Assembly: GCA_013298895.1 (NCBI GenBank) | Contig: JAAFJM010000001.1 | Span: 1-64,000 of the forward strand | Source of the DNA: Bacteroidota bacterium | GTDB lineage: Bacteria; Bacteroidota; Bacteroidia; UKL13-3 | Length of the DNA stretch: 64,000 nt | Reading direction: 5' to 3' | Shown here: positions 1 to 64,000 of the stretch, piece by piece | How positions within the stretch are numbered: the stretch's first letter is position 1 | Layout of the letters: each line of letters opens with the position of its first letter | Translations under genes and position numbers: made by a program | The notes under the pieces: generated by a model | The model's database searches: none | Told to the model about the DNA's origin: nothing | Seen by the model: the letters and a program-made list of their open reading frames with translations, nothing else

Positions 1-501
1 TTTAAAGTATATCAAGATGCTGGTGTATTGTTATTTGATAATTACTATTCAGATTCAAAGATGAGACCATACCTAACTATAACTAGTAATTTACCAGTAA
101 ATAGTAACGGTGAGTATTTTGGAGATGTAAAGGGATTATTTACAGTTCAATACAAAGTAAGGGATTTATCAAATAATACCTCCATTATAGTTTCAAGAAG
201 CATAAATGTAGTTAATAGTACATCTTCAATATCAGAAACGTTGAATGCAAACGATTTGATATCAATTTATCCAAATCCAAATAACGGAATCGTAAAATTA
301 AAATTGATGGAAGCAACTAATGCAGATGTTACAGTTAAAGTTTATAACATTATGGGCGTATTAACTAAAACTTTAACATTGAACCATAAAGATTTAACGG
401 AAAAACAATTAGATTTAACCAGCTTTGCTAGCGGTGTTTATTTAATACAAGTAGAAACAGAAGGTAAAGTTTCAACTCATAAAATTAACATTGTAAAATA
501 A
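1..501 (+). CDS. C-terminal part of a T9SS-sorted secreted protein (5' truncated)
   Basis: The reading frame is open from base 1, so the protein begins before the window; only about 166 residues are visible. The upstream half looks like an all-beta secreted domain and cannot be assigned. From about base 265 the frame encodes a type A sorting domain: ISIYPNPNNG, alternating hydrophobic strands, ASGVYLIQVETEG, and a basic end HKINIVK. In Bacteroidota this domain directs export through the type IX secretion system and is removed at the cell surface. An internal TTG at base 28 is not a credible start because the frame continues upstream without a stop. A strong terminator follows at once. Confidence 0.85.
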   Translation, partial: FKVYQDAGVLLFDNYYSDSKMRPYLTITSNLPVNSNGEYFGDVKGLFTVQYKVRDLSNNTSIIVSRSINVVNSTSSISETLNANDLISIYPNPNNGIVKLKLMEATNADVTVKVYNIMGVLTKTLTLNHKDLTEKQLDLTSFASGVYLIQVETEGKVSTHKINIVK

Positions 502-520
502 TTAAACCCAAACCGTTTTC

Positions 521-555
521 AAAAAGGTGCTTTTCGGAAGGAAAGCACCTTTTTT
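521..555 (+). terminator. Rho-independent terminator after the T9SS protein
   Basis: The arms GGTGCTTT and AAAGCACC form a short-loop hairpin followed by a run of six T. It lies 20 bases after the stop codon, which also argues that the next gene starts downstream of it. Confidence 0.85.
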
Positions 556-640
556 ATGTTATACAATTAAAATTTCTGTTTATTTAGTACTATTTTATAA
601 TAAAAATTTAAATAAATTTGAACCAATATTTTATAATTAT

Positions 641-3600
641 ATGAAAGACATGCACTTGAACAGAAATTTTATTGCTTTTTTATTACTACCTTTTTTGTCT
701 ATCAATTTCTTGAATAGTCAAAATATATATAACTTAGAACCAATTCAAGTAGTTGGACAAATGAATGGCTACTCTACTTCATCAAACTCAAATACTACCT
801 ATCGTAAAATTAGCACATCAGCTGCTGGCAATCCTACTGATGGTAGAGGGCAATGGATAAAAACATACAATGTTCAATCAAGTGGTGGTGATTTCACACC
901 ACGTAATATGATTGGAGGAAGTGGAGCTGGATTTTTATTTGTATCAGGACCAAGTACTAATAGATTTGCAAATAAGTGGGTATTTAGTGGAGTTGCTCAA
1001 GGGTCTGTAAATGCTGTAAATGTTTGTAATGCCTATAATTCTGGTAACGATATGGGTTTAAATATGAATACTATAGGTAAATATACTTTTGTATTTAATG
1101 ATGCAGGTTATTCATCAACCAATGCAAAATATTATGTTGCATATACATCATCAACTCCAATAACTGTTAATAGAACAAATGAGATTTTGAACATTGATAG
1201 AAGTGCTAATATTTCAATTACTTCCAATACAACACCCTCATTTGGCGAAAATATTTTTATTCGTTATACTACTGCTGCTGATTTCTCATCAGCTAATACT
1301 AGTTCAATTGTTCAAGCCACTGGATTAAATACTTCTTGGTCGGCAAATATTCCTGCTCAAGCAATAGGCAGCACTGTTAGGTATTATATATTTACTTCCA
1401 CCATTAGTTTAGCTACCTTAAACAGCATGTCAGAAATTGACAAATCGTTAGCAACCTTAAATTATGATGACAATAGTGGAAGCAATTATGCTTATAATTT
1501 AACATCAAACTTTACCTCCGTAACATCTGGTAATTTTACTGATTTGGCTACTTGGGGTGTAAGTCAAATATTTAGTGGTGCTTCTTATACAATTGCCAAC
1601 TCAAACACTGTTAACTTAAATCAAGATTTTACAGTTCAAAATTTAACGCTAAACTCTGGTGGGAATTTTAACAACAACTCCTTTACTTTAAATATTGCAA
1701 CAAATGGCGGTATTATAAACAATGGGGATTCAAGCACTTCATTTAATGCAAATTCAGGTAAAATCAATTTCATTGGAGCAGGATCAATTAGTGGTAGTAA
1801 ATCAACAATATTAAATAGGTTAACCATTAATTCGGGAACAGTTACATTAACAACTGTACCTTTTATTAATGATACCTTTCAAATAAATGGTGGAAATGTT
1901 TCAGCTGCACCTATTTACTCAATTAACTCAACCCTTTTATATAACACAACTTATAGTAGATTCAACGAATGGAACCATGTTGGTGTAGGAACGATTGGAA
2001 CAAGTGCTGGGTACCCTAATAATGTTACCATAGCTACAGGCACTTTTAATTTGGCCAACTCAAGCACAACTGCTAGAGCAATGTATGGTTCATTAAATAT
2101 TAATTCAGGAGCAACATTTAATGTTAACTCGGCTAATATGCTATTAACTGTTGGAGGAAATATTGCTAATAATGGAACATTTAATAGTGCTTCAACTGGA
2201 ACAATAGCGCTGGCAAATAATTCAACCATAACTGGGAATGTATTAATATTAAATAATTTAACCATAAATGGTATAACATCATTAGGCCAAACAATAATAA
2301 ACGGACAATTAACCTTAAATAATGGCTCAAACATTATTTCGGGAACTCCTAATTATGGTTCATCAGCTACATTAATTTATAATTATAATACAAATATTGG
2401 ATCAGAATGGCCATCAACAAACGGCCCTTTTAATGTAACCTTAAATGCTTCAATTGGACTATTAGAGCTTGATGGAAATAAAACGATAAATGGCACCTTA
2501 ACCATAAACAATGGTTCAACTTTGGATGTAGGTGCATCAAATTATTCAATAACATTTGGCAACAATTCAAATTTTATAAATAATGGTACTTTCAATTCAA
2601 ACTCTGGTACAATAAATTTTAATGGTTTATCAACCATTTCGGGAAATATTGCCTTTTATAAAGTAAATATTTTAGGTGGTGTTAATTTTGGAACTTTATC
2701 AACTGTAAATGATAGTTTAAACATTAAACCCGGTGGCTATATTATAAATAACCCACCAACATATGGAAGTTCATCCACACTAAATTATTCATCAGGTGCC
2801 ACTTATATTGCAGGAACGGAATGGACAAGTGGAACGGAATCAGGAAGAGGAGTACCAAACAATATTTTAATAAGCAATAATACCAATCTTTCCTTTGGAA
2901 CTACAGCTGCTTACAGACAATTATTAGGAAATATTATTATTGAAAATGGTTCAACTATTACATTATCGAGTAATATTGGCGGTGATATTAAAATTAAGGG
3001 TAGCTGGCAAAACAATAACATTGCTATAGGGACTGGTTTTGTGCATAATAACAGGGCTTTAATTTGTAATGGTTCAGGAAATCAATATTTAAATAATTTA
3101 TCAGGAAGATTAACTATAGGTTATTTGCTTTTAAACAAACCAAATGGATCATTAATTCTAAATGATAGCTTATTTTTAAATGGAACCGCAACCGGAACTG
3201 CACAGGTACTTCAGTTATTAAACAACGGAAACTTAGATTTAAATGGAAATGTTTTAACAATAAATGGTGGGCAAGTTCGCTCTATATTATGCAATAACGC
3301 TTCTAACTTAATTACTGGATCTGAAAATAGTCAAATAAACTTTGAATCAGGAACAGGAATTGCCCTAATTGAAGGAATAGGAAATTTAACAATAGATAGT
3401 AATATTTACTTAAGTATAAACAAAGGAGTAAATTTTGGTCTAAATAAAACCACTATAAAAGGAACACTTGAAATAAATGAAGGTTCATTTTGCAGTGTAA
3501 ATTCACCTCTTTATACTTCGTCATCTACACTAGTTTATAAAACAGGAAGCTATACACAGAGTAATGAATGGACATCATCAAATTATCCTTCAAATGTTAA

Positions 3601-4771
3601 AATTAATTTACTCAACTCTTCAAACTCTATTACTTTATTAGGTAATAGATCTATTTCAGGTACTTTATCATTAATAAGTGGAAACATTAATACCAACAAC
3701 GATACTTTAAAATTACTATCAAATTCATCAATAATTAGAACCAACGGACACATAATTGGTAATTTATCGAAATACTTTTCAATAGGAAGTAATATTTCAA
3801 AAACTTATGAAATTGGCACAAACCTAGGATATACGCCAATAACACTAAATTTTCCAAATATTACAACGGATGGATTTATTACCTTATGCTCTAAGGATAG
3901 TGATCATGTGAATATAGGTTCGTCTGGTTTAAAACCTAACAAAAGCGTTAATAGAAATTGGTTAATAAACAGTACAACGGTTGCCCCTATATCTTATAAT
4001 ATTGAATTAAACTACCTAAATTCAGACAATGACACGCTAGTTAATTATACAAATTATAAACTTAATACATTTACCTTTGGTACATGGGTTGGCAAAGTAA
4101 ATGCATCAGTTACACCAAATGCTACAACTGCTAGTTATAGTGGTTTAAGTAGTTTTGGCTCAATTCAAATTGCAGAAGATAGTGCTACTTCGGTGGGAGC
4201 AACACTTAATTTAACGGCTTATTTACAAGGCTTATATTTAGGTGCAGGAACTATGACCTCTGCTCCCTTTAATTATGATGGTGTTAGCCCTAACACGATT
4301 GCCGATACCATTACTGTTGAATTACATGAAGCAGTTCCGCCATATAGCACTGTATTTTCAATAGCGGATACTTTAAATATTACAGGTCATGCCAAATTGT
4401 TTTTCCCATCAGGAGCCAATGGAAATTATTATTATATTGCAATTAAACATAGAAACTCAATTGAAACTTGGAGCTCAGATACAATTCAAATGAATACTAT
4501 TACTAATTATGATTTTAGTTCTGGAGCAGGGCAGGCTTATGGTAATAACATCATTGATGATGGTACGGGTATATTTTTATTATATGGTGGAGATGTGGAC
4601 CAATCTGGTACAATTGATTCGGGGGATTACCCAGAAGTAGACTTAGGGAGTTTTAATGGTTTTAATGGTTACATCTTAAGTGATGTTGATGGCTCAGGAA
4701 CTATTGATTCAGGTGATTATCCAATTTTAGACCTTAATAGTTTTTTAGGTATTTCGAGCAACCATCCTTAA
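641..4771 (+). CDS. Large secreted repeat protein with dockerin-like C-terminus
   Basis: About 1376 residues from ATG 641 (ATG 650 is also possible); the frame is open further upstream, but that would start inside the terminator. A signal peptide is clear (NFIAFLLLPFLSINFLNSQ). Residues about 190-280 look Ig-like. Residues about 300-1100 are many irregular copies of a short beta unit rich in Asn, Gly, Ser and Thr (GTLTINNGS, NNGTFNS, TINFNG), as in beta-helix adhesin passengers. The end carries two calcium-loop repeats 30 residues apart, DVDQSGTIDSGDYP near 1318 and DVDGSGTIDSGDYP near 1348, resembling a type I dockerin pair. The usual T9SS YPNP domain is absent. A surface adhesin or matrix protein is likely; the ligand is unknown. 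Confidence 0.8.
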   Translation: MKDMHLNRNFIAFLLLPFLSINFLNSQNIYNLEPIQVVGQMNGYSTSSNSNTTYRKISTSAAGNPTDGRGQWIKTYNVQSSGGDFTPRNMIGGSGAGFLFVSGPSTNRFANKWVFSGVAQGSVNAVNVCNAYNSGNDMGLNMNTIGKYTFVFNDAGYSSTNAKYYVAYTSSTPITVNRTNEILNIDRSANISITSNTTPSFGENIFIRYTTAADFSSANTSSIVQATGLNTSWSANIPAQAIGSTVRYYIFTSTISLATLNSMSEIDKSLATLNYDDNSGSNYAYNLTSNFTSVTSGNFTDLATWGVSQIFSGASYTIANSNTVNLNQDFTVQNLTLNSGGNFNNNSFTLNIATNGGIINNGDSSTSFNANSGKINFIGAGSISGSKSTILNRLTINSGTVTLTTVPFINDTFQINGGNVSAAPIYSINSTLLYNTTYSRFNEWNHVGVGTIGTSAGYPNNVTIATGTFNLANSSTTARAMYGSLNINSGATFNVNSANMLLTVGGNIANNGTFNSASTGTIALANNSTITGNVLILNNLTINGITSLGQTIINGQLTLNNGSNIISGTPNYGSSATLIYNYNTNIGSEWPSTNGPFNVTLNASIGLLELDGNKTINGTLTINNGSTLDVGASNYSITFGNNSNFINNGTFNSNSGTINFNGLSTISGNIAFYKVNILGGVNFGTLSTVNDSLNIKPGGYIINNPPTYGSSSTLNYSSGATYIAGTEWTSGTESGRGVPNNILISNNTNLSFGTTAAYRQLLGNIIIENGSTITLSSNIGGDIKIKGSWQNNNIAIGTGFVHNNRALICNGSGNQYLNNLSGRLTIGYLLLNKPNGSLILNDSLFLNGTATGTAQVLQLLNNGNLDLNGNVLTINGGQVRSILCNNASNLITGSENSQINFESGTGIALIEGIGNLTIDSNIYLSINKGVNFGLNKTTIKGTLEINEGSFCSVNSPLYTSSSTLVYKTGSYTQSNEWTSSNYPSNVKINLLNSSNSITLLGNRSISGTLSLISGNINTNNDTLKLLSNSSIIRTNGHIIGNLSKYFSIGSNISKTYEIGTNLGYTPITLNFPNITTDGFITLCSKDSDHVNIGSSGLKPNKSVNRNWLINSTTVAPISYNIELNYLNSDNDTLVNYTNYKLNTFTFGTWVGKVNASVTPNATTASYSGLSSFGSIQIAEDSATSVGATLNLTAYLQGLYLGAGTMTSAPFNYDGVSPNTIADTITVELHEAVPPYSTVFSIADTLNITGHAKLFFPSGANGNYYYIAIKHRNSIETWSSDTIQMNTITNYDFSSGAGQAYGNNIIDDGTGIFLLYGGDVDQSGTIDSGDYPEVDLGSFNGFNGYILSDVDGSGTIDSGDYPILDLNSFLGISSNHP

Positions 4772-4841
4772 CATAAAGCTATTTCAATTAAATTTTTCAC
4801 TACTATATTAATTAAACAAACAATAAACCTCGAATTACATC

Positions 4842-4875
4842 AAAGGCTGCTTTATATAAAAGCAGCCTTTGGTAT
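4842..4875 (+). terminator. Terminator between convergent genes
   Basis: The perfect 12-bp arms AAAGGCTGCTTT and AAAGCAGCCTTT flank a five-base loop. A weak T-rich stretch follows on the plus strand. It sits between the adhesin stop and the convergent rocD stop. Confidence 0.75.
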
Positions 4876-4876
4876 T

Positions 4877-6124
4877 TTATTGTAATCCTAAAATTACTTT
4901 TTCTATTATATCGCAAGCTTGATTCATTTGCTCTGCATTAATGGTTAATGGAGGAGCAAAGCGGATGATATCGCCATGCGTTTGTTTGGCTAAAAGTCCA
5001 TTGTCTTTTAAAGTTAAGCACACATCGTAAGCAGTTTTACCATTGCCAAATGGCGTAATTACAATGGCATTTAATAAACCGCGACCACGTACTAAACTAA
5101 CCAAATTGGTTTTTTGCATCAAGGCAGTCATTCTTTCTCTAAAAATGATACCCATTGCCTCTGAATTTTCGGCTAATTTTTCATCGGTTAATACTTTTAA
5201 TGATTCCATGGCTACTGCACAAGCTAAAGGATTTCCGCCATAAGTACTTCCGTGTTCGCCTGGTTTTATGGTAAGCATTATTTCGTTACTCGCTAAAACC
5301 GCAGCCACAGGCATGGTTCCGCCTGAAAGTGCTTTTCCTAAAATTAAAATATCGGGTTTTACTTGCTCATGATCGCAAGCCAACATTTTGCCGGTGCGGC
5401 ATAAGCCAGTTTGCACCTCATCGGCTATCATTAACACATTGTATTTTGTACATAAAGCGCGTACACCTTGTAAGTAACCTTCGTGTGGCACTACCACTCC
5501 CGCTTCGCCCTGAATGGGCTCAAACATGAAAGCACAAATATCTTTATTGGTTTTAAAGGTTTCTTCTAAAATGGCTAAATCGTTATATGGAACCAATTTA
5601 AAACCTGGCATGTAAGGACCAAAACCTTTATAGCTGCTTGGGTCGTTGCTGCTAGAAATAGCTGCCATGGTTCTACCCCAAAAATTACCTTCTACAAAAA
5701 TTACTTCTGCTTGGTTTTCTGCAATACCTTTTACATCATAACCCCAACGTCTGGCTAGTTTAATGGCAGTTTCGCCACCTTCTACACCGGTGTTCATGGG
5801 TAATACTTTTTCAAAACCAAAGTAATGGGTAATAAATTTTTCGTATTCGCCTAATTGGTTATTATGGAAAGCTCTACTAGTTAAGGTTAGTTTTTGCGCT
5901 TGGTTTATCATGGCATTAACTATACGCGGGTGGCAATGACCTTGGTTTACAGCGCTGTATGCCGAAAGGAAATCAAAATATTGTTTGCCTTCTACATCGT
6001 ACATAAAAATACCTTCGGCTTTTTCAATTACTACCGGAATAGGGTGATAATTATGCGCGCCAAATTCGTGTTCTAGTTCTATAAAATAATCGCTTTTGCT
6101 TAAATTCAATGAGTTATGTTCCAT
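4877..6124 (-). CDS. rocD: Ornithine aminotransferase (ornithine--oxo-acid transaminase)
   Basis: A 415-residue fold-type I, PLP-dependent class III aminotransferase that moves the delta-amino group of ornithine to 2-oxoglutarate, giving glutamate semialdehyde (arginine/proline metabolism, cytosol). Visible landmarks are the N-terminal [13 protein letters not shown] segment typical of OATs, the phosphate-binding [15 protein letters not shown] (111-125), IADEVQTG with Asp235 for the pyridine nitrogen, and Lys264 in ILGKALSGG as the Schiff-base lysine. The length is normal for the family. It stands alone, divergent from the gene at 6374. N-acetylornithine or GABA aminotransferase is less likely because of the N-terminus and the [11 protein letters not shown] motif. 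Confidence 0.95.
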
Positions 6125-6299
6125 ACTGAGGGCAAAGGTAAGCCAATTTTAATGTAAAAAAACAGGAGTTTTGTTAACCGATGTTCGATAACCGTTTTTC
6201 GTTTTTCGAATTTGGTTATTGAAAACAAATACCATTTAATTCAATAGGAGTTGGTTTAAATAAAATTTAAATTTGGCTAGTAAAACTTGTGGTATTAAA

Positions 6300-6326
6300 T
6301 AAGTTTGTAGTATAAAGCCATACTAC
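6300..6326 (+). promoter_or_regulatory. Possible promoter -7 box with overlapping inverted repeat
   Basis: TAAGTTTG at 6300-6307 fits the Bacteroidota -7 consensus TAnnTTTG. A TTTG at 6272-6275 could serve as -33, but the spacer is 24 bases, longer than usual. The inverted repeat GTAGTAT / ATACTAC (6307-6313 and 6320-6326) covers the expected transcription start and could be an operator for the gene at 6374. Confidence 0.35.
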
Positions 6327-6373
6327 TAACAGGGTTATATACAAGTTAAGTGCAAGCTTAGACAAACAATAAT

Positions 6374-6952
6374 ATGTTCAAACGACTATTCAATATAAAT
6401 GCAAAACATACAGACGGACTTTCAAAAGTTGACTATTGGAAAAAATGGGAATTATTTAAGTTGTTTGACGAGTTACACAAAGGAGAAAGGCTTTTGATTG
6501 AAATTGCAATTAATAATTTTGAAGACCAATTCTTAAAATTCAAAAACGACTATATTGAAGAATTATATGAAATTGAAGGCAACAACGTAGCAGATTTTAC
6601 AAGAATTTGGGAGTGGTTCAAACCGACAAAAGAATGGGAAATGTTGCTTGGCGATAAGGGGAAGGAAATTGGTGACAACGTATTTCGTATTACTGACAAA
6701 TGGAAGAGAAACCAAGGTTTTTTGTTAGGAACAAAAGTTTCATTAGAAAAAGAATGTGGTGTAGTTTTAGACAAAAGTGAAGACTGGATTGAATATGGAC
6801 TAATTCGGTTGGACACTGACAAAGAAAATGACATCGAAGATTGGCGGGGTTTATTTGGTAGTTTTTTAGATGCGGGAGGACAAGTCATTAATCATGACCA
6901 CGAATTTAAATTTATCAATAACGATGGAACAACAAAGAAAGCCAGCAGCTAA
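6374..6952 (+). CDS. Hypothetical soluble protein, 192 aa
   Basis: I do not recognise a family. The protein is acidic, rich in Trp, Asp, Glu and Lys, with no signal peptide or membrane segment, so it is probably cytosolic. The first half is predicted mostly helical (KKWELFKLFDELHKGERLLIEIAINNF), the second mixed, with IEDWRGLFGSFLDAGG near the end. The ATG start at 6374 fits the upstream -7 box. A short inverted repeat follows the stop almost directly, an arrangement that recalls gene cassettes. Base composition is slightly less AT-biased than the adhesin gene. Horizontal acquisition is plausible but not shown. Confidence 0.75.
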   Translation: MFKRLFNINAKHTDGLSKVDYWKKWELFKLFDELHKGERLLIEIAINNFEDQFLKFKNDYIEELYEIEGNNVADFTRIWEWFKPTKEWEMLLGDKGKEIGDNVFRITDKWKRNQGFLLGTKVSLEKECGVVLDKSEDWIEYGLIRLDTDKENDIEDWRGLFGSFLDAGGQVINHDHEFKFINNDGTTKKASS

Positions 6953-6977
6953 CGGCACCTACCCCCAAAGGCGTTAG
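6949..6977. repeat. attC-like inverted repeat
   Basis: CTAACG (6949-6954) and CGTTAG (6972-6977) are exact inverted copies 17 bases apart, overlapping the stop of the preceding gene. Integron attC sites have the same AAC...GTT polarity after a gene, but the flanking bases do not match the strict RYYYAAC / GTTRRRY cores and no integrase is in the window. It is followed by unusually GC-richer non-coding DNA (TTAGCGAAGCG). Confidence 0.35.
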
Positions 6978-7117
6978 TTCAGTGCTCTACCTTGTTTGTA
7001 TTAGCGAAGCGAAACCAACAAAAAATATTTTGAAAAATAACTTATGATTGCAGGTGAGGACGCATGTAATGGCGGAAACAAATAAAGTTAAACTAATAAT
7101 ATAAATTGGACTGATAA

Positions 7118-7744
7118 TTGGAAATTGATTTTGAAAAATTGATGACAAACAAATCTGATGAAGGACTTCAGGATTATATACATAATTGGGCGAAATATAC
7201 GCCAGAAGCCGTTGAAGCCGCAATTGCTGAAATGCAAAAGCGTGGAAGAGTATTCCAAGACGAAGAACTTGCAAATTTTCGAAAAGGGTTTCAAGCAAAA
7301 CAGCTAGAAGCACAAAAACAGCAAAATGAAATTTTGGGAAATCAATGGAAGAAAAACGTGGTGATAGACGAAAATGCACCAGCATACTATTCTGAGCGAG
7401 CAATCTATATATTCTCAGTTTTGTTTATTGTAATTTTTGGCGCTGCTCTTTTGTCAATAAATTGCCGCAATACAAACACTAAAAAGGGTGTTTGGGAAGT
7501 ATTAGCCTTTGGTGTGGTTTATACTGCATTGCAACTTTGGATTCTATCAATGATTCCAAGAAATACTGGACTTACGCTTGTTTTTAGTATAGGTGGAGCT
7601 TTATTGTTGAACCATTTCTTTTGGAAAAAATATATTGGTTCAGACACCAAATACAGAACCAAACCAATTTGGAAGCCGCTTATTATTGGAGTTGTAATTT
7701 TTACTCCTTTGCTACTTGCTGCAATTTATGGAGGTGCTAAATAA
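7118..7744 (+). CDS. Small multi-pass membrane protein with helical N-terminal segment
   Basis: The frame begins at TTG 7118 (208 aa); ATG 7141 (about 200 aa) is the alternative. Residues 5-80 form a soluble part with YTPEAVEAAIAEMQKRGR, a helix typical of Bacteroidota proteins that recur with membrane domains; its function is unknown. Four hydrophobic segments follow, near 95-113, 127-146, 150-168 and 186-203, so the C-terminal half is an inner-membrane domain. No catalytic motif is visible. The gene lies just after the attC-like repeat and 31 bases before the glycosidase gene, possibly in one transcript with it. Confidence 0.7.
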   Translation: MEIDFEKLMTNKSDEGLQDYIHNWAKYTPEAVEAAIAEMQKRGRVFQDEELANFRKGFQAKQLEAQKQQNEILGNQWKKNVVIDENAPAYYSERAIYIFSVLFIVIFGAALLSINCRNTNTKKGVWEVLAFGVVYTALQLWILSMIPRNTGLTLVFSIGGALLLNHFFWKKYIGSDTKYRTKPIWKPLIIGVVIFTPLLLAAIYGGAK

Positions 7745-7775
7745 CATCAATATTACAAATAAATGAGCAAACAAA

Positions 7776-8513
7776 TTGATACCTAAGAGGAAGATAATAT
7801 TACTGAGTTTTTTTGTTTTGCTAACAGCAGGACTGATTGCCTTTGCGGTTAATAAAAACGCAATTGACGACCAAATTTTATCGTATATAGTTGATACAAA
7901 AACACAAAACCTACAACTTTTTTGGAAAGACGAAAAAGGTGAAATACTAAAAAGTTTTCAAAATTTAAAGCAGTACGTAGAGCGTAAAAATCTAACGCTA
8001 ACTTTTGCCATGAATGGTGGCATGTTTAACAAAGATTTTTCGCCACAAGGACTTTATATACAAAACAAACAAACACTTGCAGCCATAGATACAGCCGATG
8101 GAAATGGTAATTTTTATATGAAACCAAATGGCGTTTTTTATATTACTACCAATAACACGCCAATTATTTGTAAAACAACCGACTTTAAAGATAATGGAAA
8201 AGTAAAATATGCTACTCAATCGGGTCCAATGTTGGTTATTGATGGACAAATTCACTCAGCTTTTAAAGAGGGTTCGCCAAACTTAAACATTAGGAATGGT
8301 GTAGGTATTTTGCCTGATAATAAAGTAGTTTTTGCTATGTCGAAAACAGAAATAAACTTTTATGATTTTGCCAAATACTTTCAAAATTTAGGTTGTAAAA
8401 ATGCATTGTATTTAGATGGATTTGTTTCTAGAACTTATTTGCCAGAAAAGAGTTGGACACAAACGGACGGAAATTTTGGAGTAATGTTTGGGATAACAAC
8501 CAAGAAGAAATAA
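7776..8513 (+). CDS. Phosphodiester glycosidase (NAGPA-domain) family protein
   Basis: 245 residues from a TTG start at 7776; the nearby ATG at 7763 is out of frame and stops after seven codons. Residues 6-25 form an N-terminal membrane anchor or signal peptide. The rest matches the NAGPA / DUF2233 fold: FAMNGGMFNKDFSPQGLYI (78-96), SGPMLVIDGQIH (near 152-163), RNGVGILPDNKVVFAMS and ALYLDGFVSR with the conserved Asp-Gly. Family members cleave or modify phosphodiester-linked sugars, for example in envelope glycans; the substrate cannot be inferred here. It is followed 33 bases later by the WG-repeat gene. Confidence 0.85.
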   Translation: MIPKRKIILLSFFVLLTAGLIAFAVNKNAIDDQILSYIVDTKTQNLQLFWKDEKGEILKSFQNLKQYVERKNLTLTFAMNGGMFNKDFSPQGLYIQNKQTLAAIDTADGNGNFYMKPNGVFYITTNNTPIICKTTDFKDNGKVKYATQSGPMLVIDGQIHSAFKEGSPNLNIRNGVGILPDNKVVFAMSKTEINFYDFAKYFQNLGCKNALYLDGFVSRTYLPEKSWTQTDGNFGVMFGITTKKK

Positions 8514-8546
8514 CACAATAATATTGTAAAGTAGCACATACTATTA

Positions 8547-9740
8547 ATGAGAAAAATATTAGCTTTAATACTGTTTTTTACCTCTGTATTTTGCCATGGG
8601 CAGCATTTGTTTCCTTACAGAAAAGCTGATAAGTGGGGCTTCTGCGATAACACAAAAAAGATAGTGATAACTCCTAAGTATCAATCGGCTGATGGTTTTT
8701 CGCTTTGCAATATTGCTACTGTAAAACTCAACAATAAGTATGGATTTATTAATAAAGCAGGAAAGGAAATAACAGAAATAAAGTATACTAAATGGAGTTT
8801 CTTTTGGTACCGTCATACTTATGTTTGGTTAGATAATAAAGTAGGGGTAATTGATACAATGGGGAAGGAGATTATTCCAATTATTTATGATGATGTTTGC
8901 TTTTCTGAAAAAGTATTTTGCTTGAAGCAGAATGATTTGTGGAGCGTATTTGACTTTAATGGACGAAAAATTTGCGAACAAAGTTTTAAAATGGTTAATC
9001 CTTATTCTTACCAATTTATTGGTGTTAATTTGAACGATAAATGGGGGTTTGTTGACTCAACTGGAGAAATGAAAATAGGGCTTAAATATGAGGAGATTGA
9101 AGGGTTTACTGAACAAGGTTTATGTGGAGTAAAACTGAATAATAAGTGGGGATATATTAATTATAAAGGAGAATTTATTATACAACCTGTTTATGATGAA
9201 ATAAATGTTTTTCAAAAAGAGGGTGCTTGGGTAAAACAAAACTCAAAATGGGGATTAATAAATGAAAGTGGGGAAACAGTTATTCCATTTGAATATGACG
9301 ATGTAAATTATTTTAAGGAAAACTTGGCATCTGTGAAAAAAAATGGCAAGTATGGTTTCATAAATAAAAGTGGAGGTACTGTAATTCCTTTTACTTATCA
9401 CCTAGCATTTGAGTTTAGGGAAGGGCTTGCTGAGGTTTGTTTTTCAAACGATAGTTGTGGTTATATTAATCAGGAAGGAAATACTATAATTCCGTTCCAA
9501 TATAGCTTAAATTTTGGTGGTGAATTTAATGAAGGTTTAGCCGAAATAATAGTAGCAGATAAATGTGGTTTTATTGATAAAAAAGGCAAAACCATTATAC
9601 CTCCAATTTATAGTTCGCCATACGATTACAATTCATTTAATAATGGCGTTGGAATGCTTTTAATTCCAAATAATGATTCAAGCCGCGATGCATCAAAATT
9701 TTATTTCGATAAACACGGAACATTGTTTTACGAAGATTGA
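8547..9740 (+). CDS. Secreted WG-repeat protein
   Basis: 397 residues. A signal peptide (ILALILFFTSVFCHGQ) is followed by about ten WG repeats of roughly 33-40 residues: KADKWGFCDN, LNNKYGFINKAG, LNDKWGFVDSTG, LNNKWGYINYKG, QNSKWGLINESG, KNGKYGFINKSG and related units, each with a following IIPxxY strand. The repeats (KWG family) build a beta-rich, non-enzymatic scaffold often found in exported proteins. No sorting domain or lipobox is seen, so a periplasmic location is the simplest guess. Function unknown. Confidence 0.9.
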   Translation: MRKILALILFFTSVFCHGQHLFPYRKADKWGFCDNTKKIVITPKYQSADGFSLCNIATVKLNNKYGFINKAGKEITEIKYTKWSFFWYRHTYVWLDNKVGVIDTMGKEIIPIIYDDVCFSEKVFCLKQNDLWSVFDFNGRKICEQSFKMVNPYSYQFIGVNLNDKWGFVDSTGEMKIGLKYEEIEGFTEQGLCGVKLNNKWGYINYKGEFIIQPVYDEINVFQKEGAWVKQNSKWGLINESGETVIPFEYDDVNYFKENLASVKKNGKYGFINKSGGTVIPFTYHLAFEFREGLAEVCFSNDSCGYINQEGNTIIPFQYSLNFGGEFNEGLAEIIVADKCGFIDKKGKTIIPPIYSSPYDYNSFNNGVGMLLIPNNDSSRDASKFYFDKHGTLFYED

Positions 9741-9794
9741 AAGATTAGCATTTACCCAAATTTGTATTATTGTATAGTTAAATAAAACGCTTTC

Positions 9795-10433
9795 ATGGAA
9801 ATAGATAGTTATAAAGAAACTTTTGAAACTTGGAATAAAGTAGCTGTGTTGTATCAAGAAAAGTTTATGCACTTAGACTTGTACAATGAAACGTATGATT
9901 TTCTTTGTAACACATTGCCCAATGGGCATTCATCTATTTTAGAAATAGGTTGTGGGCCTGGCAATATTACCAAATACCTATTAAGTAAAATGCCTAATTT
10001 AAGCATACTTGCTACTGATGTTTCTCCTAATATGATTGCGCTAGCAAAAAGGAATAATCCAACCGCAAACTTTGTGGAAATAGATGCCAGAAATATTGAC
10101 CAAATCAACACAAAATTTGATGCAATTGTATGCGGTTTTTGTTTACCATATTTATCGCCTATTGATGCTGAAAAATTGATCCATGATGCCAACAATATAC
10201 TTCATAAAAATGGGCTTTTGTATATAAGTTTTGTGGCAGGAAGTGACGAAAAATCAGGGTATCAAAAAGGTAGTAGTGGTAATAGAACTTATTTTTACTT
10301 TCATGACTTAAGAAAACTTCATAAAATCCTTAATGCACATAATTTTGAAATCATTAAATCGTTTGAAATAAGCTATGAAAAACTTGACAATGAAATGGAT
10401 ATTCATTCTGTTATAATTGCCACGAAAACATAA
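9795..10433 (+). CDS. Class I SAM-dependent methyltransferase
   Basis: 212 residues, cytosolic. The SAM-binding motif I is ILEIGCGPGNIT (about 48-59); ILATDVSPNMIALAK follows with the acidic residue that contacts the ribose, and FVEIDARNID and FDAIVCGFCLPYLS give motifs II and III. The overall pattern fits the Methyltransf_25/ubiE-like group. The substrate cannot be read from sequence. The next gene begins 13 bases after the stop, so the two are probably co-transcribed. Confidence 0.88.
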   Translation: MEIDSYKETFETWNKVAVLYQEKFMHLDLYNETYDFLCNTLPNGHSSILEIGCGPGNITKYLLSKMPNLSILATDVSPNMIALAKRNNPTANFVEIDARNIDQINTKFDAIVCGFCLPYLSPIDAEKLIHDANNILHKNGLLYISFVAGSDEKSGYQKGSSGNRTYFYFHDLRKLHKILNAHNFEIIKSFEISYEKLDNEMDIHSVIIATKT

Positions 10434-10445
10434 ACTAATAATAGC

Positions 10446-11114
10446 ATGTATCATTTTTCATATTTTAAAGAAAAAGACAAACAAACCATTTTGGATTTTA
10501 TAGAAGAAAATCCTTTTGCTTTTATAACAGGGAGTTATTTATCAGGACAACAAGTTGCTACGCAAATACCCATTTTACTGGAGGAGCGCAATGGTGAACT
10601 TTTTTTGCAAGGACATATTATGCGAAACACCGACCATCATAAAGCCTTTGTAGAGAATCCAAACGCATTAATTGTATTTACAGGTCCAAGTTGTTATGTA
10701 AGTGCATCCTGGTATAGCAATCCGCAAATTGGTTCTACTTGGAATTATATGAGTGTGCATGTTTCGGGGCAAGTTAACTTTATGACCAATGAAGCACTAA
10801 TAGCTTTTATGCAAAAACTAACTCTGAAATTTGAAAAAGGTAATACACAATCTCTTACCTTTTATGATAATCTTCCTGAACAATTTTTAAGCAAAATGAT
10901 GCCAGCTATTGCAGGCTTTGAGATAAAAGTAGATAAGTTAGAAAATGTATTTAAGTTAAGTCAAAATAGAGATGAAAAAAGCTATAACAACATTATTTCA
11001 AAACTTCAAGAAATAGGTGGAAGTAGTGCTTTAATAGCTAATGAGTTGATAAAAAGAAAAGCAGAACTTTTTCCTGAAGGAGTAGAATGGGATCCCAACA
11101 GGTTTGATTCATAA
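10446..11114 (+). CDS. FMN-binding PaiB-like protein
   Basis: 222 residues with a split-barrel flavin-binding fold. Landmarks of the PaiB family: the N-terminal MYHFSYFKEKD, PFAFITGS, ATQIPILLEE, GHIMRNTDHHKAF and YVSASWYSNPQIGSTWNYMSVHVSGQ-type strands. PaiB of Bacillus was described as a negative regulator of sporulation and protease genes, but most family members have no tested role and no helix-turn-helix is seen here. It may be a flavin- or polyamine-related enzyme. It ends the run of genes before the multicopper oxidase; 216 bases of AT-rich DNA with no clear feature follow. Confidence 0.85.
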   Translation: MYHFSYFKEKDKQTILDFIEENPFAFITGSYLSGQQVATQIPILLEERNGELFLQGHIMRNTDHHKAFVENPNALIVFTGPSCYVSASWYSNPQIGSTWNYMSVHVSGQVNFMTNEALIAFMQKLTLKFEKGNTQSLTFYDNLPEQFLSKMMPAIAGFEIKVDKLENVFKLSQNRDEKSYNNIISKLQEIGGSSALIANELIKRKAELFPEGVEWDPNRFDS

Positions 11115-11330
11115 TCAATGGTAACCTTTATTATTCTCATAAGATTGTATAACATTGAATTTAAACCTTATTGGTTATTAGTACCCTATTAGTACTTTCC
11201 AAATTAGTTCCAACATGGCTCGAAAGTAATTTTATAACATTTGTAATTAATTTTATAAAATATTTAAAAAATATCGTAACAGTTTTCTATTTTAATTGAA
11301 CCTATTTTGTATTAAACAAAAAATAAATTT

Positions 11331-13046
11331 ATGAGAGACTGGTTCACAAATAATGTATTTAAAAAAGGTGTTGTTGCATTTTTAATGCTTTTAACAACCA
11401 ATTTATATAGCCAAACCTACAATAACCTATGGATACCTGATACCCTTTCAGGAACTACTTTTAACTTAAATATAAAAGACACATTTGCTCAAATAGTAAA
11501 TACCGGAAATCAAACCATTACTGGAGGTATTAATGGTAAATTTTGGGGTCCAACCATGTTTATTAACAAAGGTGATGTGGTTCACATGAATGTAAAAAAT
11601 AATTTAAACGATTCAACTACCGTGCATTGGCATGGCATGCATTTACCTGCTGTAATGGATGGAGGTCCGCATCAGATTATTCCTCCTGGCACTCTATGGC
11701 AACCTTATTGGGAAGTAAAAAACGATGCAGGAACTTATTGGTATCATCCGCATTTACACGAAATGGCGGAAGAACAAATGACCAAAGGTTTAGGTGGTTT
11801 TATGATTGTTAGAGACGAAGTAGAATCTAAACTTGCTTTACCAAGAACTTATGGAGTGGATGATATTCCTTTAGTACTTTCAGATAGAGATATAAGCACT
11901 AGTAACCAATTTGTAGTAGTGCCTTATGGCGATAGCATGATGACCAACATGACTTTGAGAGCACAATACACAGTACCGGCACAAGTGGTAAGATTTAGAA
12001 TTTTAAATGGTGGATTGGAGCGTTCTTATAATCTTGGATTTAGCGATGGTAGGTCGTTTCAAGTAATTGCTTCTGATGGTGGACTATTAACAGCACCAGT
12101 AACTGTTACAAAATACCTTTTACATTTGGGAGAACGCATTGAAATTTTAGTAGATTGTTCAAACGATTTGGGTAAATCAATTGATTTGAAAGCATACAAT
12201 TCTACATTAGCACAGAATGTAGCAGGTGGAGATTTTTTTCCTAATGGTCCTTTTGTAAACTATTTAGCACGTAAAGATTTTAATATTTTGCATATTAATG
12301 TTGGTGCTAAAACAAGCAATCCTATTTTAAATATACCTACATTTTTAAGAACTGTTACAACAATACAGGCTGCAAATGCAAGCATTACCCGAGCTTTAAC
12401 CATAAGCGATACCAATATTGTTGGTGTAACAGGTGCAGCATTTGTTATTAACCATAAATTATTTGATTATAATTATAACAACTATGATGTACCACTGAAC
12501 AATACTGAAATTTGGCAAATTACCAGTACCTCCAATTTTGGACATCCATTCCATATCCATGATGTGGAGTTTAATATTTTATCGGTTGATGGAGTTGCCC
12601 CAGTTGCTGCGCAAGCTGGTTTTAAAGATGTGGTTTTTGTGCCTAGTAAATCAACGGTTAAATTCATAGCCAAGTTTGATAATTATGCTGATCCGTTGCA
12701 CCCTTTTATGTACCATTGTCACATTGCTTTGCACGAAGACGAAGGCATGATGGGTCAGTTTATTGTTACAGATAAAACAAGTGGTATTAAATCAACTGAT
12801 AAATCTGATTTTTCATTGTATCCAAATCCTGCAAACGAAAAACTTTATATTTCATTTAACAACCAAGATACTAAGGTTTATTACATTTCCATTTTAAACA
12901 TAGTGGGTAAAGCTGTATTGATGTTACCTAGACCAGAATTAGGTAATGGAATTGATATTTCGAGTTTAAGCGCAGGAACCTATTTTGTGCAGCTAACCGA
13001 TGATAAAACCAAAGCTGTTACTGTAAAGAAATTTATAAAGGAGTAG
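11331..13046 (+). CDS. Multicopper oxidase with T9SS sorting domain
   Basis: 571 residues. A signal peptide (VVAFLMLLTTNLYSQ) is followed by three cupredoxin domains. All four copper motifs are intact: HWHG (99-102), WYHPHLH (137-143), HPFHIH (405-410) and YHCHIALHEDEGM (461-473). These give T1 ligands His405, Cys463, His468 and axial Met473, and the His set for the T2/T3 cluster. Residues about 493-571 are a type A T9SS domain (FSLYPNPANE ... VKKFIKE), so the enzyme should be exported to the surface or medium. Family members oxidise Cu(I), Fe(II), Mn(II), bilirubin or phenols with O2; no Met-rich CueO insert is seen. It starts the putative metal/redox locus. Confidence 0.93.
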   Translation: MRDWFTNNVFKKGVVAFLMLLTTNLYSQTYNNLWIPDTLSGTTFNLNIKDTFAQIVNTGNQTITGGINGKFWGPTMFINKGDVVHMNVKNNLNDSTTVHWHGMHLPAVMDGGPHQIIPPGTLWQPYWEVKNDAGTYWYHPHLHEMAEEQMTKGLGGFMIVRDEVESKLALPRTYGVDDIPLVLSDRDISTSNQFVVVPYGDSMMTNMTLRAQYTVPAQVVRFRILNGGLERSYNLGFSDGRSFQVIASDGGLLTAPVTVTKYLLHLGERIEILVDCSNDLGKSIDLKAYNSTLAQNVAGGDFFPNGPFVNYLARKDFNILHINVGAKTSNPILNIPTFLRTVTTIQAANASITRALTISDTNIVGVTGAAFVINHKLFDYNYNNYDVPLNNTEIWQITSTSNFGHPFHIHDVEFNILSVDGVAPVAAQAGFKDVVFVPSKSTVKFIAKFDNYADPLHPFMYHCHIALHEDEGMMGQFIVTDKTSGIKSTDKSDFSLYPNPANEKLYISFNNQDTKVYYISILNIVGKAVLMLPRPELGNGIDISSLSAGTYFVQLTDDKTKAVTVKKFIKE

Positions 13047-13145
13047 GAAAATTGTTAGATTGTTGGATTGCAACTTTCAATTTATAATTCACATATAACA
13101 TTTAATATTTCACCTCTAACTATTATCAACTAAAAACTAAAAAAT

Positions 13146-14501
13146 ATGAAAAAACACATCACTTTATTTAGCTTCATGCTAGCGGGTATGATACTGAATG
13201 CCCAAACCAATCCAATTATATTAAATTGGCTTCAAAACAATACTGTAACTGGCAGGCATTATGTAAAAGGAAACTCAACTCCAATAGTTGATGCTGCTTT
13301 GGCAAACTGCCAGAGTGTAAAATACTCCGCTACCTCGGTTTATGTAGCTACCAATAGTATTCCAACTTATATTACTGGCCCTTTTCAAGATGGAAATCCA
13401 TCCTTGGCTACTGCGCAAAATGGCATTTTTAAATTTCCTTTAAATCCAACTCAAAATACAGGTACCCCAACGGCTACCACTGGGGGAAATATTGGTTTAT
13501 TTATTAATGGAGTTGCACTTTTTGATTATAGAGATGGCGTATCATGGAGCAATGCAAGCCAAACACTTAAAGGTGGGCCTTCGGGCGGTGTGGGCGATAA
13601 TATATGGAATCGTGATGCAGTTGTGGCCGAACGTGTAGGTTTTGATTGCGCTAAAGCACATCCTGCCATGGGTAATTACCATCACCACCAAAACCCAAGT
13701 GCTTTTAGTTTAGACTTAAAAGTAATTTCAACAGTTTGTACATTATATGCCTCTGATGGATTATACGCCATCGATAGTACCAAACATTCGCCATTAATTG
13801 GGTTTGCTTACGATGGTTTTCCAATTTATGGTGCGTATGCTTATAAAAATGCAGATGGAACAGGTGGCATTTTTCGCATGAAATCAAGTTACACCTTACG
13901 TGATATAACTACTAGAACCACTTATGCAGATGGAGCAACAGTAACTGCCGGCCCTGCGGTAAGTATTACTTATCCTTTAGGTTATTTTAGAGAGGATTAT
14001 CAATACAATGTTCCTACTGCTTCGTCTCAAGATTATTTAGATGAACACAATGGTCGCTTTTGTAAAACACCAGAATATCCAAATGGTATTTATTGTTACT
14101 TTGCTACTGTAGATGAAAATTGGAATTCAGCTTATCCATACGTAGTAGGACCTACTTTTTATGGTGTAAAAACAGCTGCTAAAGTAACTAGCATTACCGA
14201 AACTGTAACAACTTACACTCCAAGCACCACAAGTATAAAAAGTGTGATTAACGCAGATAAAATTAATATATATCCAAACCCTGCTAGCGATGTAGTAGCT
14301 ATTCAATTAAACCATTTAACTGCCAATAATATTACTTTGGAGTTGTACGATTTAACTGGAAAATTTTTGCAAACATCGCAAATATTGCAAGGAAGCACCA
14401 TTACTTATTTTGATACTAGAACTTTATATGAAGGCACTTATTTGGTAAAAATTATAGACAATGGCAATGTTGTCACCAAAAAAATTGTAGTAGCAAAATA
14501 G
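13146..14501 (+). CDS. YHYH-family protein with T9SS sorting domain
   Basis: 451 residues, with a signal peptide (LFSFMLAGMILNAQ). The central domain carries features of the YHYH protein family: LFINGVALFDYRDG (118-131), DNIWNRDAVV, an expanded CAKAHPAMGNYHHHQNP (168-184) where the family motif reads YHHH instead of YHYH, HSPLIGFAYDGFPIYG and DYLDEHNGRFCKTPEYP. The His cluster suggests metal binding, but the biochemical role is not established. Residues about 368-451 are a T9SS domain (INIYPNPASD). It lies 99 bases after the multicopper oxidase, and YHYH proteins being encoded beside such oxidases suggests a shared redox role (inference). Confidence 0.88.
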   Translation: MKKHITLFSFMLAGMILNAQTNPIILNWLQNNTVTGRHYVKGNSTPIVDAALANCQSVKYSATSVYVATNSIPTYITGPFQDGNPSLATAQNGIFKFPLNPTQNTGTPTATTGGNIGLFINGVALFDYRDGVSWSNASQTLKGGPSGGVGDNIWNRDAVVAERVGFDCAKAHPAMGNYHHHQNPSAFSLDLKVISTVCTLYASDGLYAIDSTKHSPLIGFAYDGFPIYGAYAYKNADGTGGIFRMKSSYTLRDITTRTTYADGATVTAGPAVSITYPLGYFREDYQYNVPTASSQDYLDEHNGRFCKTPEYPNGIYCYFATVDENWNSAYPYVVGPTFYGVKTAAKVTSITETVTTYTPSTTSIKSVINADKINIYPNPASDVVAIQLNHLTANNITLELYDLTGKFLQTSQILQGSTITYFDTRTLYEGTYLVKIIDNGNVVTKKIVVAK

Positions 14502-14506
14502 ATTTT

Positions 14507-14545
14507 AAAAAACCTCCATTAAAAAGAATAAGGGAGGTTTTTATT
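14507..14545 (+). terminator. Terminator after the YHYH gene
   Basis: The arms AAAAAACCTCC and GGAGGTTTTT enclose a loop of about 15 bases. It lies before the TlpA-like gene start at 14557 and would separate the oxidase/YHYH unit from the thioredoxin genes, or act as a partial attenuator. Confidence 0.75.
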
Positions 14546-14556
14546 TAATAAAAACA

Positions 14557-15018
14557 ATGCGATTCAACATTTTCTGTATCTTATTAATTATTTCAATTAA
14601 TTGCAGTGCCCAACATATCCAAGTTATCAAATTCAATGAACTGAAGCAACGAGTTTTTAATCAATCGGATACCACTTATGTGGTAAACTTTTTTGCTTCG
14701 TGGTGTGCACCATGTTTAAAGGAGATTCCTGCTTTTTTGCAATTGATAGATAGCTCACAAAACAGTAAAACGAAAGTACTTTTGGTAAGTGTAGATTTTA
14801 AAACCGATGCCGAAAAAAATCTTGAACCTATCATAAATAAATACCAATTACCTCCTATTTACCTGTTAGACGAGCCCAATGGAAATATTTGGATAAATGA
14901 AATAGATAATAATTGGAGTGGTGCCATTCCAGCTACTTTAATAGTAAAGAAAAATAAGAAAAGAAAATTTATTGTAACCAGTTTAACATACCCTAAACTA
15001 ATTAAACTAATTAGATGA
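14557..15018 (+). CDS. TlpA-like thioredoxin-fold protein
   Basis: 153 residues with an N-terminal signal peptide (FNIFCILLIISINCSAQ). The thioredoxin active site is WCAPC (Cys50, Cys53) within VVNFFASWCAPCLKEIP, followed by LLVSVDFKTDAE and the cis-Pro region AIPATLIV. The family acts in the periplasm to reduce or exchange disulfides, often for cytochrome c or copper-site maturation. The gene overlaps the next by four bases (ATGA), so the two are translationally coupled. Its place after the copper oxidase suggests a helper role in metal-site or Cys maintenance (inference). Confidence 0.9.
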   Translation: MRFNIFCILLIISINCSAQHIQVIKFNELKQRVFNQSDTTYVVNFFASWCAPCLKEIPAFLQLIDSSQNSKTKVLLVSVDFKTDAEKNLEPIINKYQLPPIYLLDEPNGNIWINEIDNNWSGAIPATLIVKKNKKRKFIVTSLTYPKLIKLIR

Positions 15019-15629
15019 AAAGCTTAAAATTTACATTATTAATTTTTGCATTTGTTATTACCAACATGGCATTTGCACCCCAAAAACAAATAGTTAATGA
15101 CTTTTCATTAATGAATGTTGATGGCAATAAAGTTTCATTAGCCAATTATATGGATGCCAAAGGTTTTATTATTGTGTTTACTTGTAACCATTGCCCATTT
15201 GCAAAATTATACCCTCCTCGATTAAATGAATTAAACAACAGATTCAAACCTATGGGGGTTCCATTAATTGCCATCAGTTCTACCGATACCATGATGTACG
15301 AAGAAGATAATTATCCAAATATGGTTACCAAAGCAAAAGAGGAACAATTCAATTTCCCTTATTTGTTTGACGAAATGCAAACTGCTGCTAAAAATTTTAA
15401 AGCGCAAAAAACACCTCACGCTTTTGTAATTTGGAAAGAAAATAATAATTGGGTAGTTAAGTATAATGGAGCAATTGACGATAATGGCATGGAGCCAAAA
15501 CAAGTAACAGAACCTTATGTAGTCAATGCTGTGGATGCTTTATTGAGCAATAAAAAAATATTGGTTACCGAAACCAAATCAATAGGTTGCCAAATAGCCT
15601 TTAGAAAAAATAACCTTTACAAACCATGA
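15015..15629 (+). CDS. Secreted redoxin-domain (AhpC/TSA-type) protein
   Basis: 204 residues with an N-terminal signal sequence (FTLLIFAFVITNMAFAP). The thioredoxin-like domain reads FSLMNVDGNKVSLANYM and IIVFTCNHCPFAKLYPPRL, with a CNHC pair (Cys57, Cys60) where resistant peroxiredoxin-like proteins have their active Cys, then VPLIAISSTDTMMYEEDNYP and the cis-Pro KTPHAFVIW. The Pro normally after the first Cys is replaced. It is co-transcribed with the TlpA-like gene and overlaps the start of the broken gene at 15626. Periplasmic disulfide or peroxide chemistry is likely. Confidence 0.87.
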   Translation: MKSLKFTLLIFAFVITNMAFAPQKQIVNDFSLMNVDGNKVSLANYMDAKGFIIVFTCNHCPFAKLYPPRLNELNNRFKPMGVPLIAISSTDTMMYEEDNYPNMVTKAKEEQFNFPYLFDEMQTAAKNFKAQKTPHAFVIWKENNNWVVKYNGAIDDNGMEPKQVTEPYVVNAVDALLSNKKILVTETKSIGCQIAFRKNNLYKP

Positions 15630-15907
15630 AAATAATTTACTTCATTGTAGGCATGTTTGTTAATCAATTAAGCTTTAGCCAAACATCAGGTTCGGTAACA
15701 CAAGGACTTGGTACAACAACAGCCAATTTAATGCCTGCTTGTTCTAGTAACCATGTTACAACAATTATTACTATCAAATCAATAGATAATTGAATACATT
15801 TAGCTTTTTCGAATAAATGGGATTTAAGGGCCACCAATTACAGCAAACCTTTAGTTTTTACTAGTAAATTTTATGTGATGCCTAAAAAAGCATTTCAGTT
15901 TACATAA
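15626..15907 (+). pseudogene. Broken small secreted protein gene
   Basis: An ATG at 15626 overlaps the previous stop (ATGA), as expected for a real operon gene. The frame encodes a clear signal peptide (IIYFIVGMFVNQLSFSQ) and then hits TGA at 15791 (codon 56) and TAA at 15905 (codon 94); beyond that the same frame stays open to TAA at 15995. Between the stops it still reads as ordinary protein (NKWDLRATNYSKPLVFTSKFYV). Two nonsense changes in an otherwise intact frame suggest decay of a roughly 120-residue secreted protein. A real 55-residue peptide is the alternative. This accounts for the only gap above 300 bases (15630-16008). Confidence 0.55.
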
Positions 15908-16008
15908 AATCAAACGGTTAAAGCCAATCTAATTTTTATCAATTTGAGTTTTATTGATAATAATATTTTAGCTTATATACTCGTGGCAAATTTTTAATAA
16001 ATAAAATA

Positions 16009-17838
16009 ATGAAAAAATTTGTTAAAACGCTAATATTTACTGGCGTTTCAGGTGCTTTATTAGCACAAACTGATAGCAATAATTTACAACCTGTGGTTAT
16101 TAAAGAAAACCGTTTAGAGGTTAAAAATATAGCTAATAGTTTATTGGTGTTAAAAGCAGCTAGTTTTAACAAACAAGCCCATAAAAGTGTAGCCGATGTA
16201 TTGGGCCAAGTTTCGGGTATGGATATGCGCCAACGCGGCCCTGTGGGTGTGCAAACCGATGTATCAATTAGAGGTGGTTCATTCGATCAAATACAAGTGC
16301 TTTGGAACGGACTAAAGTTAAACGATGCGCAAACAGGTCATCATAACATGAACTTGCCTTTTCCAACCGAAGCCATTGAAAATATTGTAATCAGTAAAAA
16401 CTCTGCTGCACGCAAATATGGCTTAAATGCCTACAGTGGTTATATTAATTTAGTAACACAAGTGCCCAAGCAAAATATAGTCTATGGTGGCTTTATGGCA
16501 GGCGATTATGGTTTATGGGCTGCACATTCAGGTTTATCGTTTAGGAAAAACAATTGGGGGCACCATATTTCGCTTAAAAATACCGAAAGCAATGGTTATA
16601 CCACCAATACTGATTTTAAAACCAAAGAAATTTTTTACCAAACTGAGTATAAAAAAGGCAATTACCAGTTAGATATTTTTGGTGGATATGCTGAAAGAGC
16701 CTTTGGTGCAAGGGGTTTTTATGTACCTAATTCCACCGAGTTTGAAACTACCAAAAGTGGTTTTGTTGGGGTGAAAAATAAATATAAAGTTGGCAATTTT
16801 ACTTTTTTGGCACAAGGCTATTACCGTAATCACGATGATAATTATATTTATTTGCGTGCCAACCCAAATGCATTTACTAACCAACATTATACCAATACTA
16901 ATGGTGCTGAATTGCATGCCACATACAGCAGTAAGTTAGGTGTAACGGGTCTTGGTTTTGAATGGAGGCAAGAAAATTTAAATAGTTATAATTATTCAGG
17001 TAATGCACGCAAGGCTCAGCTAGGTAATAGAAGTCGCCAAATAAATGGTTTTTTTGTGGAGCATCAGTTTGTGTTTTATAAAAACCAAATTAACCTTACA
17101 CCAGGTTTTTATACCAATTTGCTTAACGGAAGCAGTTTCGATTTGTTTCCAGGTTTTGATTTTACATACAAAGCCATGCGAAATATTACCATTTTTGGTA
17201 GCTTAGAAAAAGCCATGCGCTTGCCTACTTTTACCGATTTATATTACAGTGGTGCAACCAATATTGGCAATGCTCAGTTGGTGGCAGAACAATCCATTAA
17301 CTCTGAAATAGGAGTGGAGTACAAGAAAAACAATTATTATTTGGCAGTTTCGTATTTTAATAAAAACTCAAACAATACCATTGATTGGGCCAAGCAAGCC
17401 GATAGTTTAAAATGGCAGCCACTAAATATTAACCATGTGCAAACCGAAGGTTTGGATGTGGCTTTTAGTTATTTTACCAAAGGTGTTTTAAATAAATTTT
17501 CAGTGGGATATACTTATATAGATATGCAATTGGTAAATACTGAAAACTATAAAAGTAGATATGCATTGAGCAATTTAAAACACCAATTAATTGTTAGTGT
17601 TTCGCTAAAATTGCCTTATCAGTTTTTATTAACCACTAGCTTTAGGCACATAGAACGTGTTGTTTTGGTTGATTATCAATTATTAGATGCACGACTAAAT
17701 TGGAGCCATAAATCCATTACGGCCTTTGTAGATATAAGTAATATTCTAGATAAAAAGTACTTAGAAGCAGGTTACGCTCCTATGCCTGGCACTTGGAGCA
17801 GCGCGGGAATTCAGTTTAAAATAAATTACAAGAAATAA
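16009..17838 (+). CDS. TonB-dependent outer-membrane receptor
   Basis: 609 residues. The signal peptide (FVKTLIFTGVSGALLAQ) leads into a plug domain: QPVVIKENRLE (TonB-box-like region), VADVLGQVSGMDMRQRGPVGVQ, VSIRGGSFDQIQVLWNGL, IENIVISKNSAARKYG. The rest (about 160-609) is a 22-strand-type barrel with alternating aromatic strands and ends in a short strand, IQFKINYKK, after the conserved KKYLEAGYAPMPGTW. No carboxypeptidase-like N-terminal domain and no SusD partner are present, so it resembles a BtuB/metallophore-type receptor more than a SusC. The gene order suggests import of a metal or metal chelate (inference). Confidence 0.93.
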   Translation: MKKFVKTLIFTGVSGALLAQTDSNNLQPVVIKENRLEVKNIANSLLVLKAASFNKQAHKSVADVLGQVSGMDMRQRGPVGVQTDVSIRGGSFDQIQVLWNGLKLNDAQTGHHNMNLPFPTEAIENIVISKNSAARKYGLNAYSGYINLVTQVPKQNIVYGGFMAGDYGLWAAHSGLSFRKNNWGHHISLKNTESNGYTTNTDFKTKEIFYQTEYKKGNYQLDIFGGYAERAFGARGFYVPNSTEFETTKSGFVGVKNKYKVGNFTFLAQGYYRNHDDNYIYLRANPNAFTNQHYTNTNGAELHATYSSKLGVTGLGFEWRQENLNSYNYSGNARKAQLGNRSRQINGFFVEHQFVFYKNQINLTPGFYTNLLNGSSFDLFPGFDFTYKAMRNITIFGSLEKAMRLPTFTDLYYSGATNIGNAQLVAEQSINSEIGVEYKKNNYYLAVSYFNKNSNNTIDWAKQADSLKWQPLNINHVQTEGLDVAFSYFTKGVLNKFSVGYTYIDMQLVNTENYKSRYALSNLKHQLIVSVSLKLPYQFLLTTSFRHIERVVLVDYQLLDARLNWSHKSITAFVDISNILDKKYLEAGYAPMPGTWSSAGIQFKINYKK

Positions 17839-17845
17839 TAAAATT

Positions 17846-17880
17846 AAAACGTCCACTTATGAAATTGAGTGGACGTTTTT
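17846..17880 (+). terminator. Terminator after the TonB receptor
   Basis: AACGTCCACT pairs with AGTGGACGTT around an eight-to-ten base loop, followed by a T run. It closes the 14.5-17.8 kb unit. Confidence 0.88.
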
Positions 17881-17950
17881 AGCTTACAGTACTAACCTTT
17901 CCATTTCATTCACTTAGGTTTTTCGCTTACTAATTATATCTTGCAATTAG

Positions 17951-18544
17951 TTGAAAAAGGTTTTTTGCATATTGTTTATATTAACTCAATTAAGCACTAG
18001 CGCTCAGTTTAAATTGGGTACCTTTGGCGTTGGCGCCAATACCGATATGAAGTATGATAGATATGATTATGATTATATTGGCAATATCAACTTAGGTTTA
18101 AGTGCCAGTGTTTTTTTATCACCTAAAATCGAATTTGGTTTAGGTACTTCAAGTACTAATATTATTTCAAATATTAAAAGTATAGACTCGGATAATTGGG
18201 GCTATGCAACTTATTTGACTTATTATTTTCCAGTTAACTCAAAAACAGGGTTTAATAACCAAATATTATGGAGTTACAGTAACAGAGGTAAGAAAGATGT
18301 TTTTGTATTTACCAATGGAGTTTTAGAAAACAATTTGGGATTTTATATGATGCTTTATAAGGGCTTAAACATAAATGTAAAGTATTCCATTTTAAGCTAT
18401 AAAACCAGTACTTACTCTTCAAAAAGTTCTGATGGAAATATGAATCAAAATACCCAAGAATTTAATTTAAATTTAAATCCATTGTATATTTTAAATGCCT
18501 TTCAAATTGGCTTGTCTTACTATTTTAATACCACAACACCATGA
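17951..18544 (+). CDS. Small outer-membrane barrel protein (first of a pair)
   Basis: 197 residues from a TTG start at 17951; no ATG nearby keeps the signal peptide KKVFCILFILTQLSTSAQ. The mature part is alternating beta strands with Gly/Tyr-rich turns (GNINLGLSASVFLSPKIEFGLG, AFQIGLSYYF at the end), as in an eight-stranded porin-family barrel. It overlaps the next gene by four bases (ATGA) and is therefore co-translated with it. No enzymatic motif is visible. Function unknown. Confidence 0.8.
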   Translation: MKKVFCILFILTQLSTSAQFKLGTFGVGANTDMKYDRYDYDYIGNINLGLSASVFLSPKIEFGLGTSSTNIISNIKSIDSDNWGYATYLTYYFPVNSKTGFNNQILWSYSNRGKKDVFVFTNGVLENNLGFYMMLYKGLNINVKYSILSYKTSTYSSKSSDGNMNQNTQEFNLNLNPLYILNAFQIGLSYYFNTTTP

Positions 18545-19293
18545 AATTTTATGCATTAATAATATTCACTTTAATAAATGCAAGCCTTTGCCGAGCTCAA
18601 TTTGGTAAGGGATCTCAAATGTTAAGTGGAAATGTGAATTTTGATTTAGCAAGTTCCAAAAATAGTACTGAAGATTATGTGAGTCCTTTTACCAAAAACA
18701 ATAACGAGGAAGATAAATATGGTTTTGGTATAGAGTTAGGATATGGAAAGTTTAAAAAAGAAAATACGGTTTGGGTATTCGGTTTGGGATATTCGTATAT
18801 GCTATCTAAAGTATATCAAACTCTTTCTGATACTGGCAGGTCGGTTAAAACAAACAGTAAAAACGCTGATTATAAATATACCTTATTTGCCGAAAATCTT
18901 AATTTTATCCCTATAAAAAACAATTGGGGTTTAACCTATAGCTTTAAAAGCTTATTGGCGTATAATACTTTAAAAAGTAATTCAAAAAGTAATTACTATT
19001 TTAATTACAATGATTCAAGTTTTATTGGCGAAAATAGTTCTGATGGTGCCAATTATCTAGTATCGTTTTCAGGAAATTTGGGTGCTTATTATAATATAAA
19101 CAAACACTTTTTACTTTTTAGCCAATTAAATGTGGTTACTGCCAATTTGAACTTTTTTAATAACACAAACACTTATTTGGGTAACGTGCGAAAAACAGAA
19201 AATGCTGGTTTTGGCTTTGATTTAGTGGGTGCATTAACTCCAGCTTTTAAATTGGGCGATATAAGTATTGGTATTCAGTATTTAATTAATTAG
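18541..19293 (+). CDS. Outer-membrane barrel protein (second of a pair)
   Basis: 250 residues with the signal peptide YALIIFTLINASLCRAQ. Repeated amphipathic beta strands (YGFGIELGYGKFK, VWVFGLGYSYML, LVSFSGNLGAYYNI) and a final strand ISIGIQYLIN support a porin-family barrel. It follows the 197-residue barrel protein with a four-base overlap. Both proteins share GFG/GLGYSY style strands, so an old duplication is possible but needs alignment. The next gene, a Crp/Fnr regulator, starts 59 bases later. Confidence 0.83.
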   Translation: MKFYALIIFTLINASLCRAQFGKGSQMLSGNVNFDLASSKNSTEDYVSPFTKNNNEEDKYGFGIELGYGKFKKENTVWVFGLGYSYMLSKVYQTLSDTGRSVKTNSKNADYKYTLFAENLNFIPIKNNWGLTYSFKSLLAYNTLKSNSKSNYYFNYNDSSFIGENSSDGANYLVSFSGNLGAYYNINKHFLLFSQLNVVTANLNFFNNTNTYLGNVRKTENAGFGFDLVGALTPAFKLGDISIGIQYLIN

Positions 19294-19352
19294 CAATAAA
19301 AGTAACGAAATCGGTGGGCATAACAAATTTCAATTTAACAAAAGAATAAAAT

Positions 19353-19934
19353 ATGAATGAAACACATTTTTTAACAACTATTTTTAACGAGCAAAACTTT
19401 AGTAAAGATGACCTCGAAAATATATTAAATCAATACCAAAGAATTGAATTTGCCAAAAACGATTTTTTGATTCAAGAAGATTCAACCGCTAATTATTATT
19501 ACTTTATTGAAAGTGGTTATGTTCGTTCGTACGTAATAGATTTGGAAGGTAATGATATTAGTACTAAGTTTTTTAGTGCTACCGATATTGTTATTGATTG
19601 GCATTCGTATTTTTTAAAAACCAAATGTCGTGAAAATGTGCAAGCCATAACTGCTTGTGTAGCTTGGAAAATTACTTTCGAAAACTTTATGAAGTTGTTT
19701 AAAATAGAAGCTTTTAGAGAGGTTGGGCGTACCCGTTTGGTTAATAATTATTTTGAACTAAAAAATCATTCCATCTCCATTATTGCTGACCCTGCAAAGG
19801 ACAGGTATTTAAATTTACTTAAATCGAAACCCGATATTGTTCAAAATGTACCATTGAAACAAATTGCAACGTATTTGGGCATTACCGATACTTCATTGAG
19901 TAGAATTAGAAAAGAAATTTTAGCAGAAAAATAA
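19353..19934 (+). CDS. Crp/Fnr-family transcriptional regulator
   Basis: 193 residues. An N-terminal cyclic-nucleotide-binding-type jelly roll (FAKNDFLIQEDSTANYYYFIESGYVRSYV, residues about 30-120) is joined by a long helix to a short C-terminal helix-turn-helix (VPLKQIATYLGITDTSLSRIRKE, given here in part). The PRR phosphate-binding arginine motif of cAMP-type domains is not evident and no Cys set for an Fe-S cluster is present, so the effector is unknown. It overlaps the membrane-protein gene by one base. A perfect palindrome 0.7 kb downstream is a candidate target. Confidence 0.9.
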   Translation: MNETHFLTTIFNEQNFSKDDLENILNQYQRIEFAKNDFLIQEDSTANYYYFIESGYVRSYVIDLEGNDISTKFFSATDIVIDWHSYFLKTKCRENVQAITACVAWKITFENFMKLFKIEAFREVGRTRLVNNYFELKNHSISIIADPAKDRYLNLLKSKPDIVQNVPLKQIATYLGITDTSLSRIRKEILAEK

Positions 19935-20650
19935 TGAGTACATTAATACCCTATTTTGTTCCACAATGGATTTCAATATTGTTTTTGATGGTGATACCAA
20001 TCCCTTTTATTTTATTGGTGTTATTTGTAAAAAAACATGTCAATAAAACGGAGTATCCACAAGCACTGCCAAGTACTGTTGTGTTTTTTATTTTGTACTT
20101 ATTATACATTGCCTTGGCTAGTAATTTGGGCTTGTTTAACCAAGTTTTATTTCCGCCAAAAGTACTTTTGTTTACTACTTTTCCGTTTGCGTTTTTCCTT
20201 TTTGTAGTTATTTATAATACTAAATTTTATGCCAATTTATTGCATCATACAGCTCTTGAAAACTTAATTAAGCTGCATATTTTCAGGTTAATTGGTGTGT
20301 TTTTTGTGTTGCTTGCCTTGCATAATGCTTTACCCAAACCGTTTGCATTTATAGCAGGTATTGGCGATATGTTAACTGCCATTACAAGTATTTTTGTAGC
20401 CAAAGCTGTAATAAATAAAAAAAGTTATGCTTTAAAACTTACTTACTATTGGAATATATTTGGCACTGTTGATATTTTATTTACAGCCATTGCAGCCAAT
20501 GTTTTAACCAAACTTTCAATTGATACAGGTTCCATGGGTGTTGACACCTTAGCATTTTTTCCATTTTGCATAATACCTGCTTTTGCGCCTCCCATTATTT
20601 TATTCTTACATTTTTCTACTTTTAAAAAATTAAAACAATTATCCAGCTAA
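19934..20650 (+). CDS. Seven-helix integral membrane protein of unknown family
   Basis: 238 residues with about seven hydrophobic segments (near 10-30, 42-66, 75-95, 108-130, 135-155, 168-190, 200-232). There are few charged residues and no transporter signature, heme-binding or catalytic motif that I can name. The ATG shares its A with the TAA of the Crp/Fnr gene, so the two are translationally coupled; the regulator may control or sense something linked to this protein (inference). Confidence 0.82.
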   Translation: MSTLIPYFVPQWISILFLMVIPIPFILLVLFVKKHVNKTEYPQALPSTVVFFILYLLYIALASNLGLFNQVLFPPKVLLFTTFPFAFFLFVVIYNTKFYANLLHHTALENLIKLHIFRLIGVFFVLLALHNALPKPFAFIAGIGDMLTAITSIFVAKAVINKKSYALKLTYYWNIFGTVDILFTAIAANVLTKLSIDTGSMGVDTLAFFPFCIIPAFAPPIILFLHFSTFKKLKQLSS

Positions 20651-20658
20651 ATTCACTT

Positions 20659-20703
20659 CTTGCCATATGGCAAGATTAGATTGAAACAACCCACATACTT
20701 TTG
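20659..20703 (+). promoter_or_regulatory. Palindromic operator and -7 box upstream of the YCII gene
   Basis: CTTGCCATATGGCAAG (20659-20674) is a perfect 16-bp palindrome whose core, TTGCC-N4-GGCAA, has the geometry of Fnr/Crp half-sites. TACTTTTG (20696-20703) fits the TAnnTTTG -7 box, with no TTTG at the -33 position. If transcription begins about seven bases past the box centre, the palindrome centre lies near -40.5, the position of class II activator sites. Confidence 0.6.
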
Positions 20704-20735
20704 TACCACAATTAACAACTAAACAAAAAAACAAA

Positions 20736-21083
20736 ATGGTACAAACAAATGAATTTATGCTGGTTTTCAGATTCGAGCCAAACAACAATTATCAACCAAC
20801 TGAAGTTGAATTAAACGAAATGCACCAAGCGTGGGGCGCCTTTATTGGCAATATTGCCATACAAGAAAAATTAGTGAGCACTCACCAATTAAGTTTTGAA
20901 GGCAAACAAATTTTTGCTGACAAATCGGTAGTAGAAGGTATTCATGTTTCAAACAGCCAAACCCTTGGTGGTAACATGATAGTTAAAGCCAATTCAATAG
21001 ATGAAGCCACAGAAATGGCTAAAAATTGCCCAATTTTAGCAATGGGCGGCACAGTAGAAGTTAGGGCTATTCAACCCATGTAA
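20736..21083 (+). CDS. YCII-related (DGPF-type) domain protein
   Basis: 115 residues, cytosolic, a single ferredoxin-like fold. The pattern EFMLVFRFEP, MHQAWGAFIGNIA, VSNSQTLGGNMIVKANSIDEATEMAKNCPIL and GGTVEVRAIQPM fits the YCII/DGPF family. Related domains occur beside ECF sigma factors and in small dimeric enzymes, but most have no tested function. The gene is preceded by the palindrome and -7 box and followed after 32 bases by the SRPBCC gene, likely in one transcript. Confidence 0.88.
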   Translation: MVQTNEFMLVFRFEPNNNYQPTEVELNEMHQAWGAFIGNIAIQEKLVSTHQLSFEGKQIFADKSVVEGIHVSNSQTLGGNMIVKANSIDEATEMAKNCPILAMGGTVEVRAIQPM

Positions 21084-21115
21084 TCAATAATTTAATAATT
21101 AATTTAAAAAGAAAA

Positions 21116-21649
21116 ATGAAAATGATAATTTCGATAATAATAGCAGTTTTAGTAGCATTTATAAGCTTTGGTTTATACAAAGCAAGCTCTTTAAAAAATA
21201 TTCAAATAGTAAAATCGGTAACCATTAATGGCTCAAAAGAAGAAGTATTTAATATGGTACGTTACTTAAAAAACTTTCCAAAATGGTCGCCATTTTTAGC
21301 AGAAGACCCAACCCAAAAATATGAAGTAAAAGGTGAAGATGGAATGGTTGGAGCGCAATACCATTGGGATGGAAATAGTGGCAAGGATATAGGTTTTCAA
21401 GAGATTATAAAAATAGACACCTTTAGCTTTGTAGGTATGCAATGCGATATTCAAAAACCTTTTGTAGCCAAACCTACATTTGACTATTACTTTACTGAAA
21501 CAGCCAACGGAATAGAGGTAAAACAAGACTTTAAAGTAGAATCTGACCTAGTACCCGCATTTTTTATGTGGTTGTTTGGGGCAAAAACAGAAATGGAAAA
21601 AACCAATCAAAAAGGATTAGACTTATTGAAAAAAGCTATTGAAAAATAA
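21116..21649 (+). CDS. SRPBCC (polyketide-cyclase-like) protein with membrane anchor
   Basis: 177 residues. The N-terminal hydrophobic helix (MIISIIIAVLVAFISFGLY) anchors a START/SRPBCC domain: VKSVTINGSKEEVFNMVRYLKNFPKWSPF, where the W-SPF pattern is characteristic, then GAQYHWDGN and ADGIEV-like strands and a final long helix. Such domains bind hydrophobic ligands; no ligand can be inferred. It forms a likely two-gene unit with the YCII gene. Confidence 0.88.
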   Translation: MKMIISIIIAVLVAFISFGLYKASSLKNIQIVKSVTINGSKEEVFNMVRYLKNFPKWSPFLAEDPTQKYEVKGEDGMVGAQYHWDGNSGKDIGFQEIIKIDTFSFVGMQCDIQKPFVAKPTFDYYFTETANGIEVKQDFKVESDLVPAFFMWLFGAKTEMEKTNQKGLDLLKKAIEK

Positions 21650-21689
21650 TTTTATAAACTTGTTTTTAATATTGAAATTAATGTCTTTA

Positions 21690-21735
21690 AATAATCACTC
21701 TTTTAATTTGTTGTTAAGGGAGTGATTATTACTTT
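21690..21735 (+). terminator. Terminator after the SRPBCC gene
   Basis: The perfect 11-bp arms AATAATCACTC and GAGTGATTATT enclose a 19-base loop; a short T-rich stretch follows. Confidence 0.7.
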
Positions 21736-21782
21736 AACTTATATTTATAGATAAGATTATGATATTTTACTAAATTAGCAAC

Positions 21783-22577
21783 ATGATAAACTTTGAGAAA
21801 TTATGCATTGATACTTGCACATTGGCCCGAGAAGCAGGCTTATTTATAATGTTAGAAAGAAAGACTTTTACTTATGACAAAGTAGAAGAGAAAACATTCA
21901 ATCAATTAGTAAGTTATGTAGATAAAACAGCGGAAGAGATGCTTGTTTCAGGACTTCAAAAGTTGCTGCCACAAGCTGGCTTTATAACAGAAGAATCAAC
22001 AATTGCCACTGAAGAAAAAGAGTTCATGTGGATTATTGACCCGCTAGATGGTACTACAAATTTTATCCATAGTTTGCCAGTATTTAGTGTTAGCATAGGA
22101 TTAATGCTAAACAATGAATTAGTATTGGGTATTGTTTATGAGTGCAATAGAAATGAAATGTTTTATGCTTGGAAAGGAAGTAAAGCATACTTAAATAACC
22201 AACCTATATATGTAAAGCAAAATGATAAATTGAGTCAGTCGCTTTTAGCTACCGGTTTTCCTTATTATGATTTTGAAGTAATGGAAAAATATTTAACTAC
22301 TCTAAAATACTTAATGATAAATACACAAGGTATGCGCAGAATGGGCAGTGCAGCAGTAGATTTAGCATATACAGCATGCGGCCGTTTTGATGGTTTTTTT
22401 GAGTATGGATTACACCCTTGGGATGTAGCTGGGGGAGCATTTATAGTGCAGCAAGCTGGAGGAATCATTTCTACTTTTTCAGGCGATAAAAATTATGTTT
22501 TTGATAAAACATTAATAGCATCATCAGCTGTTTTGTATCCAAGTTTTTTTGAGGTAATCCAAAAAAACTTTCATTAA
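21783..22577 (+). CDS. Inositol monophosphatase family protein
   Basis: 264 residues of the Mg2+/Li+-dependent phosphatase fold. The metal-binding motifs are complete: EE at 70-71, DPLDGTTNF (86-94), and the C-terminal WDVAGGAFIVQQAGG with its Asp. Family members hydrolyse inositol-1-phosphate or related sugar phosphates, and SuhB-type proteins may also contact RNA polymerase; the exact substrate is not readable. No signal peptide, hence cytosolic. It stands alone, 88 bases before the metalloprotease gene. Confidence 0.93.
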   Translation: MINFEKLCIDTCTLAREAGLFIMLERKTFTYDKVEEKTFNQLVSYVDKTAEEMLVSGLQKLLPQAGFITEESTIATEEKEFMWIIDPLDGTTNFIHSLPVFSVSIGLMLNNELVLGIVYECNRNEMFYAWKGSKAYLNNQPIYVKQNDKLSQSLLATGFPYYDFEVMEKYLTTLKYLMINTQGMRRMGSAAVDLAYTACGRFDGFFEYGLHPWDVAGGAFIVQQAGGIISTFSGDKNYVFDKTLIASSAVLYPSFFEVIQKNFH

Positions 22578-22666
22578 TTTATAATCATATTTTTTAAAAA
22601 TTGATATTTAGCATATAAAGAGCATTGATGTATAGATAATTAGATTTTTTTACAATATTGCAAGCT

Positions 22667-25600
22667 ATGAAAATTTACTTTAAGTACTTTATACTACTAG
22701 CATACTTTTCTATTAGTTTTAGTAATTCATTTGCTCAATCAAACCATTGGCAGATTGTTCAAGAACCTACCTCAATAAACCAAGAAGATAGGCAAATTAT
22801 ACCTCAAAAATATGGTACTTACCTGTTGGATTTAGCTAGTTTTAAAAAACAATTAGCTAGTGCACCTGCCGAATTTACGCCTGAGGCCAAAACAAATAAA
22901 CTAATTATTGAATTGCCTTTGCCAAATGGAGGATTTAGTAGATTTTATGTATATAAATCTTCCATAATGGAAAAGCCCTTGGCTGATAAATATCCGCAAA
23001 TTCAAACTTTTGCATGCCAAGGAATTGATGATATATATGCGAATGGAAGAATAGACTACACTGAAAAGGGTTTTCATGGTATGATATTGTCGCCTAATGG
23101 TTGTTATTTTATCGACCCTTATGCAAAATCTACAACTGATTTTTATATTTCATATTACAAAAAAGACTTCATTTCTAAAAAAGTGTTTTATGAAGAAGGT
23201 GTTTTAAAAAATAATCAAACACTGAGCCCCAATAATAATACTCCTAATAATTCAATTCCTGATATAATAGTAAACAAACCAGTCAATAGAAGTAACGGAA
23301 CACAATTGTTCACCTATCGCATAGCAATAGCAGCTACTGGTGAGTATTCAGCATATCATGGTGGTACTGTTGCTTCGGTACTTTCAGCACAAGTTACCAC
23401 TTTAAATAGAGTTACAGCAGTGTATAGAACTGAATTAGGCATCAGCTTTAATTTGATTGCTAACAACACCTCAATAATATATACCAACCCAAGTACGGAT
23501 CCATATACAAACACAAGTGGTAGTACTATGTTAGGTCAAAATCAAAACACTTTAACAAGCGTAATTGGTAGCGCAAATTATGATATGGGCCATGTGTTTA
23601 GCACTGGTGGTGGTGGAGTTGCCATGCTAGCCTCGGTTTGTTCTTCAACTTTAAAAGCACAAGGTGTAACTGGATCGAGCGCTCCTATTGGCGATCCTTT
23701 TGATATAGATTATGTTGCTCATGAAATGGGGCATCAATTTGGAGGTAATCATACTTTTAATGGCAGTACTGGTTCATGCTCAGGTGGAAATAGAAATGCC
23801 TCTACTGCTTATGAACCGGGAAGCGGAAGCACTATTATGGCTTATGCAGGTATATGTTCTCCACAAAATTTACAACCAAATAGCGATCCATATTTTCATA
23901 CTGTTAACTTTGATGAAATAATCACCAACATTACCACTGGAGCAACTGGATCTACCGGATGTGCAGTGATTATACCAACAGGAAATAACCCACCAACTGC
24001 TACAGTAAATAGCTTAAGCAATACAATTCCTAAAGGAACACCATTCATATTAAATGGTTCGGCCACAGATCCTAATGGTGATCCTTTAACTTATTATTGG
24101 GAACAATTTGATTTAGGGTCAGCTTCAGCACCAGGTACCCCTCCAACACCTGGGCCAAGATTTAGGTCGTATTCACCAACCACTTCTTCAGCCCGAATAA
24201 TTCCTAATTATGCAAATTTATTAGCAGGAACTACCCCAATTGGAGAAATACTACCAACTGCTTCACAAACAACTAAATTTAGATTAACCGCTCGTGATAA
24301 CCAATCAATAGGAGGAGGTGTTGACTATGATGTTAACTACAGTACAATCACATTTGCCTCCTCAGGGCCGTTTACAATTAATTCGGTGGGAACAGTTACA
24401 CCCAATTCAAACTATACAGTTACATGGAATGTAAATGGAACAAATTCAGCTCCTGTAAATTGCGCTTTTGTAGATATTCTTTTATCGACCGATAATGGAA
24501 GTGTTTATGCTTATACTCTTATAAGTAGTACTTTAAATGATGGTAGCGAAACAATTTCAATTCCGAATATAACTTGCGATAGCGCACGAATATTAATACA
24601 AGCCTCTAACAATATTTTCTTTAATATTTCTAATGCCTTTGTTATTGGAACTCCACCACCACCTACCATAACTTCATTTACACCAACACTTGGTTTTCCT
24701 GGTGATACAATCACTATTAATGGAAACAACTTATTAAGTGCATCATCTGTTTCATTAGGTGGTACCTCAAGCAATTTTATTCTTAGTTCAAATACTAAAT
24801 TGTTTGCAATTGTGGGCACAGGAAGTACTGGTTCAGTAGAAGTTGTTACCCCATATGGAAATGCAACCTTAGCAGGTTTTACACTTGGCGATTCTACCAT
24901 GGGAAAATTCACCAATATAGGAACTGGAAATACACTTTTAGCATCTACTAGCTATCCAGCACCATATGGAAATTACTACGGAGGGGCACGTCATCAAATT
25001 ATTTATTTGGCAAGTGAGTTAACAGCCCAAGGTTTAACAGCTGGCTTAATTAGCCAATTTGGTTTGAATGTATCATCTGTAATAGCAGGCTCTTTAACAG
25101 GTTTTAATATTAAAATGGGAACAACAGCTTTAAATGTATTAACAACTACTTTTGTCGCCACTGGCCTAACTCAAGTTTATACTTCAAATAGTTATACTGC
25201 TACCACCGGTTGGAATATGCATAACTTTAGTACCCCATTTTATTGGAATGGCACTTCAAATATTATAGTTGAAATATGCTTTACCAATAATAATACAGGC
25301 GTGACTGGTAATACAGTAACAGTTACTACCTCAGGACTTAGTAATGGGATTTGTGCATATTTCCGTGCTGACAATTCAACTACCGTATGCACTAATGCTA
25401 CCGCATCTGCAATAACAACAAGCAGACCCAATGCACGTTTTTTTGTTACAAGAGTGCCGCTTACAAACGCAAGTAATATGCAATTTTCTAACATAACTAA
25501 TACTAGTTTAACTCTTTCAATTACAAAAGGAAGTGGAGGTGCACGAATAATTGTATGCAGGCCAACAATTGCTGCTGCTGTTGCACCAGTTAATTTGACT

Positions 25601-26350
25601 AATTACAGCGCTAATAGCATTTATAACCAAGGAAATACTACAGGAGCCAACAATTTTGTAGTTTACAATGGTACAGGTAATACGGTAAATATTACAGGTT
25701 TAACAAAAAATACAGCTTACACATTTACGGTATATGAATACAATGGGGCTGTAGGGAACACAGCATATCAAACTTCAGGTTATTCAGGAAGCCCAGTAAC
25801 TACACTTCCAGTTAAATGGCAAAGTTTTGAGGCAAATAGAAATGCTAAATCTGTTACGCTTAATTGGTCAACCGCAAGTGAGGTTAATAATGATTATTTT
25901 ACCGTGGAGCGTTCCCTAAACAATCAAAATTGGTTTGAGCAAATAAATATCAAAGGTAGTGGCAACTCAATGGTGGTAAATAAATACAATTACATAGATA
26001 ACCTAGATGCGACTGCACTTAATTTTGATTTATATTATAGAATTAAACAAGTAGATTTTGATGGTAAATTTAGTTTATCAAAAACTGTTATCGTAAAAAC
26101 AAATTCGAACGCTAACACCAATAAAACTATTCCTAATCCGAGCAACGGGAAATTTATATATATAAGTCAGGAACCAATATTAATACCAGGTAACCTTACA
26201 ATAATAAATTCTATTGGAAGCGAAGTTGGAAAGTTAACAATAAACAATATGGAAACTCCAATAGATATGAGTAATTTACCTAAAGGAGTTTACTATTTAT
26301 TATTTAATAATAATGGTAAGTCGTTTAAATCAACAATAGTAATTCAATAG
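22667..26350 (+). CDS. Large secreted reprolysin-like metalloprotease with T9SS domain
   Basis: 1227 residues from ATG 22667 (a TTG nine bases upstream would disturb the signal peptide YFKYFILLAYFSISFSNSFAQ). A propeptide-like part (about 25-200) precedes the catalytic domain FTYRIAIAATGEYSAYHGG, whose zinc motif HEMGHQFGGNH starts at His352 and is followed by the Met-turn GSTIMAYAGIC. Then come an Ig-like domain (NNPPTATVNSL on), a beta-sandwich, an IPT/TIG domain (ITSFTPTLGFPGDTITINGNNL), further beta domains and a T9SS-type end (TIPNPSNGK ... STIVIQ). It is a predicted exported peptidase of the M12B-like group. Substrates are unknown. Confidence 0.93.
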   Translation: MKIYFKYFILLAYFSISFSNSFAQSNHWQIVQEPTSINQEDRQIIPQKYGTYLLDLASFKKQLASAPAEFTPEAKTNKLIIELPLPNGGFSRFYVYKSSIMEKPLADKYPQIQTFACQGIDDIYANGRIDYTEKGFHGMILSPNGCYFIDPYAKSTTDFYISYYKKDFISKKVFYEEGVLKNNQTLSPNNNTPNNSIPDIIVNKPVNRSNGTQLFTYRIAIAATGEYSAYHGGTVASVLSAQVTTLNRVTAVYRTELGISFNLIANNTSIIYTNPSTDPYTNTSGSTMLGQNQNTLTSVIGSANYDMGHVFSTGGGGVAMLASVCSSTLKAQGVTGSSAPIGDPFDIDYVAHEMGHQFGGNHTFNGSTGSCSGGNRNASTAYEPGSGSTIMAYAGICSPQNLQPNSDPYFHTVNFDEIITNITTGATGSTGCAVIIPTGNNPPTATVNSLSNTIPKGTPFILNGSATDPNGDPLTYYWEQFDLGSASAPGTPPTPGPRFRSYSPTTSSARIIPNYANLLAGTTPIGEILPTASQTTKFRLTARDNQSIGGGVDYDVNYSTITFASSGPFTINSVGTVTPNSNYTVTWNVNGTNSAPVNCAFVDILLSTDNGSVYAYTLISSTLNDGSETISIPNITCDSARILIQASNNIFFNISNAFVIGTPPPPTITSFTPTLGFPGDTITINGNNLLSASSVSLGGTSSNFILSSNTKLFAIVGTGSTGSVEVVTPYGNATLAGFTLGDSTMGKFTNIGTGNTLLASTSYPAPYGNYYGGARHQIIYLASELTAQGLTAGLISQFGLNVSSVIAGSLTGFNIKMGTTALNVLTTTFVATGLTQVYTSNSYTATTGWNMHNFSTPFYWNGTSNIIVEICFTNNNTGVTGNTVTVTTSGLSNGICAYFRADNSTTVCTNATASAITTSRPNARFFVTRVPLTNASNMQFSNITNTSLTLSITKGSGGARIIVCRPTIAAAVAPVNLTNYSANSIYNQGNTTGANNFVVYNGTGNTVNITGLTKNTAYTFTVYEYNGAVGNTAYQTSGYSGSPVTTLPVKWQSFEANRNAKSVTLNWSTASEVNNDYFTVERSLNNQNWFEQINIKGSGNSMVVNKYNYIDNLDATALNFDLYYRIKQVDFDGKFSLSKTVIVKTNSNANTNKTIPNPSNGKFIYISQEPILIPGNLTIINSIGSEVGKLTINNMETPIDMSNLPKGVYYLLFNNNGKSFKSTIVIQ

Positions 26351-26373
26351 TTACGGTCAAATTGATAAAAGAG

Positions 26374-26418
26374 AGCAGAAAGCACTTAATTAAATGGAAG
26401 TGTTTTCTGCTTTTTTTA
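26374..26418. terminator. Terminator between convergent genes
   Basis: AGCAGAAAGCACTT pairs with AAGTGTTTTCTGCT with a single wobble, followed by seven T on the plus strand. The stop codon of the minus-strand DUF2452 gene lies in the loop, so the coding region ends inside this hairpin. Confidence 0.85.
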
Positions 26419-26830
26419 TCACATCCCAGCTATGGTCGCCTAATAGCTTAACGCTGGCTAAATATTTTCCTACCGTTCTACTGCGTCCCCACTCTTCTGG
26501 ACCAATTAAAGATAGGTTATAATAACTATCCTTTTCGTATAAATGATATACTTGATTGACAACAGGTGTAAATTTTAAATTGCTTTCATAAATGTGTTCT
26601 GAAATTTTAAGGCGAGCCTCTATTTCGCGTACCTGACTCATGATTAAATCGGCTTGTTTTTTAAGCATACCGATTTCTTGATTTGCATAATGATGCATAG
26701 CCTCTACAGCATTTGCCTTTATTTTGTTTTTATCTTCTGGTCTTATTACTGGCGACCCAATACTTAATGGTATTGGAGATAAACTAGCTGAACCAGTATA
26801 ACTTTCCTCTATGGTATTTTCTTCCATCAT
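26390..26830 (-). CDS. DUF2452-family protein
   Basis: 146 residues from the ATG at 26830 (the open frame upstream adds ten poorly supported residues). The conserved core reads PLSIGSPVIRPEDKNKIKANAVEAM, MLKKQADLIMSQVREIEARLKISEHIYESN, FTPVVNQVYHLYEKDS and GPEEWGR followed by a C-terminal SVKLLGDHSWDVI, all typical of this uncharacterised family. It is probably a soluble helical protein. Function unknown. Its gene is last in the minus-strand run beginning at comF. Confidence 0.87.
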   Translation of the reverse strand: MMEENTIEESYTGSASLSPIPLSIGSPVIRPEDKNKIKANAVEAMHHYANQEIGMLKKQADLIMSQVREIEARLKISEHIYESNLKFTPVVNQVYHLYEKDSYYNLSLIGPEEWGRSRTVGKYLASVKLLGDHSWDVIKKAENTSI

Positions 26831-26882
26831 TTGTATTGTATAAAGCAAAAATACAATCAAATGTTTTATAAAAAATAAAAAA

Positions 26883-27029
26883 CTAAATCAGATCTTGGTG
26901 TTCAATGCTGAATAATTTTTTATAACTATTCATTTTATTAACTGCAATTAATAAAAAAATTGAACCTACAATTGACAATAAAAAAATTGCACAAAGAATG
27001 TACTTTGTTATTTCAAATAAAATATCCAT
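26883..27029 (-). CDS. Small single-pass membrane protein (tentative)
   Basis: 48 residues if started at the ATG at 27029; a longer frame up to 27104 would overlap the end of comF. It has one long hydrophobic helix (YILCAIFLLSIVGSIFLLIAV) and a short basic tail. No family is recognised. It lies between comF and the DUF2452 gene with compact spacing, which supports a real gene, but the region is very AT-rich and chance cannot be excluded. Confidence 0.4.
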   Translation of the reverse strand: MDILFEITKYILCAIFLLSIVGSIFLLIAVNKMNSYKKLFSIEHQDLI

Positions 27030-27084
27030 ATGCAATTTTATACAATTTAAATAACAAATACAACCATTCAAACAAAAAAATTGC

Positions 27085-27774
27085 TTAAACGCCATTATAA
27101 GCAAATGCCAATGCGCCTATACTAACTTTACAATTAGCTATTTGAGTTAATTCATTTGCACAACTTTCAATGGTAGCACCAGTAGTAATAACATCATCAA
27201 TTAATAAAATGTGCTTATTTTCAAAAATGGCGGTATTAGTTATCTCAAAAACTTTATTTACATTCTCACTTCTCTCTAATCTCGATTTTTTAGTTTGAGT
27301 TTCTGTAAATTTTGTTCTAATTATTTGAGTACTTAAATTACCAATCCCTAGGGTCTCGGCTATTCCATTACAAAGCATTTCACTTTGGTTATAACCGCGC
27401 ATACGCAATTTATTTTTATGTAAAGGAATAGCAACTACTGCTTCAATACCATTTTTAACAATAAATTCTTTTAGAAAAGTACCATAATACTTGCCTAAAA
27501 ACAATGCTATTTCAGGATTATTATGATATTTTAGAGCGCGTAATAGTTTAGCTGTTTTACCACCTTTTTTATAATATAATAATGCAATAGCCTTTTCAAT
27601 AACACTCCTACCCCAAAATACTTTTTCTAAGTTATTTCCTGGTAAATTATGAAAATTAGTTAATGGAAGTTCAAGTAGGCATGCAGTGCAAACATAATTC
27701 TCAGTTGCTACCAAATGCTGGTAGCAGCAAATACAGTTATTGGGATAAATTAGTTGAAGTAAATATTTGAACAT
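27085..27774 (-). CDS. ComF-family phosphoribosyltransferase-like protein
   Basis: 229 residues from ATG 27774. A zinc ribbon near the N-terminus (CICC ... CTAC) is followed by a type I PRTase domain: LKYHNNPEIALFLG, VVAIPLHKNKLRMRGYNQSE and the PRPP loop HILLIDDVITTGATIESC. ComF proteins support DNA uptake in competent bacteria and occur widely in non-competent ones; the reaction is not fixed. The frame ends at 27085. A minus-strand terminator upstream separates it from the peroxidase gene. Confidence 0.92.
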   Translation of the reverse strand: MFKYLLQLIYPNNCICCYQHLVATENYVCTACLLELPLTNFHNLPGNNLEKVFWGRSVIEKAIALLYYKKGGKTAKLLRALKYHNNPEIALFLGKYYGTFLKEFIVKNGIEAVVAIPLHKNKLRMRGYNQSEMLCNGIAETLGIGNLSTQIIRTKFTETQTKKSRLERSENVNKVFEITNTAIFENKHILLIDDVITTGATIESCANELTQIANCKVSIGALAFAYNGV

Positions 27775-27816
27775 AAAAAAAGCCAAAATCAAATATAAGT
27801 TTTTTGATTTTGGCTT
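27775..27816 (-). terminator. Terminator after the glutathione peroxidase gene
   Basis: AAGCCAAAATCAAA (27780-27793) and TTTGATTTTGGCTT (27803-27816) form a perfect 14-bp stem; read on the minus strand it is followed by a T run. It ends the ispH-peroxidase unit. Confidence 0.88.
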
Positions 27817-27835
27817 ATCTAAATTTTTTATAAAT

Positions 27836-28405
27836 TTATTTCAAAAATTTAGCAATTTCTTCGCTTAAAGGTTCTGTTTTGCTTGGAAAATACTCTACAA
27901 ATTTTCCGTTTTCATCAATTAAAAATTTTCCAAAATTCCATTTAACCTCTACGTCTTTTAAGCCATTGGTTTCCTTATTGGTTAACCATTGGTAAACTGA
28001 ATGTTGGTCTTTCCCTTTTACGTCAATTTTTTGAGTAAGTGGAAAAGTTACACCATAATTTTTTTTGCAAAAAGTTGCTATTTCTTCTGGAGAACCTGAC
28101 TCTTGATACAAAAACTGATTACAAGGAAAACCAATAATAACTAACTTTTCTTTATTGTTTTCGTACAACTTTTCTAGGCCTTCGTATTGTGGAGTATAAC
28201 CACATTTACTTGCTACATTAACGCAAAGTACTTTTTTACCTTTAAACTGGCTCATACTAATTTCTGTTTTCCCATCTAAAGATTTGATGGTTAAATCGTA
28301 AAAGCTTTTGCCTTTGGTACTGTTTTCAACTTTACGGTTTTTAAAACTGTAAAATACAAAACCCGCAACCAATAGCAGTGCGCTTGATAAAATTATTGTT
28401 TTCAT
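27836..28405 (-). CDS. Glutathione peroxidase family protein
   Basis: 189 residues from ATG 28405; earlier in-frame starts would overlap ispH. An N-terminal membrane anchor or signal (IILSSALLLVAGFVFYSF) precedes a thioredoxin-fold domain. The catalytic tetrad is intact: Cys68 in NVASKCGYTPQY, Gln97 in FPCNQF, Trp156 and Asn157 in WNFGKFLI. Cys rather than selenocysteine is used, so thioredoxin is the likely reductant. It probably detoxifies hydroperoxides in the periplasm. The gene lies five bases after ispH. Confidence 0.93.
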   Translation of the reverse strand: MKTIILSSALLLVAGFVFYSFKNRKVENSTKGKSFYDLTIKSLDGKTEISMSQFKGKKVLCVNVASKCGYTPQYEGLEKLYENNKEKLVIIGFPCNQFLYQESGSPEEIATFCKKNYGVTFPLTQKIDVKGKDQHSVYQWLTNKETNGLKDVEVKWNFGKFLIDENGKFVEYFPSKTEPLSEEIAKFLK

Positions 28406-28410
28406 GTTTT

Positions 28411-29253
28411 TTATAATGCTAAAATAGCTTCTTTTACTTCTTCCATTTGCCATTGTGGTGTACTCGTAGCCCCACAAATACCAACGGTTTCGTTATCATT
28501 AAACCATTCTTTTTTAAGTTCGTTTTTATTACTAACAAAAAATGTATTAGGATTGTTTTCTTTACAAACATCATAAAGTACTTTTCCGTTCGATGATTTT
28601 AAGCCAGCTACAAATACTACCTTGTCAAACTTTTTTACAAAATTTGGTAATTGAACATCTCGGTTACTTACTTGGCGGCAGAGGGTATCGTTAAAATCAA
28701 CTTCTATTCCTTTTTCTTCAAGGGTAGTTTTTAGTTTGTATAAGTTTTTGGTGCGTTTTGTGGTTTGACTAAACAATTGAAGTTTTTTAGGTAATTCTAT
28801 TGTTTCTAATTCTTCAAACGTTTCTACTACTTTAGCCTCTCCATTAGTTTGTCCAACCAAACCCTTTACCTCAGCATGACCATGTTTTCCATAAATAAGT
28901 ATTTGCTCATTATCGTTATACGCTTCTCTAACTCGATTTTGTAATTTTAAAACCACTGGACAACTAGCATCGATGAGCTCTATTTGATTTTCCATGGCTA
29001 ATTTATAAGTTTCTGGTGGTTCACCATGAGCTCTAATCAGCACTTTTTCATTTCGAATATTTTTTAATTGCTCATGATCTATAATTTGCAATCCTTTGGC
29101 TTTTAAGCGCGACACTTCTTCATCGTTATGAACAATATCGCCAAGGCAAAATAATTTACCTTCTGCATCTAAAATATCTTCTGCCATTGAGATTGCAAAA
29201 ACTACCCCAAAACAGAAACCAGAATTATCGTCTATTTCTACATTTACATTCAT
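28411..29253 (-). CDS. ispH: 4-hydroxy-3-methylbut-2-enyl diphosphate reductase
   Basis: 280 residues. The last enzyme of the MEP pathway, reducing HMBPP to IPP and DMAPP with a [4Fe-4S] cluster. The three cluster cysteines are visible: Cys14 in GFCFGV, Cys98 in DASCPVV and Cys192 in NDTLCRQVSNRD. The conserved IYGKHGHAEVKGLVGQ, FSQTT and AGLKSSNGKVLYDV segments are also present. Length is normal. Product feeds the polyprenyl synthase at 34.4 kb. Cytosolic; co-transcribed with the peroxidase. Confidence 0.96.
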   Translation of the reverse strand: MNVNVEIDDNSGFCFGVVFAISMAEDILDAEGKLFCLGDIVHNDEEVSRLKAKGLQIIDHEQLKNIRNEKVLIRAHGEPPETYKLAMENQIELIDASCPVVLKLQNRVREAYNDNEQILIYGKHGHAEVKGLVGQTNGEAKVVETFEELETIELPKKLQLFSQTTKRTKNLYKLKTTLEEKGIEVDFNDTLCRQVSNRDVQLPNFVKKFDKVVFVAGLKSSNGKVLYDVCKENNPNTFFVSNKNELKKEWFNDNETVGICGATSTPQWQMEEVKEAILAL

Positions 29254-29455
29254 AAAACGTTACAATATTAACTTTTATAACTCAAATTAGTTTTTTGATT
29301 TTATTAAAATAAAATTTATTTGGTTTTGTAGGTTAAAACACTGCTATTTGTATTTGTTTTTTTACAATTCAAATAGTTGTTAGAAAGTTTTTTATTGTAT
29401 ATTATAAATACATACAAAAAAAGTATAATATTGAATTTAAAATTGCTAAGTTAAA

Positions 29456-29884
29456 ATGAGCGAACGAATGATTAACATATTACTAGTAGAAGATGATGAA
29501 GTGGATATAATGAACGTTAGACGTGCATTTAAAAAGAACAATGTAACTAATCCATTACATATTACCAATAATGGTATAGAAGCATTAGAATATTTGCGCG
29601 ATATTCATATAAATGCACCTTTAAAAACACCCAAAATTATTCTACTCGACTTAAACATGCCTAAAATGGGTGGAATTGAGTTTTTACGTGAACTTAGAAA
29701 AGATGAGCATTTAAAAAACTTAAGTGTTTTTGTTATGACAACTTCGAACGAAGACAATGATAAAGTAGAAGCATTTAATTTAAATGTAGCTGGTTATATC
29801 CTTAAACCATTATCAATGGATCAATTTATGGATGTGGTTAGTACTTTAAATAGTTATTGGAAATTGTGCGAATTTCCAACCTAA
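29456..29884 (+). CDS. Rcp1-type single-domain response regulator
   Basis: 142 residues, a receiver domain only. The acidic pocket EDD (about 12-14), phosphorylated Asp65 in ILLDLNMPKMGG, VMTTS and the Lys of YILKPLSM are all intact. Such stand-alone receivers of the phytochrome-type (Rcp1) class work as phosphate carriers in relays. It is encoded 33 bases before the hybrid kinase, whose own first receiver is similar (EDDEVDIMNVRRAFKK against DDDDIDIMSFQRALKK). Likely partner of that kinase. Confidence 0.92.
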   Translation: MSERMINILLVEDDEVDIMNVRRAFKKNNVTNPLHITNNGIEALEYLRDIHINAPLKTPKIILLDLNMPKMGGIEFLRELRKDEHLKNLSVFVMTTSNEDNDKVEAFNLNVAGYILKPLSMDQFMDVVSTLNSYWKLCEFPT

Positions 29885-29917
29885 TTAAGTTTACTTATTG
29901 TTAAACAAAATTAGCCT

Positions 29918-31870
29918 ATGCAATCAGAAAATTATAAACTGTTATTAGTTGATGATGATGACATTGATATCATGTCATTTCAGCGTGCACTAAAGAAAAC
30001 TGGTTTAACATACGAATTAGATATTTGTAAAAATGCAACCGAAACACTTGAAGTAGTTAATAAGCATAAATATAATTGTATATTTTTAGATTATTTGCTA
30101 CCAGGAGTTGATGGATTAGAATTACTAAAAAAAATACGTGAACTAAAAGTTTTTACTCCTATTGCTGTAATGACTTCCCAAGGGGATGAAAAGCTTGCAG
30201 TTCAAATGATTAAAAATGGCGCTTTCGATTACTTTCCAAAAGCTGAACTAAGTCCCGATTATATACAAAAAGTTATATTAAATGGGGTTCGATTATGGGA
30301 AATTGAAAATCAACGTGTTAAAGCTGAGGCCGAAATTAAAGAAAACAACAACCGTTTAACGGCAATTGTTGAAAGTACACACAATAATATTTATGCTATT
30401 GACAAAGAATTAAGTATCATTTCTTTTAACTCTTCATTTAAAAACCGTATTAGTTCTCAACAAAACATCGATATTTATATTGGTCAGCCAGTTACAGAGA
30501 TTATTAGTGACCCAGAAGTGTTGAATCATTTTACCGAGTGTTTAAAAGGCAATAGCCTAACATATGTAGAAGAATTAACCATAAACGATGAATATTTTTG
30601 TTTTGAAACAACTTACAATCCTATTAAAAGTGAAGGAGAAACTACTGGAGCTGCCATTTTTAGTAAAGATATAACCGAAAATAAGAAGTTTCAAAAGGAA
30701 TTATTACAAGCCCGAAACGATGCGATAAGTTCAGCTAAAGCGAAAACCGAGTTTTTATCAAATATGAGTCATGAAATTAGAACCCCAATGAATGCCATTA
30801 TGGGTTTAACTGATTTATTACTTGATGAAAAAATATTTGCTGGAACTGCTTTAGAAAACTTAAAATCAATCAGGTATTCAGCTGACAATTTATTGGTTAT
30901 TATAAATGATATTCTAGATTTTTCCAAAATTGAAGCTGGTAAAATTACTTTTGAGAACATTGATTTTGACATTCGCCAACGAATGAATGAATTGCATAAA
31001 ACGTTTGATTACCGTTCAAAAGAAAAAGGTTTAGATTTTACTGTAACTATTGATGAAAAAATTCCTGCAATTCTTAAAGGTGACCCTTACAGATTGAATC
31101 AAATTTTGTTTAATTTGGTTGGAAATGCATTGAAATTTACTTCTAAAGGGACTATTACGGTAACCGTTAATTTAATTGAAACCGAAGATAATAAGAGTAA
31201 AGTTCAATTTACGGTAAGTGACACAGGTATTGGAATTCCAGAACACAAACAATCAAAAATATTTGAGAGTTTTACCCAAGCATATACAGATACTACACGT
31301 AAATTTGGGGGAACTGGACTAGGCCTAGCTATTACAAAAAACTTAACCTTACTTCAAAATGGAAATATTACCATAAAAAGTAAAGTTGGCGAAGGAACTA
31401 CCTTTGGTGTAGAACTACCTTTTGAAACGAGTACTCTAAGTAAAATTGAAGATGAAAAAACCAATGACGAAATTTACGATTTAAGTAAATTTAAAATATT
31501 AGTAGTAGAAGATAATGTAATGAATCAATTTGTAGCAAAACAGTTTTTCAAAAAATGGAACACTGAGGTTTTAATTGCTAATAATGGTTTAGAGGCTATC
31601 GAAACATTATCTCAACGAGATGATATTGATTTGGTTCTAATGGACTTACAAATGCCTGAGATGAGCGGTTTTGAAGCTGCTGAGTTAATTCGCTCACCAA
31701 ATACCCCAGTTAAAAACCGCCAAGTGCCAATAATAGCATTAAGTGCCGATGCATTTTTAGAAACCAGAAACAAGGTATTAGAAGCAGGCATGAATGATTT
31801 TGTTACCAAACCATTTAAGCCAGATGAGCTATATCAAAAAGTATTAAAGTATGTTTTAAAAACACACTAA
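29918..31870 (+). CDS. Hybrid sensor kinase: receiver-PAS-HisKA-HATPase-receiver
   Basis: 650 residues, no membrane segment, so a cytosolic relay kinase. Order: receiver (about 5-125, Asp58 in IFLDYLLPGVDG), linker helix, PAS (about 143-255), HisKA with phospho-His285 in SNMSHEIRTPMNAIMG, HATPase with GNALKFTSKG, DTGIGI and GGTGLGLAI, and a second receiver (about 526-645) with Asp576 in VLMDLQMPEMSG. All catalytic motifs look intact. The first receiver may sense upstream signals, the last may return phosphate to a histidine. It has no output domain. Confidence 0.94.
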   Translation: MQSENYKLLLVDDDDIDIMSFQRALKKTGLTYELDICKNATETLEVVNKHKYNCIFLDYLLPGVDGLELLKKIRELKVFTPIAVMTSQGDEKLAVQMIKNGAFDYFPKAELSPDYIQKVILNGVRLWEIENQRVKAEAEIKENNNRLTAIVESTHNNIYAIDKELSIISFNSSFKNRISSQQNIDIYIGQPVTEIISDPEVLNHFTECLKGNSLTYVEELTINDEYFCFETTYNPIKSEGETTGAAIFSKDITENKKFQKELLQARNDAISSAKAKTEFLSNMSHEIRTPMNAIMGLTDLLLDEKIFAGTALENLKSIRYSADNLLVIINDILDFSKIEAGKITFENIDFDIRQRMNELHKTFDYRSKEKGLDFTVTIDEKIPAILKGDPYRLNQILFNLVGNALKFTSKGTITVTVNLIETEDNKSKVQFTVSDTGIGIPEHKQSKIFESFTQAYTDTTRKFGGTGLGLAITKNLTLLQNGNITIKSKVGEGTTFGVELPFETSTLSKIEDEKTNDEIYDLSKFKILVVEDNVMNQFVAKQFFKKWNTEVLIANNGLEAIETLSQRDDIDLVLMDLQMPEMSGFEAAELIRSPNTPVKNRQVPIIALSADAFLETRNKVLEAGMNDFVTKPFKPDELYQKVLKYVLKTH

Positions 31871-31900
31871 ATATTCATAAAATCAAAGTCTTACGACAAG

Positions 31901-31942
31901 TATAGTTGCAATTATGTAAAATAGTTGCAACTATATTTTTTA
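31901..31942 (+). terminator. Terminator after the hybrid kinase
   Basis: The perfect 11-bp arms TATAGTTGCAA (31901-31911) and TTGCAACTATA (31925-31935) are followed by TTTTTT. Confidence 0.85.
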
Positions 31943-31970
31943 TCAAATTTTTATAATCAAAAACAATTAG

Positions 31971-31978
31971 TACGTTTG
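31971..31978 (+). promoter_or_regulatory. Probable -7 box of maeB
   Basis: TACGTTTG matches TAnnTTTG. No good TTTG lies 19 bases upstream. The leader to the maeB ATG would be about 50 bases. Confidence 0.45.
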
Positions 31979-32033
31979 TTTTTTTACAAGGTTATTGTTT
32001 GAACAAAAATCTAAAAATAGTAATTATTAAATA

Positions 32034-34292
32034 ATGAGTCAATTAAAAGAAGATGCATTAAAATACCACAGCAAAGGTCGTCCAGGCAAAATAGCTGTAG
32101 TACCTACCAAACCTACCAATACCAAACGCGACTTAAGTTTAGCCTATTCACCAGGGGTTGCAGAGCCATGTTTGGCTATAGCAGAAAATCCTGATGATGT
32201 TTATAAATATACTGCCAAGGGCAATTTAGTAGCTGTAATTTCAAATGGAACTGCGGTTTTGGGTCTAGGTGATATAGGACCTGAAGCTTCCAAACCAGTA
32301 ATGGAAGGAAAAGGCGTATTATTCAAAATTTTTGCCGACATTGATGTATTTGATATTGAGATAAGCACAAAAAACACAGAAGAGTTTATCAATACCGTAA
32401 AAAACATAGCTTGTACATTTGGAGGTATTAACCTAGAAGATATTAAAGCACCTGAATGTTTTGAAATAGAACAACGCTTAAAAGAAGAATTGGATATTCC
32501 GATTATGCATGATGATCAGCACGGAACAGCGATTATTACTGGTGCTGCGCTGTTAAATGCATTAGAACTAGTTGGCAAAAATATTAAGGATGTTCAAGTA
32601 GTTTACAATGGTGCAGGTGCATCAGCCATTAGTTGTGCTAAAATTATGTTGGCTTTAGGTGTTCAAAAAGAAAACCTAATTATGTGCGACAGTAAAGGTG
32701 TTATTAGAACTGATAGCCCTAATTTAGACAATACTAAAAAACAATTTGCCACCAGCCGTAATTTAAATACATTGGCAGATGCTATGCAAAATGCAGATGT
32801 ATTTGTAGGTTTATCAAAAGCCGATGTGGTTAGCCAAAATATGTTACGCAGCATGGCTAAAGATTGTATTGTATTTGCTTTAGCAAATCCAAATCCTGAA
32901 ATATCGTACGATTTAGCAATGGCTTCACGCCCCGATATTATTTTAGCTACTGGCCGCAGCGATTATCCTAATCAAGTAAATAATGTATTAGGTTTCCCAT
33001 ATATTTTTAGAGGTGCTTTAGATGTAAGAGCCACTAAAATTACAGAAGAAATGAAAATTGCGGCTGTGCATGCTTTAGCTCAATTAACCAAAGAGCCTGT
33101 TCCTGAAATAGTAAATTTAGCTTACAACGAAAAGAATGTAACTTTTGGCAAAAATTATATTATTCCAAAACCTATTGACCCTCGTTTAATTACAACCGTT
33201 TCACCTGCTGTGGCCAAAGCAGCTATGGATAGTGGAGTGGCTAAAAACCCAATTCACGATTGGGAAAAATACAACCACCAATTATTAGCACGCTTAGGAA
33301 AAGAAAGCAATTTTATTAGGGCAATTACTGACAAGGCTAAGTTAAATCCAAAACGTGTTGTATTTACCGAAGCCGATAATTATAAAATATTGCGTGCAGC
33401 GCAAATAGTAAAAGATGAAGGAATAGCTATTCCAATTTTATTAGGAAATAGAGAAAAAATAAATGCAATTCTAGCAGAGAACCATATCAAATTAGGCGAA
33501 GTAAGTATAATTGATCCGTTAGAAGAAGAAGCAAAACGCCATGCATTTGCTGATATTTTCTTTATGAAACGCCAACGAAAAGGAGTAACCTTACACGAGG
33601 CTCGCAAGTTAATGCGCGAAAGAAATTATTATGCTCCAATGATGGTAGAAATGGGTGAAGCAGATGCCATGATAAGCGGATTAACCAAAAATTATCCAAC
33701 ATCAATTAAGCCTGCTTTACAAATTTTAGGAAAAGAAGATGGTACCAAAAATGTAGCTGGCATGTATATAATGCTTAGCAAAAAAGGAACATTGTTTTTT
33801 TCTGACACTACTGTTAATCGTTACCCAAGTGCTGATGATTTGGTTGATATTACCTATTCAACTTACAAGGCTGTTAAAAAATTCAATATTGAACCACGTA
33901 TTGCTTTATTAAGTTACAGTAATTTTGGTTCGGCTGATGGGGAAGTGCCTCAAAAAATGACCAAGGTGCGCAATACACTAAAAGAAAAATATCCTAATAT
34001 GGTAGTAGATGGCGATATTCAGGCTAATGTGGCCTTAAACCAAAAACTATTAAGCGCTAATTTCCCTTTTAGTGAATTAAATGGAGAGCCCGTTAATACC
34101 TTAATTTTTCCATCGTTATCAGCAGGAAATATTACTTATAAAATGTTACAAGAGCTTGGTTCTGCAGAAGCTGTTGGCCCCGTTCTTTTAGGCTTAAAAA
34201 AATCGGCACATGTGTTACAATTAGGTAGTAGTGTGCGCGAAATTGTAAATATGATTACAATTGCAGTTGTGGATGCACAAAGCAAGTCATAA
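32034..34292 (+). CDS. maeB: NADP-dependent malic enzyme with phosphotransacetylase-like domain
   Basis: 752 residues, the standard MaeB fusion. The N-terminal malic enzyme half (1 to about 430) contains SLAYSPGVAEPC, IMHDDQHGTAIITGAALLNAL, the NAD(P) fold VVYNGAGASAISCAKIML and VFALANPNPEI. The C-terminal half (about 430-752) resembles phosphate acetyltransferase (FTEADNYKILRAAQIVKDEG, GEADAMISGLTKNYP) and is usually regulatory rather than catalytic. It decarboxylates malate to pyruvate and supplies NADPH. Single-gene unit between a terminator and a 12-bp hairpin. Confidence 0.96.
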   Translation: MSQLKEDALKYHSKGRPGKIAVVPTKPTNTKRDLSLAYSPGVAEPCLAIAENPDDVYKYTAKGNLVAVISNGTAVLGLGDIGPEASKPVMEGKGVLFKIFADIDVFDIEISTKNTEEFINTVKNIACTFGGINLEDIKAPECFEIEQRLKEELDIPIMHDDQHGTAIITGAALLNALELVGKNIKDVQVVYNGAGASAISCAKIMLALGVQKENLIMCDSKGVIRTDSPNLDNTKKQFATSRNLNTLADAMQNADVFVGLSKADVVSQNMLRSMAKDCIVFALANPNPEISYDLAMASRPDIILATGRSDYPNQVNNVLGFPYIFRGALDVRATKITEEMKIAAVHALAQLTKEPVPEIVNLAYNEKNVTFGKNYIIPKPIDPRLITTVSPAVAKAAMDSGVAKNPIHDWEKYNHQLLARLGKESNFIRAITDKAKLNPKRVVFTEADNYKILRAAQIVKDEGIAIPILLGNREKINAILAENHIKLGEVSIIDPLEEEAKRHAFADIFFMKRQRKGVTLHEARKLMRERNYYAPMMVEMGEADAMISGLTKNYPTSIKPALQILGKEDGTKNVAGMYIMLSKKGTLFFSDTTVNRYPSADDLVDITYSTYKAVKKFNIEPRIALLSYSNFGSADGEVPQKMTKVRNTLKEKYPNMVVDGDIQANVALNQKLLSANFPFSELNGEPVNTLIFPSLSAGNITYKMLQELGSAEAVGPVLLGLKKSAHVLQLGSSVREIVNMITIAVVDAQSKS

Positions 34293-34330
34293 TTTATTTA
34301 AATTAAGCTAATATAAGTTATAACAAAATT

Positions 34331-34358
34331 TGGATGCAAATAGTAATATTTGCATCCA
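34331..34358. repeat. Perfect 12-bp inverted repeat between maeB and the polyprenyl synthase gene
   Basis: TGGATGCAAATA (34331-34342) and TATTTGCATCCA (34347-34358) flank a GTAA loop. A T run does not follow directly. It may be a maeB terminator lacking a U tract, an operator, or a leader hairpin for the next gene, which starts 17 bases later. Confidence 0.6.
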
Positions 34359-34374
34359 TTAACAACCTACTTTT

Positions 34375-35346
34375 TTGAGTAAAATAGATATCATAAAACA
34401 GCCAATTGCTAACGAATTAGCAGCTTTTGAAGACAAATTCAAAGGAGCTATGAAAAGTAATGTGGCCTTGCTTGATACTATTATGACCTACATAGTAAAA
34501 CGTAAAGGCAAGCAGGTTAGACCTATGTTTGTGTTTTATTGTGCCAAGTTATTTAATAACGTTACAGAGGCAACATTCAGAGGTGCTAGTTTAGTAGAAC
34601 TTTTACACACAGCTACTTTAGTTCACGATGACGTAGTTGATGATAGTGATGAACGCAGAGGATTTTTTAGTATTAATGCCTTATGGAAAAATAAAATTGC
34701 CGTTTTGGTAGGCGATTATTTACTATCTAAAGGCTTGCTTTTAGCTATAAAAAATAAAGACTTTAATTTACTTGAAATAGTAAGTACTGCTGTAGAGCAA
34801 ATGAGTGAGGGCGAGTTACTACAAATTGAAAAAGCACGTAATCTCAATCTTTCAGAAGAAATTTATTTTGATATTATTCGCAAAAAAACTGCATCACTTA
34901 TTGCTTCATGCTGCGCAATAGGAGCAGCAAGTGCAGGTGCTAATACAGAAGAAGTGGAGCAAATGCGTTTGTTTGGCGAATACATTGGTATTGCGTTTCA
35001 AATTAAGGATGATTTATTAGATTATGGTGATGACGATATTGGGAAACCTACAGGAATAGATTTAAAAGAGAAAAAACTAACTTTACCTATCATCTATACT
35101 ATTAATAATGCTGACAAGGCAACGCGTAATTATATTATTAATTCCATAAAGAATCATAATACAGATAAAAAACGTGTGGCTGAGGTTATAAAATATGTAA
35201 ACGAACAGGATGGCATAGCATATACAAGAAAAGCCATGATTGGTTATAAACAAAAAGCACTTGCCATTTTAGCAAACCAACCAAACCGAGAAATAGCCGA
35301 AAAGCTTGCTATGTTGGTTGAGTATATTATTGACAGAAAAAATTAA
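34375..35346 (+). CDS. Trans-polyprenyl diphosphate synthase
   Basis: 323 residues from a TTG start at 34375, the only start that keeps the N-terminal helix. Both aspartate-rich motifs are present: the first, DDVVDD (85-90) in LVHDDVVDDSDERRG, and the second, KDDLLDYGDD (211-220). Chain extension of IPP onto allylic diphosphates gives long polyprenyl chains (octaprenyl/solanesyl type) for menaquinone or ubiquinone. Product length is not readable. A KTASLIASCCAIGA helix and the IKDDLLD lid are typical. It uses the IPP made by IspH. Confidence 0.93.
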   Translation: MSKIDIIKQPIANELAAFEDKFKGAMKSNVALLDTIMTYIVKRKGKQVRPMFVFYCAKLFNNVTEATFRGASLVELLHTATLVHDDVVDDSDERRGFFSINALWKNKIAVLVGDYLLSKGLLLAIKNKDFNLLEIVSTAVEQMSEGELLQIEKARNLNLSEEIYFDIIRKKTASLIASCCAIGAASAGANTEEVEQMRLFGEYIGIAFQIKDDLLDYGDDDIGKPTGIDLKEKKLTLPIIYTINNADKATRNYIINSIKNHNTDKKRVAEVIKYVNEQDGIAYTRKAMIGYKQKALAILANQPNREIAEKLAMLVEYIIDRKN

Positions 35347-35370
35347 CCACTTATTTATTTTAAATTAAAT

Positions 35371-35408
35371 AAAAACCAGAAACCTAAACAGTTTCAGAAC
35401 AGGTTTTT
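35371..35408 (+). terminator. Terminator-like hairpin after the polyprenyl synthase
   Basis: The outer arms AAAAACC and GGTTTTT enclose an inner GAAAC / GTTTC pair; the internal loop is asymmetric. The T-rich right arm also provides the -33 TTTG of the next promoter, so terminator and promoter overlap. Confidence 0.5.
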
Positions 35409-35436
35409 GTGCAATGCTTAGCATTGATTATATTTG
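35406..35436 (+). promoter_or_regulatory. Bacteroidota-type promoter of the 122-aa gene
   Basis: TTTG (35406-35409), a 19-base spacer and TATATTTG (35429-35436) match the -33 / -7 consensus exactly. The inverted repeat CAATGC-TTA-GCATTG (35412-35426) fills the spacer, where a repressor could block polymerase. Confidence 0.65.
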
Positions 35437-35448
35437 CCATCCTAAATA

Positions 35449-35817
35449 ATGAATGCAACATTTGAAACTCAGCTAAATGCTTTAAAAGCCGATATTGATT
35501 TTTTTAGCGAATCTATAAAAGAAGTGGCAATAGAAATGGTTAAAGAAAAATTTACTCAGTTTCCAATTTTTATTGCATCGGAACATGAGGTGAAAATTGG
35601 TGAACTTATTTTAGCTCGTGCCGATTTCGCTCGCGATAACGATATTTATGCTTCAACCATTGAAGAAATGGTGGAGCGCAAAGTAATTGATAAAACTAAA
35701 CAAGAAGATTTTAAACAAAACTATAAGAGCTACAAAACCCATTGTTGTGTGCTTTGGCTTACACCCACCTCGGCTCAGTTTGTTTATATTCCCTATAAAA
35801 AAGGAGAAAAATTTTAG
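35449..35817 (+). CDS. Small conserved-looking soluble protein of unknown function
   Basis: 122 residues, no signal peptide. It has an N-terminal helix (LNALKADIDFFSESIKEVAIEMVKEKF) and a beta-rich end (CCVLWLTPTSAQFVYIPY), with PIFIASEHEVKIGELI in the middle. I cannot assign a domain; proteins of this look occur next to glycosyltransferases in Bacteroidota, but that is memory of context rather than evidence. The glycosyltransferase gene begins three bases after its stop, so the two are one unit under the promoter at 35406. Confidence 0.78.
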   Translation: MNATFETQLNALKADIDFFSESIKEVAIEMVKEKFTQFPIFIASEHEVKIGELILARADFARDNDIYASTIEEMVERKVIDKTKQEDFKQNYKSYKTHCCVLWLTPTSAQFVYIPYKKGEKF

Positions 35818-35820
35818 CTA

Positions 35821-36843
35821 ATGACTAATTACCCTAAAGTTTCTGTAGTAATTATTCATTGGAATAAGGTAGAATATTTACAAAAATTTTTGCCTTCGGT
35901 TGTGGCAAGTAACTATCCAAACTTGGAAATTGTGCTTGCTGATAATCATTCGAGCGATGATTCTGTAAATTTTATTACCGAAAATTATCCGCAAATAAAA
36001 ATAGTACAAAATGGTTATAATTATGGTTATGCTGGTGGTTATAATCAGGCACTTAAACATGTAGAAGCCGATTATTATGTATTGTTAAACAACGATATAG
36101 AAGTGGGCGAGAACTGGATTATGCCGGTTATAGAAATCATGGAGGCCGATACAACTGTGGCCGCAGCACAACCTAAAATGTTGCAATATACCAACCGTAA
36201 TTTTTTTGAATATGCTGGTGCCTCAGGCGGACACATGGATAAATTTGGTTATGTGTTTTGCCGCGGGAGGTTATTTGAAAAGTGTGAAGAAGACAAGCTT
36301 CAATACCAAAATATTGAGGAAATTTTTTGGGCAACAGGTGCGTGTTTATTTATTAAAGCCAAAGCATTTCATGAAGCCGAAGGTTTTGATGCCAACTTTT
36401 TTGCTCATATGGAAGAAGTAGATTTGTGTTGGAGGTTACAATTGCTTGGCTATAAAATAATAAGTGTTCCAGAAAGTTATGTATTTCATTTAGGTGGAGG
36501 TACTTTAAGTAAGTTAAGCGATAAAAAAACGTATTTAAACTTTAGAAATTCGCTGATTATGATGCTTAAAAACTTACCAACTGGGCAAGCGTTTTGGCTA
36601 ATTCCTTTTAGGCATATACTTGATTTACTGAGTTCAGTATTTTTTCTAATAAATGGATTTCCTAAACATAGTTTGGCTATTCATAAGGCGCATTATCATT
36701 TTGCCAAACATTTTTTTGCTTGGTTAAAATTGCGCAAAAAGGTACAAGCTACCATCAAAAACAAAAATTTAACAGGTATTTATAATAAAAGTGTGGTTTG
36801 GAAGCATTTTGTGGAACAAAAACAATTTTACAACGAGCTATAA
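35821..36843 (+). CDS. GT2-family glycosyltransferase (rhamnosyltransferase-like)
   Basis: 340 residues. A GT-A catalytic domain starts at once: KVSVVIIHWNKVEYLQKFL, VLADNHSSDDSV, GYNYGYAGGYNQAL, and the metal-binding DXD equivalent LLNNDIEVG; then WATGACLFIKAKAF and the acidic AHMEEVDLCWRLQLLGYK (ED-type catalytic base motif). Family members transfer sugars from nucleotide-sugars to surface glycans. The C-terminal part (about 250-320) is amphipathic and may touch the membrane. Acceptor and sugar are unknown. Confidence 0.92.
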   Translation: MTNYPKVSVVIIHWNKVEYLQKFLPSVVASNYPNLEIVLADNHSSDDSVNFITENYPQIKIVQNGYNYGYAGGYNQALKHVEADYYVLLNNDIEVGENWIMPVIEIMEADTTVAAAQPKMLQYTNRNFFEYAGASGGHMDKFGYVFCRGRLFEKCEEDKLQYQNIEEIFWATGACLFIKAKAFHEAEGFDANFFAHMEEVDLCWRLQLLGYKIISVPESYVFHLGGGTLSKLSDKKTYLNFRNSLIMMLKNLPTGQAFWLIPFRHILDLLSSVFFLINGFPKHSLAIHKAHYHFAKHFFAWLKLRKKVQATIKNKNLTGIYNKSVVWKHFVEQKQFYNEL

Positions 36844-36952
36844 TTGCTAGTATATTGTAAACTAAAAACTAAAATGTATTTTCGCACCGCAAATTTGGTT
36901 GAGAAATGAGATTTGAGATTTGAGAAGAATATTAAGAACAAAAGATGAATAG

Positions 36953-36972
36953 CCGTTGGCTTTAGCCAACGG
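36953..36972. repeat. Short perfect palindrome, possible REP-type element
   Basis: CCGTTGGCT and AGCCAACGG are exact inverted 9-bp arms with a two-base loop, in a purine-rich 165-base gap before efp. It is the most GC-rich piece of this intergenic region. There is no T run, so it is not a simple terminator. Confidence 0.5.
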
Positions 36973-37008
36973 ATAAATAAAAATAAAAAAATAAAAAAAT
37001 AATAAGTT

Positions 37009-37569
37009 ATGGCAAATACAGGTGATTTATTTAAAGGTTGTTATATAAAATACGAAGGCGAATTATGCCAAGTAATGGAATACCAACACCGTACACCAGG
37101 TAATTTACGCGCCTTTTACCAAGTGGTATTGCGCAATGTAAAAAGTGGAAAACAAATTGAACAACGTTTACGAGCTGGCGAAAGTGTAGAAATGTTAAGA
37201 GTTGAACACCATGAAATGCAATATTTGTACAAAGATGGTACAAGCTTAGTATTAATGGATCCTGTAACCTTCGAACAAATTTATGTAGAAGAGAGTATGG
37301 TTGGAAACACGGCTAAGTTTTTAAAGGAAGAAATGATTTTAAAAGTAGCATTGGAGAGTGATTCAGTAATCGGAATTGAACCGCCTAATTTTGGTATTTA
37401 CGAAATTACCTACACTGAACCTGGTGTTAAAGGCGATACTGCAACCAATACTTTAAAACCTGCTACACTTGATACTGGTGCCATAGTTATGGTTCCTTTA
37501 TTTGTGAACGAAGGCGAAAAAATTAAAGTTGATTTACGCACAGAATCATATTCTGAAAGAGTAAAGTAA
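37009..37569 (+). CDS. efp: Elongation factor P with atypical loop tip
   Basis: 186 residues with the three beta-barrel domains of EF-P: KOW-like N-terminus (GDLFKGCYIKYEGELCQVMEYQHR), the OB domain (EQRLRAGESVEMLRVEHHEMQYLYKDG) and the C-terminal OB with GIEPPNFGIYEITYTEPGVKGDTATNTLKPATLDTG, split here by position 120-150. EF-P relieves ribosome stalling at polyproline. The tip loop reads TPGNLRAF: aligned to KPGKG, the modified Lys34 is replaced by Asn32 (local numbering), and no Lys or Arg is at the tip. A strong terminator follows. Confidence 0.95.
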   Translation: MANTGDLFKGCYIKYEGELCQVMEYQHRTPGNLRAFYQVVLRNVKSGKQIEQRLRAGESVEMLRVEHHEMQYLYKDGTSLVLMDPVTFEQIYVEESMVGNTAKFLKEEMILKVALESDSVIGIEPPNFGIYEITYTEPGVKGDTATNTLKPATLDTGAIVMVPLFVNEGEKIKVDLRTESYSERVK

Positions 37570-37584
37570 TAAAAATTAATATTA

Positions 37585-37620
37585 GAAAAAAGCCAATCGT
37601 TTATTCGGTTGGCTTTTTTC
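37585..37620 (+). terminator. Terminator after efp
   Basis: AAAAAGCCAA and TTGGCTTTTTT pair with an inner TCG/CGG stem and a short loop, followed by more T. Confidence 0.88.
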
Positions 37621-37654
37621 TTTTAGATATATAATTTCTTATGAGTATTATTTT

Positions 37655-37662
37655 TACTTTTG
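37655..37662 (+). promoter_or_regulatory. Possible -7 box directly upstream of folA
   Basis: TACTTTTG matches TAnnTTTG and ends four bases before the ATG. If used, the transcript would be leaderless or nearly so. Confidence 0.35.
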
Positions 37663-37666
37663 ACAA

Positions 37667-38158
37667 ATGAAAATTTCGATGATTGTAGCTGCTGACGAGC
37701 AAAATGGAATTGGGTTAAACAATGAATTGCTTTGCCATTTGCCCGCAGATTTAAAATATTTTAAAAGCCTAACTACAGGTCACGCTATTTTAATGGGTAG
37801 AAAAACTTATGAAAGCATTGGTAAACCATTGCCAAACAGAACCAATATTATTATTAGTAAAAACACCAAAAATATGGAAGGCTGCCATGTGTTTAATAGT
37901 ATTGAAGCAGGAATTGATTTTGCAAAATCGTTAAACGAAACCGAACTTTTTATAATTGGTGGCGATAGCATATACCAACAAAGTTTATCGTTTACCAACA
38001 AAGTTTATTTAACACGTATTCACCAAACTTTTAACGCAGATGCATTTTTTCCTTCGCTTAAAAACGATTGGCAATTAACCAATGAGGAAAAACACTTAGC
38101 TGACGAAAAGAATAAATTTGATTATAGCTTTCAAGTTTTTGAAAATATTTTGCTTTAA
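37667..38158 (+). CDS. folA: Dihydrofolate reductase
   Basis: 163 residues, normal length. The NADPH-dependent reduction of dihydrofolate to tetrahydrofolate. Motifs: MIVAADEQNGIGLNNELLCHLPADLKYFK with the Asp of the active site (about 28), ILMGRKTYESIG, PLPNRTNIIIS, and FIIGGDSIYQQSL. A normal chromosomal type rather than a trimethoprim-resistance cassette. The convergent TPR gene ends 17 bases downstream. Confidence 0.96.
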   Translation: MKISMIVAADEQNGIGLNNELLCHLPADLKYFKSLTTGHAILMGRKTYESIGKPLPNRTNIIISKNTKNMEGCHVFNSIEAGIDFAKSLNETELFIIGGDSIYQQSLSFTNKVYLTRIHQTFNADAFFPSLKNDWQLTNEEKHLADEKNKFDYSFQVFENILL

Positions 38159-38175
38159 CTATTTTATTCTTTTGA

Positions 38176-39900
38176 CTATTCAATCAGCTTCCCTAGTTTG
38201 ATTTTTTCATTCAAGAATTCGCCTGACGAATTATTTTCTAGGGCCTTGTTCCAATATTTGATTGCTTCGGTTTTTTCGCCTAATCGGTATAAAATATCAC
38301 CGTAATGCTCTAAAACTTCACCACTATTTGGTGAAATGGTTAAAGATTGTTCTATATAATTTTTAGCTTTTTGATAATCTTTTTTCTGATACAGAATCCA
38401 CCCATAAGTATCTAAATAACTGGCACTGTTGGGCTCTATTTGTAAGCTTAAGTAGCTCATGCTGTCTGCCTTGTCTAGTTTTTCTTTTCTTAAACTTAAA
38501 TAGTAAGCATAGTTATTTAATGCATAGGCATTTTTAGGGTCTAATAGTAAGGCTTGTTTATAAATAGAATCAACCAAATTATTTTTTTTAAGTTTATGTG
38601 CAGCATCACCAGCAATGCTTAAAAATTGGATTTTTAATTCATCATTATCTACCACATACTCTATGCCTGCTAACGCTGTACTTAAGGCAGCTTCATAGTT
38701 TTTTTGTTGATAATTGGTTATAGATTTAAAATTATAAAACAGGGGTTCGGTTGGAAACAAACTAATGGCATTCTCGCAGTCTGATAGCAATTTTTCGTTA
38801 TCGTTTAACTCTTGGTCACAAAACAAAATTTGTTGCCAAACCATATAATTTGTTGCATCAATTTTAGTTGCACTTAAATATTCTTCACGAGCCTGTTTAT
38901 ATAATTTGTCTTGCATTAACAAATCGCCATTTAGCATAAAGCCAGTTGCCTCTGCTTTATTGGCTTGTTTGAAAATATTAACTAGTTCATATCCTTGTAA
39001 ATGTTGCTCCTTACTTGCTTGTGGCGAAACAAAAGGAATCAATATTTGAATTTTATATTTCACCTCCATATCGTTAGAGGCTATGGCTGTTTTTAAGTAT
39101 TTATAAGCCAATGAACTATTTTTTTTAGAGCCATAATAATCGCTCAATGCAATGCTAGCGTATCCATTAGTAGAGTCTTGTTTTAAAATTTCATTATAAA
39201 TTTCAATTGCTTTTTGCTCCTTTTTTTTACTTAAATATAAATCAGCTAGCATGCCTTTATATTTAACATCGGGATATAATTTTATTAATCTTTCTACCTC
39301 AGAGATGGCTTTATTTATTTTATTGCTTTGTAAATAAATTTGTTCTTTTTTAATAATTACTTCCTCTTTTGGCCCTATCAGTTTTTCAATTCTATTTAGT
39401 GTTTTTATTGATTTACTGAACTTGTTTTCGTAAAAATAATTAGTTGCGGCTTCGTATAAATAATTCAGTTCAGGCTTTAAATTTTCATACATTTGAATGT
39501 ATAACTCTGCCGATTTTTCGTAGTTTCTGTTTGTTTTGTATAAATCAGCTAATAAGTTATTGTACCATATGTTTTTGGGGTTAAGCTGCACAGCCATTTG
39601 CCCAAACCGAACAGCTTCTTTTATATTTTTCTTTACATAATTAATTTCGGCTATTTGGTAGTATACATTGGCATTTTCTTTATCTAAAATAATTGCCTCT
39701 CTGAATGACAAGTCTGCCTCATCCAAATTACCTAGCATTTTTTCTTTCATGGCTTTAAAAAAAACCTTGTCAAATGCTAAACGTTGCTCTTCATTCAAGT
39801 TTCCGGTTTGGCCATTAGCTATAGTTTGTACTAATAATGCACCAAATAAAAATATATAATAAATGTACTTTTTCAAAATTAAATTCTCAAAAACAAACAT
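38176..39900 (-). CDS. Secreted or periplasmic TPR-repeat protein
   Basis: 574 residues with an N-terminal signal sequence (YIYYIFLFGALLVQTIANGQ). The rest is a nearly continuous array of tetratricopeptide repeats: FREAIILDKENANVYYQIAE, AVQLNPKNIWYNNLLADLY, NEILKQDSTNGYASIALSD, LLLDPKNAYALNNYAYYLS, IEPNSASYLDTYGWILYQ, SLTISPNSGEVLEHYGDILY. TPR arrays bind partner proteins; none is identified. Bacteroidota carry many such single genes, some in gliding or T9SS machinery, but no link is shown here. Confidence 0.9.
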   Translation of the reverse strand: MFVFENLILKKYIYYIFLFGALLVQTIANGQTGNLNEEQRLAFDKVFFKAMKEKMLGNLDEADLSFREAIILDKENANVYYQIAEINYVKKNIKEAVRFGQMAVQLNPKNIWYNNLLADLYKTNRNYEKSAELYIQMYENLKPELNYLYEAATNYFYENKFSKSIKTLNRIEKLIGPKEEVIIKKEQIYLQSNKINKAISEVERLIKLYPDVKYKGMLADLYLSKKKEQKAIEIYNEILKQDSTNGYASIALSDYYGSKKNSSLAYKYLKTAIASNDMEVKYKIQILIPFVSPQASKEQHLQGYELVNIFKQANKAEATGFMLNGDLLMQDKLYKQAREEYLSATKIDATNYMVWQQILFCDQELNDNEKLLSDCENAISLFPTEPLFYNFKSITNYQQKNYEAALSTALAGIEYVVDNDELKIQFLSIAGDAAHKLKKNNLVDSIYKQALLLDPKNAYALNNYAYYLSLRKEKLDKADSMSYLSLQIEPNSASYLDTYGWILYQKKDYQKAKNYIEQSLTISPNSGEVLEHYGDILYRLGEKTEAIKYWNKALENNSSGEFLNEKIKLGKLIE

Positions 39901-40054
39901 ACATATTTTGTGTGTTTTTTAATACTTTTTATCAAAGCATATTACCATTTAAACAATTCTAGTTTTGCCTTTATGGTAAGAGTAAACCTATTAATTGATT
40001 CGCTAAGAGTTTATACAACGCTTAAAAAGTAATTTGGTACTTTTCTATAGTAGC

Positions 40055-40090
40055 AAAAAGCCCGTTAAAACTGCATGTAACGGGCTTTTT
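40055..40090 (-). terminator. Terminator of the four-gene signalling operon
   Basis: AAAAAGCCCGTTA and TAACGGGCTTTTT form a perfect 13-bp stem with a 10-base loop. It lies just past the stop of the receiver-Crp gene and ends in T on both strands. Confidence 0.88.
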
Positions 40091-40112
40091 AATTATAAAA
40101 TGAAATGAGCTG

Positions 40113-41171
40113 CTAGTTTTTCATGTTAACCAATTTGGTTTTATCTAAAATGGTAATGGCACTGCCTTTTATTTCAATAATTTTCTCTTCCTTAAAGTCA
40201 GATAAAGTGCGGATAACTGTTTCGGCTGCGGTGCCTACTATACTTGCTAAATCTTGTCTATTAACAGAAAACGTAAATGGAGTTTCGTTTTTGGTATTAT
40301 AGGTTTTATTAAGCATTATTAAGCTTTCGGCTACACGTTTTCTAACCGAATTGTAAGCCAATTTAATCATACGATTTTGAGTTTCTACTACATTGCCCGC
40401 TAACATTTTTATAAAAGTATTAGCCACCATACGATTTTTTGAAATCAATTCGTAGAAATCGTCTTTTGGAATAAAGTAGGTAATTGTTTCTTCTAGTGCT
40501 TCTGCATTATCTGAGTAATTTGCATTCTCTAACAAATTTATATAACCAAAAAAGTCGCCAGCCTTATAAATGTTCGATATATAATCTTTATCGTTTATGC
40601 TGGTTTTATAAGTTTTTACCGAACCTTTTTCAATAAAATAAATACCTCGTGGAATATTATCTTCACTGTAAATAGGTTGTTTCTTTTTAAAAACCAATCG
40701 TTTTCTGTCTTTCGATATTTTATCAAAATCGTCTAAAGTAATGGCTGTTTCTATAAATGTTTCAATACCTTCTATTGATTTTTGAAAATCGGTTTGAATA
40801 GCACTTACTTTACCTAATCTTACCTCAATGGCTTTTAATAAATCGGCATCTTCAAAGGGTTTGGTCAAGTAATCGTCCGCGCCCATATTCATGCCTTTGC
40901 GCATGTCGGTTAACTCTGCTTTAGCTGTTAAAAATATAAACGGAATGGAAGCTGTTGTAGTTTCGCTAGATAATACATTTAACACTCCATATCCATCTAA
41001 TTCAGGCATCATAATATCGCAAATAATTAAATCGGGTAATAAGTATTTAGCCTTGGCTGCACCATCTTTTCCATTTACTTCTTGTTCTACTTTGTAGCCA
41101 GCTATTTCAAGTATTTCAGCAATGTTTTCTCTAACGTCTTTATTGTCTTCTATTAATAATATTTTTTTCAT
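40113..41171 (-). CDS. Receiver-cNMP-HTH fusion (response regulator with Crp-type output)
   Basis: 352 residues. Receiver (1-120): IEDN, Asp52 in IICDIMMPELDGYG, FLTAKAE and TKPFED, all intact. A helical linker is followed by a Crp-type jelly roll (about 165-260: PRGIYFIEKGSVKTYKTS, AGDFFGYINLLENANYSD) and a Crp HTH (about 285-345: RKRVAESLIMLNKTY, NRQDLASIVGTAAETVIRTLSDFKEE). Phosphorylation of Asp52 should therefore steer a Crp-like DNA-binding domain. Last gene of a minus-strand operon seven bases after the kinase gene, and its likely transcriptional output. Confidence 0.94.
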   Translation of the reverse strand: MKKILLIEDNKDVRENIAEILEIAGYKVEQEVNGKDGAAKAKYLLPDLIICDIMMPELDGYGVLNVLSSETTTASIPFIFLTAKAELTDMRKGMNMGADDYLTKPFEDADLLKAIEVRLGKVSAIQTDFQKSIEGIETFIETAITLDDFDKISKDRKRLVFKKKQPIYSEDNIPRGIYFIEKGSVKTYKTSINDKDYISNIYKAGDFFGYINLLENANYSDNAEALEETITYFIPKDDFYELISKNRMVANTFIKMLAGNVVETQNRMIKLAYNSVRKRVAESLIMLNKTYNTKNETPFTFSVNRQDLASIVGTAAETVIRTLSDFKEEKIIEIKGSAITILDKTKLVNMKN

Positions 41172-41178
41172 AGGGGTA

Positions 41179-43182
41179 TTAGTTCAATTCTGGTGTTAAA
41201 ACAATGGGTAAATTTACTTTAAACGTAGTTCCTTGGTTTAATACACTTGTAAAAGTAATATTACCTCCAATTAGTTCAATGTATTTTTTTATGATATTTA
41301 GCCCAATGCCTGTTCCTTGAATATTGGCAGCATTTTGGGCTCTATAAAATCTTTCAAACAAGTGTTTTTGTTCATTTTCAGGAATGCCAATTCCGTTATC
41401 GCTTACACTAATAATAAATTGGTTGTTTTCATTGGTTAGGCTAATTTTTATCTCCCCATTATCAGGCGAGTATTTAATGGCATTTGAAATTAAGTTTTGT
41501 AAAATGGTTCTAATTAACTTTCTGTCGTGATGAATTTGTAAATGAGTAGGGGCAAGCTTTAATACAACGCGTTGTTTTTCTCTCAAAATATCTTTCACAT
41601 CTTCAATGTGTTGGTTAATAAAATCAACCAAGTCAAAAGTATCGGGTTCTATTTTAAAATGTCCAGTATCTAGTTTTTCTACTGATAAAAAGTACTCCAA
41701 TATTTCGGTTAAATTGGTAATGGCCGATTTAATTTTAACCGTATGCGATTTAAATTTATTGTCATCCTTTAACTCATAATATTTGGTCATTAAGTTAAGC
41801 GATGAAAGAATGGTACTCAATGGTGTTCTAAATTCGTGCGAGGCCATTGAAATAAACCTCGATTTCATTTCGCTCAACTCATTTGCTTTGTCTAAGGCTT
41901 GCCTTATCTGCTCTTCGGCTTCTTTAATTTGAGTTATGTTTAACCCCACTACCACCATGCGTTCTATTTTGTTATGGTCGTCTTTTATGGGTGTGGTATA
42001 AAACAAATAATTATTGTTGCTAAAGTTTATTTCATATACCTCATTATGGCCTTGTAATGTGCTTTTTAAATAATTGTGGTGTATTTTTCCAGTAGTTTCG
42101 CCAAAGGTTTCGCTTATTGTTTTTCCTAAAAAGTCTGATTTGTTTAATCCCAGTTTTTGAATTTCTTGCCCTTCTATAAATTCGCAAATAAAGCTTTTAT
42201 TGTAAACGCCAATTATTCCGTTAGGATAGTTTTTAGCAACCACAGCCAGCATTTGCTGTGATTTTACCAAAGCAATTTCAGCAATCTTACGTTGCGTTAT
42301 ATCTTGTGTAAAGCTAAATAAATACTGAGGCTCGTGGTTGTCGTTATACCTTATTTTGCTTTCAATATAAATGTACTTTGTTTTGTTATTGGGCAATATA
42401 AAACGAACCTCAATGCTTGAAATATTTTTGCCTGCTACTACTTGTTTACAATAGTTTTCGAATAAACTTAAATCGTTTGGATGTATAATACTTTTTAAAC
42501 CATCAAAATGATGTATAATTTCGGATGAATGAGTTTCAATGATGTCAAAAAATTCTTTTCCAAATTCTACTTCATTGGTAGCTAAGTTTAAGTTATAACC
42601 TGACGATTTACCAATTCTTTGGGTTTCGCGCAGCATCAGTTCGCGGTATTCTAATTCTTTTTGTGTGCGTTTATTTTCCTCAATTTGATTGGCTAAAACT
42701 TGGTTGGTTTCTTCTAGTTTTATTACCGCTAAGCTTAATTGAGATGTTCTTTCTTCAACACGTTTTTCTAAATCTTGGTTTAGGTCCTTTATTTGCTGTA
42801 AATGTTTGGCATGTTCAAGTGCATATCTTATGGCCCTCTCTAGTTGCTCAGCATCAATTTTACCTTTTACCAAATAGTCAGATGCGCCAGCTTTCATTAC
42901 TTCCAAATCTACTTTACTATCAGCCAATCCTGTTAAAATAATAACTGGCACATCAGGAAACTGAGCCCTGAGTTTTTTTATTACATCTAAACCTGTTTCA
43001 AGACCAAGTCTGTAATCAACCAAATAAATATCGTAAGGAGTATTGTTTTTTATAGCATCTTCATAACTTTCGCTCCAGTCTATTTCGCATTTCTTACCTT
43101 GTACACTTCTGAGTAAATCTTTGGTAATTATAAAATCTTCCTCGTCATCGTCAATCAATAAAATGCGGCAAGTGTTTTTCAT
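41179..43182 (-). CDS. Receiver-coiled coil-PAS-PAS-histidine kinase
   Basis: 667 residues, no membrane segment. Order: receiver (about 5-125, Asp56 in IYLVDYRLGLETG), a coiled coil (about 126-175), PAS (about 180-305), PAS (about 310-425), HisKA with His449 in SMASHEFRTPLSTI, HATPase with NLISNAIKYSPDNG, DNGIGI and GTGIGLNIIKKYI. The N-terminal receiver makes it both receiver and sender. It lies between the stand-alone receiver and the receiver-Crp gene, so it may pass phosphate from one to the other. Confidence 0.94.
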   Translation of the reverse strand: MKNTCRILLIDDDEEDFIITKDLLRSVQGKKCEIDWSESYEDAIKNNTPYDIYLVDYRLGLETGLDVIKKLRAQFPDVPVIILTGLADSKVDLEVMKAGASDYLVKGKIDAEQLERAIRYALEHAKHLQQIKDLNQDLEKRVEERTSQLSLAVIKLEETNQVLANQIEENKRTQKELEYRELMLRETQRIGKSSGYNLNLATNEVEFGKEFFDIIETHSSEIIHHFDGLKSIIHPNDLSLFENYCKQVVAGKNISSIEVRFILPNNKTKYIYIESKIRYNDNHEPQYLFSFTQDITQRKIAEIALVKSQQMLAVVAKNYPNGIIGVYNKSFICEFIEGQEIQKLGLNKSDFLGKTISETFGETTGKIHHNYLKSTLQGHNEVYEINFSNNNYLFYTTPIKDDHNKIERMVVVGLNITQIKEAEEQIRQALDKANELSEMKSRFISMASHEFRTPLSTILSSLNLMTKYYELKDDNKFKSHTVKIKSAITNLTEILEYFLSVEKLDTGHFKIEPDTFDLVDFINQHIEDVKDILREKQRVVLKLAPTHLQIHHDRKLIRTILQNLISNAIKYSPDNGEIKISLTNENNQFIISVSDNGIGIPENEQKHLFERFYRAQNAANIQGTGIGLNIIKKYIELIGGNITFTSVLNQGTTFKVNLPIVLTPELN

Positions 43183-43196
43183 AAAAAAATATATAA

Positions 43197-43649
43197 CTAG
43201 TTATTACTTGGAAGTTCCACAATATCGAGCCAGTAAGTGCCAAGCGTTTTCATCACGTTAATCATACCTTCAAAAGTAACTGGTTTGGTTATAAATGAAT
43301 TTACGCCCAAATCGTAAGTTCTAATAATATCTTCTTCAGCTTTTGAAGTCGTTAAAATTACAACTGGAATACGTTTTAAGTGCTCGTTCGATTTAATTTC
43401 TTTAAGCGCTTCTCTACCATCTTTTCGTGGCATGTTTAGGTCTAAAAGAATCAATCCTGGTGCGGGAAACTTGCTTTTATCTGAATAATCACCTTTGTTA
43501 TGCAAGTAATCCATTAAATATTCTCCATCTTCCACAAAGTGAACAGTATTTTTTACCCTGCTTTCAATCATAGCTTCGCGGGTTAACATTCTGTCTTCTT
43601 CATCATCTTCGGCTATTACTATATGAATACTTTTTGCCTTTAAATCCAT
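43197..43649 (-). CDS. Rcp1-type single-domain response regulator
   Basis: 150 residues, receiver only. EDDEEDR (about 14-20), phosphorylated Asp70 in LILLDLNMPRKDGREAL, VVILTTSKAEEDI and ITKPVTFEG are complete. It resembles the stand-alone receiver at 29456 and the phytochrome-partner class Rcp1. Position between two kinase genes (14 and 13 bases) suggests it takes phosphate from the upstream PAS kinase. Confidence 0.93.
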   Translation of the reverse strand: MDLKAKSIHIVIAEDDEEDRMLTREAMIESRVKNTVHFVEDGEYLMDYLHNKGDYSDKSKFPAPGLILLDLNMPRKDGREALKEIKSNEHLKRIPVVILTTSKAEEDIIRTYDLGVNSFITKPVTFEGMINVMKTLGTYWLDIVELPSNN

Positions 43650-43662
43650 TTTATTTTAGTTA

Positions 43663-44772
43663 TTAAATGCGTGATAATTTTATTTTAAATATGGTGCCAA
43701 CACCTAGTTGGCTTGTAAATGTAATATTTCCTTTGTGTCTAGTGGCAATTTTTTTACAAACAGCCAATCCAATTCCTGATCCATCGTATTTGTTGCCATT
43801 CAGTCGCTGAAAAATTGTATATACTTTTTCTGAATATTTTTCGTCAATACCAATGCCATTATCTGCTATAAAAATCTCTACATACTGCGCATTCACATCA
43901 TTGGCATTAATGGTAATTTCCATATTTCTTTCTTCGTGTTTAAACTTAATGGCATTGCTAATCATGTTTTGAAACAATTGACGCATTTGGGTTTCATCAC
44001 CTAAAATTACTGGCATCTTCTCAAAGTTAACTTTGGTGCCAGTTTTTTCAATGAGTAATTCCAAATCTTCTAAAACATCCTTTAAAACTATGTTTAAGTC
44101 AACTCTTTCAAATGTGCTAGTTTTGCTTGAAATTCTCGAAAGTTCCAATAAATCATTAATTAGCCTTTGCATTCTGTTGGAGGCATTGATAATGCGCTGC
44201 AAATAATCTTGGCCTTGCTCACTTAAAGCTGCAAATTCCGATTTTTGAAGTCTATCGGCAAAAGCTTGTACTTTGCGCAGTGGCTCTTGTAAATCGTGCG
44301 ATGATATGTATGCAAAATCTTGTAAGTCTTTATTACTTTGCTCCAGTTTTTTACTGTAATCTTCTATGTCGTTTTGGGCTTTTTTTAAAACTGAAATATC
44401 GTGTAAAACGCCTGCAAAAAGTTTTCTACCATCGTTTAACTGAACATCACAAACGCTTAAGAAAAATGGAAAAACGGTTCCATCTTTTCTTTTACCTTCT
44501 ACCTCTCGGCCTATACCAATTATTTTTTTATCTCCAGTGTCTAAATGGTGTTTTAAGTAACCATCATGATTAGTTCTATCTGGCTCAGGCATCAAAATTT
44601 TTATATTCTGACCAATCATTTCTGCATCGGTGAACTGAAACATTTTGGTTACAGCGCCATTTGTCGACTCAATAATTCCTCGTTCGTTAATTACAATCAT
44701 TCCGTCTACAGCATTGTTAAATATGGCACGTAGCGTTTCCTCACTTATCAAAATTTTTGATTGTTTTTCCAT
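43663..44772 (-). CDS. PAS-domain histidine kinase
   Basis: 369 residues from ATG 44772; the longer frame to 44961 would run into AT-rich upstream DNA and lacks domain sense. PAS with a PAC-type end (about 10-130: FNNAVDGMIVINERG, ILMPEPDRTNHDGYLKHHL, GVLHDISVLKKAQ), HisKA with His159 in YISSHDLQEPLRKVQAF, HATPase with NMISNAIKFKHEE, DNGIGI and DGSGIGLAVCKKI. The SHDLQEPLR signature is that of phytochrome-like kinases. No GAF or chromophore domain is seen. First gene of the operon and a plausible sensor, probably cytosolic. Confidence 0.93.
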   Translation of the reverse strand: MEKQSKILISEETLRAIFNNAVDGMIVINERGIIESTNGAVTKMFQFTDAEMIGQNIKILMPEPDRTNHDGYLKHHLDTGDKKIIGIGREVEGKRKDGTVFPFFLSVCDVQLNDGRKLFAGVLHDISVLKKAQNDIEDYSKKLEQSNKDLQDFAYISSHDLQEPLRKVQAFADRLQKSEFAALSEQGQDYLQRIINASNRMQRLINDLLELSRISSKTSTFERVDLNIVLKDVLEDLELLIEKTGTKVNFEKMPVILGDETQMRQLFQNMISNAIKFKHEERNMEITINANDVNAQYVEIFIADNGIGIDEKYSEKVYTIFQRLNGNKYDGSGIGLAVCKKIATRHKGNITFTSQLGVGTIFKIKLSRI

Positions 44773-44796
44773 TTGAAAGCAAATATTAAAAACTAT

Positions 44797-44831
44797 TTTC
44801 AAATAAAAATAGCTAACTTTCAAATAAAAAT
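44797..44831. repeat. Direct repeat upstream of the PAS kinase gene
   Basis: TTTCAAATAAAAAT occurs at 44797-44810 and again at 44818-44831, with a 21-base period (two helical turns), in the divergent region between the PAS kinase and the sigma factor genes. It may be a binding site for a regulator. Confidence 0.45.
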
Positions 44832-44961
44832 TAGTTATTTTACTTATAAATATAATTTTTTGTTCAAATGGTGTAATTATGTTTTTGATAATTAGTGTAT
44901 TGTTATTTGTTTTAAAATAATTAATGAGTGTAAGCAGCGTTTCAATTGTTATAGTTGTCAA

Positions 44962-45570
44962 ATGGATATTGAGTTTAAAAAATTGCCTTTAATATTGAAG
45001 CATAAAAAATCGGGAATTACCGATCATGAACTAGTACAACGGTGTATTAAAAATGATGCTGTTGCTCAAAAAATACTTTTTGAGCAGTATGCTCCTATGC
45101 TTTTAGGTGTAAGTTTTAGGTATGCTAATTGCGAAGCCGCGGCCCATGAAATTTTGCAAATTGGTTTTATCAAAGTATTTAATAATCTCTCTAAATTTCG
45201 TTTCGAATCAGGCCTAGCTACTTGGCTTACAAGAGTTATGATGAACACTGCACTCAATTATTTAAAAGCAAATGAAAAGGTAAAGTGGGAAGCCAACATT
45301 GAAACCATTTATGAAAACAACGATTTTGTGGTGGAACAATTGCATCAAATTGATTTAAAAGTTTTGATGGATTGTATACAACAATTGCCAACTGGCTATA
45401 GAATTGTACTCAATATGTTTGCCATTGAAGGTTACTCGCATAAGGAAATAGCTGAAGAATTAAATATTACAGAAAGCACCTCTCGCTCTCAGTTTGTTAG
45501 AGCTAAAGCATTGCTCGAAAAAAAATTATTAACCCTTGGATTTGATATTAAAAAGTATGCAGGACGATAA
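44962..45570 (+). CDS. ECF-type sigma-70 family RNA polymerase sigma factor
   Basis: 202 residues. Region 2 contains LVQRCIKNDAVAQKILFEQYAPMLLGVSFRYA with the -10 binding helix IGFIKVFNNLSKFRFESGLATWLTRVMMNTALN; region 4 contains YRIVLNMFAIEGYSHKEIAEELNITEST. No region 1.1, 1.2 or 3, hence an ECF sigma factor. The next gene starts 13 bases before this stop, so the two are coupled and the following product is the likely anti-sigma factor or regulator. Confidence 0.94.
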   Translation: MDIEFKKLPLILKHKKSGITDHELVQRCIKNDAVAQKILFEQYAPMLLGVSFRYANCEAAAHEILQIGFIKVFNNLSKFRFESGLATWLTRVMMNTALNYLKANEKVKWEANIETIYENNDFVVEQLHQIDLKVLMDCIQQLPTGYRIVLNMFAIEGYSHKEIAEELNITESTSRSQFVRAKALLEKKLLTLGFDIKKYAGR

Positions 45571-46891
45571 ATTTAACAACATATTGAAAGATAGAGCCAA
45601 GGAGTTTGTTTTATTGCCAAATGCAAACGCTTTTGATGCTATTTTGACTAGTCGTAAAAAAGCTAAACGCAAACGGTTTTTTGTTTTTGCATTTATAATG
45701 AGTTGTAGCGTAACAATATTTTTAATAAATAGCCAAAGAGTTGATCCAAATAATTCAAATAAAACTGCTGTATTAGAAAGTGAAAAACAATTATCAGATA
45801 CACCTATCATAGCTGAAAAGATAATAAAGAACAATACTGATAAAATTATTGTTGACCAGAGTAATAAACTCATTAAAACTACAAAAATTTATAACCCAAA
45901 TGGCCTTGTTTTTAAAGCTGAAATATTAAATTGTGTTAAAGTCAAACAAGGTAAATTAAACATTATTACTTCAGCCAATGATATTGATTTAAATAAAAAT
46001 GAAACGATATCTAAAAATGAAAATTTCCAAGAATTAAAAAAATCAACAGTTTATCAGGATACTTCTTTGTTTGTGAAACCATTTATTGACATTAAAAATG
46101 TAGTTTCTAATTTAATTGATAAAGAAGTTTTGGTCAACGTATCGAATGATACAATAATGGGAGCTTTAAAGGTAAATAATGTTGCTTTAAGTAAAAATAA
46201 TTACAAAGCTAAAGAGCCAATACATTTCAATTTATCATTATTCAATCACTACATGCTTTTAAATAATGCCTACAACGGAGCTGATAATAATTTAATAAAT
46301 AGTATGTTTGGTTTGCATTATAATGATCAAGCAAATCAATCGTATTCATTGGGTTTCCTTTTTGGATTAACTCTTGAAAAAATGAGTTTAAAAGTTGGTT
46401 TTGCTTATAACAATGTTCAATTTGATAAACTTTTTGTTGAGCCTAATTCGATGGGATTAGGAGCTAATATCAATAAAGGAGCATTGATAAATGATTTTGG
46501 CTATAACATAAATGTTATCGACCAATCGCTTTCGTTTGTTGAAATGCCTATTTTGTTGGGGTACACCTTTGGTAATAAAAAAATAAATTATACATTAGAA
46601 ACGGGTTGTGCCTTTCAGTATTTAACACAAACCAACACCTATTTACTAACTTCAGATATTAATGGATTCAGTTATAACACCAGGAATGATGCTGGAAACA
46701 ATAGATTCAATCAATTTCAAATTGCAGGTCAGCTTTCGTTTTTAATAAATTATAAATTAACTAAACATATTTCTATTTATGGCGGTCCTTTAACTAAGTT
46801 TCATGTTGGTCAATATTTTAAACAAGAATTTACAAATAGAAATGCGCCAATTTATTTTGGATTAAATTCTGGAATAAATTTTAAATTTTAG
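45557..46891 (+). CDS. Inner-membrane-anchored protein with C-terminal barrel domain, possible anti-sigma
   Basis: 444 residues from ATG 45557 (overlaps the sigma gene stop). The N-terminal 40 residues are a charged cytoplasmic helix (DAILTSRKKAKRKR), followed by one membrane segment at 41-58, a Ser/Lys/Asn-rich linker (60-235) and a C-terminal beta-barrel-like part with SLGFLFGLTLEKMSLKVGFAYNN, ETGCAFQYL and YFGLNSGINFKF at the end. No cleavable signal peptide is evident. The mix of an inner-membrane anchor and an outer-membrane barrel is unusual and could span the envelope. No canonical anti-sigma motif is seen. Confidence 0.82.
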   Translation: MQDDKFNNILKDRAKEFVLLPNANAFDAILTSRKKAKRKRFFVFAFIMSCSVTIFLINSQRVDPNNSNKTAVLESEKQLSDTPIIAEKIIKNNTDKIIVDQSNKLIKTTKIYNPNGLVFKAEILNCVKVKQGKLNIITSANDIDLNKNETISKNENFQELKKSTVYQDTSLFVKPFIDIKNVVSNLIDKEVLVNVSNDTIMGALKVNNVALSKNNYKAKEPIHFNLSLFNHYMLLNNAYNGADNNLINSMFGLHYNDQANQSYSLGFLFGLTLEKMSLKVGFAYNNVQFDKLFVEPNSMGLGANINKGALINDFGYNINVIDQSLSFVEMPILLGYTFGNKKINYTLETGCAFQYLTQTNTYLLTSDINGFSYNTRNDAGNNRFNQFQIAGQLSFLINYKLTKHISIYGGPLTKFHVGQYFKQEFTNRNAPIYFGLNSGINFKF

Positions 46892-46949
46892 TGCAGCATT
46901 TTTTATCTTCGTTTTGTCTAATCTATAAACTATTAATTGAATAACATTT

Positions 46950-47699
46950 ATGAAAAAGTTAATTTTAACAATGACGCCAATTGTGTTATTGGCAATGATT
47001 TTAAGTTTGGGCATTACGAGCTGCAAAAAAGGTTGGTGGGGAACAGATGAAGGAAATGGAAATGGCAGTGGAGGAGGTAGTAATGTAAGTATTGTAGCAA
47101 AAGGAACTGTGGTTTATCAAGGGTGCGGTTTAAGTATTTATGGAAAAAATTTGTGGATTAAATTAGATGATGGAACCTTGTTACAACCTTGTGCGCAATC
47201 TTTTCAAACTTTATGTCCTATCATATTACATGAAGGTGATAGAGTTGATTTAAAATACAGCAAATACACAGGTAATACTCAATCATTTGAAATTTATTGT
47301 AAAATAGCCAACTTCCGTTTTACAAGAGCTACCATTGATTTTATTAATGTGTTAAATGATAATAACTGCAAAATAATTGACTTCCCTGCTAATTATGATA
47401 ACCTAAATACAGCTAACACTAATATAATGAGGGCAAAAATTGAAGGAAGTAAATTAACTTTAAACATTGGCTTTGGTGGTTGTAGCAATAACGCTAAACA
47501 ACGTTTTAAACTTGTTGCAAAACCAACTGTAGATTCTGATATGATGACTTATGAAGTTAAGTTAACAGATGAAAAAGAGGAACTATGCCAAGCTTATTTT
47601 ACCGATGATATTTGCTTTGATATTTCACCAATGAAACATTTAATTGATGGAAAAGTAAGGATTAGAATTGTTGGATTTGATAAGGAGTTTATTTTTTAA
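46950..47699 (+). CDS. Predicted lipoprotein following the sigma factor unit
   Basis: 249 residues. A lipoprotein signal ends at Cys25 (LGITSCKK). The mature protein starts KKGWWGTDEGNGN, a Gly/Asn/Ser-rich flexible linker, then beta-rich domains with several Cys (YQGCGLSIYG, LQPCAQSFQTLCPIIL, CKIANF, GFGGCSNNAK, LCQAYFTDDICF). The positive residues after Cys25 argue against the Bacteroidota surface-export signal, so it may remain in the periplasm. No family is recognised. It lies 58 bases after the barrel gene and ends before a bidirectional terminator. Confidence 0.85.
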   Translation: MKKLILTMTPIVLLAMILSLGITSCKKGWWGTDEGNGNGSGGGSNVSIVAKGTVVYQGCGLSIYGKNLWIKLDDGTLLQPCAQSFQTLCPIILHEGDRVDLKYSKYTGNTQSFEIYCKIANFRFTRATIDFINVLNDNNCKIIDFPANYDNLNTANTNIMRAKIEGSKLTLNIGFGGCSNNAKQRFKLVAKPTVDSDMMTYEVKLTDEKEELCQAYFTDDICFDISPMKHLIDGKVRIRIVGFDKEFIF

Positions 47700-47714
47700 C
47701 AACTATTTCTAATA

Positions 47715-47748
47715 AAAAAAGCTACATCAAATTTGGTGTAGCTTTTTT
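47715..47748. terminator. Bidirectional terminator
   Basis: AAAAAAGCTACA and TGTAGCTTTTTT form a perfect stem with T on both strands, between the lipoprotein stop and the convergent UDG-like gene. Confidence 0.88.
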
Positions 47749-47750
47749 AT

Positions 47751-48302
47751 TTATGCTCTCATACAAGTTGTTTGTTTTACAATGGTATCAATCCATTGTT
47801 TTTGCTTCGTATCATCATAATATTTTGCAGGTGTTTCTAGCTTACAAAAACGAATATCCTTTTGTTTGCAATAAGCTGCAATTCGAACTATTTGTAGCTT
47901 GGCATTTGCTATTCCATTAAATGTTTTACGGGTAAAATAAACAGCTTTTAGATCAGGTAAACTGTCAATGAGCATATTTATATTTTTCCATTCAAAAGCA
48001 TGGTTATCAATAAAGGTATCGTCAAGGTTATTTTCTTCTCCTTCGGGTACTTCTAAAGTATCTATTATGTCGGCAAAATCTATTTTATATTTTATCATGA
48101 ATTCCTTTTTTGCAGATAAAGAAGATTCTTTCATGCTGCTTAAACCAAAGCAAATAGGTAATAAATGCCATAAATAGTTGCGTGGTTTACCAAAGAAAAA
48201 ATCAGCACCATCAGCAATGTCATGGCTAAAAGTACCAAGTATTAATATTTCAGTATTTGTATTAATCGTATAATCAATAAATTTATTTGTTACTATTGGC
48301 AT
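47751..48302 (-). CDS. Uracil-DNA glycosylase superfamily-like protein
   Basis: 183 residues, cytosolic. The start matches the UDG-fold pattern of deoxyinosine/hypoxanthine-DNA glycosylases: ILILGTFSHDIADGADFFFG followed by KPRNYLWHLLPICFG, where family members have an LxLGxxP strand and a PRNxFW motif. Later parts (FADIIDTLEVPEGE, KAVYFTRKTFNG) are compatible. The canonical catalytic Asp/His pair cannot be confirmed without alignment. It lies four bases after mfd on the same strand, a context that supports a DNA-repair role. Confidence 0.6.
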   Translation of the reverse strand: MPIVTNKFIDYTINTNTEILILGTFSHDIADGADFFFGKPRNYLWHLLPICFGLSSMKESSLSAKKEFMIKYKIDFADIIDTLEVPEGEENNLDDTFIDNHAFEWKNINMLIDSLPDLKAVYFTRKTFNGIANAKLQIVRIAAYCKQKDIRFCKLETPAKYYDDTKQKQWIDTIVKQTTCMRA

Positions 48303-48306
48303 ATTT

Positions 48307-51300
48307 TTAAGGGTTTGTTATTTTATGATAATGTTGTTGAATTTTATCAAATACATTTTGTCCTTTATCTATTGAATTGATATTGCTAAAAATAACTTGT
48401 AGTATTTTTCCACTTTGTTTTAGCTTACACAAGTTGCCATTATGCTGCACAAACTGCAAAATACTAGTAAATAAATTACTTTGGTAATAAGCTGTTTGGT
48501 TCTCGTTTGGAAAAGTGGCAAAAAGCAAATTGTTTTTCAAAACTATTTTTACAAAGCCTAGTTTTTTAGCGCTTTCGCGCAATTTAATTAAATCAATTAA
48601 ATCGTTTACTTGTTGCGGAATTGGTCCAAATCTATCTACTAAATCATTGGCAAATTTTTGTAAATCATCTAAGTTGGTTAATGATGCTAAACTATTGTAT
48701 AAACTCAATCTTTCGCCAATATTTCTTACATAAGCATCTGGAATTAAAGCTTCAAAATCGGTTTCTACCACACAGTCTTTTGTCAAATAACTTTTAGTTT
48801 CTGGCATTTGGCCATTGTTATTTAATTTTTTGTCATCTGTAAACACTTCCGAAAATTCATCTTCTTTCAGTTCTTGAATGGCTTCGTCTAAAATTTTGTG
48901 ATACATTTCAAATCCAATTTCCGAAATAAACCCACTTTGTTCGCCACCCAATAAATTACCCGAACCACGTATATCTAAATCGCGCATGGCCACATTAAAC
49001 CCACTTCCTAAATCACTGAATTCTTCAATGGCATGCAGCCTTCTGCGGGCATCAATGCTTAAGGTTGGAATACTTGGAACCAATAAATAACAATATGCTT
49101 TTTTATTGTTTCTTCCGACACGTCCACGCATTTGGTGTAAATCACTTAAGCCAAACATTTGTGCATTGTTAATAATAATGGTATTTGCGTTCGAAATATC
49201 TAAACCCGATTCAATAATAGTGGTTGCGACTAACACATCGTATTCACCTTCAATAAAACGCATCATTACATCCTCCAACACATCGCCTTCCATTTGCCCA
49301 TGTGCCACACAAACTTTTACGCCTGGGCATAAAAACTGAATTCTATTGGCTATGTCATAAATATCTTTTACCCTATGATGCACCAAAAATACTTGTCCAT
49401 CGCGTTCAATTTCGTGCATTACTGCATCGCGCAAAAGTTCATCGTTATAGCTGTGAAGCTCAGTATTTACTGGTTGTCTGTTGGGTGGAGGTGTATTTAT
49501 AATTGATAAATCTCTTGCACCCATTAAGCTAAAGTTTAACGTGCGCGGAATAGGAGTGGCGGTAAGAGTTAATGTATCAACATTTACTTTTATTGATTTT
49601 AGTTTTTCCTTAGCAGCTACTCCAAATTTTTGTTCTTCATCTATAATCATTAAGCCTAAGTTTTTAAACTTCATGTCTTTGCTTAATAATTTATGCGTAC
49701 CAATCAATACATCAATTTTTCCTTCTTCTGCTCGCTTTAAAATTTCTTTTTGCTCTTTGGGTGTTTTAAACCTATTGATATAATCAACCGTACAAGGAAA
49801 ATCTTTAAAACGTTCTTTAAAACTGCGGTAATGTTGGTTAGCCAAAATAGTAGTAGGAACCAAAATAGCTACTTGTTTGCTATCGGCTACGGCTTTAAAA
49901 GCGGCACGCATGGCTATTTCTGTTTTTCCAAAACCCACATCTCCACAAACTAATCTATCCATTGGATGCGGACTTTCCATGTCTTTTTTTACATCAGCAG
50001 TAGCTTTGGCTTGGTCAGGTGTGTCTTCGTACATAAAACTAGCTTCTAGTTCCACTTGTAAGTAAGTATCTTCACTAAACTGAAATCCACTTTGTGCCTT
50101 GCGTTTGGCGTATAATTTTATCAAATCGCGGGCTATATCTTTAACCTTCTTTTTAGTAGCAGTTTTTAGTTTTTCCCAAGTATCGCTTCCTAGTTTATTT
50201 AGCCTTGGTTCTGTTCCTTCTTTGCCCGAAAATTTGGTTATTTTATGCAATGAATTAATGCTTACATAAAGCAAATCATCGTTTTTATAAATAAGCCTAA
50301 CGGCCTCTTGCATTCTTCCGTTTACATCTATTTTTTCTAAACCTGCAAATTTCCCAATTCCATGGTCCACATGCACCACAAAATCACCAGGTTTTAGCTC
50401 GCGCAATTCTTTTAAAGTTATTATTTTAGAATTGTTGTATCTGGTTTTGGTTTTGCCACGGTAAAATCTATCAAAAACTTGGTGCTCGGTATAGCAAGCC
50501 AATTTCATTTCATGGTCAATAAAACCTTGGGCTAAACCATGGTAAATTGGTTCAAATTCAATGGTATTATCCAAATCGTTAAAAATGGTATAAAGCCTTT
50601 CAATTTGTTTGCTGGTATCACTAAAAATTAAGTTTTTAAGCTTGTCTTTTTGGTTTTGTTTTAGGTTTTCAATTAATAGCTTAAAGTTTTTATGAAAAGT
50701 AGGTTGAGGCGAGCAATTAAACTCAACGACTTCATCGCTTTTAAAACCATTTCGTACTCCAATTTCCACACATGAGTATTTGTTTAAAAAATCAAAAAAC
50801 TGAGGGGTATTTATAAATAAATCTTCAATAGTAGTAGGCTCTTTAGGGTTTTTTACATCAGCTTCATTTTCATTTTTTCTAACCAAACTTTTTTCGGCTT
50901 TTTCTAAACCATTTTCTAAAAGTTCGGCACTTAGTTTAATATCATCGGTAAAAAAAATGCTGTTTTCTGGCAAATAATCAAAAAACGATTGACGTTGTTG
51001 TTCCACCATTTTTTGTACATTGGGAATAATATAAAACCAATCTACTTTTTTTACCGAAAGTTGGTCAATAGGGTTAAAAATACGAATGCTCTCTATTTCA
51101 TCGCCAAACAATTCTATACGATAAGGCATATCGTTACTAAACGAAAACACATCAATAATGCCACCTCTTATACTAAAATGCCCTGCTTCGTAAACAAAAT
51201 CGCTGCGTTCAAAATGGTGTTCGGTTAAAAAATCAATAAAAAACTCCATATCGAAATTAGCGCCTACTTTTACTTCAAAAGTATTTTGGGTAAGCTCTAC

Positions 51301-51711
51301 TTCGTTAATTACCATTTCTGTTATGGCATCAATGGTTGTAACAATCAATTCACCTTTTCCTGTTTTTTGATTCAGTCTGTTTAAAGTTTCAGCACGTTCA
51401 AGCACCAAGTTATTTTCCAATAAATCTACTTGGTATTCTCTGCGATAAGATGCTGGAAAATACAAAATGGTTTTCCCTTCCAATAAACTTTCTAAATCGG
51501 CAAAAAAGTATTTGGCATCATCGGCATTGTTAAATATAAAAACCTGGGTTCGGTAATTAAAATGGTAAATACATGCTGCTAAAATAGCATCAATACTACC
51601 CACCAAACCTTTGGCAAACAGCTTAGTAGCTTTGGCGCTGTTTAGTTTACTGGCAATGGCATTTACCTTTTCGTTTTGACTATACAGTCCTAATAATTCT
51701 TGAATTTTCAC
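48307..51711 (-). CDS. mfd: Transcription-repair coupling factor
   Basis: 1134 residues, normal for Mfd. The N-terminal UvrB-like region (about 1-330, e.g. ILYFPASYRREYQVDLLENNLVLERAETL in part) is followed by a CarD-like polymerase-interacting domain (near 440-520: LKPGDFVVHVDHGIGKF), the SF2 motor with the Walker A GDVGFGKTEIAMRAAF (about 590), DEEQ box and QMRGRVGRNNKKAYCYLL, and a C-terminal regulatory domain. It removes stalled RNA polymerase and recruits UvrA to DNA damage. Co-transcribed with the UDG-like gene. Confidence 0.97.
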   Translation of the reverse strand: MKIQELLGLYSQNEKVNAIASKLNSAKATKLFAKGLVGSIDAILAACIYHFNYRTQVFIFNNADDAKYFFADLESLLEGKTILYFPASYRREYQVDLLENNLVLERAETLNRLNQKTGKGELIVTTIDAITEMVINEVELTQNTFEVKVGANFDMEFFIDFLTEHHFERSDFVYEAGHFSIRGGIIDVFSFSNDMPYRIELFGDEIESIRIFNPIDQLSVKKVDWFYIIPNVQKMVEQQRQSFFDYLPENSIFFTDDIKLSAELLENGLEKAEKSLVRKNENEADVKNPKEPTTIEDLFINTPQFFDFLNKYSCVEIGVRNGFKSDEVVEFNCSPQPTFHKNFKLLIENLKQNQKDKLKNLIFSDTSKQIERLYTIFNDLDNTIEFEPIYHGLAQGFIDHEMKLACYTEHQVFDRFYRGKTKTRYNNSKIITLKELRELKPGDFVVHVDHGIGKFAGLEKIDVNGRMQEAVRLIYKNDDLLYVSINSLHKITKFSGKEGTEPRLNKLGSDTWEKLKTATKKKVKDIARDLIKLYAKRKAQSGFQFSEDTYLQVELEASFMYEDTPDQAKATADVKKDMESPHPMDRLVCGDVGFGKTEIAMRAAFKAVADSKQVAILVPTTILANQHYRSFKERFKDFPCTVDYINRFKTPKEQKEILKRAEEGKIDVLIGTHKLLSKDMKFKNLGLMIIDEEQKFGVAAKEKLKSIKVNVDTLTLTATPIPRTLNFSLMGARDLSIINTPPPNRQPVNTELHSYNDELLRDAVMHEIERDGQVFLVHHRVKDIYDIANRIQFLCPGVKVCVAHGQMEGDVLEDVMMRFIEGEYDVLVATTIIESGLDISNANTIIINNAQMFGLSDLHQMRGRVGRNNKKAYCYLLVPSIPTLSIDARRRLHAIEEFSDLGSGFNVAMRDLDIRGSGNLLGGEQSGFISEIGFEMYHKILDEAIQELKEDEFSEVFTDDKKLNNNGQMPETKSYLTKDCVVETDFEALIPDAYVRNIGERLSLYNSLASLTNLDDLQKFANDLVDRFGPIPQQVNDLIDLIKLRESAKKLGFVKIVLKNNLLFATFPNENQTAYYQSNLFTSILQFVQHNGNLCKLKQSGKILQVIFSNINSIDKGQNVFDKIQQHYHKITNP

Positions 51712-51731
51712 GTAATAGAATAAAATAGCAA

Positions 51732-51758
51732 AAACCCGAATAAACGTTATTCGGGTTT
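51732..51758 (-). terminator. Terminator after acs
   Basis: AAACCCGAATAA and TTATTCGGGTTT form a perfect 12-bp stem with a three-base loop. It is placed between the acs stop and the mfd start and has a U run when read on the minus strand. Confidence 0.88.
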
Positions 51759-51858
51759 CTTATTAATGCAAATATAAAGTTTAGGCTTTTTGTTTTAGTA
51801 ACTTAAAAACAAATTTTAAATAGGTTAATTAAATAATGTTCACAAATAAAACTATTTT

Positions 51859-53790
51859 CTAAAGTAGGGCACCATTTTTAATTTCATCCACTACATTTGG
51901 GTCTAACAAAGTGGTTGTATCACCTAAATTACTGGTTTCGCCTTCGGCAATTTTGCGTAAAATTCTACGCATAATTTTACCACTTCTGGTTTTTGGCAAT
52001 CCACTTACAAACTGAATTTTATCGGGCTTGGCAATGGCACCAATTATACGCGATACTGTTTGAATGATATCTTGCTTAGTTAGGTTTTCATCGGCTGTAT
52101 GTTTGTTATCGTAAATTACATAAGCATAAATTCCTTGTCCTTTTATATCGTGCGGATAACCAACCACTGCACTTTCAACCACCCCACTATGCATGTTAAT
52201 GGCATTTTCTACTTCAGCAGTTCCAATTCGGTGTCCGCTTACGTTTAACACATCATCAACCCTGCCTGTTATTCTATAGTTTCCTTCTTCATCGCGCAAG
52301 CAACCATCGCCTGTAAAATACATATTTTCATAAGTTGAAAAATAAGTAATACGGCAACGTTCATGGTCGTTATAAGTAGTGCGAATAATACCCGGCCAAG
52401 GCTGCTTAATACATAAGTTTCCACTTACCGAATTGCCTAAAATTTCTACTCCATTTTCATCAACCAAACAAGGATTAACTCCCAGTAATGGCAAGGTGGC
52501 ATGTGCAGGTTTATGAGGGGTAACACCAGCTAAATTAGAAATCATAATTCCGCCAGTTTCTGTTTGCCACCAAGTATCTACAATTGGACATTTTTCTTTA
52601 CCAATATTTTTAAAATACCATTGCCAAGCTTCTTCGTTAATTGGCTCACCAACTGTACCCAATACTTTTAATGAACTTAAATCTTTGTTATTTACAAAAT
52701 CTAAACCATAAGCCATTAAACTTCTTATAGCCGTAGGAGCAGTATATAAAATATCAACTTTGTATTTTTCTACTATTTCCCAAAATCTGCCAGCATCGGG
52801 CCAAGTAGGAATTCCTTCAAACATTAACGAAGTTCCACCAGCACTTAAAGGACCATAAACTATATAACTATGACCAGTAATCCAACCAATATCTGCTGTA
52901 CAAAAATGAACTTGTCCTGGTTGGTATTGAAACACATTTACAAAAGTATAGTTTGTCCAAACCATATAACCCGCAGTAGAATGAACTACTCCTTTTGGCT
53001 TGCCTGTAGAACCTGAAGTGTATAAAATAAACAATGGATCCTCCGAGTCCATTTCAACTGCAGGAAAGCTTACTTTACCATTTTTCTCTACTTGCTCTTC
53101 GGCTTGCTCCATTTCGTCTTCCCACCACAAATCACGGTTTTTTATCATACTTACTGGAGTGCGAGTACGTGTATAAACAATTACTTTTTTAACTGTTTTA
53201 TTGCCAATTAAAGCATCGTCAATTACACTTTTTAAAGGAATATCTTTATTACCACGGTAAGCACCATCGCAGGTAATAATGTATTCTGCACTTGCATCTT
53301 CTAATCTATCGGCAATACTTTGAGCCGAAAAACCACCAAAAATTACTGAATGAATAGCACCAATACGAGCACAACCTAAAACTGCATAAGTTAATTCAGG
53401 AATCATGCCCATATAAATACAAACACGGTCACCTTTTTTTACACCTAAATTGGTTAACATTTGAGCCACTTGACAAACACGTTTGTGTAAACGGTTATAA
53501 GTTACAATGCGGGTTTTTTCTTCAGGATTATTGGGCTCCCAAATAATAGCGGGTTGCTCACCTCGTTCAGCTAAATGCCTATCAATACAGTTTTCAGTAA
53601 TATTTAATTTACCACCTTCAAACCATTTTATATTTGGTTCTTTAAAGTTCCAATTCGAAACTTTATCCCATTTTTTTTTCCAAGTAAAATTTTCTGCTAC
53701 TTCACCCCAAAATTCTTCTGGGTTTTCAATACTTTTTTTATATGCTTCGTTATATTGTTCTAAGCTTTTTATTTGATGTGGGTATGACAT
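51859..53790 (-). CDS. acs: Acetyl-CoA synthetase (AMP-forming)
   Basis: 643 residues, normal length. ANL-superfamily enzyme that activates acetate to acetyl-AMP and then acetyl-CoA. Motifs: the P-loop FILYTSGSTGKPKGVVHS (about 255-272), DTWWQTETGG, the YFTGDGCLRDEEG hinge, and the C-terminal PKTRSGKIMRRILRK with the regulatory acetylatable lysine (about 606). Two flanking genes, AEC transporter upstream and the porin/MHS cluster at 55-59 kb, suggest small organic acid use. Cytosolic. Confidence 0.97.
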   Translation of the reverse strand: MSYPHQIKSLEQYNEAYKKSIENPEEFWGEVAENFTWKKKWDKVSNWNFKEPNIKWFEGGKLNITENCIDRHLAERGEQPAIIWEPNNPEEKTRIVTYNRLHKRVCQVAQMLTNLGVKKGDRVCIYMGMIPELTYAVLGCARIGAIHSVIFGGFSAQSIADRLEDASAEYIITCDGAYRGNKDIPLKSVIDDALIGNKTVKKVIVYTRTRTPVSMIKNRDLWWEDEMEQAEEQVEKNGKVSFPAVEMDSEDPLFILYTSGSTGKPKGVVHSTAGYMVWTNYTFVNVFQYQPGQVHFCTADIGWITGHSYIVYGPLSAGGTSLMFEGIPTWPDAGRFWEIVEKYKVDILYTAPTAIRSLMAYGLDFVNNKDLSSLKVLGTVGEPINEEAWQWYFKNIGKEKCPIVDTWWQTETGGIMISNLAGVTPHKPAHATLPLLGVNPCLVDENGVEILGNSVSGNLCIKQPWPGIIRTTYNDHERCRITYFSTYENMYFTGDGCLRDEEGNYRITGRVDDVLNVSGHRIGTAEVENAINMHSGVVESAVVGYPHDIKGQGIYAYVIYDNKHTADENLTKQDIIQTVSRIIGAIAKPDKIQFVSGLPKTRSGKIMRRILRKIAEGETSNLGDTTTLLDPNVVDEIKNGALL

Positions 53791-53896
53791 ATTTTTTTTG
53801 TTTTGTTAATACGAATATAGAAGTAGAAATAAATGCTATGGGAAGTTTCTTGCTAATTTGGTATATTAATGACAAAGATTTGTTTTACAATCAACT

Positions 53897-54796
53897 TTAG
53901 TAAGTTAAAACCAAATACCAAAATAGTGTGGTTATAAACGCTGCTAAAATAGTGATGCCCGTTGCTATATTTACCAATTTGGTATTTAAATGGTATTCAT
54001 CGGCCACAACAGAGGCAGTTAACAAGGTTGGCATAGCTGCTTCGAATACCGCAATATTGCTAGGCATACCTTTTATATTTAATACATACACTAATACTAA
54101 AACCAAAGCTGGTGCCAATATTAATTTATAACCAAGTATAGATAAAATGGCTTTCCAATCATTTTTTAAACCTGATAGTTTTAACTGCAAGCCAATAGAG
54201 AATAAAGCCAAAGGAGCAACCGTACCTGCTAGCTTATCAAATAAAGGCATAAAAGGCTCTAAATCCATAAAACGAGGCAATATAAAAGCCAATAAACAAC
54301 CCCACAATGGCGGGAAAGAAGCCATTTTTTTTAAAACCAAACTAGTGGTTAAAGTATGTTTATCTGAATGCCTTATGGCCATGGCTATTCCAACAGTGGA
54401 AAGCAATACAAAAGTAACTTGATCGCATATTACAGCTATACTAATTTGTGGTTCGCCAAAATAAGCCGTAATTAAAGGAAAACCTACAAACGAAGTATTG
54501 CTTAAACCAGTACATAAATACAAAGCGCCAATAGTTGCTTTTGACAAATTTCTATTATAGGTAATTATTTTTACAAATACATAAGCCCCTATCCAAACCA
54601 ATATGGGGCCAATAACTGGAACCAACATGGTATAGTTCCAATTTATTTGAGGAATATACTTTAGCGAAACAGCAGGCAAAGCCACGTAAATAATCCATGC
54701 ATTAATACCTTTATGCGACTGAGGAGGCAATAGTTTTTTATAGTTAAAAATATAACCTACTAAAATACAAATGGCTATTAATGCAAATGAAATCAT
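53897..54796 (-). CDS. AEC-family transporter
   Basis: 299 residues with about ten membrane helices arranged as two inverted repeats of five, each starting from a half-crossed Asn/Gly-rich region (e.g. LCTGLSNTSFVGFPLITAYFG, FEAAMPTLLTASVVADEYHL). The auxin-efflux-carrier family exports or imports organic anions such as malate or malonate. Substrate not deducible. It precedes acs on the same strand by 106 bases. Confidence 0.92.
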   Translation of the reverse strand: MISFALIAICILVGYIFNYKKLLPPQSHKGINAWIIYVALPAVSLKYIPQINWNYTMLVPVIGPILVWIGAYVFVKIITYNRNLSKATIGALYLCTGLSNTSFVGFPLITAYFGEPQISIAVICDQVTFVLLSTVGIAMAIRHSDKHTLTTSLVLKKMASFPPLWGCLLAFILPRFMDLEPFMPLFDKLAGTVAPLALFSIGLQLKLSGLKNDWKAILSILGYKLILAPALVLVLVYVLNIKGMPSNIAVFEAAMPTLLTASVVADEYHLNTKLVNIATGITILAAFITTLFWYLVLTY

Positions 54797-54890
54797 GAAT
54801 ATATGTTAAACTTATGGCAATGATAATAAAAACTGCGCATTTGAATTTCAAATAAATCTTTATATTAGTAGATAATAAGTACCTAAGGAA

Positions 54891-55265
54891 ATGAAAATAT
54901 ATATAAACTTAATTCTAAAAGTAATCTCAATTATTGTAGTTATTTTTTGGTTTTACTCTTTTCAGCAAGAATACATTTACAAATCAAAAATTTTGGTATT
55001 TGGGAAAGAATTTAACAATGAATACATAGAATTATATAATAATGATTCATTAATTTATAAAGATACAATAAGAATAGACCCGTCAGTAGATGTTGAATGG
55101 TTTGAAATAATAGGAACTGAACCTGAGGTTACAATAAAATCAAGTAAAACATACAAAACAGTAAAATTAAATAAGAATTTCAGAAATTTTTTTGTTAAAA
55201 AAAATACCTTCTTATTCGATTTTATTTACTTGAAAAAATCAAATGAGATACTTCAATATGATTAG
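54891..55265 (+). CDS. Hypothetical membrane-anchored small protein
   Basis: 124 residues. An N-terminal hydrophobic helix (LILKVISIIVVIFWFYSF) precedes a beta-rich domain (YKSKILVFGKEFNNEYIELYNNDSLIYKDTI). No motif, lipobox or known domain is visible. It is divergent from the AEC gene with 94 bases between. The following 205 bases (55266-55470) hold no gene, only a TGCTAAAT direct repeat near the next start. Confidence 0.68.
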   Translation: MKIYINLILKVISIIVVIFWFYSFQQEYIYKSKILVFGKEFNNEYIELYNNDSLIYKDTIRIDPSVDVEWFEIIGTEPEVTIKSSKTYKTVKLNKNFRNFFVKKNTFLFDFIYLKKSNEILQYD

Positions 55266-55414
55266 CTGTTGAATTTAACAGAACAAAATTATAGTTCGAA
55301 TAATATCACCACATTCTTATAAAAGTATTGCTAAACCAAGGTTTAACAATGCTATCTTCTTATCAAATGATCTTTTTTCGATTATTATTTTATAATTCTA
55401 AAAATTCCATTTTT

Positions 55415-55441
55415 TGCTAAATTAGTATATTTATGCTAAAT
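55415..55441. repeat. Direct repeat upstream of the InsA-like gene
   Basis: TGCTAAAT occurs at 55415-55422 and 55434-55441, spaced 19 bases centre to centre. It could be a binding site for a dimeric regulator, including the zinc-ribbon protein it precedes. Confidence 0.35.
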
Positions 55442-55470
55442 ATATATAGTTAAGTTTTTATATTTACCAT

Positions 55471-55896
55471 ATGGAAACAATCAACTGCCCCAAATGTAAA
55501 AACGAAAATATTAACAAAAGTGGCTTTGTTAAAGGCCGTCAACGCTTTTTGTGTAAAGATTGCAATTACTTTTTTTCAGTAATGAAAGAAGGTAAAAACA
55601 TAGATAATTATTATGTTATAAAAGCTTTGCAACTATATATTGAAGGTGTAAGTTTACGAGAAATTGAAAGATTAATTGGTGTGAGTCATGTATCGGTTAT
55701 GAACTGGGTTAAAAAATTTAATTTAAAAGCTCCAGAAAATAACGACTACCATCCAACCTATAAAGTAATGCGTCATGACGAGCTAATTAGCTATATGAGC
55801 AATAGAGAGAATACAAAAAATACAGGTATGATTATTACTGAACTGGGTGATAAATACATGCTTATAAAATGGGAAAGATTAAAAGGAAAAAAATAA
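55471..55896 (+). CDS. InsA-like zinc-ribbon and helix-turn-helix protein
   Basis: 141 residues. An N-terminal zinc ribbon (CPKCKNENINKSGFVKGRQ ... CKDCNYFF) and an HTH (YIEGVSLREIERLIGVSHVSVMNWVKK) match the first-frame protein (InsA) of IS1-family transposases. The catalytic DDE partner (InsB) is absent, there are no flanking inverted repeats, and the C-terminal 45 residues (HDELISYMSNRENTKN, then LGDKYMLIKWE) do not resemble a transposase. It is probably a domesticated DNA-binding protein. A porin and transporter unit follows 93 bases later. Confidence 0.8.
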   Translation: METINCPKCKNENINKSGFVKGRQRFLCKDCNYFFSVMKEGKNIDNYYVIKALQLYIEGVSLREIERLIGVSHVSVMNWVKKFNLKAPENNDYHPTYKVMRHDELISYMSNRENTKNTGMIITELGDKYMLIKWERLKGKK

Positions 55897-55989
55897 CACC
55901 AACTATACCATTTTACAACAAAATAGATATTACCATAAAGTATAGGAATATGTTAGGATGTTTGTTCTACGATAAACAAATAAAAACGT

Positions 55990-57411
55990 ATGAAAAAAAT
56001 TACACATGCTATCTTTTTAATTGCTTTAGTGTTGGCCTCAACAGCAGGCCTTAAAGCTCAAGGAACCGACAATTATGGTGCGGGTTTAAAATTTAATTTA
56101 GACTCAACTGGAAAAAAATTTGTTAGAATGCTTACTTGGCATCAAGTATGGGTTAGGCATAACGAAAATAACCCTGGCTCAACTGTTAATGGTGAAGCTA
56201 GCAGCAGCCAATGGGATATGAGTTTACGTAGATCTCGTTTTTTGATGTATGCTCAAATTAATCCAAACTTCTTAATATTAACCCATTTTGGTATAAACAA
56301 TTCAAACCAAGTAAGCGGTGGAGCAGCCGGACAAGGTGCTACAGGAACTGATGGTAAAAAACCTCAACTATTCTTACACGATGCTTGGGTTGAACATAGA
56401 GTATTTAAAGATAATTTAAGTATTGGAGCAGGTTTGCATTATTGGCAAGGCCCATCAAGACTTAGTTCTGGTTCAACTTTAAATTTTTTAGCCATTGATG
56501 CGCCTATATTCAATTGGCAAAATATTGAAGCTACTGATCAATTTGCCCGTCAATTTGGAATTTTTGCCAAAGGCAAACTTTTAAAAAACAAACGCATTGA
56601 TTACCGTTTGAGTGTTAATTTTCCATATGCCTTAGCCAAAGGAACTGCACTTACTACTTTAGATACTACAGCTGCTAAAAATAATGTTGAAATTGCAAAT
56701 TATAAAGGTGGCGGACAACCTAAAAACTCATACCAAGGTTATTTTCAATATCAATTTTGGGATGTTGAGAGCAATTTGTTACCATTTACAGTAGGAAGTT
56801 ATTTGGGTACAAAAAAGGTATTTAACTTAGGTTTGGGTGCATACTATCAGCCCGATGCCATGTGGAGTGCTAAACAAAATACTACTTCAGGAAAATGGGA
56901 TACAGCTTTACACAAGCAGCTTTTTGTATCGGCCGATGTGTTTTTAGATTTACCTTTAAAATATAAAAACATGGCTGTAACTTTTTATGGTGCTTATAAT
57001 TATTTTGACATGGGTCCAAACTATGTAAGAAATATTGGCATTGACAATCCAACCAATGGAACCATAGCAAGCCAAGTAGCATTTAATGGTGGTGGAAATA
57101 CCATGCCAACCACAGGAACAGGAAATATTTATTATGCACAAGCGGGTTTGTTATTGCCTAAATCAAAAACATTGGGCAAGTTTCAACCATATGGAGCAAT
57201 AACCGTATCGCAATTTGAAAGATTAAAAGACAATGTAGTTACTCCAGACATGGGAATTAATTGGTTTTTAAACGGTCATTCAGCAAAAGTTACTTTAAAT
57301 TACAGAATGCGTCCGGTGTATAAATTTAACGACCCAACTCAAAGATTTAAGGATGTAATTTTTGATACATACAAAGGTGAATTAACTATTCAATTCCAAA
57401 TTTATTTATAA
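55990..57411 (+). CDS. Outer-membrane porin
   Basis: 473 residues with a signal peptide (KITHAIFLIALVLASTAGLKAQ). The mature part is a porin of the OprP/OprO-like type: alternating strands (FVRMLTWHQVWVRHNEN, WDMSLRRSRFLMYAQINPNFLILTHFG), a long middle with DAWVEHRVFKDNLSIGAGLHYW, and a C-terminal strand ITLN.. QIYL ending in Leu-type residues. The gene is 21 bases before the MHS transporter, so both envelope steps of one uptake route are likely co-expressed. Confidence 0.9.
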   Translation: MKKITHAIFLIALVLASTAGLKAQGTDNYGAGLKFNLDSTGKKFVRMLTWHQVWVRHNENNPGSTVNGEASSSQWDMSLRRSRFLMYAQINPNFLILTHFGINNSNQVSGGAAGQGATGTDGKKPQLFLHDAWVEHRVFKDNLSIGAGLHYWQGPSRLSSGSTLNFLAIDAPIFNWQNIEATDQFARQFGIFAKGKLLKNKRIDYRLSVNFPYALAKGTALTTLDTTAAKNNVEIANYKGGGQPKNSYQGYFQYQFWDVESNLLPFTVGSYLGTKKVFNLGLGAYYQPDAMWSAKQNTTSGKWDTALHKQLFVSADVFLDLPLKYKNMAVTFYGAYNYFDMGPNYVRNIGIDNPTNGTIASQVAFNGGGNTMPTTGTGNIYYAQAGLLLPKSKTLGKFQPYGAITVSQFERLKDNVVTPDMGINWFLNGHSAKVTLNYRMRPVYKFNDPTQRFKDVIFDTYKGELTIQFQIYL

Positions 57412-57432
57412 TAAAAACAAAATCATATATTC

Positions 57433-58962
57433 ATGGAAAACAAAGACAACAAACAAAGTATTGTACAAGTAATTGGGGCCTCATCGTTAGGAACCTTAAT
57501 TGAGTGGTACGATTTTTACATTTTTGGTAGTTTAGCCGTAATCATAGGCAAGCAACTATTCCCTTCCGATGCAGGAGCATCAGCATTAATTAACACTTTA
57601 GCCATTTTTGCTGCTGGTTTTATTGTGCGTCCTTTTGGTGCTTTGGTATTTGGCCGTTTAGGCGATTTAATAGGCCGTAAATCAACATTCTTACTTACAT
57701 TGGTATTAATGGGTGGTTCTACTTTTTTAATTGGTTTGATACCATCGTATGCCACTATTGGTTATGCAGCACCTATTTTGGTATTAATACTTAGGTTAAT
57801 TCAAGGTTTGGCATTAGGAGGCGAATATGGCGGAGCTGCCACTTATGTAGCAGAACATGCACCTGCTGGCAAAAGAGGATTTTTTACCAGTTGGATTCAA
57901 ACAACTGCTACCTTAGGTTTATTTTTATCAATTGGTGTGATTGTAGCAACTAAAAACCTAATTGGTGCAGAAGCATTTGCTGATTGGGGCTGGAGAATTC
58001 CTTTCTTAATATCAATTTTATTGGTAGTAGTTTCAATCTACATCCGTATGAAAATGCACGAATCACCTATGTTTAGTAAATTGAAAAAAGAAGGTAATAT
58101 TTCTAAAAATCCTTTAAAAGAAAGTTTTAGTAATAAAGCTAATTTCAAAATGGTGTTACTTGCTTTGTTTGGTGCTACTATGGGACAAGGTGTAATTTGG
58201 TACACAGGTCAATTCTACGCACAATCATTCTTAGAAAATACAGTAATGTTAGACTTTAACGAGTCGCGCTATATTATACTTTGGGCCATTTTATTTGCTA
58301 CACCTTTCTTTGTAGTATTTGGAAGTTGGAGTGATAAAGTAGGAAGAAAATGGATTATGTTAGCAGGTATGTTTTTAGGCATAGTGTGTTACAGACCTAT
58401 TTATCAAAAATTCTTGGATAAAACCAATGTAGCCGAGTTCCAAAAAACAGAGTTGAATACTGCTGCTGAGCCTACCATTAAAAAAGATGCTGTGGCTGGA
58501 ACAATGGATACTTTGGTAAAAACTACTACTTTAAAAACATTAAAAGATGGTGCTACTTTTAAAGAAGTTACCACTGATACAGTTTATGCAGATGCTACAA
58601 AAACTGTAGGCCATGCTAAAACAAAATACATTGACAAAACATTATCGAATGGTGACTTTTGGGTGTTTGTGTTCTTAGTATTTATTCAAATTATATTTGT
58701 TACCATGGTTTATGGACCAATAGCTGCTTTCTTAGTTGAACTGTTCCCAACTAAAATACGCTATACTTCCATGTCGCTGCCTTACCATATTGGTAATGGA
58801 GTGTTTGGAGGATTGGTACCATTTATAGCTACATTAATAGCAAGTTTTAGTGGCTCAACACCATTATCTGGTTTATGGTATCCTATTGGAGTAGCAATAG
58901 CTTCACTAATAATTGGTGCAGTATATATTAACAATAAAGTGGACGAAAACGTTAACGACTAA
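57433..58962 (+). CDS. MHS-family major facilitator transporter
   Basis: 509 residues, 12 membrane helices. The metabolite:H+ symporter hallmarks are in place: LIEWYDFYIFG (22-32), the loop motif GRLGDLIGRKS (74-84), LALGGEYGGAATYVAEHAP (126-144) and GSWSDKVGRKW in the second half. Family members carry dicarboxylates, shikimate, proline or similar acids. Residues about 322-406 form an extra hydrophilic Thr/Lys-rich insert (TLVKTTTLKTLKDG) before helix 9, making the protein longer than the usual 430-440. It is followed by the 83-aa membrane gene. Confidence 0.93.
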   Translation: MENKDNKQSIVQVIGASSLGTLIEWYDFYIFGSLAVIIGKQLFPSDAGASALINTLAIFAAGFIVRPFGALVFGRLGDLIGRKSTFLLTLVLMGGSTFLIGLIPSYATIGYAAPILVLILRLIQGLALGGEYGGAATYVAEHAPAGKRGFFTSWIQTTATLGLFLSIGVIVATKNLIGAEAFADWGWRIPFLISILLVVVSIYIRMKMHESPMFSKLKKEGNISKNPLKESFSNKANFKMVLLALFGATMGQGVIWYTGQFYAQSFLENTVMLDFNESRYIILWAILFATPFFVVFGSWSDKVGRKWIMLAGMFLGIVCYRPIYQKFLDKTNVAEFQKTELNTAAEPTIKKDAVAGTMDTLVKTTTLKTLKDGATFKEVTTDTVYADATKTVGHAKTKYIDKTLSNGDFWVFVFLVFIQIIFVTMVYGPIAAFLVELFPTKIRYTSMSLPYHIGNGVFGGLVPFIATLIASFSGSTPLSGLWYPIGVAIASLIIGAVYINNKVDENVND

Positions 58963-58984
58963 TTTAAAACAAAAGAAAAAAATT

Positions 58985-59236
58985 ATGAATGCAATAAAAA
59001 AATTAGTAGGCGCTTTACTAATAGTATTAGCTCCCGTATTAGTAATATTTATGTTTATGCAGGCTAGCGAAAAAATAGGCAAAGCAGCAGAAGGTATTGC
59101 TAAAACAAATACCCTTTTACAATGGTCAATTATCTTGATTATATTTATTCCAATATGCGCAGGCTTGGCCATATTTGGTTTGTATGGCGTTAAGGGCGAA
59201 TACGACCATTTGCCAACTAGCTCTGATGAGTTATAA
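58985..59236 (+). CDS. 83-aa two-helix membrane protein, partner of the MHS transporter
   Basis: 83 residues from ATG 58985, 22 bases after the transporter stop. Two membrane helices (about 7-28 and 45-67) are separated by the short loop ASEKIGKAAEGIAKTNTLL; the end GEYDHLPTSSDEL is hydrophilic. The look matches the small uncharacterised family placed behind MHS transporters in Bacteroidota (I recall DUF6814, but this is not verified). It may be a transporter subunit. A terminator follows at once. Confidence 0.82.
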   Translation: MNAIKKLVGALLIVLAPVLVIFMFMQASEKIGKAAEGIAKTNTLLQWSIILIIFIPICAGLAIFGLYGVKGEYDHLPTSSDEL

Positions 59237-59257
59237 ACAGTAATTTTTCTAATAACA

Positions 59258-59292
59258 AAGCCGCATTGTTAATGTAATAATGCGGCTTTTTT
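59258..59292 (+). terminator. Terminator of the porin-transporter unit
   Basis: AAAGCCGCATT and AATGCGGCTTT form a perfect 11-bp stem followed by TTTTT. The next 211 bases before the protease start hold no further feature. Confidence 0.88.
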
Positions 59293-59503
59293 AGTTGTAA
59301 ATTTATATATTTAAGTATGATAAAATACTATCAATAAGCAAAGATAAAACAGATGTTTTGGTTAATGATGACCTCTATTTCTTTAAGTTGATGTTTTATT
59401 CTTTAACATTTGACTTAGTTGACTAAAAAACTATTCTGTACGTGAAATGATGTATTTTATTATTCATAAAAAAACTATTACTTGCTTAAAATTAGAAAAA
59501 ATA

Positions 59504-61099
59504 ATGTTATTAAAGAAAAGTTATTTACTTAGTGCGTTTAGCATAATTACTATTTGCGTAAGTGCTCAAAAAAAAGCACCCGAAAATTGGTTTAATTTGG
59601 ACCCAAAAGACAATAAAGTATATGGTGTAAGCACCGAAAAAACGTACAATGAATTATTAAAAGGTAAAAAACCTAATCCTGTAATAGTAGCTGTAATTGA
59701 TGGGGGAACCGAGGTATCTCATATTGACTTAAAAAATGTAATTTGGTATAACTCAAAAGAAATTGCAGGTAACAAACAAGATGATGACAATAACGGATAT
59801 ATTGATGATATAAATGGGTGGAATTTTATAGGAGGGAAAGATACCAATGTGGTTCAAGACAACTTGGAGATTACTAGAATATACAATTCCTATAACAAAA
59901 AATTTGCTGGTTTGACTGAAGCCGAAGTTTTAAATTCAGATAAAGATGAATATAAATTATATAAAAAAGCTGAACTTATTTATAAAAAAAAATATGAAAA
60001 TGCTGAAAGATTATACATGGTTTACAGCAAAATTGAAGAAAGTATATTAAAATTAAAAACCTATTTGGGTACTGATAAGCCAACTATAGCACAAATAAAA
60101 ACTTACCCTGCAAAAGAAACTTTTGATAAAATAGCATTAGATAATGTATTGATAACGGTTAAACAAAATAAAAGTATCAATGATTTACTTGTTGAAATTG
60201 GTGAAGGGAAAAATTATTTTAAAACACAATTAGATTATCACTTAAGCAAGGATTTTGACAGCAGAAAAATTATTGGTGATAACTATTCAGATTTAACTGA
60301 AAGTATATACGGCAACAATTATGTGAGTGGTCCCAAAGGTGATCATGGAACCCATGTAGCTGGAATAATAGCTGCAACCCGAAATAACAATAAGGGTATA
60401 AATGGCGTAGCTGATAATGCGCAAATAATGGTATTAAGAGTTGTTCCTGATGGTGATGAAAGAGATAAGGATGTGGCAAACGCAATAAAATATGCTGTAG
60501 ATAATGGTGCTAAAATTATTAATATGAGTTTTGGCAAAGCGTTATCTCCAAACAAAACATATGTGGATGAAGCTATTAAATATGCAATGGATAAGGATGT
60601 ATTAGTAATACATGCCGCAGGAAATGATAACCAAAATATTGATACAGTAGAAAATTATCCAACTTCTAGGTTTTATAATTCTGAATTAAGTGCAAGAGCA
60701 TGGATTGAAGTTGGAGCTTCGAGTTGGAAACAAAAAAAATACCTTACGGCAACATTTAGCAATTACGGAAAAAAAACAGTGGATATTTTTGCACCAGGAG
60801 TTGATATTTATTCATGTATTCCTGAAAGTAAATATGCTACTTTTAATGGTACAAGTATGGCTGCCCCTGTGGTAGCAGGTATGGCCGCTGTTTTACGCTC
60901 GTATTTTCCTGATATTACTGCCGAGCAAACTAAAAGTTTGATTAACGAATCAGCAATTAAGTATAATAAAAAAGTATTTATTCCAAGTACAAAAGTAAAG
61001 GTAAAACTGTCGGATATCTGTATTACAGGAGGCATTGCAAACTTATACAATGCGGTACAACTAGGTATAAAAAAAGGCTACAAACTATCAGAAAAATAA
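59504..61099 (+). CDS. Secreted S8 (subtilisin-like) serine protease
   Basis: 531 residues from ATG 59504 (the longer frame starting at 59447 would spoil the signal LLSAFSIITICVSAQ). Catalytic triad: Asp66 in VAVIDGGTEVSH, His281 in GDHGTHVAGIIAA, Ser451 in FNGTSMAAPVVAG, with AAGNDN as oxyanion region. The Asp-His distance of about 215 residues contains a mostly helical insert (LTEAEVLNSDKDEYKLYKKAELIYKKK), a form seen in Bacteroidota subtilases. No T9SS domain or pre-peptidase C domain is found; the end is the last catalytic helix, so periplasmic or Sec-only export is expected. Confidence 0.93.
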   Translation: MLLKKSYLLSAFSIITICVSAQKKAPENWFNLDPKDNKVYGVSTEKTYNELLKGKKPNPVIVAVIDGGTEVSHIDLKNVIWYNSKEIAGNKQDDDNNGYIDDINGWNFIGGKDTNVVQDNLEITRIYNSYNKKFAGLTEAEVLNSDKDEYKLYKKAELIYKKKYENAERLYMVYSKIEESILKLKTYLGTDKPTIAQIKTYPAKETFDKIALDNVLITVKQNKSINDLLVEIGEGKNYFKTQLDYHLSKDFDSRKIIGDNYSDLTESIYGNNYVSGPKGDHGTHVAGIIAATRNNNKGINGVADNAQIMVLRVVPDGDERDKDVANAIKYAVDNGAKIINMSFGKALSPNKTYVDEAIKYAMDKDVLVIHAAGNDNQNIDTVENYPTSRFYNSELSARAWIEVGASSWKQKKYLTATFSNYGKKTVDIFAPGVDIYSCIPESKYATFNGTSMAAPVVAGMAAVLRSYFPDITAEQTKSLINESAIKYNKKVFIPSTKVKVKLSDICITGGIANLYNAVQLGIKKGYKLSEK

Positions 61100-61106
61100 A
61101 AGCACT

Positions 61107-62270
61107 TTAATTTTTGTTCTTACTTATCAATATGGTTTCACATAAATAAATGTTTATGTGAAACCATATAAAAATACAAGGAACCGCTTTTAGTACATAA
61201 GGCACTATAATGTGTACTCGCACGTATGGTGGAAATAAATCGGTTGGCGAAAGGCTAGTAAGTAAAATACAACTGATTAGTAAACCATTTTTAAGTTTAC
61301 TTGAGGGCATTAATAAATAATACAAAGCCACACCCACTAAGGCTATATTAAACGTACTCGATTCGGCTTTATGGTTAAAAATAATTACCCAAATACAACT
61401 ACTGGCAAAAAGTAAAGTACGTTGTGTAGCTGTATTGTTTTTTATAAATAATAAAATGCTTGTACCTAATACCAATAAGCCCGCACCAACTACAGCAGTT
61501 TTATTTGGTTCTATAAAAAACCAAGTTTTTATCCAACCCATTACCGAAAGGCCATAACTTACCGAGTGATCTTGTTGAAGCATTAACCACCAACTTTTGT
61601 ATAAAAAAATCAACTGATTTGGACTAACTACTACCAAAGGAATAAGCAGCAATACTACAAACCAAATAATTGACCATAAAATAAATTTAGGTTTTTGGTT
61701 ATACAATAAAAATAATGGAAAAAGTATCAAACCAAATAATTTTATAAATACTGAAAGCATGAGCATTAATGCTGCCCAATGCGGTTTTTCTGATTCGAAA
61801 AAATGATAAGCAAACAGGAACAAAGTAACCATTAATACATTGGTTTGTGCGCTTTGTAAACTGGTTAGTGTTTCAAAAAAAATCAATAATAAAGCTATTT
61901 GTTTTTGGGCGGTGTTTAAAATATTTAGCTTAAAAATAGCCCATAACAACAAAATGGTACTTATTAAATTCCAAACTACCAAACCAAGCCAATCGGGTAA
62001 AATAGCAAATGGTGCCATGGCCAAAGCAAAAGCCGGACTGTATTTAAATAAGTCATATTGATCGGTTAAATGATGGATGTAAAGGTCTTTGTAATCAATT
62101 AAATGGATGAACGAATATTTGAAAATTACATAGTTGTTATAGTGCGTGTAAGTGCCACCAAATGTGTTATTGGGCAATAAATATAAATGCAAACTAGCCA
62201 CTATAGTAGCCAATATATAAAGCCCAATAAGGGTTTTATCTTGCATAAAAAATGCTTTAATTTTTTGCAT
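61107..62270 (-). CDS. GT87-like multi-pass glycosyltransferase (DUF2029)
   Basis: 387 residues from ATG 62270, chosen to avoid overlap with the RDD gene. There are about ten membrane helices (e.g. LIGLYILATIVASLHLYL, WLGLVVWNLISTILLLWAIF, LLFASSCIWVIIF). The extracytoplasmic loop after helix 1 includes YNNYVIFKYSFIHLIDYKDLY and KYSPAFALAMAPF, as in polyprenol-phosphate-mannose-type GT87 enzymes. A lipid-linked sugar donor is presumed. The coding tail contains a perfect 16-bp inverted repeat (61131-61168). Confidence 0.85.
   Translation of the reverse strand: MQKIKAFFMQDKTLIGLYILATIVASLHLYLLPNNTFGGTYTHYNNYVIFKYSFIHLIDYKDLYIHHLTDQYDLFKYSPAFALAMAPFAILPDWLGLVVWNLISTILLLWAIFKLNILNTAQKQIALLLIFFETLTSLQSAQTNVLMVTLFLFAYHFFESEKPHWAALMLMLSVFIKLFGLILFPLFLLYNQKPKFILWSIIWFVVLLLIPLVVVSPNQLIFLYKSWWLMLQQDHSVSYGLSVMGWIKTWFFIEPNKTAVVGAGLLVLGTSILLFIKNNTATQRTLLFASSCIWVIIFNHKAESSTFNIALVGVALYYLLMPSSKLKNGLLISCILLTSLSPTDLFPPYVRVHIIVPYVLKAVPCIFIWFHINIYLCETILISKNKN
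61131..61168. repeat. Perfect 16-bp inverted repeat in the end of the GT87 gene
   Basis: TATGGTTTCACATAAA (61131-61146) and TTTATGTGAAACCATA (61153-61168) flank a six-base loop. It lies inside the last codons of the minus-strand gene and about 32 bases past the convergent protease stop, so it may serve as terminator for the latter. Confidence 0.65.
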
Positions 62271-62283
62271 AAAGAATAAAAAC

Positions 62284-62673
62284 TTAAAGTTCAATAACTA
62301 CACTTCCTGTAAGCATATCGTGAATGGCTCTTTTTCGAGGATTTACATTTATGGTAAAAAATGAAATAATACCCAAAAGCGCTTTGATTGGATAACGATA
62401 TATAGCCTGAAAAAGATTAATTCTTTTAGAAGTATCTTCTGCACTTCTTACCCTAATTTTACTTATATAATTGCCAAGTGTGCAGGCATAAGCTACACAA
62501 ATGGGTTCGTACAACACAACAACAATTACAAATAACAACATCCTAGCCGTTTCTGTTGTTTCTGGAAAGTAATCAATAATGTTAGCAGTAATGGCTAGCA
62601 TTATTATTATAACTACTGAATCAATTATAGTGGATTGAATGCGTGTTTTTAATAAAGGGTATTTTTCTTCCAT
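62284..62673 (-). CDS. RDD-family membrane protein
   Basis: 129 residues from ATG 62673; a longer frame from 62712 would overlap the YifB gene stop. RDD is recognised by LLKTRIQSTIIDSVVIIIMLA near the start, YEPICVAYACTLGNYISKIRV in the middle and NPRKRAIHDMLTGSVVI at the end. Three membrane segments. The family may be Na+/H+ exchangers or transport-related proteins; no role is established. It lies between yifB (eight bases) and the GT87 gene. Confidence 0.9.
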   Translation of the reverse strand: MEEKYPLLKTRIQSTIIDSVVIIIMLAITANIIDYFPETTETARMLLFVIVVVLYEPICVAYACTLGNYISKIRVRSAEDTSKRINLFQAIYRYPIKALLGIISFFTINVNPRKRAIHDMLTGSVVIEL

Positions 62674-62680
62674 AAATATA

Positions 62681-64000
62681 TTAATTATTTCCTGCCCAAG
62701 TTTCTCTATCAAGGCTTCTGTATTGAATGGCTTCGGCTAGGTGTTCTGTTTTTATTTCTTCGCTACCAGCTAAATCGCTAATGGTTCTTGCTACTTTTAA
62801 AATTCTATCATAAGCTCTGGCAGAAAGTTGTAATTTGTTCATAGCCGTTTTTAACAATGTTTGGCCAATATTGCTTATTTGGCATAACTCGCGCACTTGT
62901 GTGCTGCTCATTTGTGCATTGCAATAAATATTGGGGTTATTGGCAAACCTTGCACTTTGAACCAATCTTGCTTTAATTACTCTTTCTCTAATGCTTTCGC
63001 TTTTTTCTGCCTTGCGTGTATCGGCTAGTTGGTCAAAGTTAACAGGTGTAACTTCAATGTGAATATCTATTCTATCTAATAACGGTCCAGAAACTTTACT
63101 CAAGTATTTTTGAACTACGGTTGTACCACAAACACAATCTTTTTCAGGATGGTTAAAATAACCACATGGGCAAGGATTCATGCTGGCTACCAACATAAAA
63201 CTAGCAGGATATTCAATACTAAATTTAGCCCTTGAAATAGTTACTCGTCTTTCTTCTAATGGCTGACGCATTACTTCTAAAACGGTTCTTTTGAACTCAG
63301 GTAATTCGTCTAAAAACAATACGCCATTATGCGCCAAACTTATTTCACCTGGCTGAGGCACATTGCCACCCCCAACTAAAGCAATATCAGAAATGGTGTG
63401 ATGAGGCGCTCTGAAAGGGCGCATGTATAATAGCGATGAACCGCCTTTTAATCTGCCTGCCACCGAATGTATTTTGGTAGTTTCTAAGGCTTCGTGTAAA
63501 TTTAATGGAGGCAAAATGCTTGGTAAACGCTTGGCCAACATGGTTTTTCCAGCTCCCGGAGGTCCAATCAAAATAACGTTATGACCACCTGCTGCTGCAA
63601 TTTCTAATGCACGTTTTATATTTTCTTGGCCTTTTACATCGGCAAAATCGTCTTCGTTTAAAGCTAAATTTTCTTCAAATTCTTTGCGTGTATCTATTTC
63701 ATATCTTGTTAAATGCGATTCGTCCCCATTAAAAAACTCAATGATTTCGCGGATATGAGTAGCACCATATACTTTTAAGTTATTTACAATGGCAGCTTCT
63801 TTGGCATTTTCTTGTGGTAAAATAAATCCTTCAAAACCCTCTTGGCGTGCTTTTATGGCTATTGGCAATGCACCTTTTATAGGTTTTAAATAACCATCAA
63901 GACTTAACTCACCCATAATGATGTATTTCTCAATATTATCAGCCACCAATTGGTCGGAAGCTGCTAAATAACCAATGGCAATAGTGGCATCGTACGATGA
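62681..64000 (-). CDS. yifB: YifB/ComM-type Mg-chelatase-like AAA ATPase (5' end outside the window)
   Basis: The frame is open through base 64000; about 440 codons are visible, and roughly the first 70 residues of a normal ~510-residue YifB are missing. Visible: the Lon-like end [15 protein letters not shown], the central ATPase with Walker [22 protein letters not shown] (split), [21 protein letters not shown], the zinc finger [24 protein letters not shown] and a C-terminal helical domain with [19 protein letters not shown]-like text. ComM is a branch-migration helicase in natural transformation; ComF also occurs in this window. Confidence 0.92.

Follow-up and report, generated by a model that had tools for sequence, protein, structure and literature searches.

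In the methanotroph pair of MbnP and MbnH, it is MbnH that reportedly performs the change of Trp to kynurenine in MbnP. Replacement of the axial Met of bacterial cytochrome c peroxidases by Tyr is of the MauG type, while a Met-rich insert is the mark of CueO as a cuprous oxidase. It has been reported that a Trp turned to kynurenine binds copper in MopE and CorA, that a di-haem gene is co-transcribed with them, and that both are repressed by copper (PMC3912023, PMC3621798); MbnP–MbnH pairs themselves have been termed mysterious partners (PMC3621798). The YHYH domain has been called enigmatic and is regarded, as a prediction only, as a Zn-dependent hydrolase (PMC7824862), and in phages it is predicted to be a host-recognition domain (PMC7029224). 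In the literature searched, no paper linked YHYH to a multicopper oxidase (MCO), and YHYH was not found in combination with cytochrome c peroxidase, T9SS or purple acid phosphatase.

The window, i.e., the whole stretch of 64,000 nucleotides analysed here, carries an MCO gene followed by genes for a YHYH protein, a TlpA-like protein and a redoxin (Table 1). The sequence-only reading of this stretch had joined these four genes and the next TonB-dependent receptor into one unit, and profiles confirmed the five open reading frames and their families. The best reading of the locus, in which we place about even trust, is a module for copper handling and oxidation at the cell surface. Positions 11331–16000 are taken here, on evidence that leaves the matter evenly poised, as one relocated fragment of a dispersed module with the core MbnP–MbnH–YHYH. 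In the best reading, its accessory genes are the MCO (sometimes sulfatase-fused), TlpA, the redoxin, two purple-acid-phosphatase-like (PAP) proteins, a second YHYH protein (YHYH2), C10 and Lcl_C, many of them T9SS-tailed.

Table 1. Features of the MCO–YHYH locus and its flanks, in window positions.
Feature	Position	Strand	Basis or remark
Left flank: methyltransferase and FMN-binding protein	9795..11114	+	Also near the receptor in module-less G036
CueO-like MCO with T9SS type A sorting tail	11331..13046	+	Pfam/NCBIfam, PDB, Cu motifs
YHYH protein (PF14240) with T9SS tail	13146..14501	+	Profiles, alignments, AF2 model
Intrinsic terminator in the YHYH/TlpA gap	14508..14546	+	Also in three relatives, stem differs in two
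TlpA/thioredoxin-like secreted protein, WCAPC	14557..15018	+	Paired with redoxin in relatives
AhpC/TSA-redoxin-like secreted protein, CNHC	15015..15629	+	4-bp overlap with TlpA stop
Pseudogene of 414-aa C10 T9SS protein	15626..15999	+	Profile score against shuffles
TonB-dependent receptor, flank gene outside the module	16009..17838	+	G036 flanks, linkage survey
Right flank: two secreted proteins accompanying the TonB receptor	17951..19293	+	Locus comparison

The YHYH protein matches PF14240 with 194 bits, over the gathering score, and has a conserved His motif; H179, H181, H214, D223 and H301 are invariant in its orthologues, and Y178, H179, H181 and D223 are invariant in a diverse YHYH set. 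Sequence search found no PDB relative of YHYH. An AF2 model based on a diverse alignment that included viral relatives reached a pTM of 0.80 and a pLDDT of 72, and its comparison with solved structures gave zero fold matches, models of viral YHYH proteins being the sole matches; an AF2 run on 58 close orthologues, with a pLDDT of 45, was set aside. The domain is found in 463 phage records and in more than 500 viral stretches. In cyanophages it forms fusions with proteins of the tail or baseplate; the invariant His/Asp core is common to bacterial and phage members. Up to three YHYH domains per cyanophage genome were observed, and many marine viral contigs carry the domain too, mostly annotated as hypothetical. 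At L118, L132, L137, L142, L152, L156 and L171, the YHYH proteins are longer (720–911 aa), additional repeats separating the domain from the C-terminus.

The metal theme of the sequence-only reading is likely to hold, and the MbnP–MbnH pair, as the constant partner of YHYH in genomes, narrows it to copper, the metal suggested by the protein families. In the 80 named loci, those with the greatest similarity to the query, the genes within the fetched flanks of YHYH included MbnH in 60, MbnP in 54, the MCO in 19 and the redoxin in 14. In 49 of these 80 loci, MbnH is the gene immediately upstream of YHYH and has the same orientation, with a median gap of 51 bp and 40 gaps below 100 bp; the gene 3' of YHYH comes from 36 different families in both orientations, and such variable downstream neighbours indicate that the MbnH–YHYH linkage is more than a slowly changing neighbourhood. 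Culturable carriers of MbnP–MbnH–YHYH include Flavobacterium sp. WG47 (L179) and F. sedimenticola YZ-48 (L177). Among 57 genomes of one order, YHYH-type MbnH is present in 33 of the 34 genomes with YHYH and in 1 of the 23 others (Fisher p 1.5e-13), and MCO of the window type in 16 of 34 and 0 of 23 (p 5e-5), where the classes were set by identity and score, the genomes are related and not independent, and the p-value is a guide only. YHYH and YHYH-type MbnH are on different contigs in 10 of the co-occurring genomes, and in the two exceptions, G014 and G060, the matches are near contig ends. A PF14240 match occurred in only 10 of 118 evenly sampled Bacteroidota genomes, and MbnP or MbnH adjoined four of the seven strong YHYH hits outside the window's own genome, in flanks that were short.

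MbnP and MbnH are absent from the window, and in this genus they are usually found on other contigs. A search of the contigs of the window genome, together with fetched regions, located the MbnP–MbnH pair on contig C48 and the order PAP-PAP-YHYH2-Lcl_C on contig C36; with these missing parts, the module is spread over three loci in this genome, and the unit as first drawn had missed its main partners on another contig. A Ca-type cation P-ATPase gene follows MbnP–MbnH in the same genome (L207:2923-5454).

The MbnP on C48 scores 139.7 bits against PF20243 (cut-off 27) and 35.5 bits against the NCBIfam equivalog TIGR04052, below its cut-off of 140, and is MbnP-like rather than the equivalog; no PDB relative was found at E 0.1. 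Its invariant residues are W136, W138, M134 and H164, which include a WxW motif. Similarly, MbnH reaches 210.5 bits against TIGR04039, below 362.85 yet above its MauG model score of 174.8; two CxxCH motifs are present in 80 of 80 MbnH proteins, and Tyr stands at the position of the bCcP axial Met in 77 of 80. As neither protein reaches its NCBIfam equivalog cut-off, a role in copper is assigned here by transfer from distantly related proteins; by this analogy, copper binding by MbnP of the YHYH type is probable and MbnH is probably the enzyme that matures it. In 27 of the 46 loci with enough upstream sequence, MbnP is preceded within four genes by an ECF sigma gene and a Spy-like gene, and a gene for a short putative membrane protein (~87 aa) often separates the two. 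The Spy-like protein, of 150 aa, gives profile matches to Spy (3oeo, E 3e-4) and, weakly, to NccX (4clv, E 0.11), and no Pfam match above cut-off. Metal sensing by this block is suggested by analogy. Examples of the ECF sigma, short protein and Spy/NccX-like order are L209:7707-8978 and L215:8876-10147, and many named loci have it. In the window genome, the block was not seen beside MbnP, which lies near the contig start.

In the copper-handling reading, MbnH, as a di-haem protein with the MauG-type Tyr, would oxidise the conserved Trp of the WxW motif of MbnP and thereby create copper binding, as in MopE and CorA, and the modification of MbnP would presumably be the conversion of Trp to kynurenine. 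The T9SS would bring both the MCO and YHYH to the cell surface, where the MCO, which would require copper, would carry out the oxidation step, and YHYH, a putative His/Asp metalloprotein, would probably either act as a hydrolase or bind metal. TlpA and the redoxin would act as thiol partners in the periplasm, in smaller amounts because of the terminator before them, and the ECF sigma factor, the short putative membrane protein and the Spy/NccX-like protein, where present, would switch the set in response to envelope metal. The direction would be the acquisition and use of copper rather than detoxification. A further proposal, offered tentatively and more doubtful than probable, is that YHYH is a surface enzyme dependent on MbnP–MbnH copper chemistry and, with the MCO or MCO–sulfatase and the ECF-sigma metal sensor, forms an undescribed extracellular metalloenzyme system of Bacteroidota.

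The MCO consists of the domains Cu-oxidase_3, Cu-oxidase, Cu-oxidase_2 and Por_Secre_tail by Pfam/NCBIfam profiles. All four of the copper motifs claimed for it were found (HWHG 99, HPHLH 139, HPFHIH 405 and HCH 462), and the axial Met is also present; T9SS sorting of the MCO and YHYH was equally borne out, Por_Secre_tail, which denotes T9SS type A cargo, being above cut-off in both. CueO is its best PDB match (E 7.8e-79), and the best NCBIfam model is CueO NF008205, with 358.9 bits, under the equivalog cut-off of 525. Inspection of the sequence found the Met-rich insert to be absent, with zero Met in residues 286-370.

Copper handling alone leaves the hydrolases (sulfatase, PAP and Lcl_C) unexplained. 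The main rival, which we consider possible but rather unlikely, is the breakdown of an organic substrate, in which sulfatase-family proteins, PAPs and YHYH would cut esters, a laccase-like MCO would oxidise the freed phenol and MbnP–MbnH would supply Cu. It is favoured by four loci (L145, L153, L156 and L171) in which the MCO and a sulfatase-family domain form a single ORF of 1115-1212 aa beside YHYH, by the PAP pair, Lcl_C and second YHYH of the long version, by the lack of the Met-rich insert and by the published prediction of YHYH as a Zn-dependent hydrolase (PMC7824862). However, MbnP–MbnH are the most constant partners of YHYH, and many loci carry MbnP–MbnH and YHYH but no MCO, sulfatase or PAP; moreover, no SusC/SusD-type carbohydrate-use genes recur beside the module in the relatives fetched. 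The earlier claim that the surface oxidase acts on a metal or siderophore-like compound found no direct support: the MCO is without the Met-rich insert, and the sulfatase fusion would fit an organic substrate equally well. Copper detoxification, with the MCO as a CueO-type cuprous oxidase and the set as a copper tolerance island, is improbable: it accords with CueO as the best PDB and best NCBIfam match, the latter below cut-off, but not with the missing insert or with a T9SS surface location instead of the periplasm, and no CopA/CusCBA-type genes were recognised in the block or recurring beside it. In addition, MopE and CorA, the precedents for MbnP/MbnH, are copper-repressed (PMC3912023, PMC3621798).

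The MCO–YHYH–TlpA–redoxin order is kept in several genera in a comparison of about 160 loci, so the first four members of the unit originally drawn do belong together. The terminator after YHYH is real, with counterparts in relatives, and the ATG of TlpA follows it by about 10 bases; because the terminator sits just before this start, transcripts of TlpA and the redoxin probably arise from weaker read-through or from a promoter inside YHYH. The coupling of these two genes was likewise upheld by their overlap and by their pairing in relatives. The small secreted gene described as broken is truly so, and it could be identified further as a C10 pseudogene, of which the first ~60 codons are recognisable, followed by stops and degraded sequence. 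With the C10 profile, the remnant scores 31.5 bits here and that of a sister genome 41.7, whereas none of 2000 shuffles scored above 12.6; profiles of the other module genes (MbnP, YHYH, MCO etc.) were tried on the remnant, and only C10 fits. Intact C10 is located one gene (YHYH2) past the redoxin in L162 and beyond the PAPs and YHYH2 in L110, L112 and L113.

In the nearest relative, G044 (L069), the block occupies the same site beside the receptor and has a sulfatase gene between the MCO and YHYH, which the window is without. Elsewhere the block has other neighbours: it adjoins an FKBP gene in G040 and runs on into PAP-PAP-YHYH2-C10-Lcl_C in G038, G039 and G043. In the sister genome G036 (L216), the two flanks lie two unrelated genes apart, and the MCO, YHYH, TlpA and the redoxin are all absent between them; the left flank retains the FMN-binding protein (97%) and a shortened methyltransferase, and the right flank the TonB receptor (91% identical) followed by the same two downstream genes. 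Receptor orthologues are present in 12 of 64 genomes (E<=1e-30) and lie apart from YHYH except in the window genome and G044. Conserved linkage of the receptor to MCO/YHYH thus failed the test, and the receptor is an unrelated neighbour outside the unit. The first proposal, which linked oxidation of a metal or siderophore to uptake by the TonB receptor alongside, is consequently very improbable and largely refuted by gene context, although the receptor adjoins the block both here and in the sister genome G044. A second, diverged MbnP–MbnH pair was observed on contig C16 of the window genome (L208:5874-10829), together with a HYC_CC_PP protein, a copper-chaperone-like HMA protein and a 755-aa TonB receptor. 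The MbnP–MbnH–HMA–receptor set recurs in sister genomes (L210, L218, L220, L221 and L222), and the C16 pair may be a better candidate for TonB-linked copper uptake than the window receptor.

The linkage and near-perfect co-occurrence of YHYH and MbnP–MbnH give each a testable partner. Two questions can now be posed: is MbnP or YHYH a substrate of MbnH, and is copper or zinc bound by YHYH? The pairing would also define a set of genes for copper-dependent surface chemistry in freshwater Bacteroidota, and would open a bacterial route to a domain that very many cyanophages carry.

Compared with known systems, MbnP/MbnH, MopE/SACCP and CorA/CorB of methanotrophs are the same pair of genes, one encoding a surface protein that binds copper and the other a MauG-like di-haem enzyme, and the Bacteroidota MbnP/MbnH have in common with them the WxW motif, the conserved Trp/His and the Tyr that replaces the bCcP axial Met. 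The Bacteroidota pairs differ in that they score below the NCBIfam cut-offs, are linked to a T9SS-tailed YHYH and often to an ECF sigma/Spy-like block, and, in these loci, lie outside any methanobactin operon. The order of ECF sigma factor, short putative membrane protein and Spy/NccX-like protein resembles CnrYXH/NccYXH, but the Spy-like protein is unrecognised by Pfam and the block does not adjoin the window genes. The MCO is similar to CueO, its best structural match, in its three cupredoxin-type domains, four Cu motifs and axial Met, and is distinguished by T9SS surface export, the lack of the Met-rich insert and, sometimes, a sulfatase-family fusion. Finally, bacterial YHYH and the YHYH of cyanophage structural proteins belong to the same Pfam family and conserve the same His/Asp core, whereas the bacterial protein stands alone, is secreted, carries a T9SS tail and has MbnP–MbnH as neighbours.
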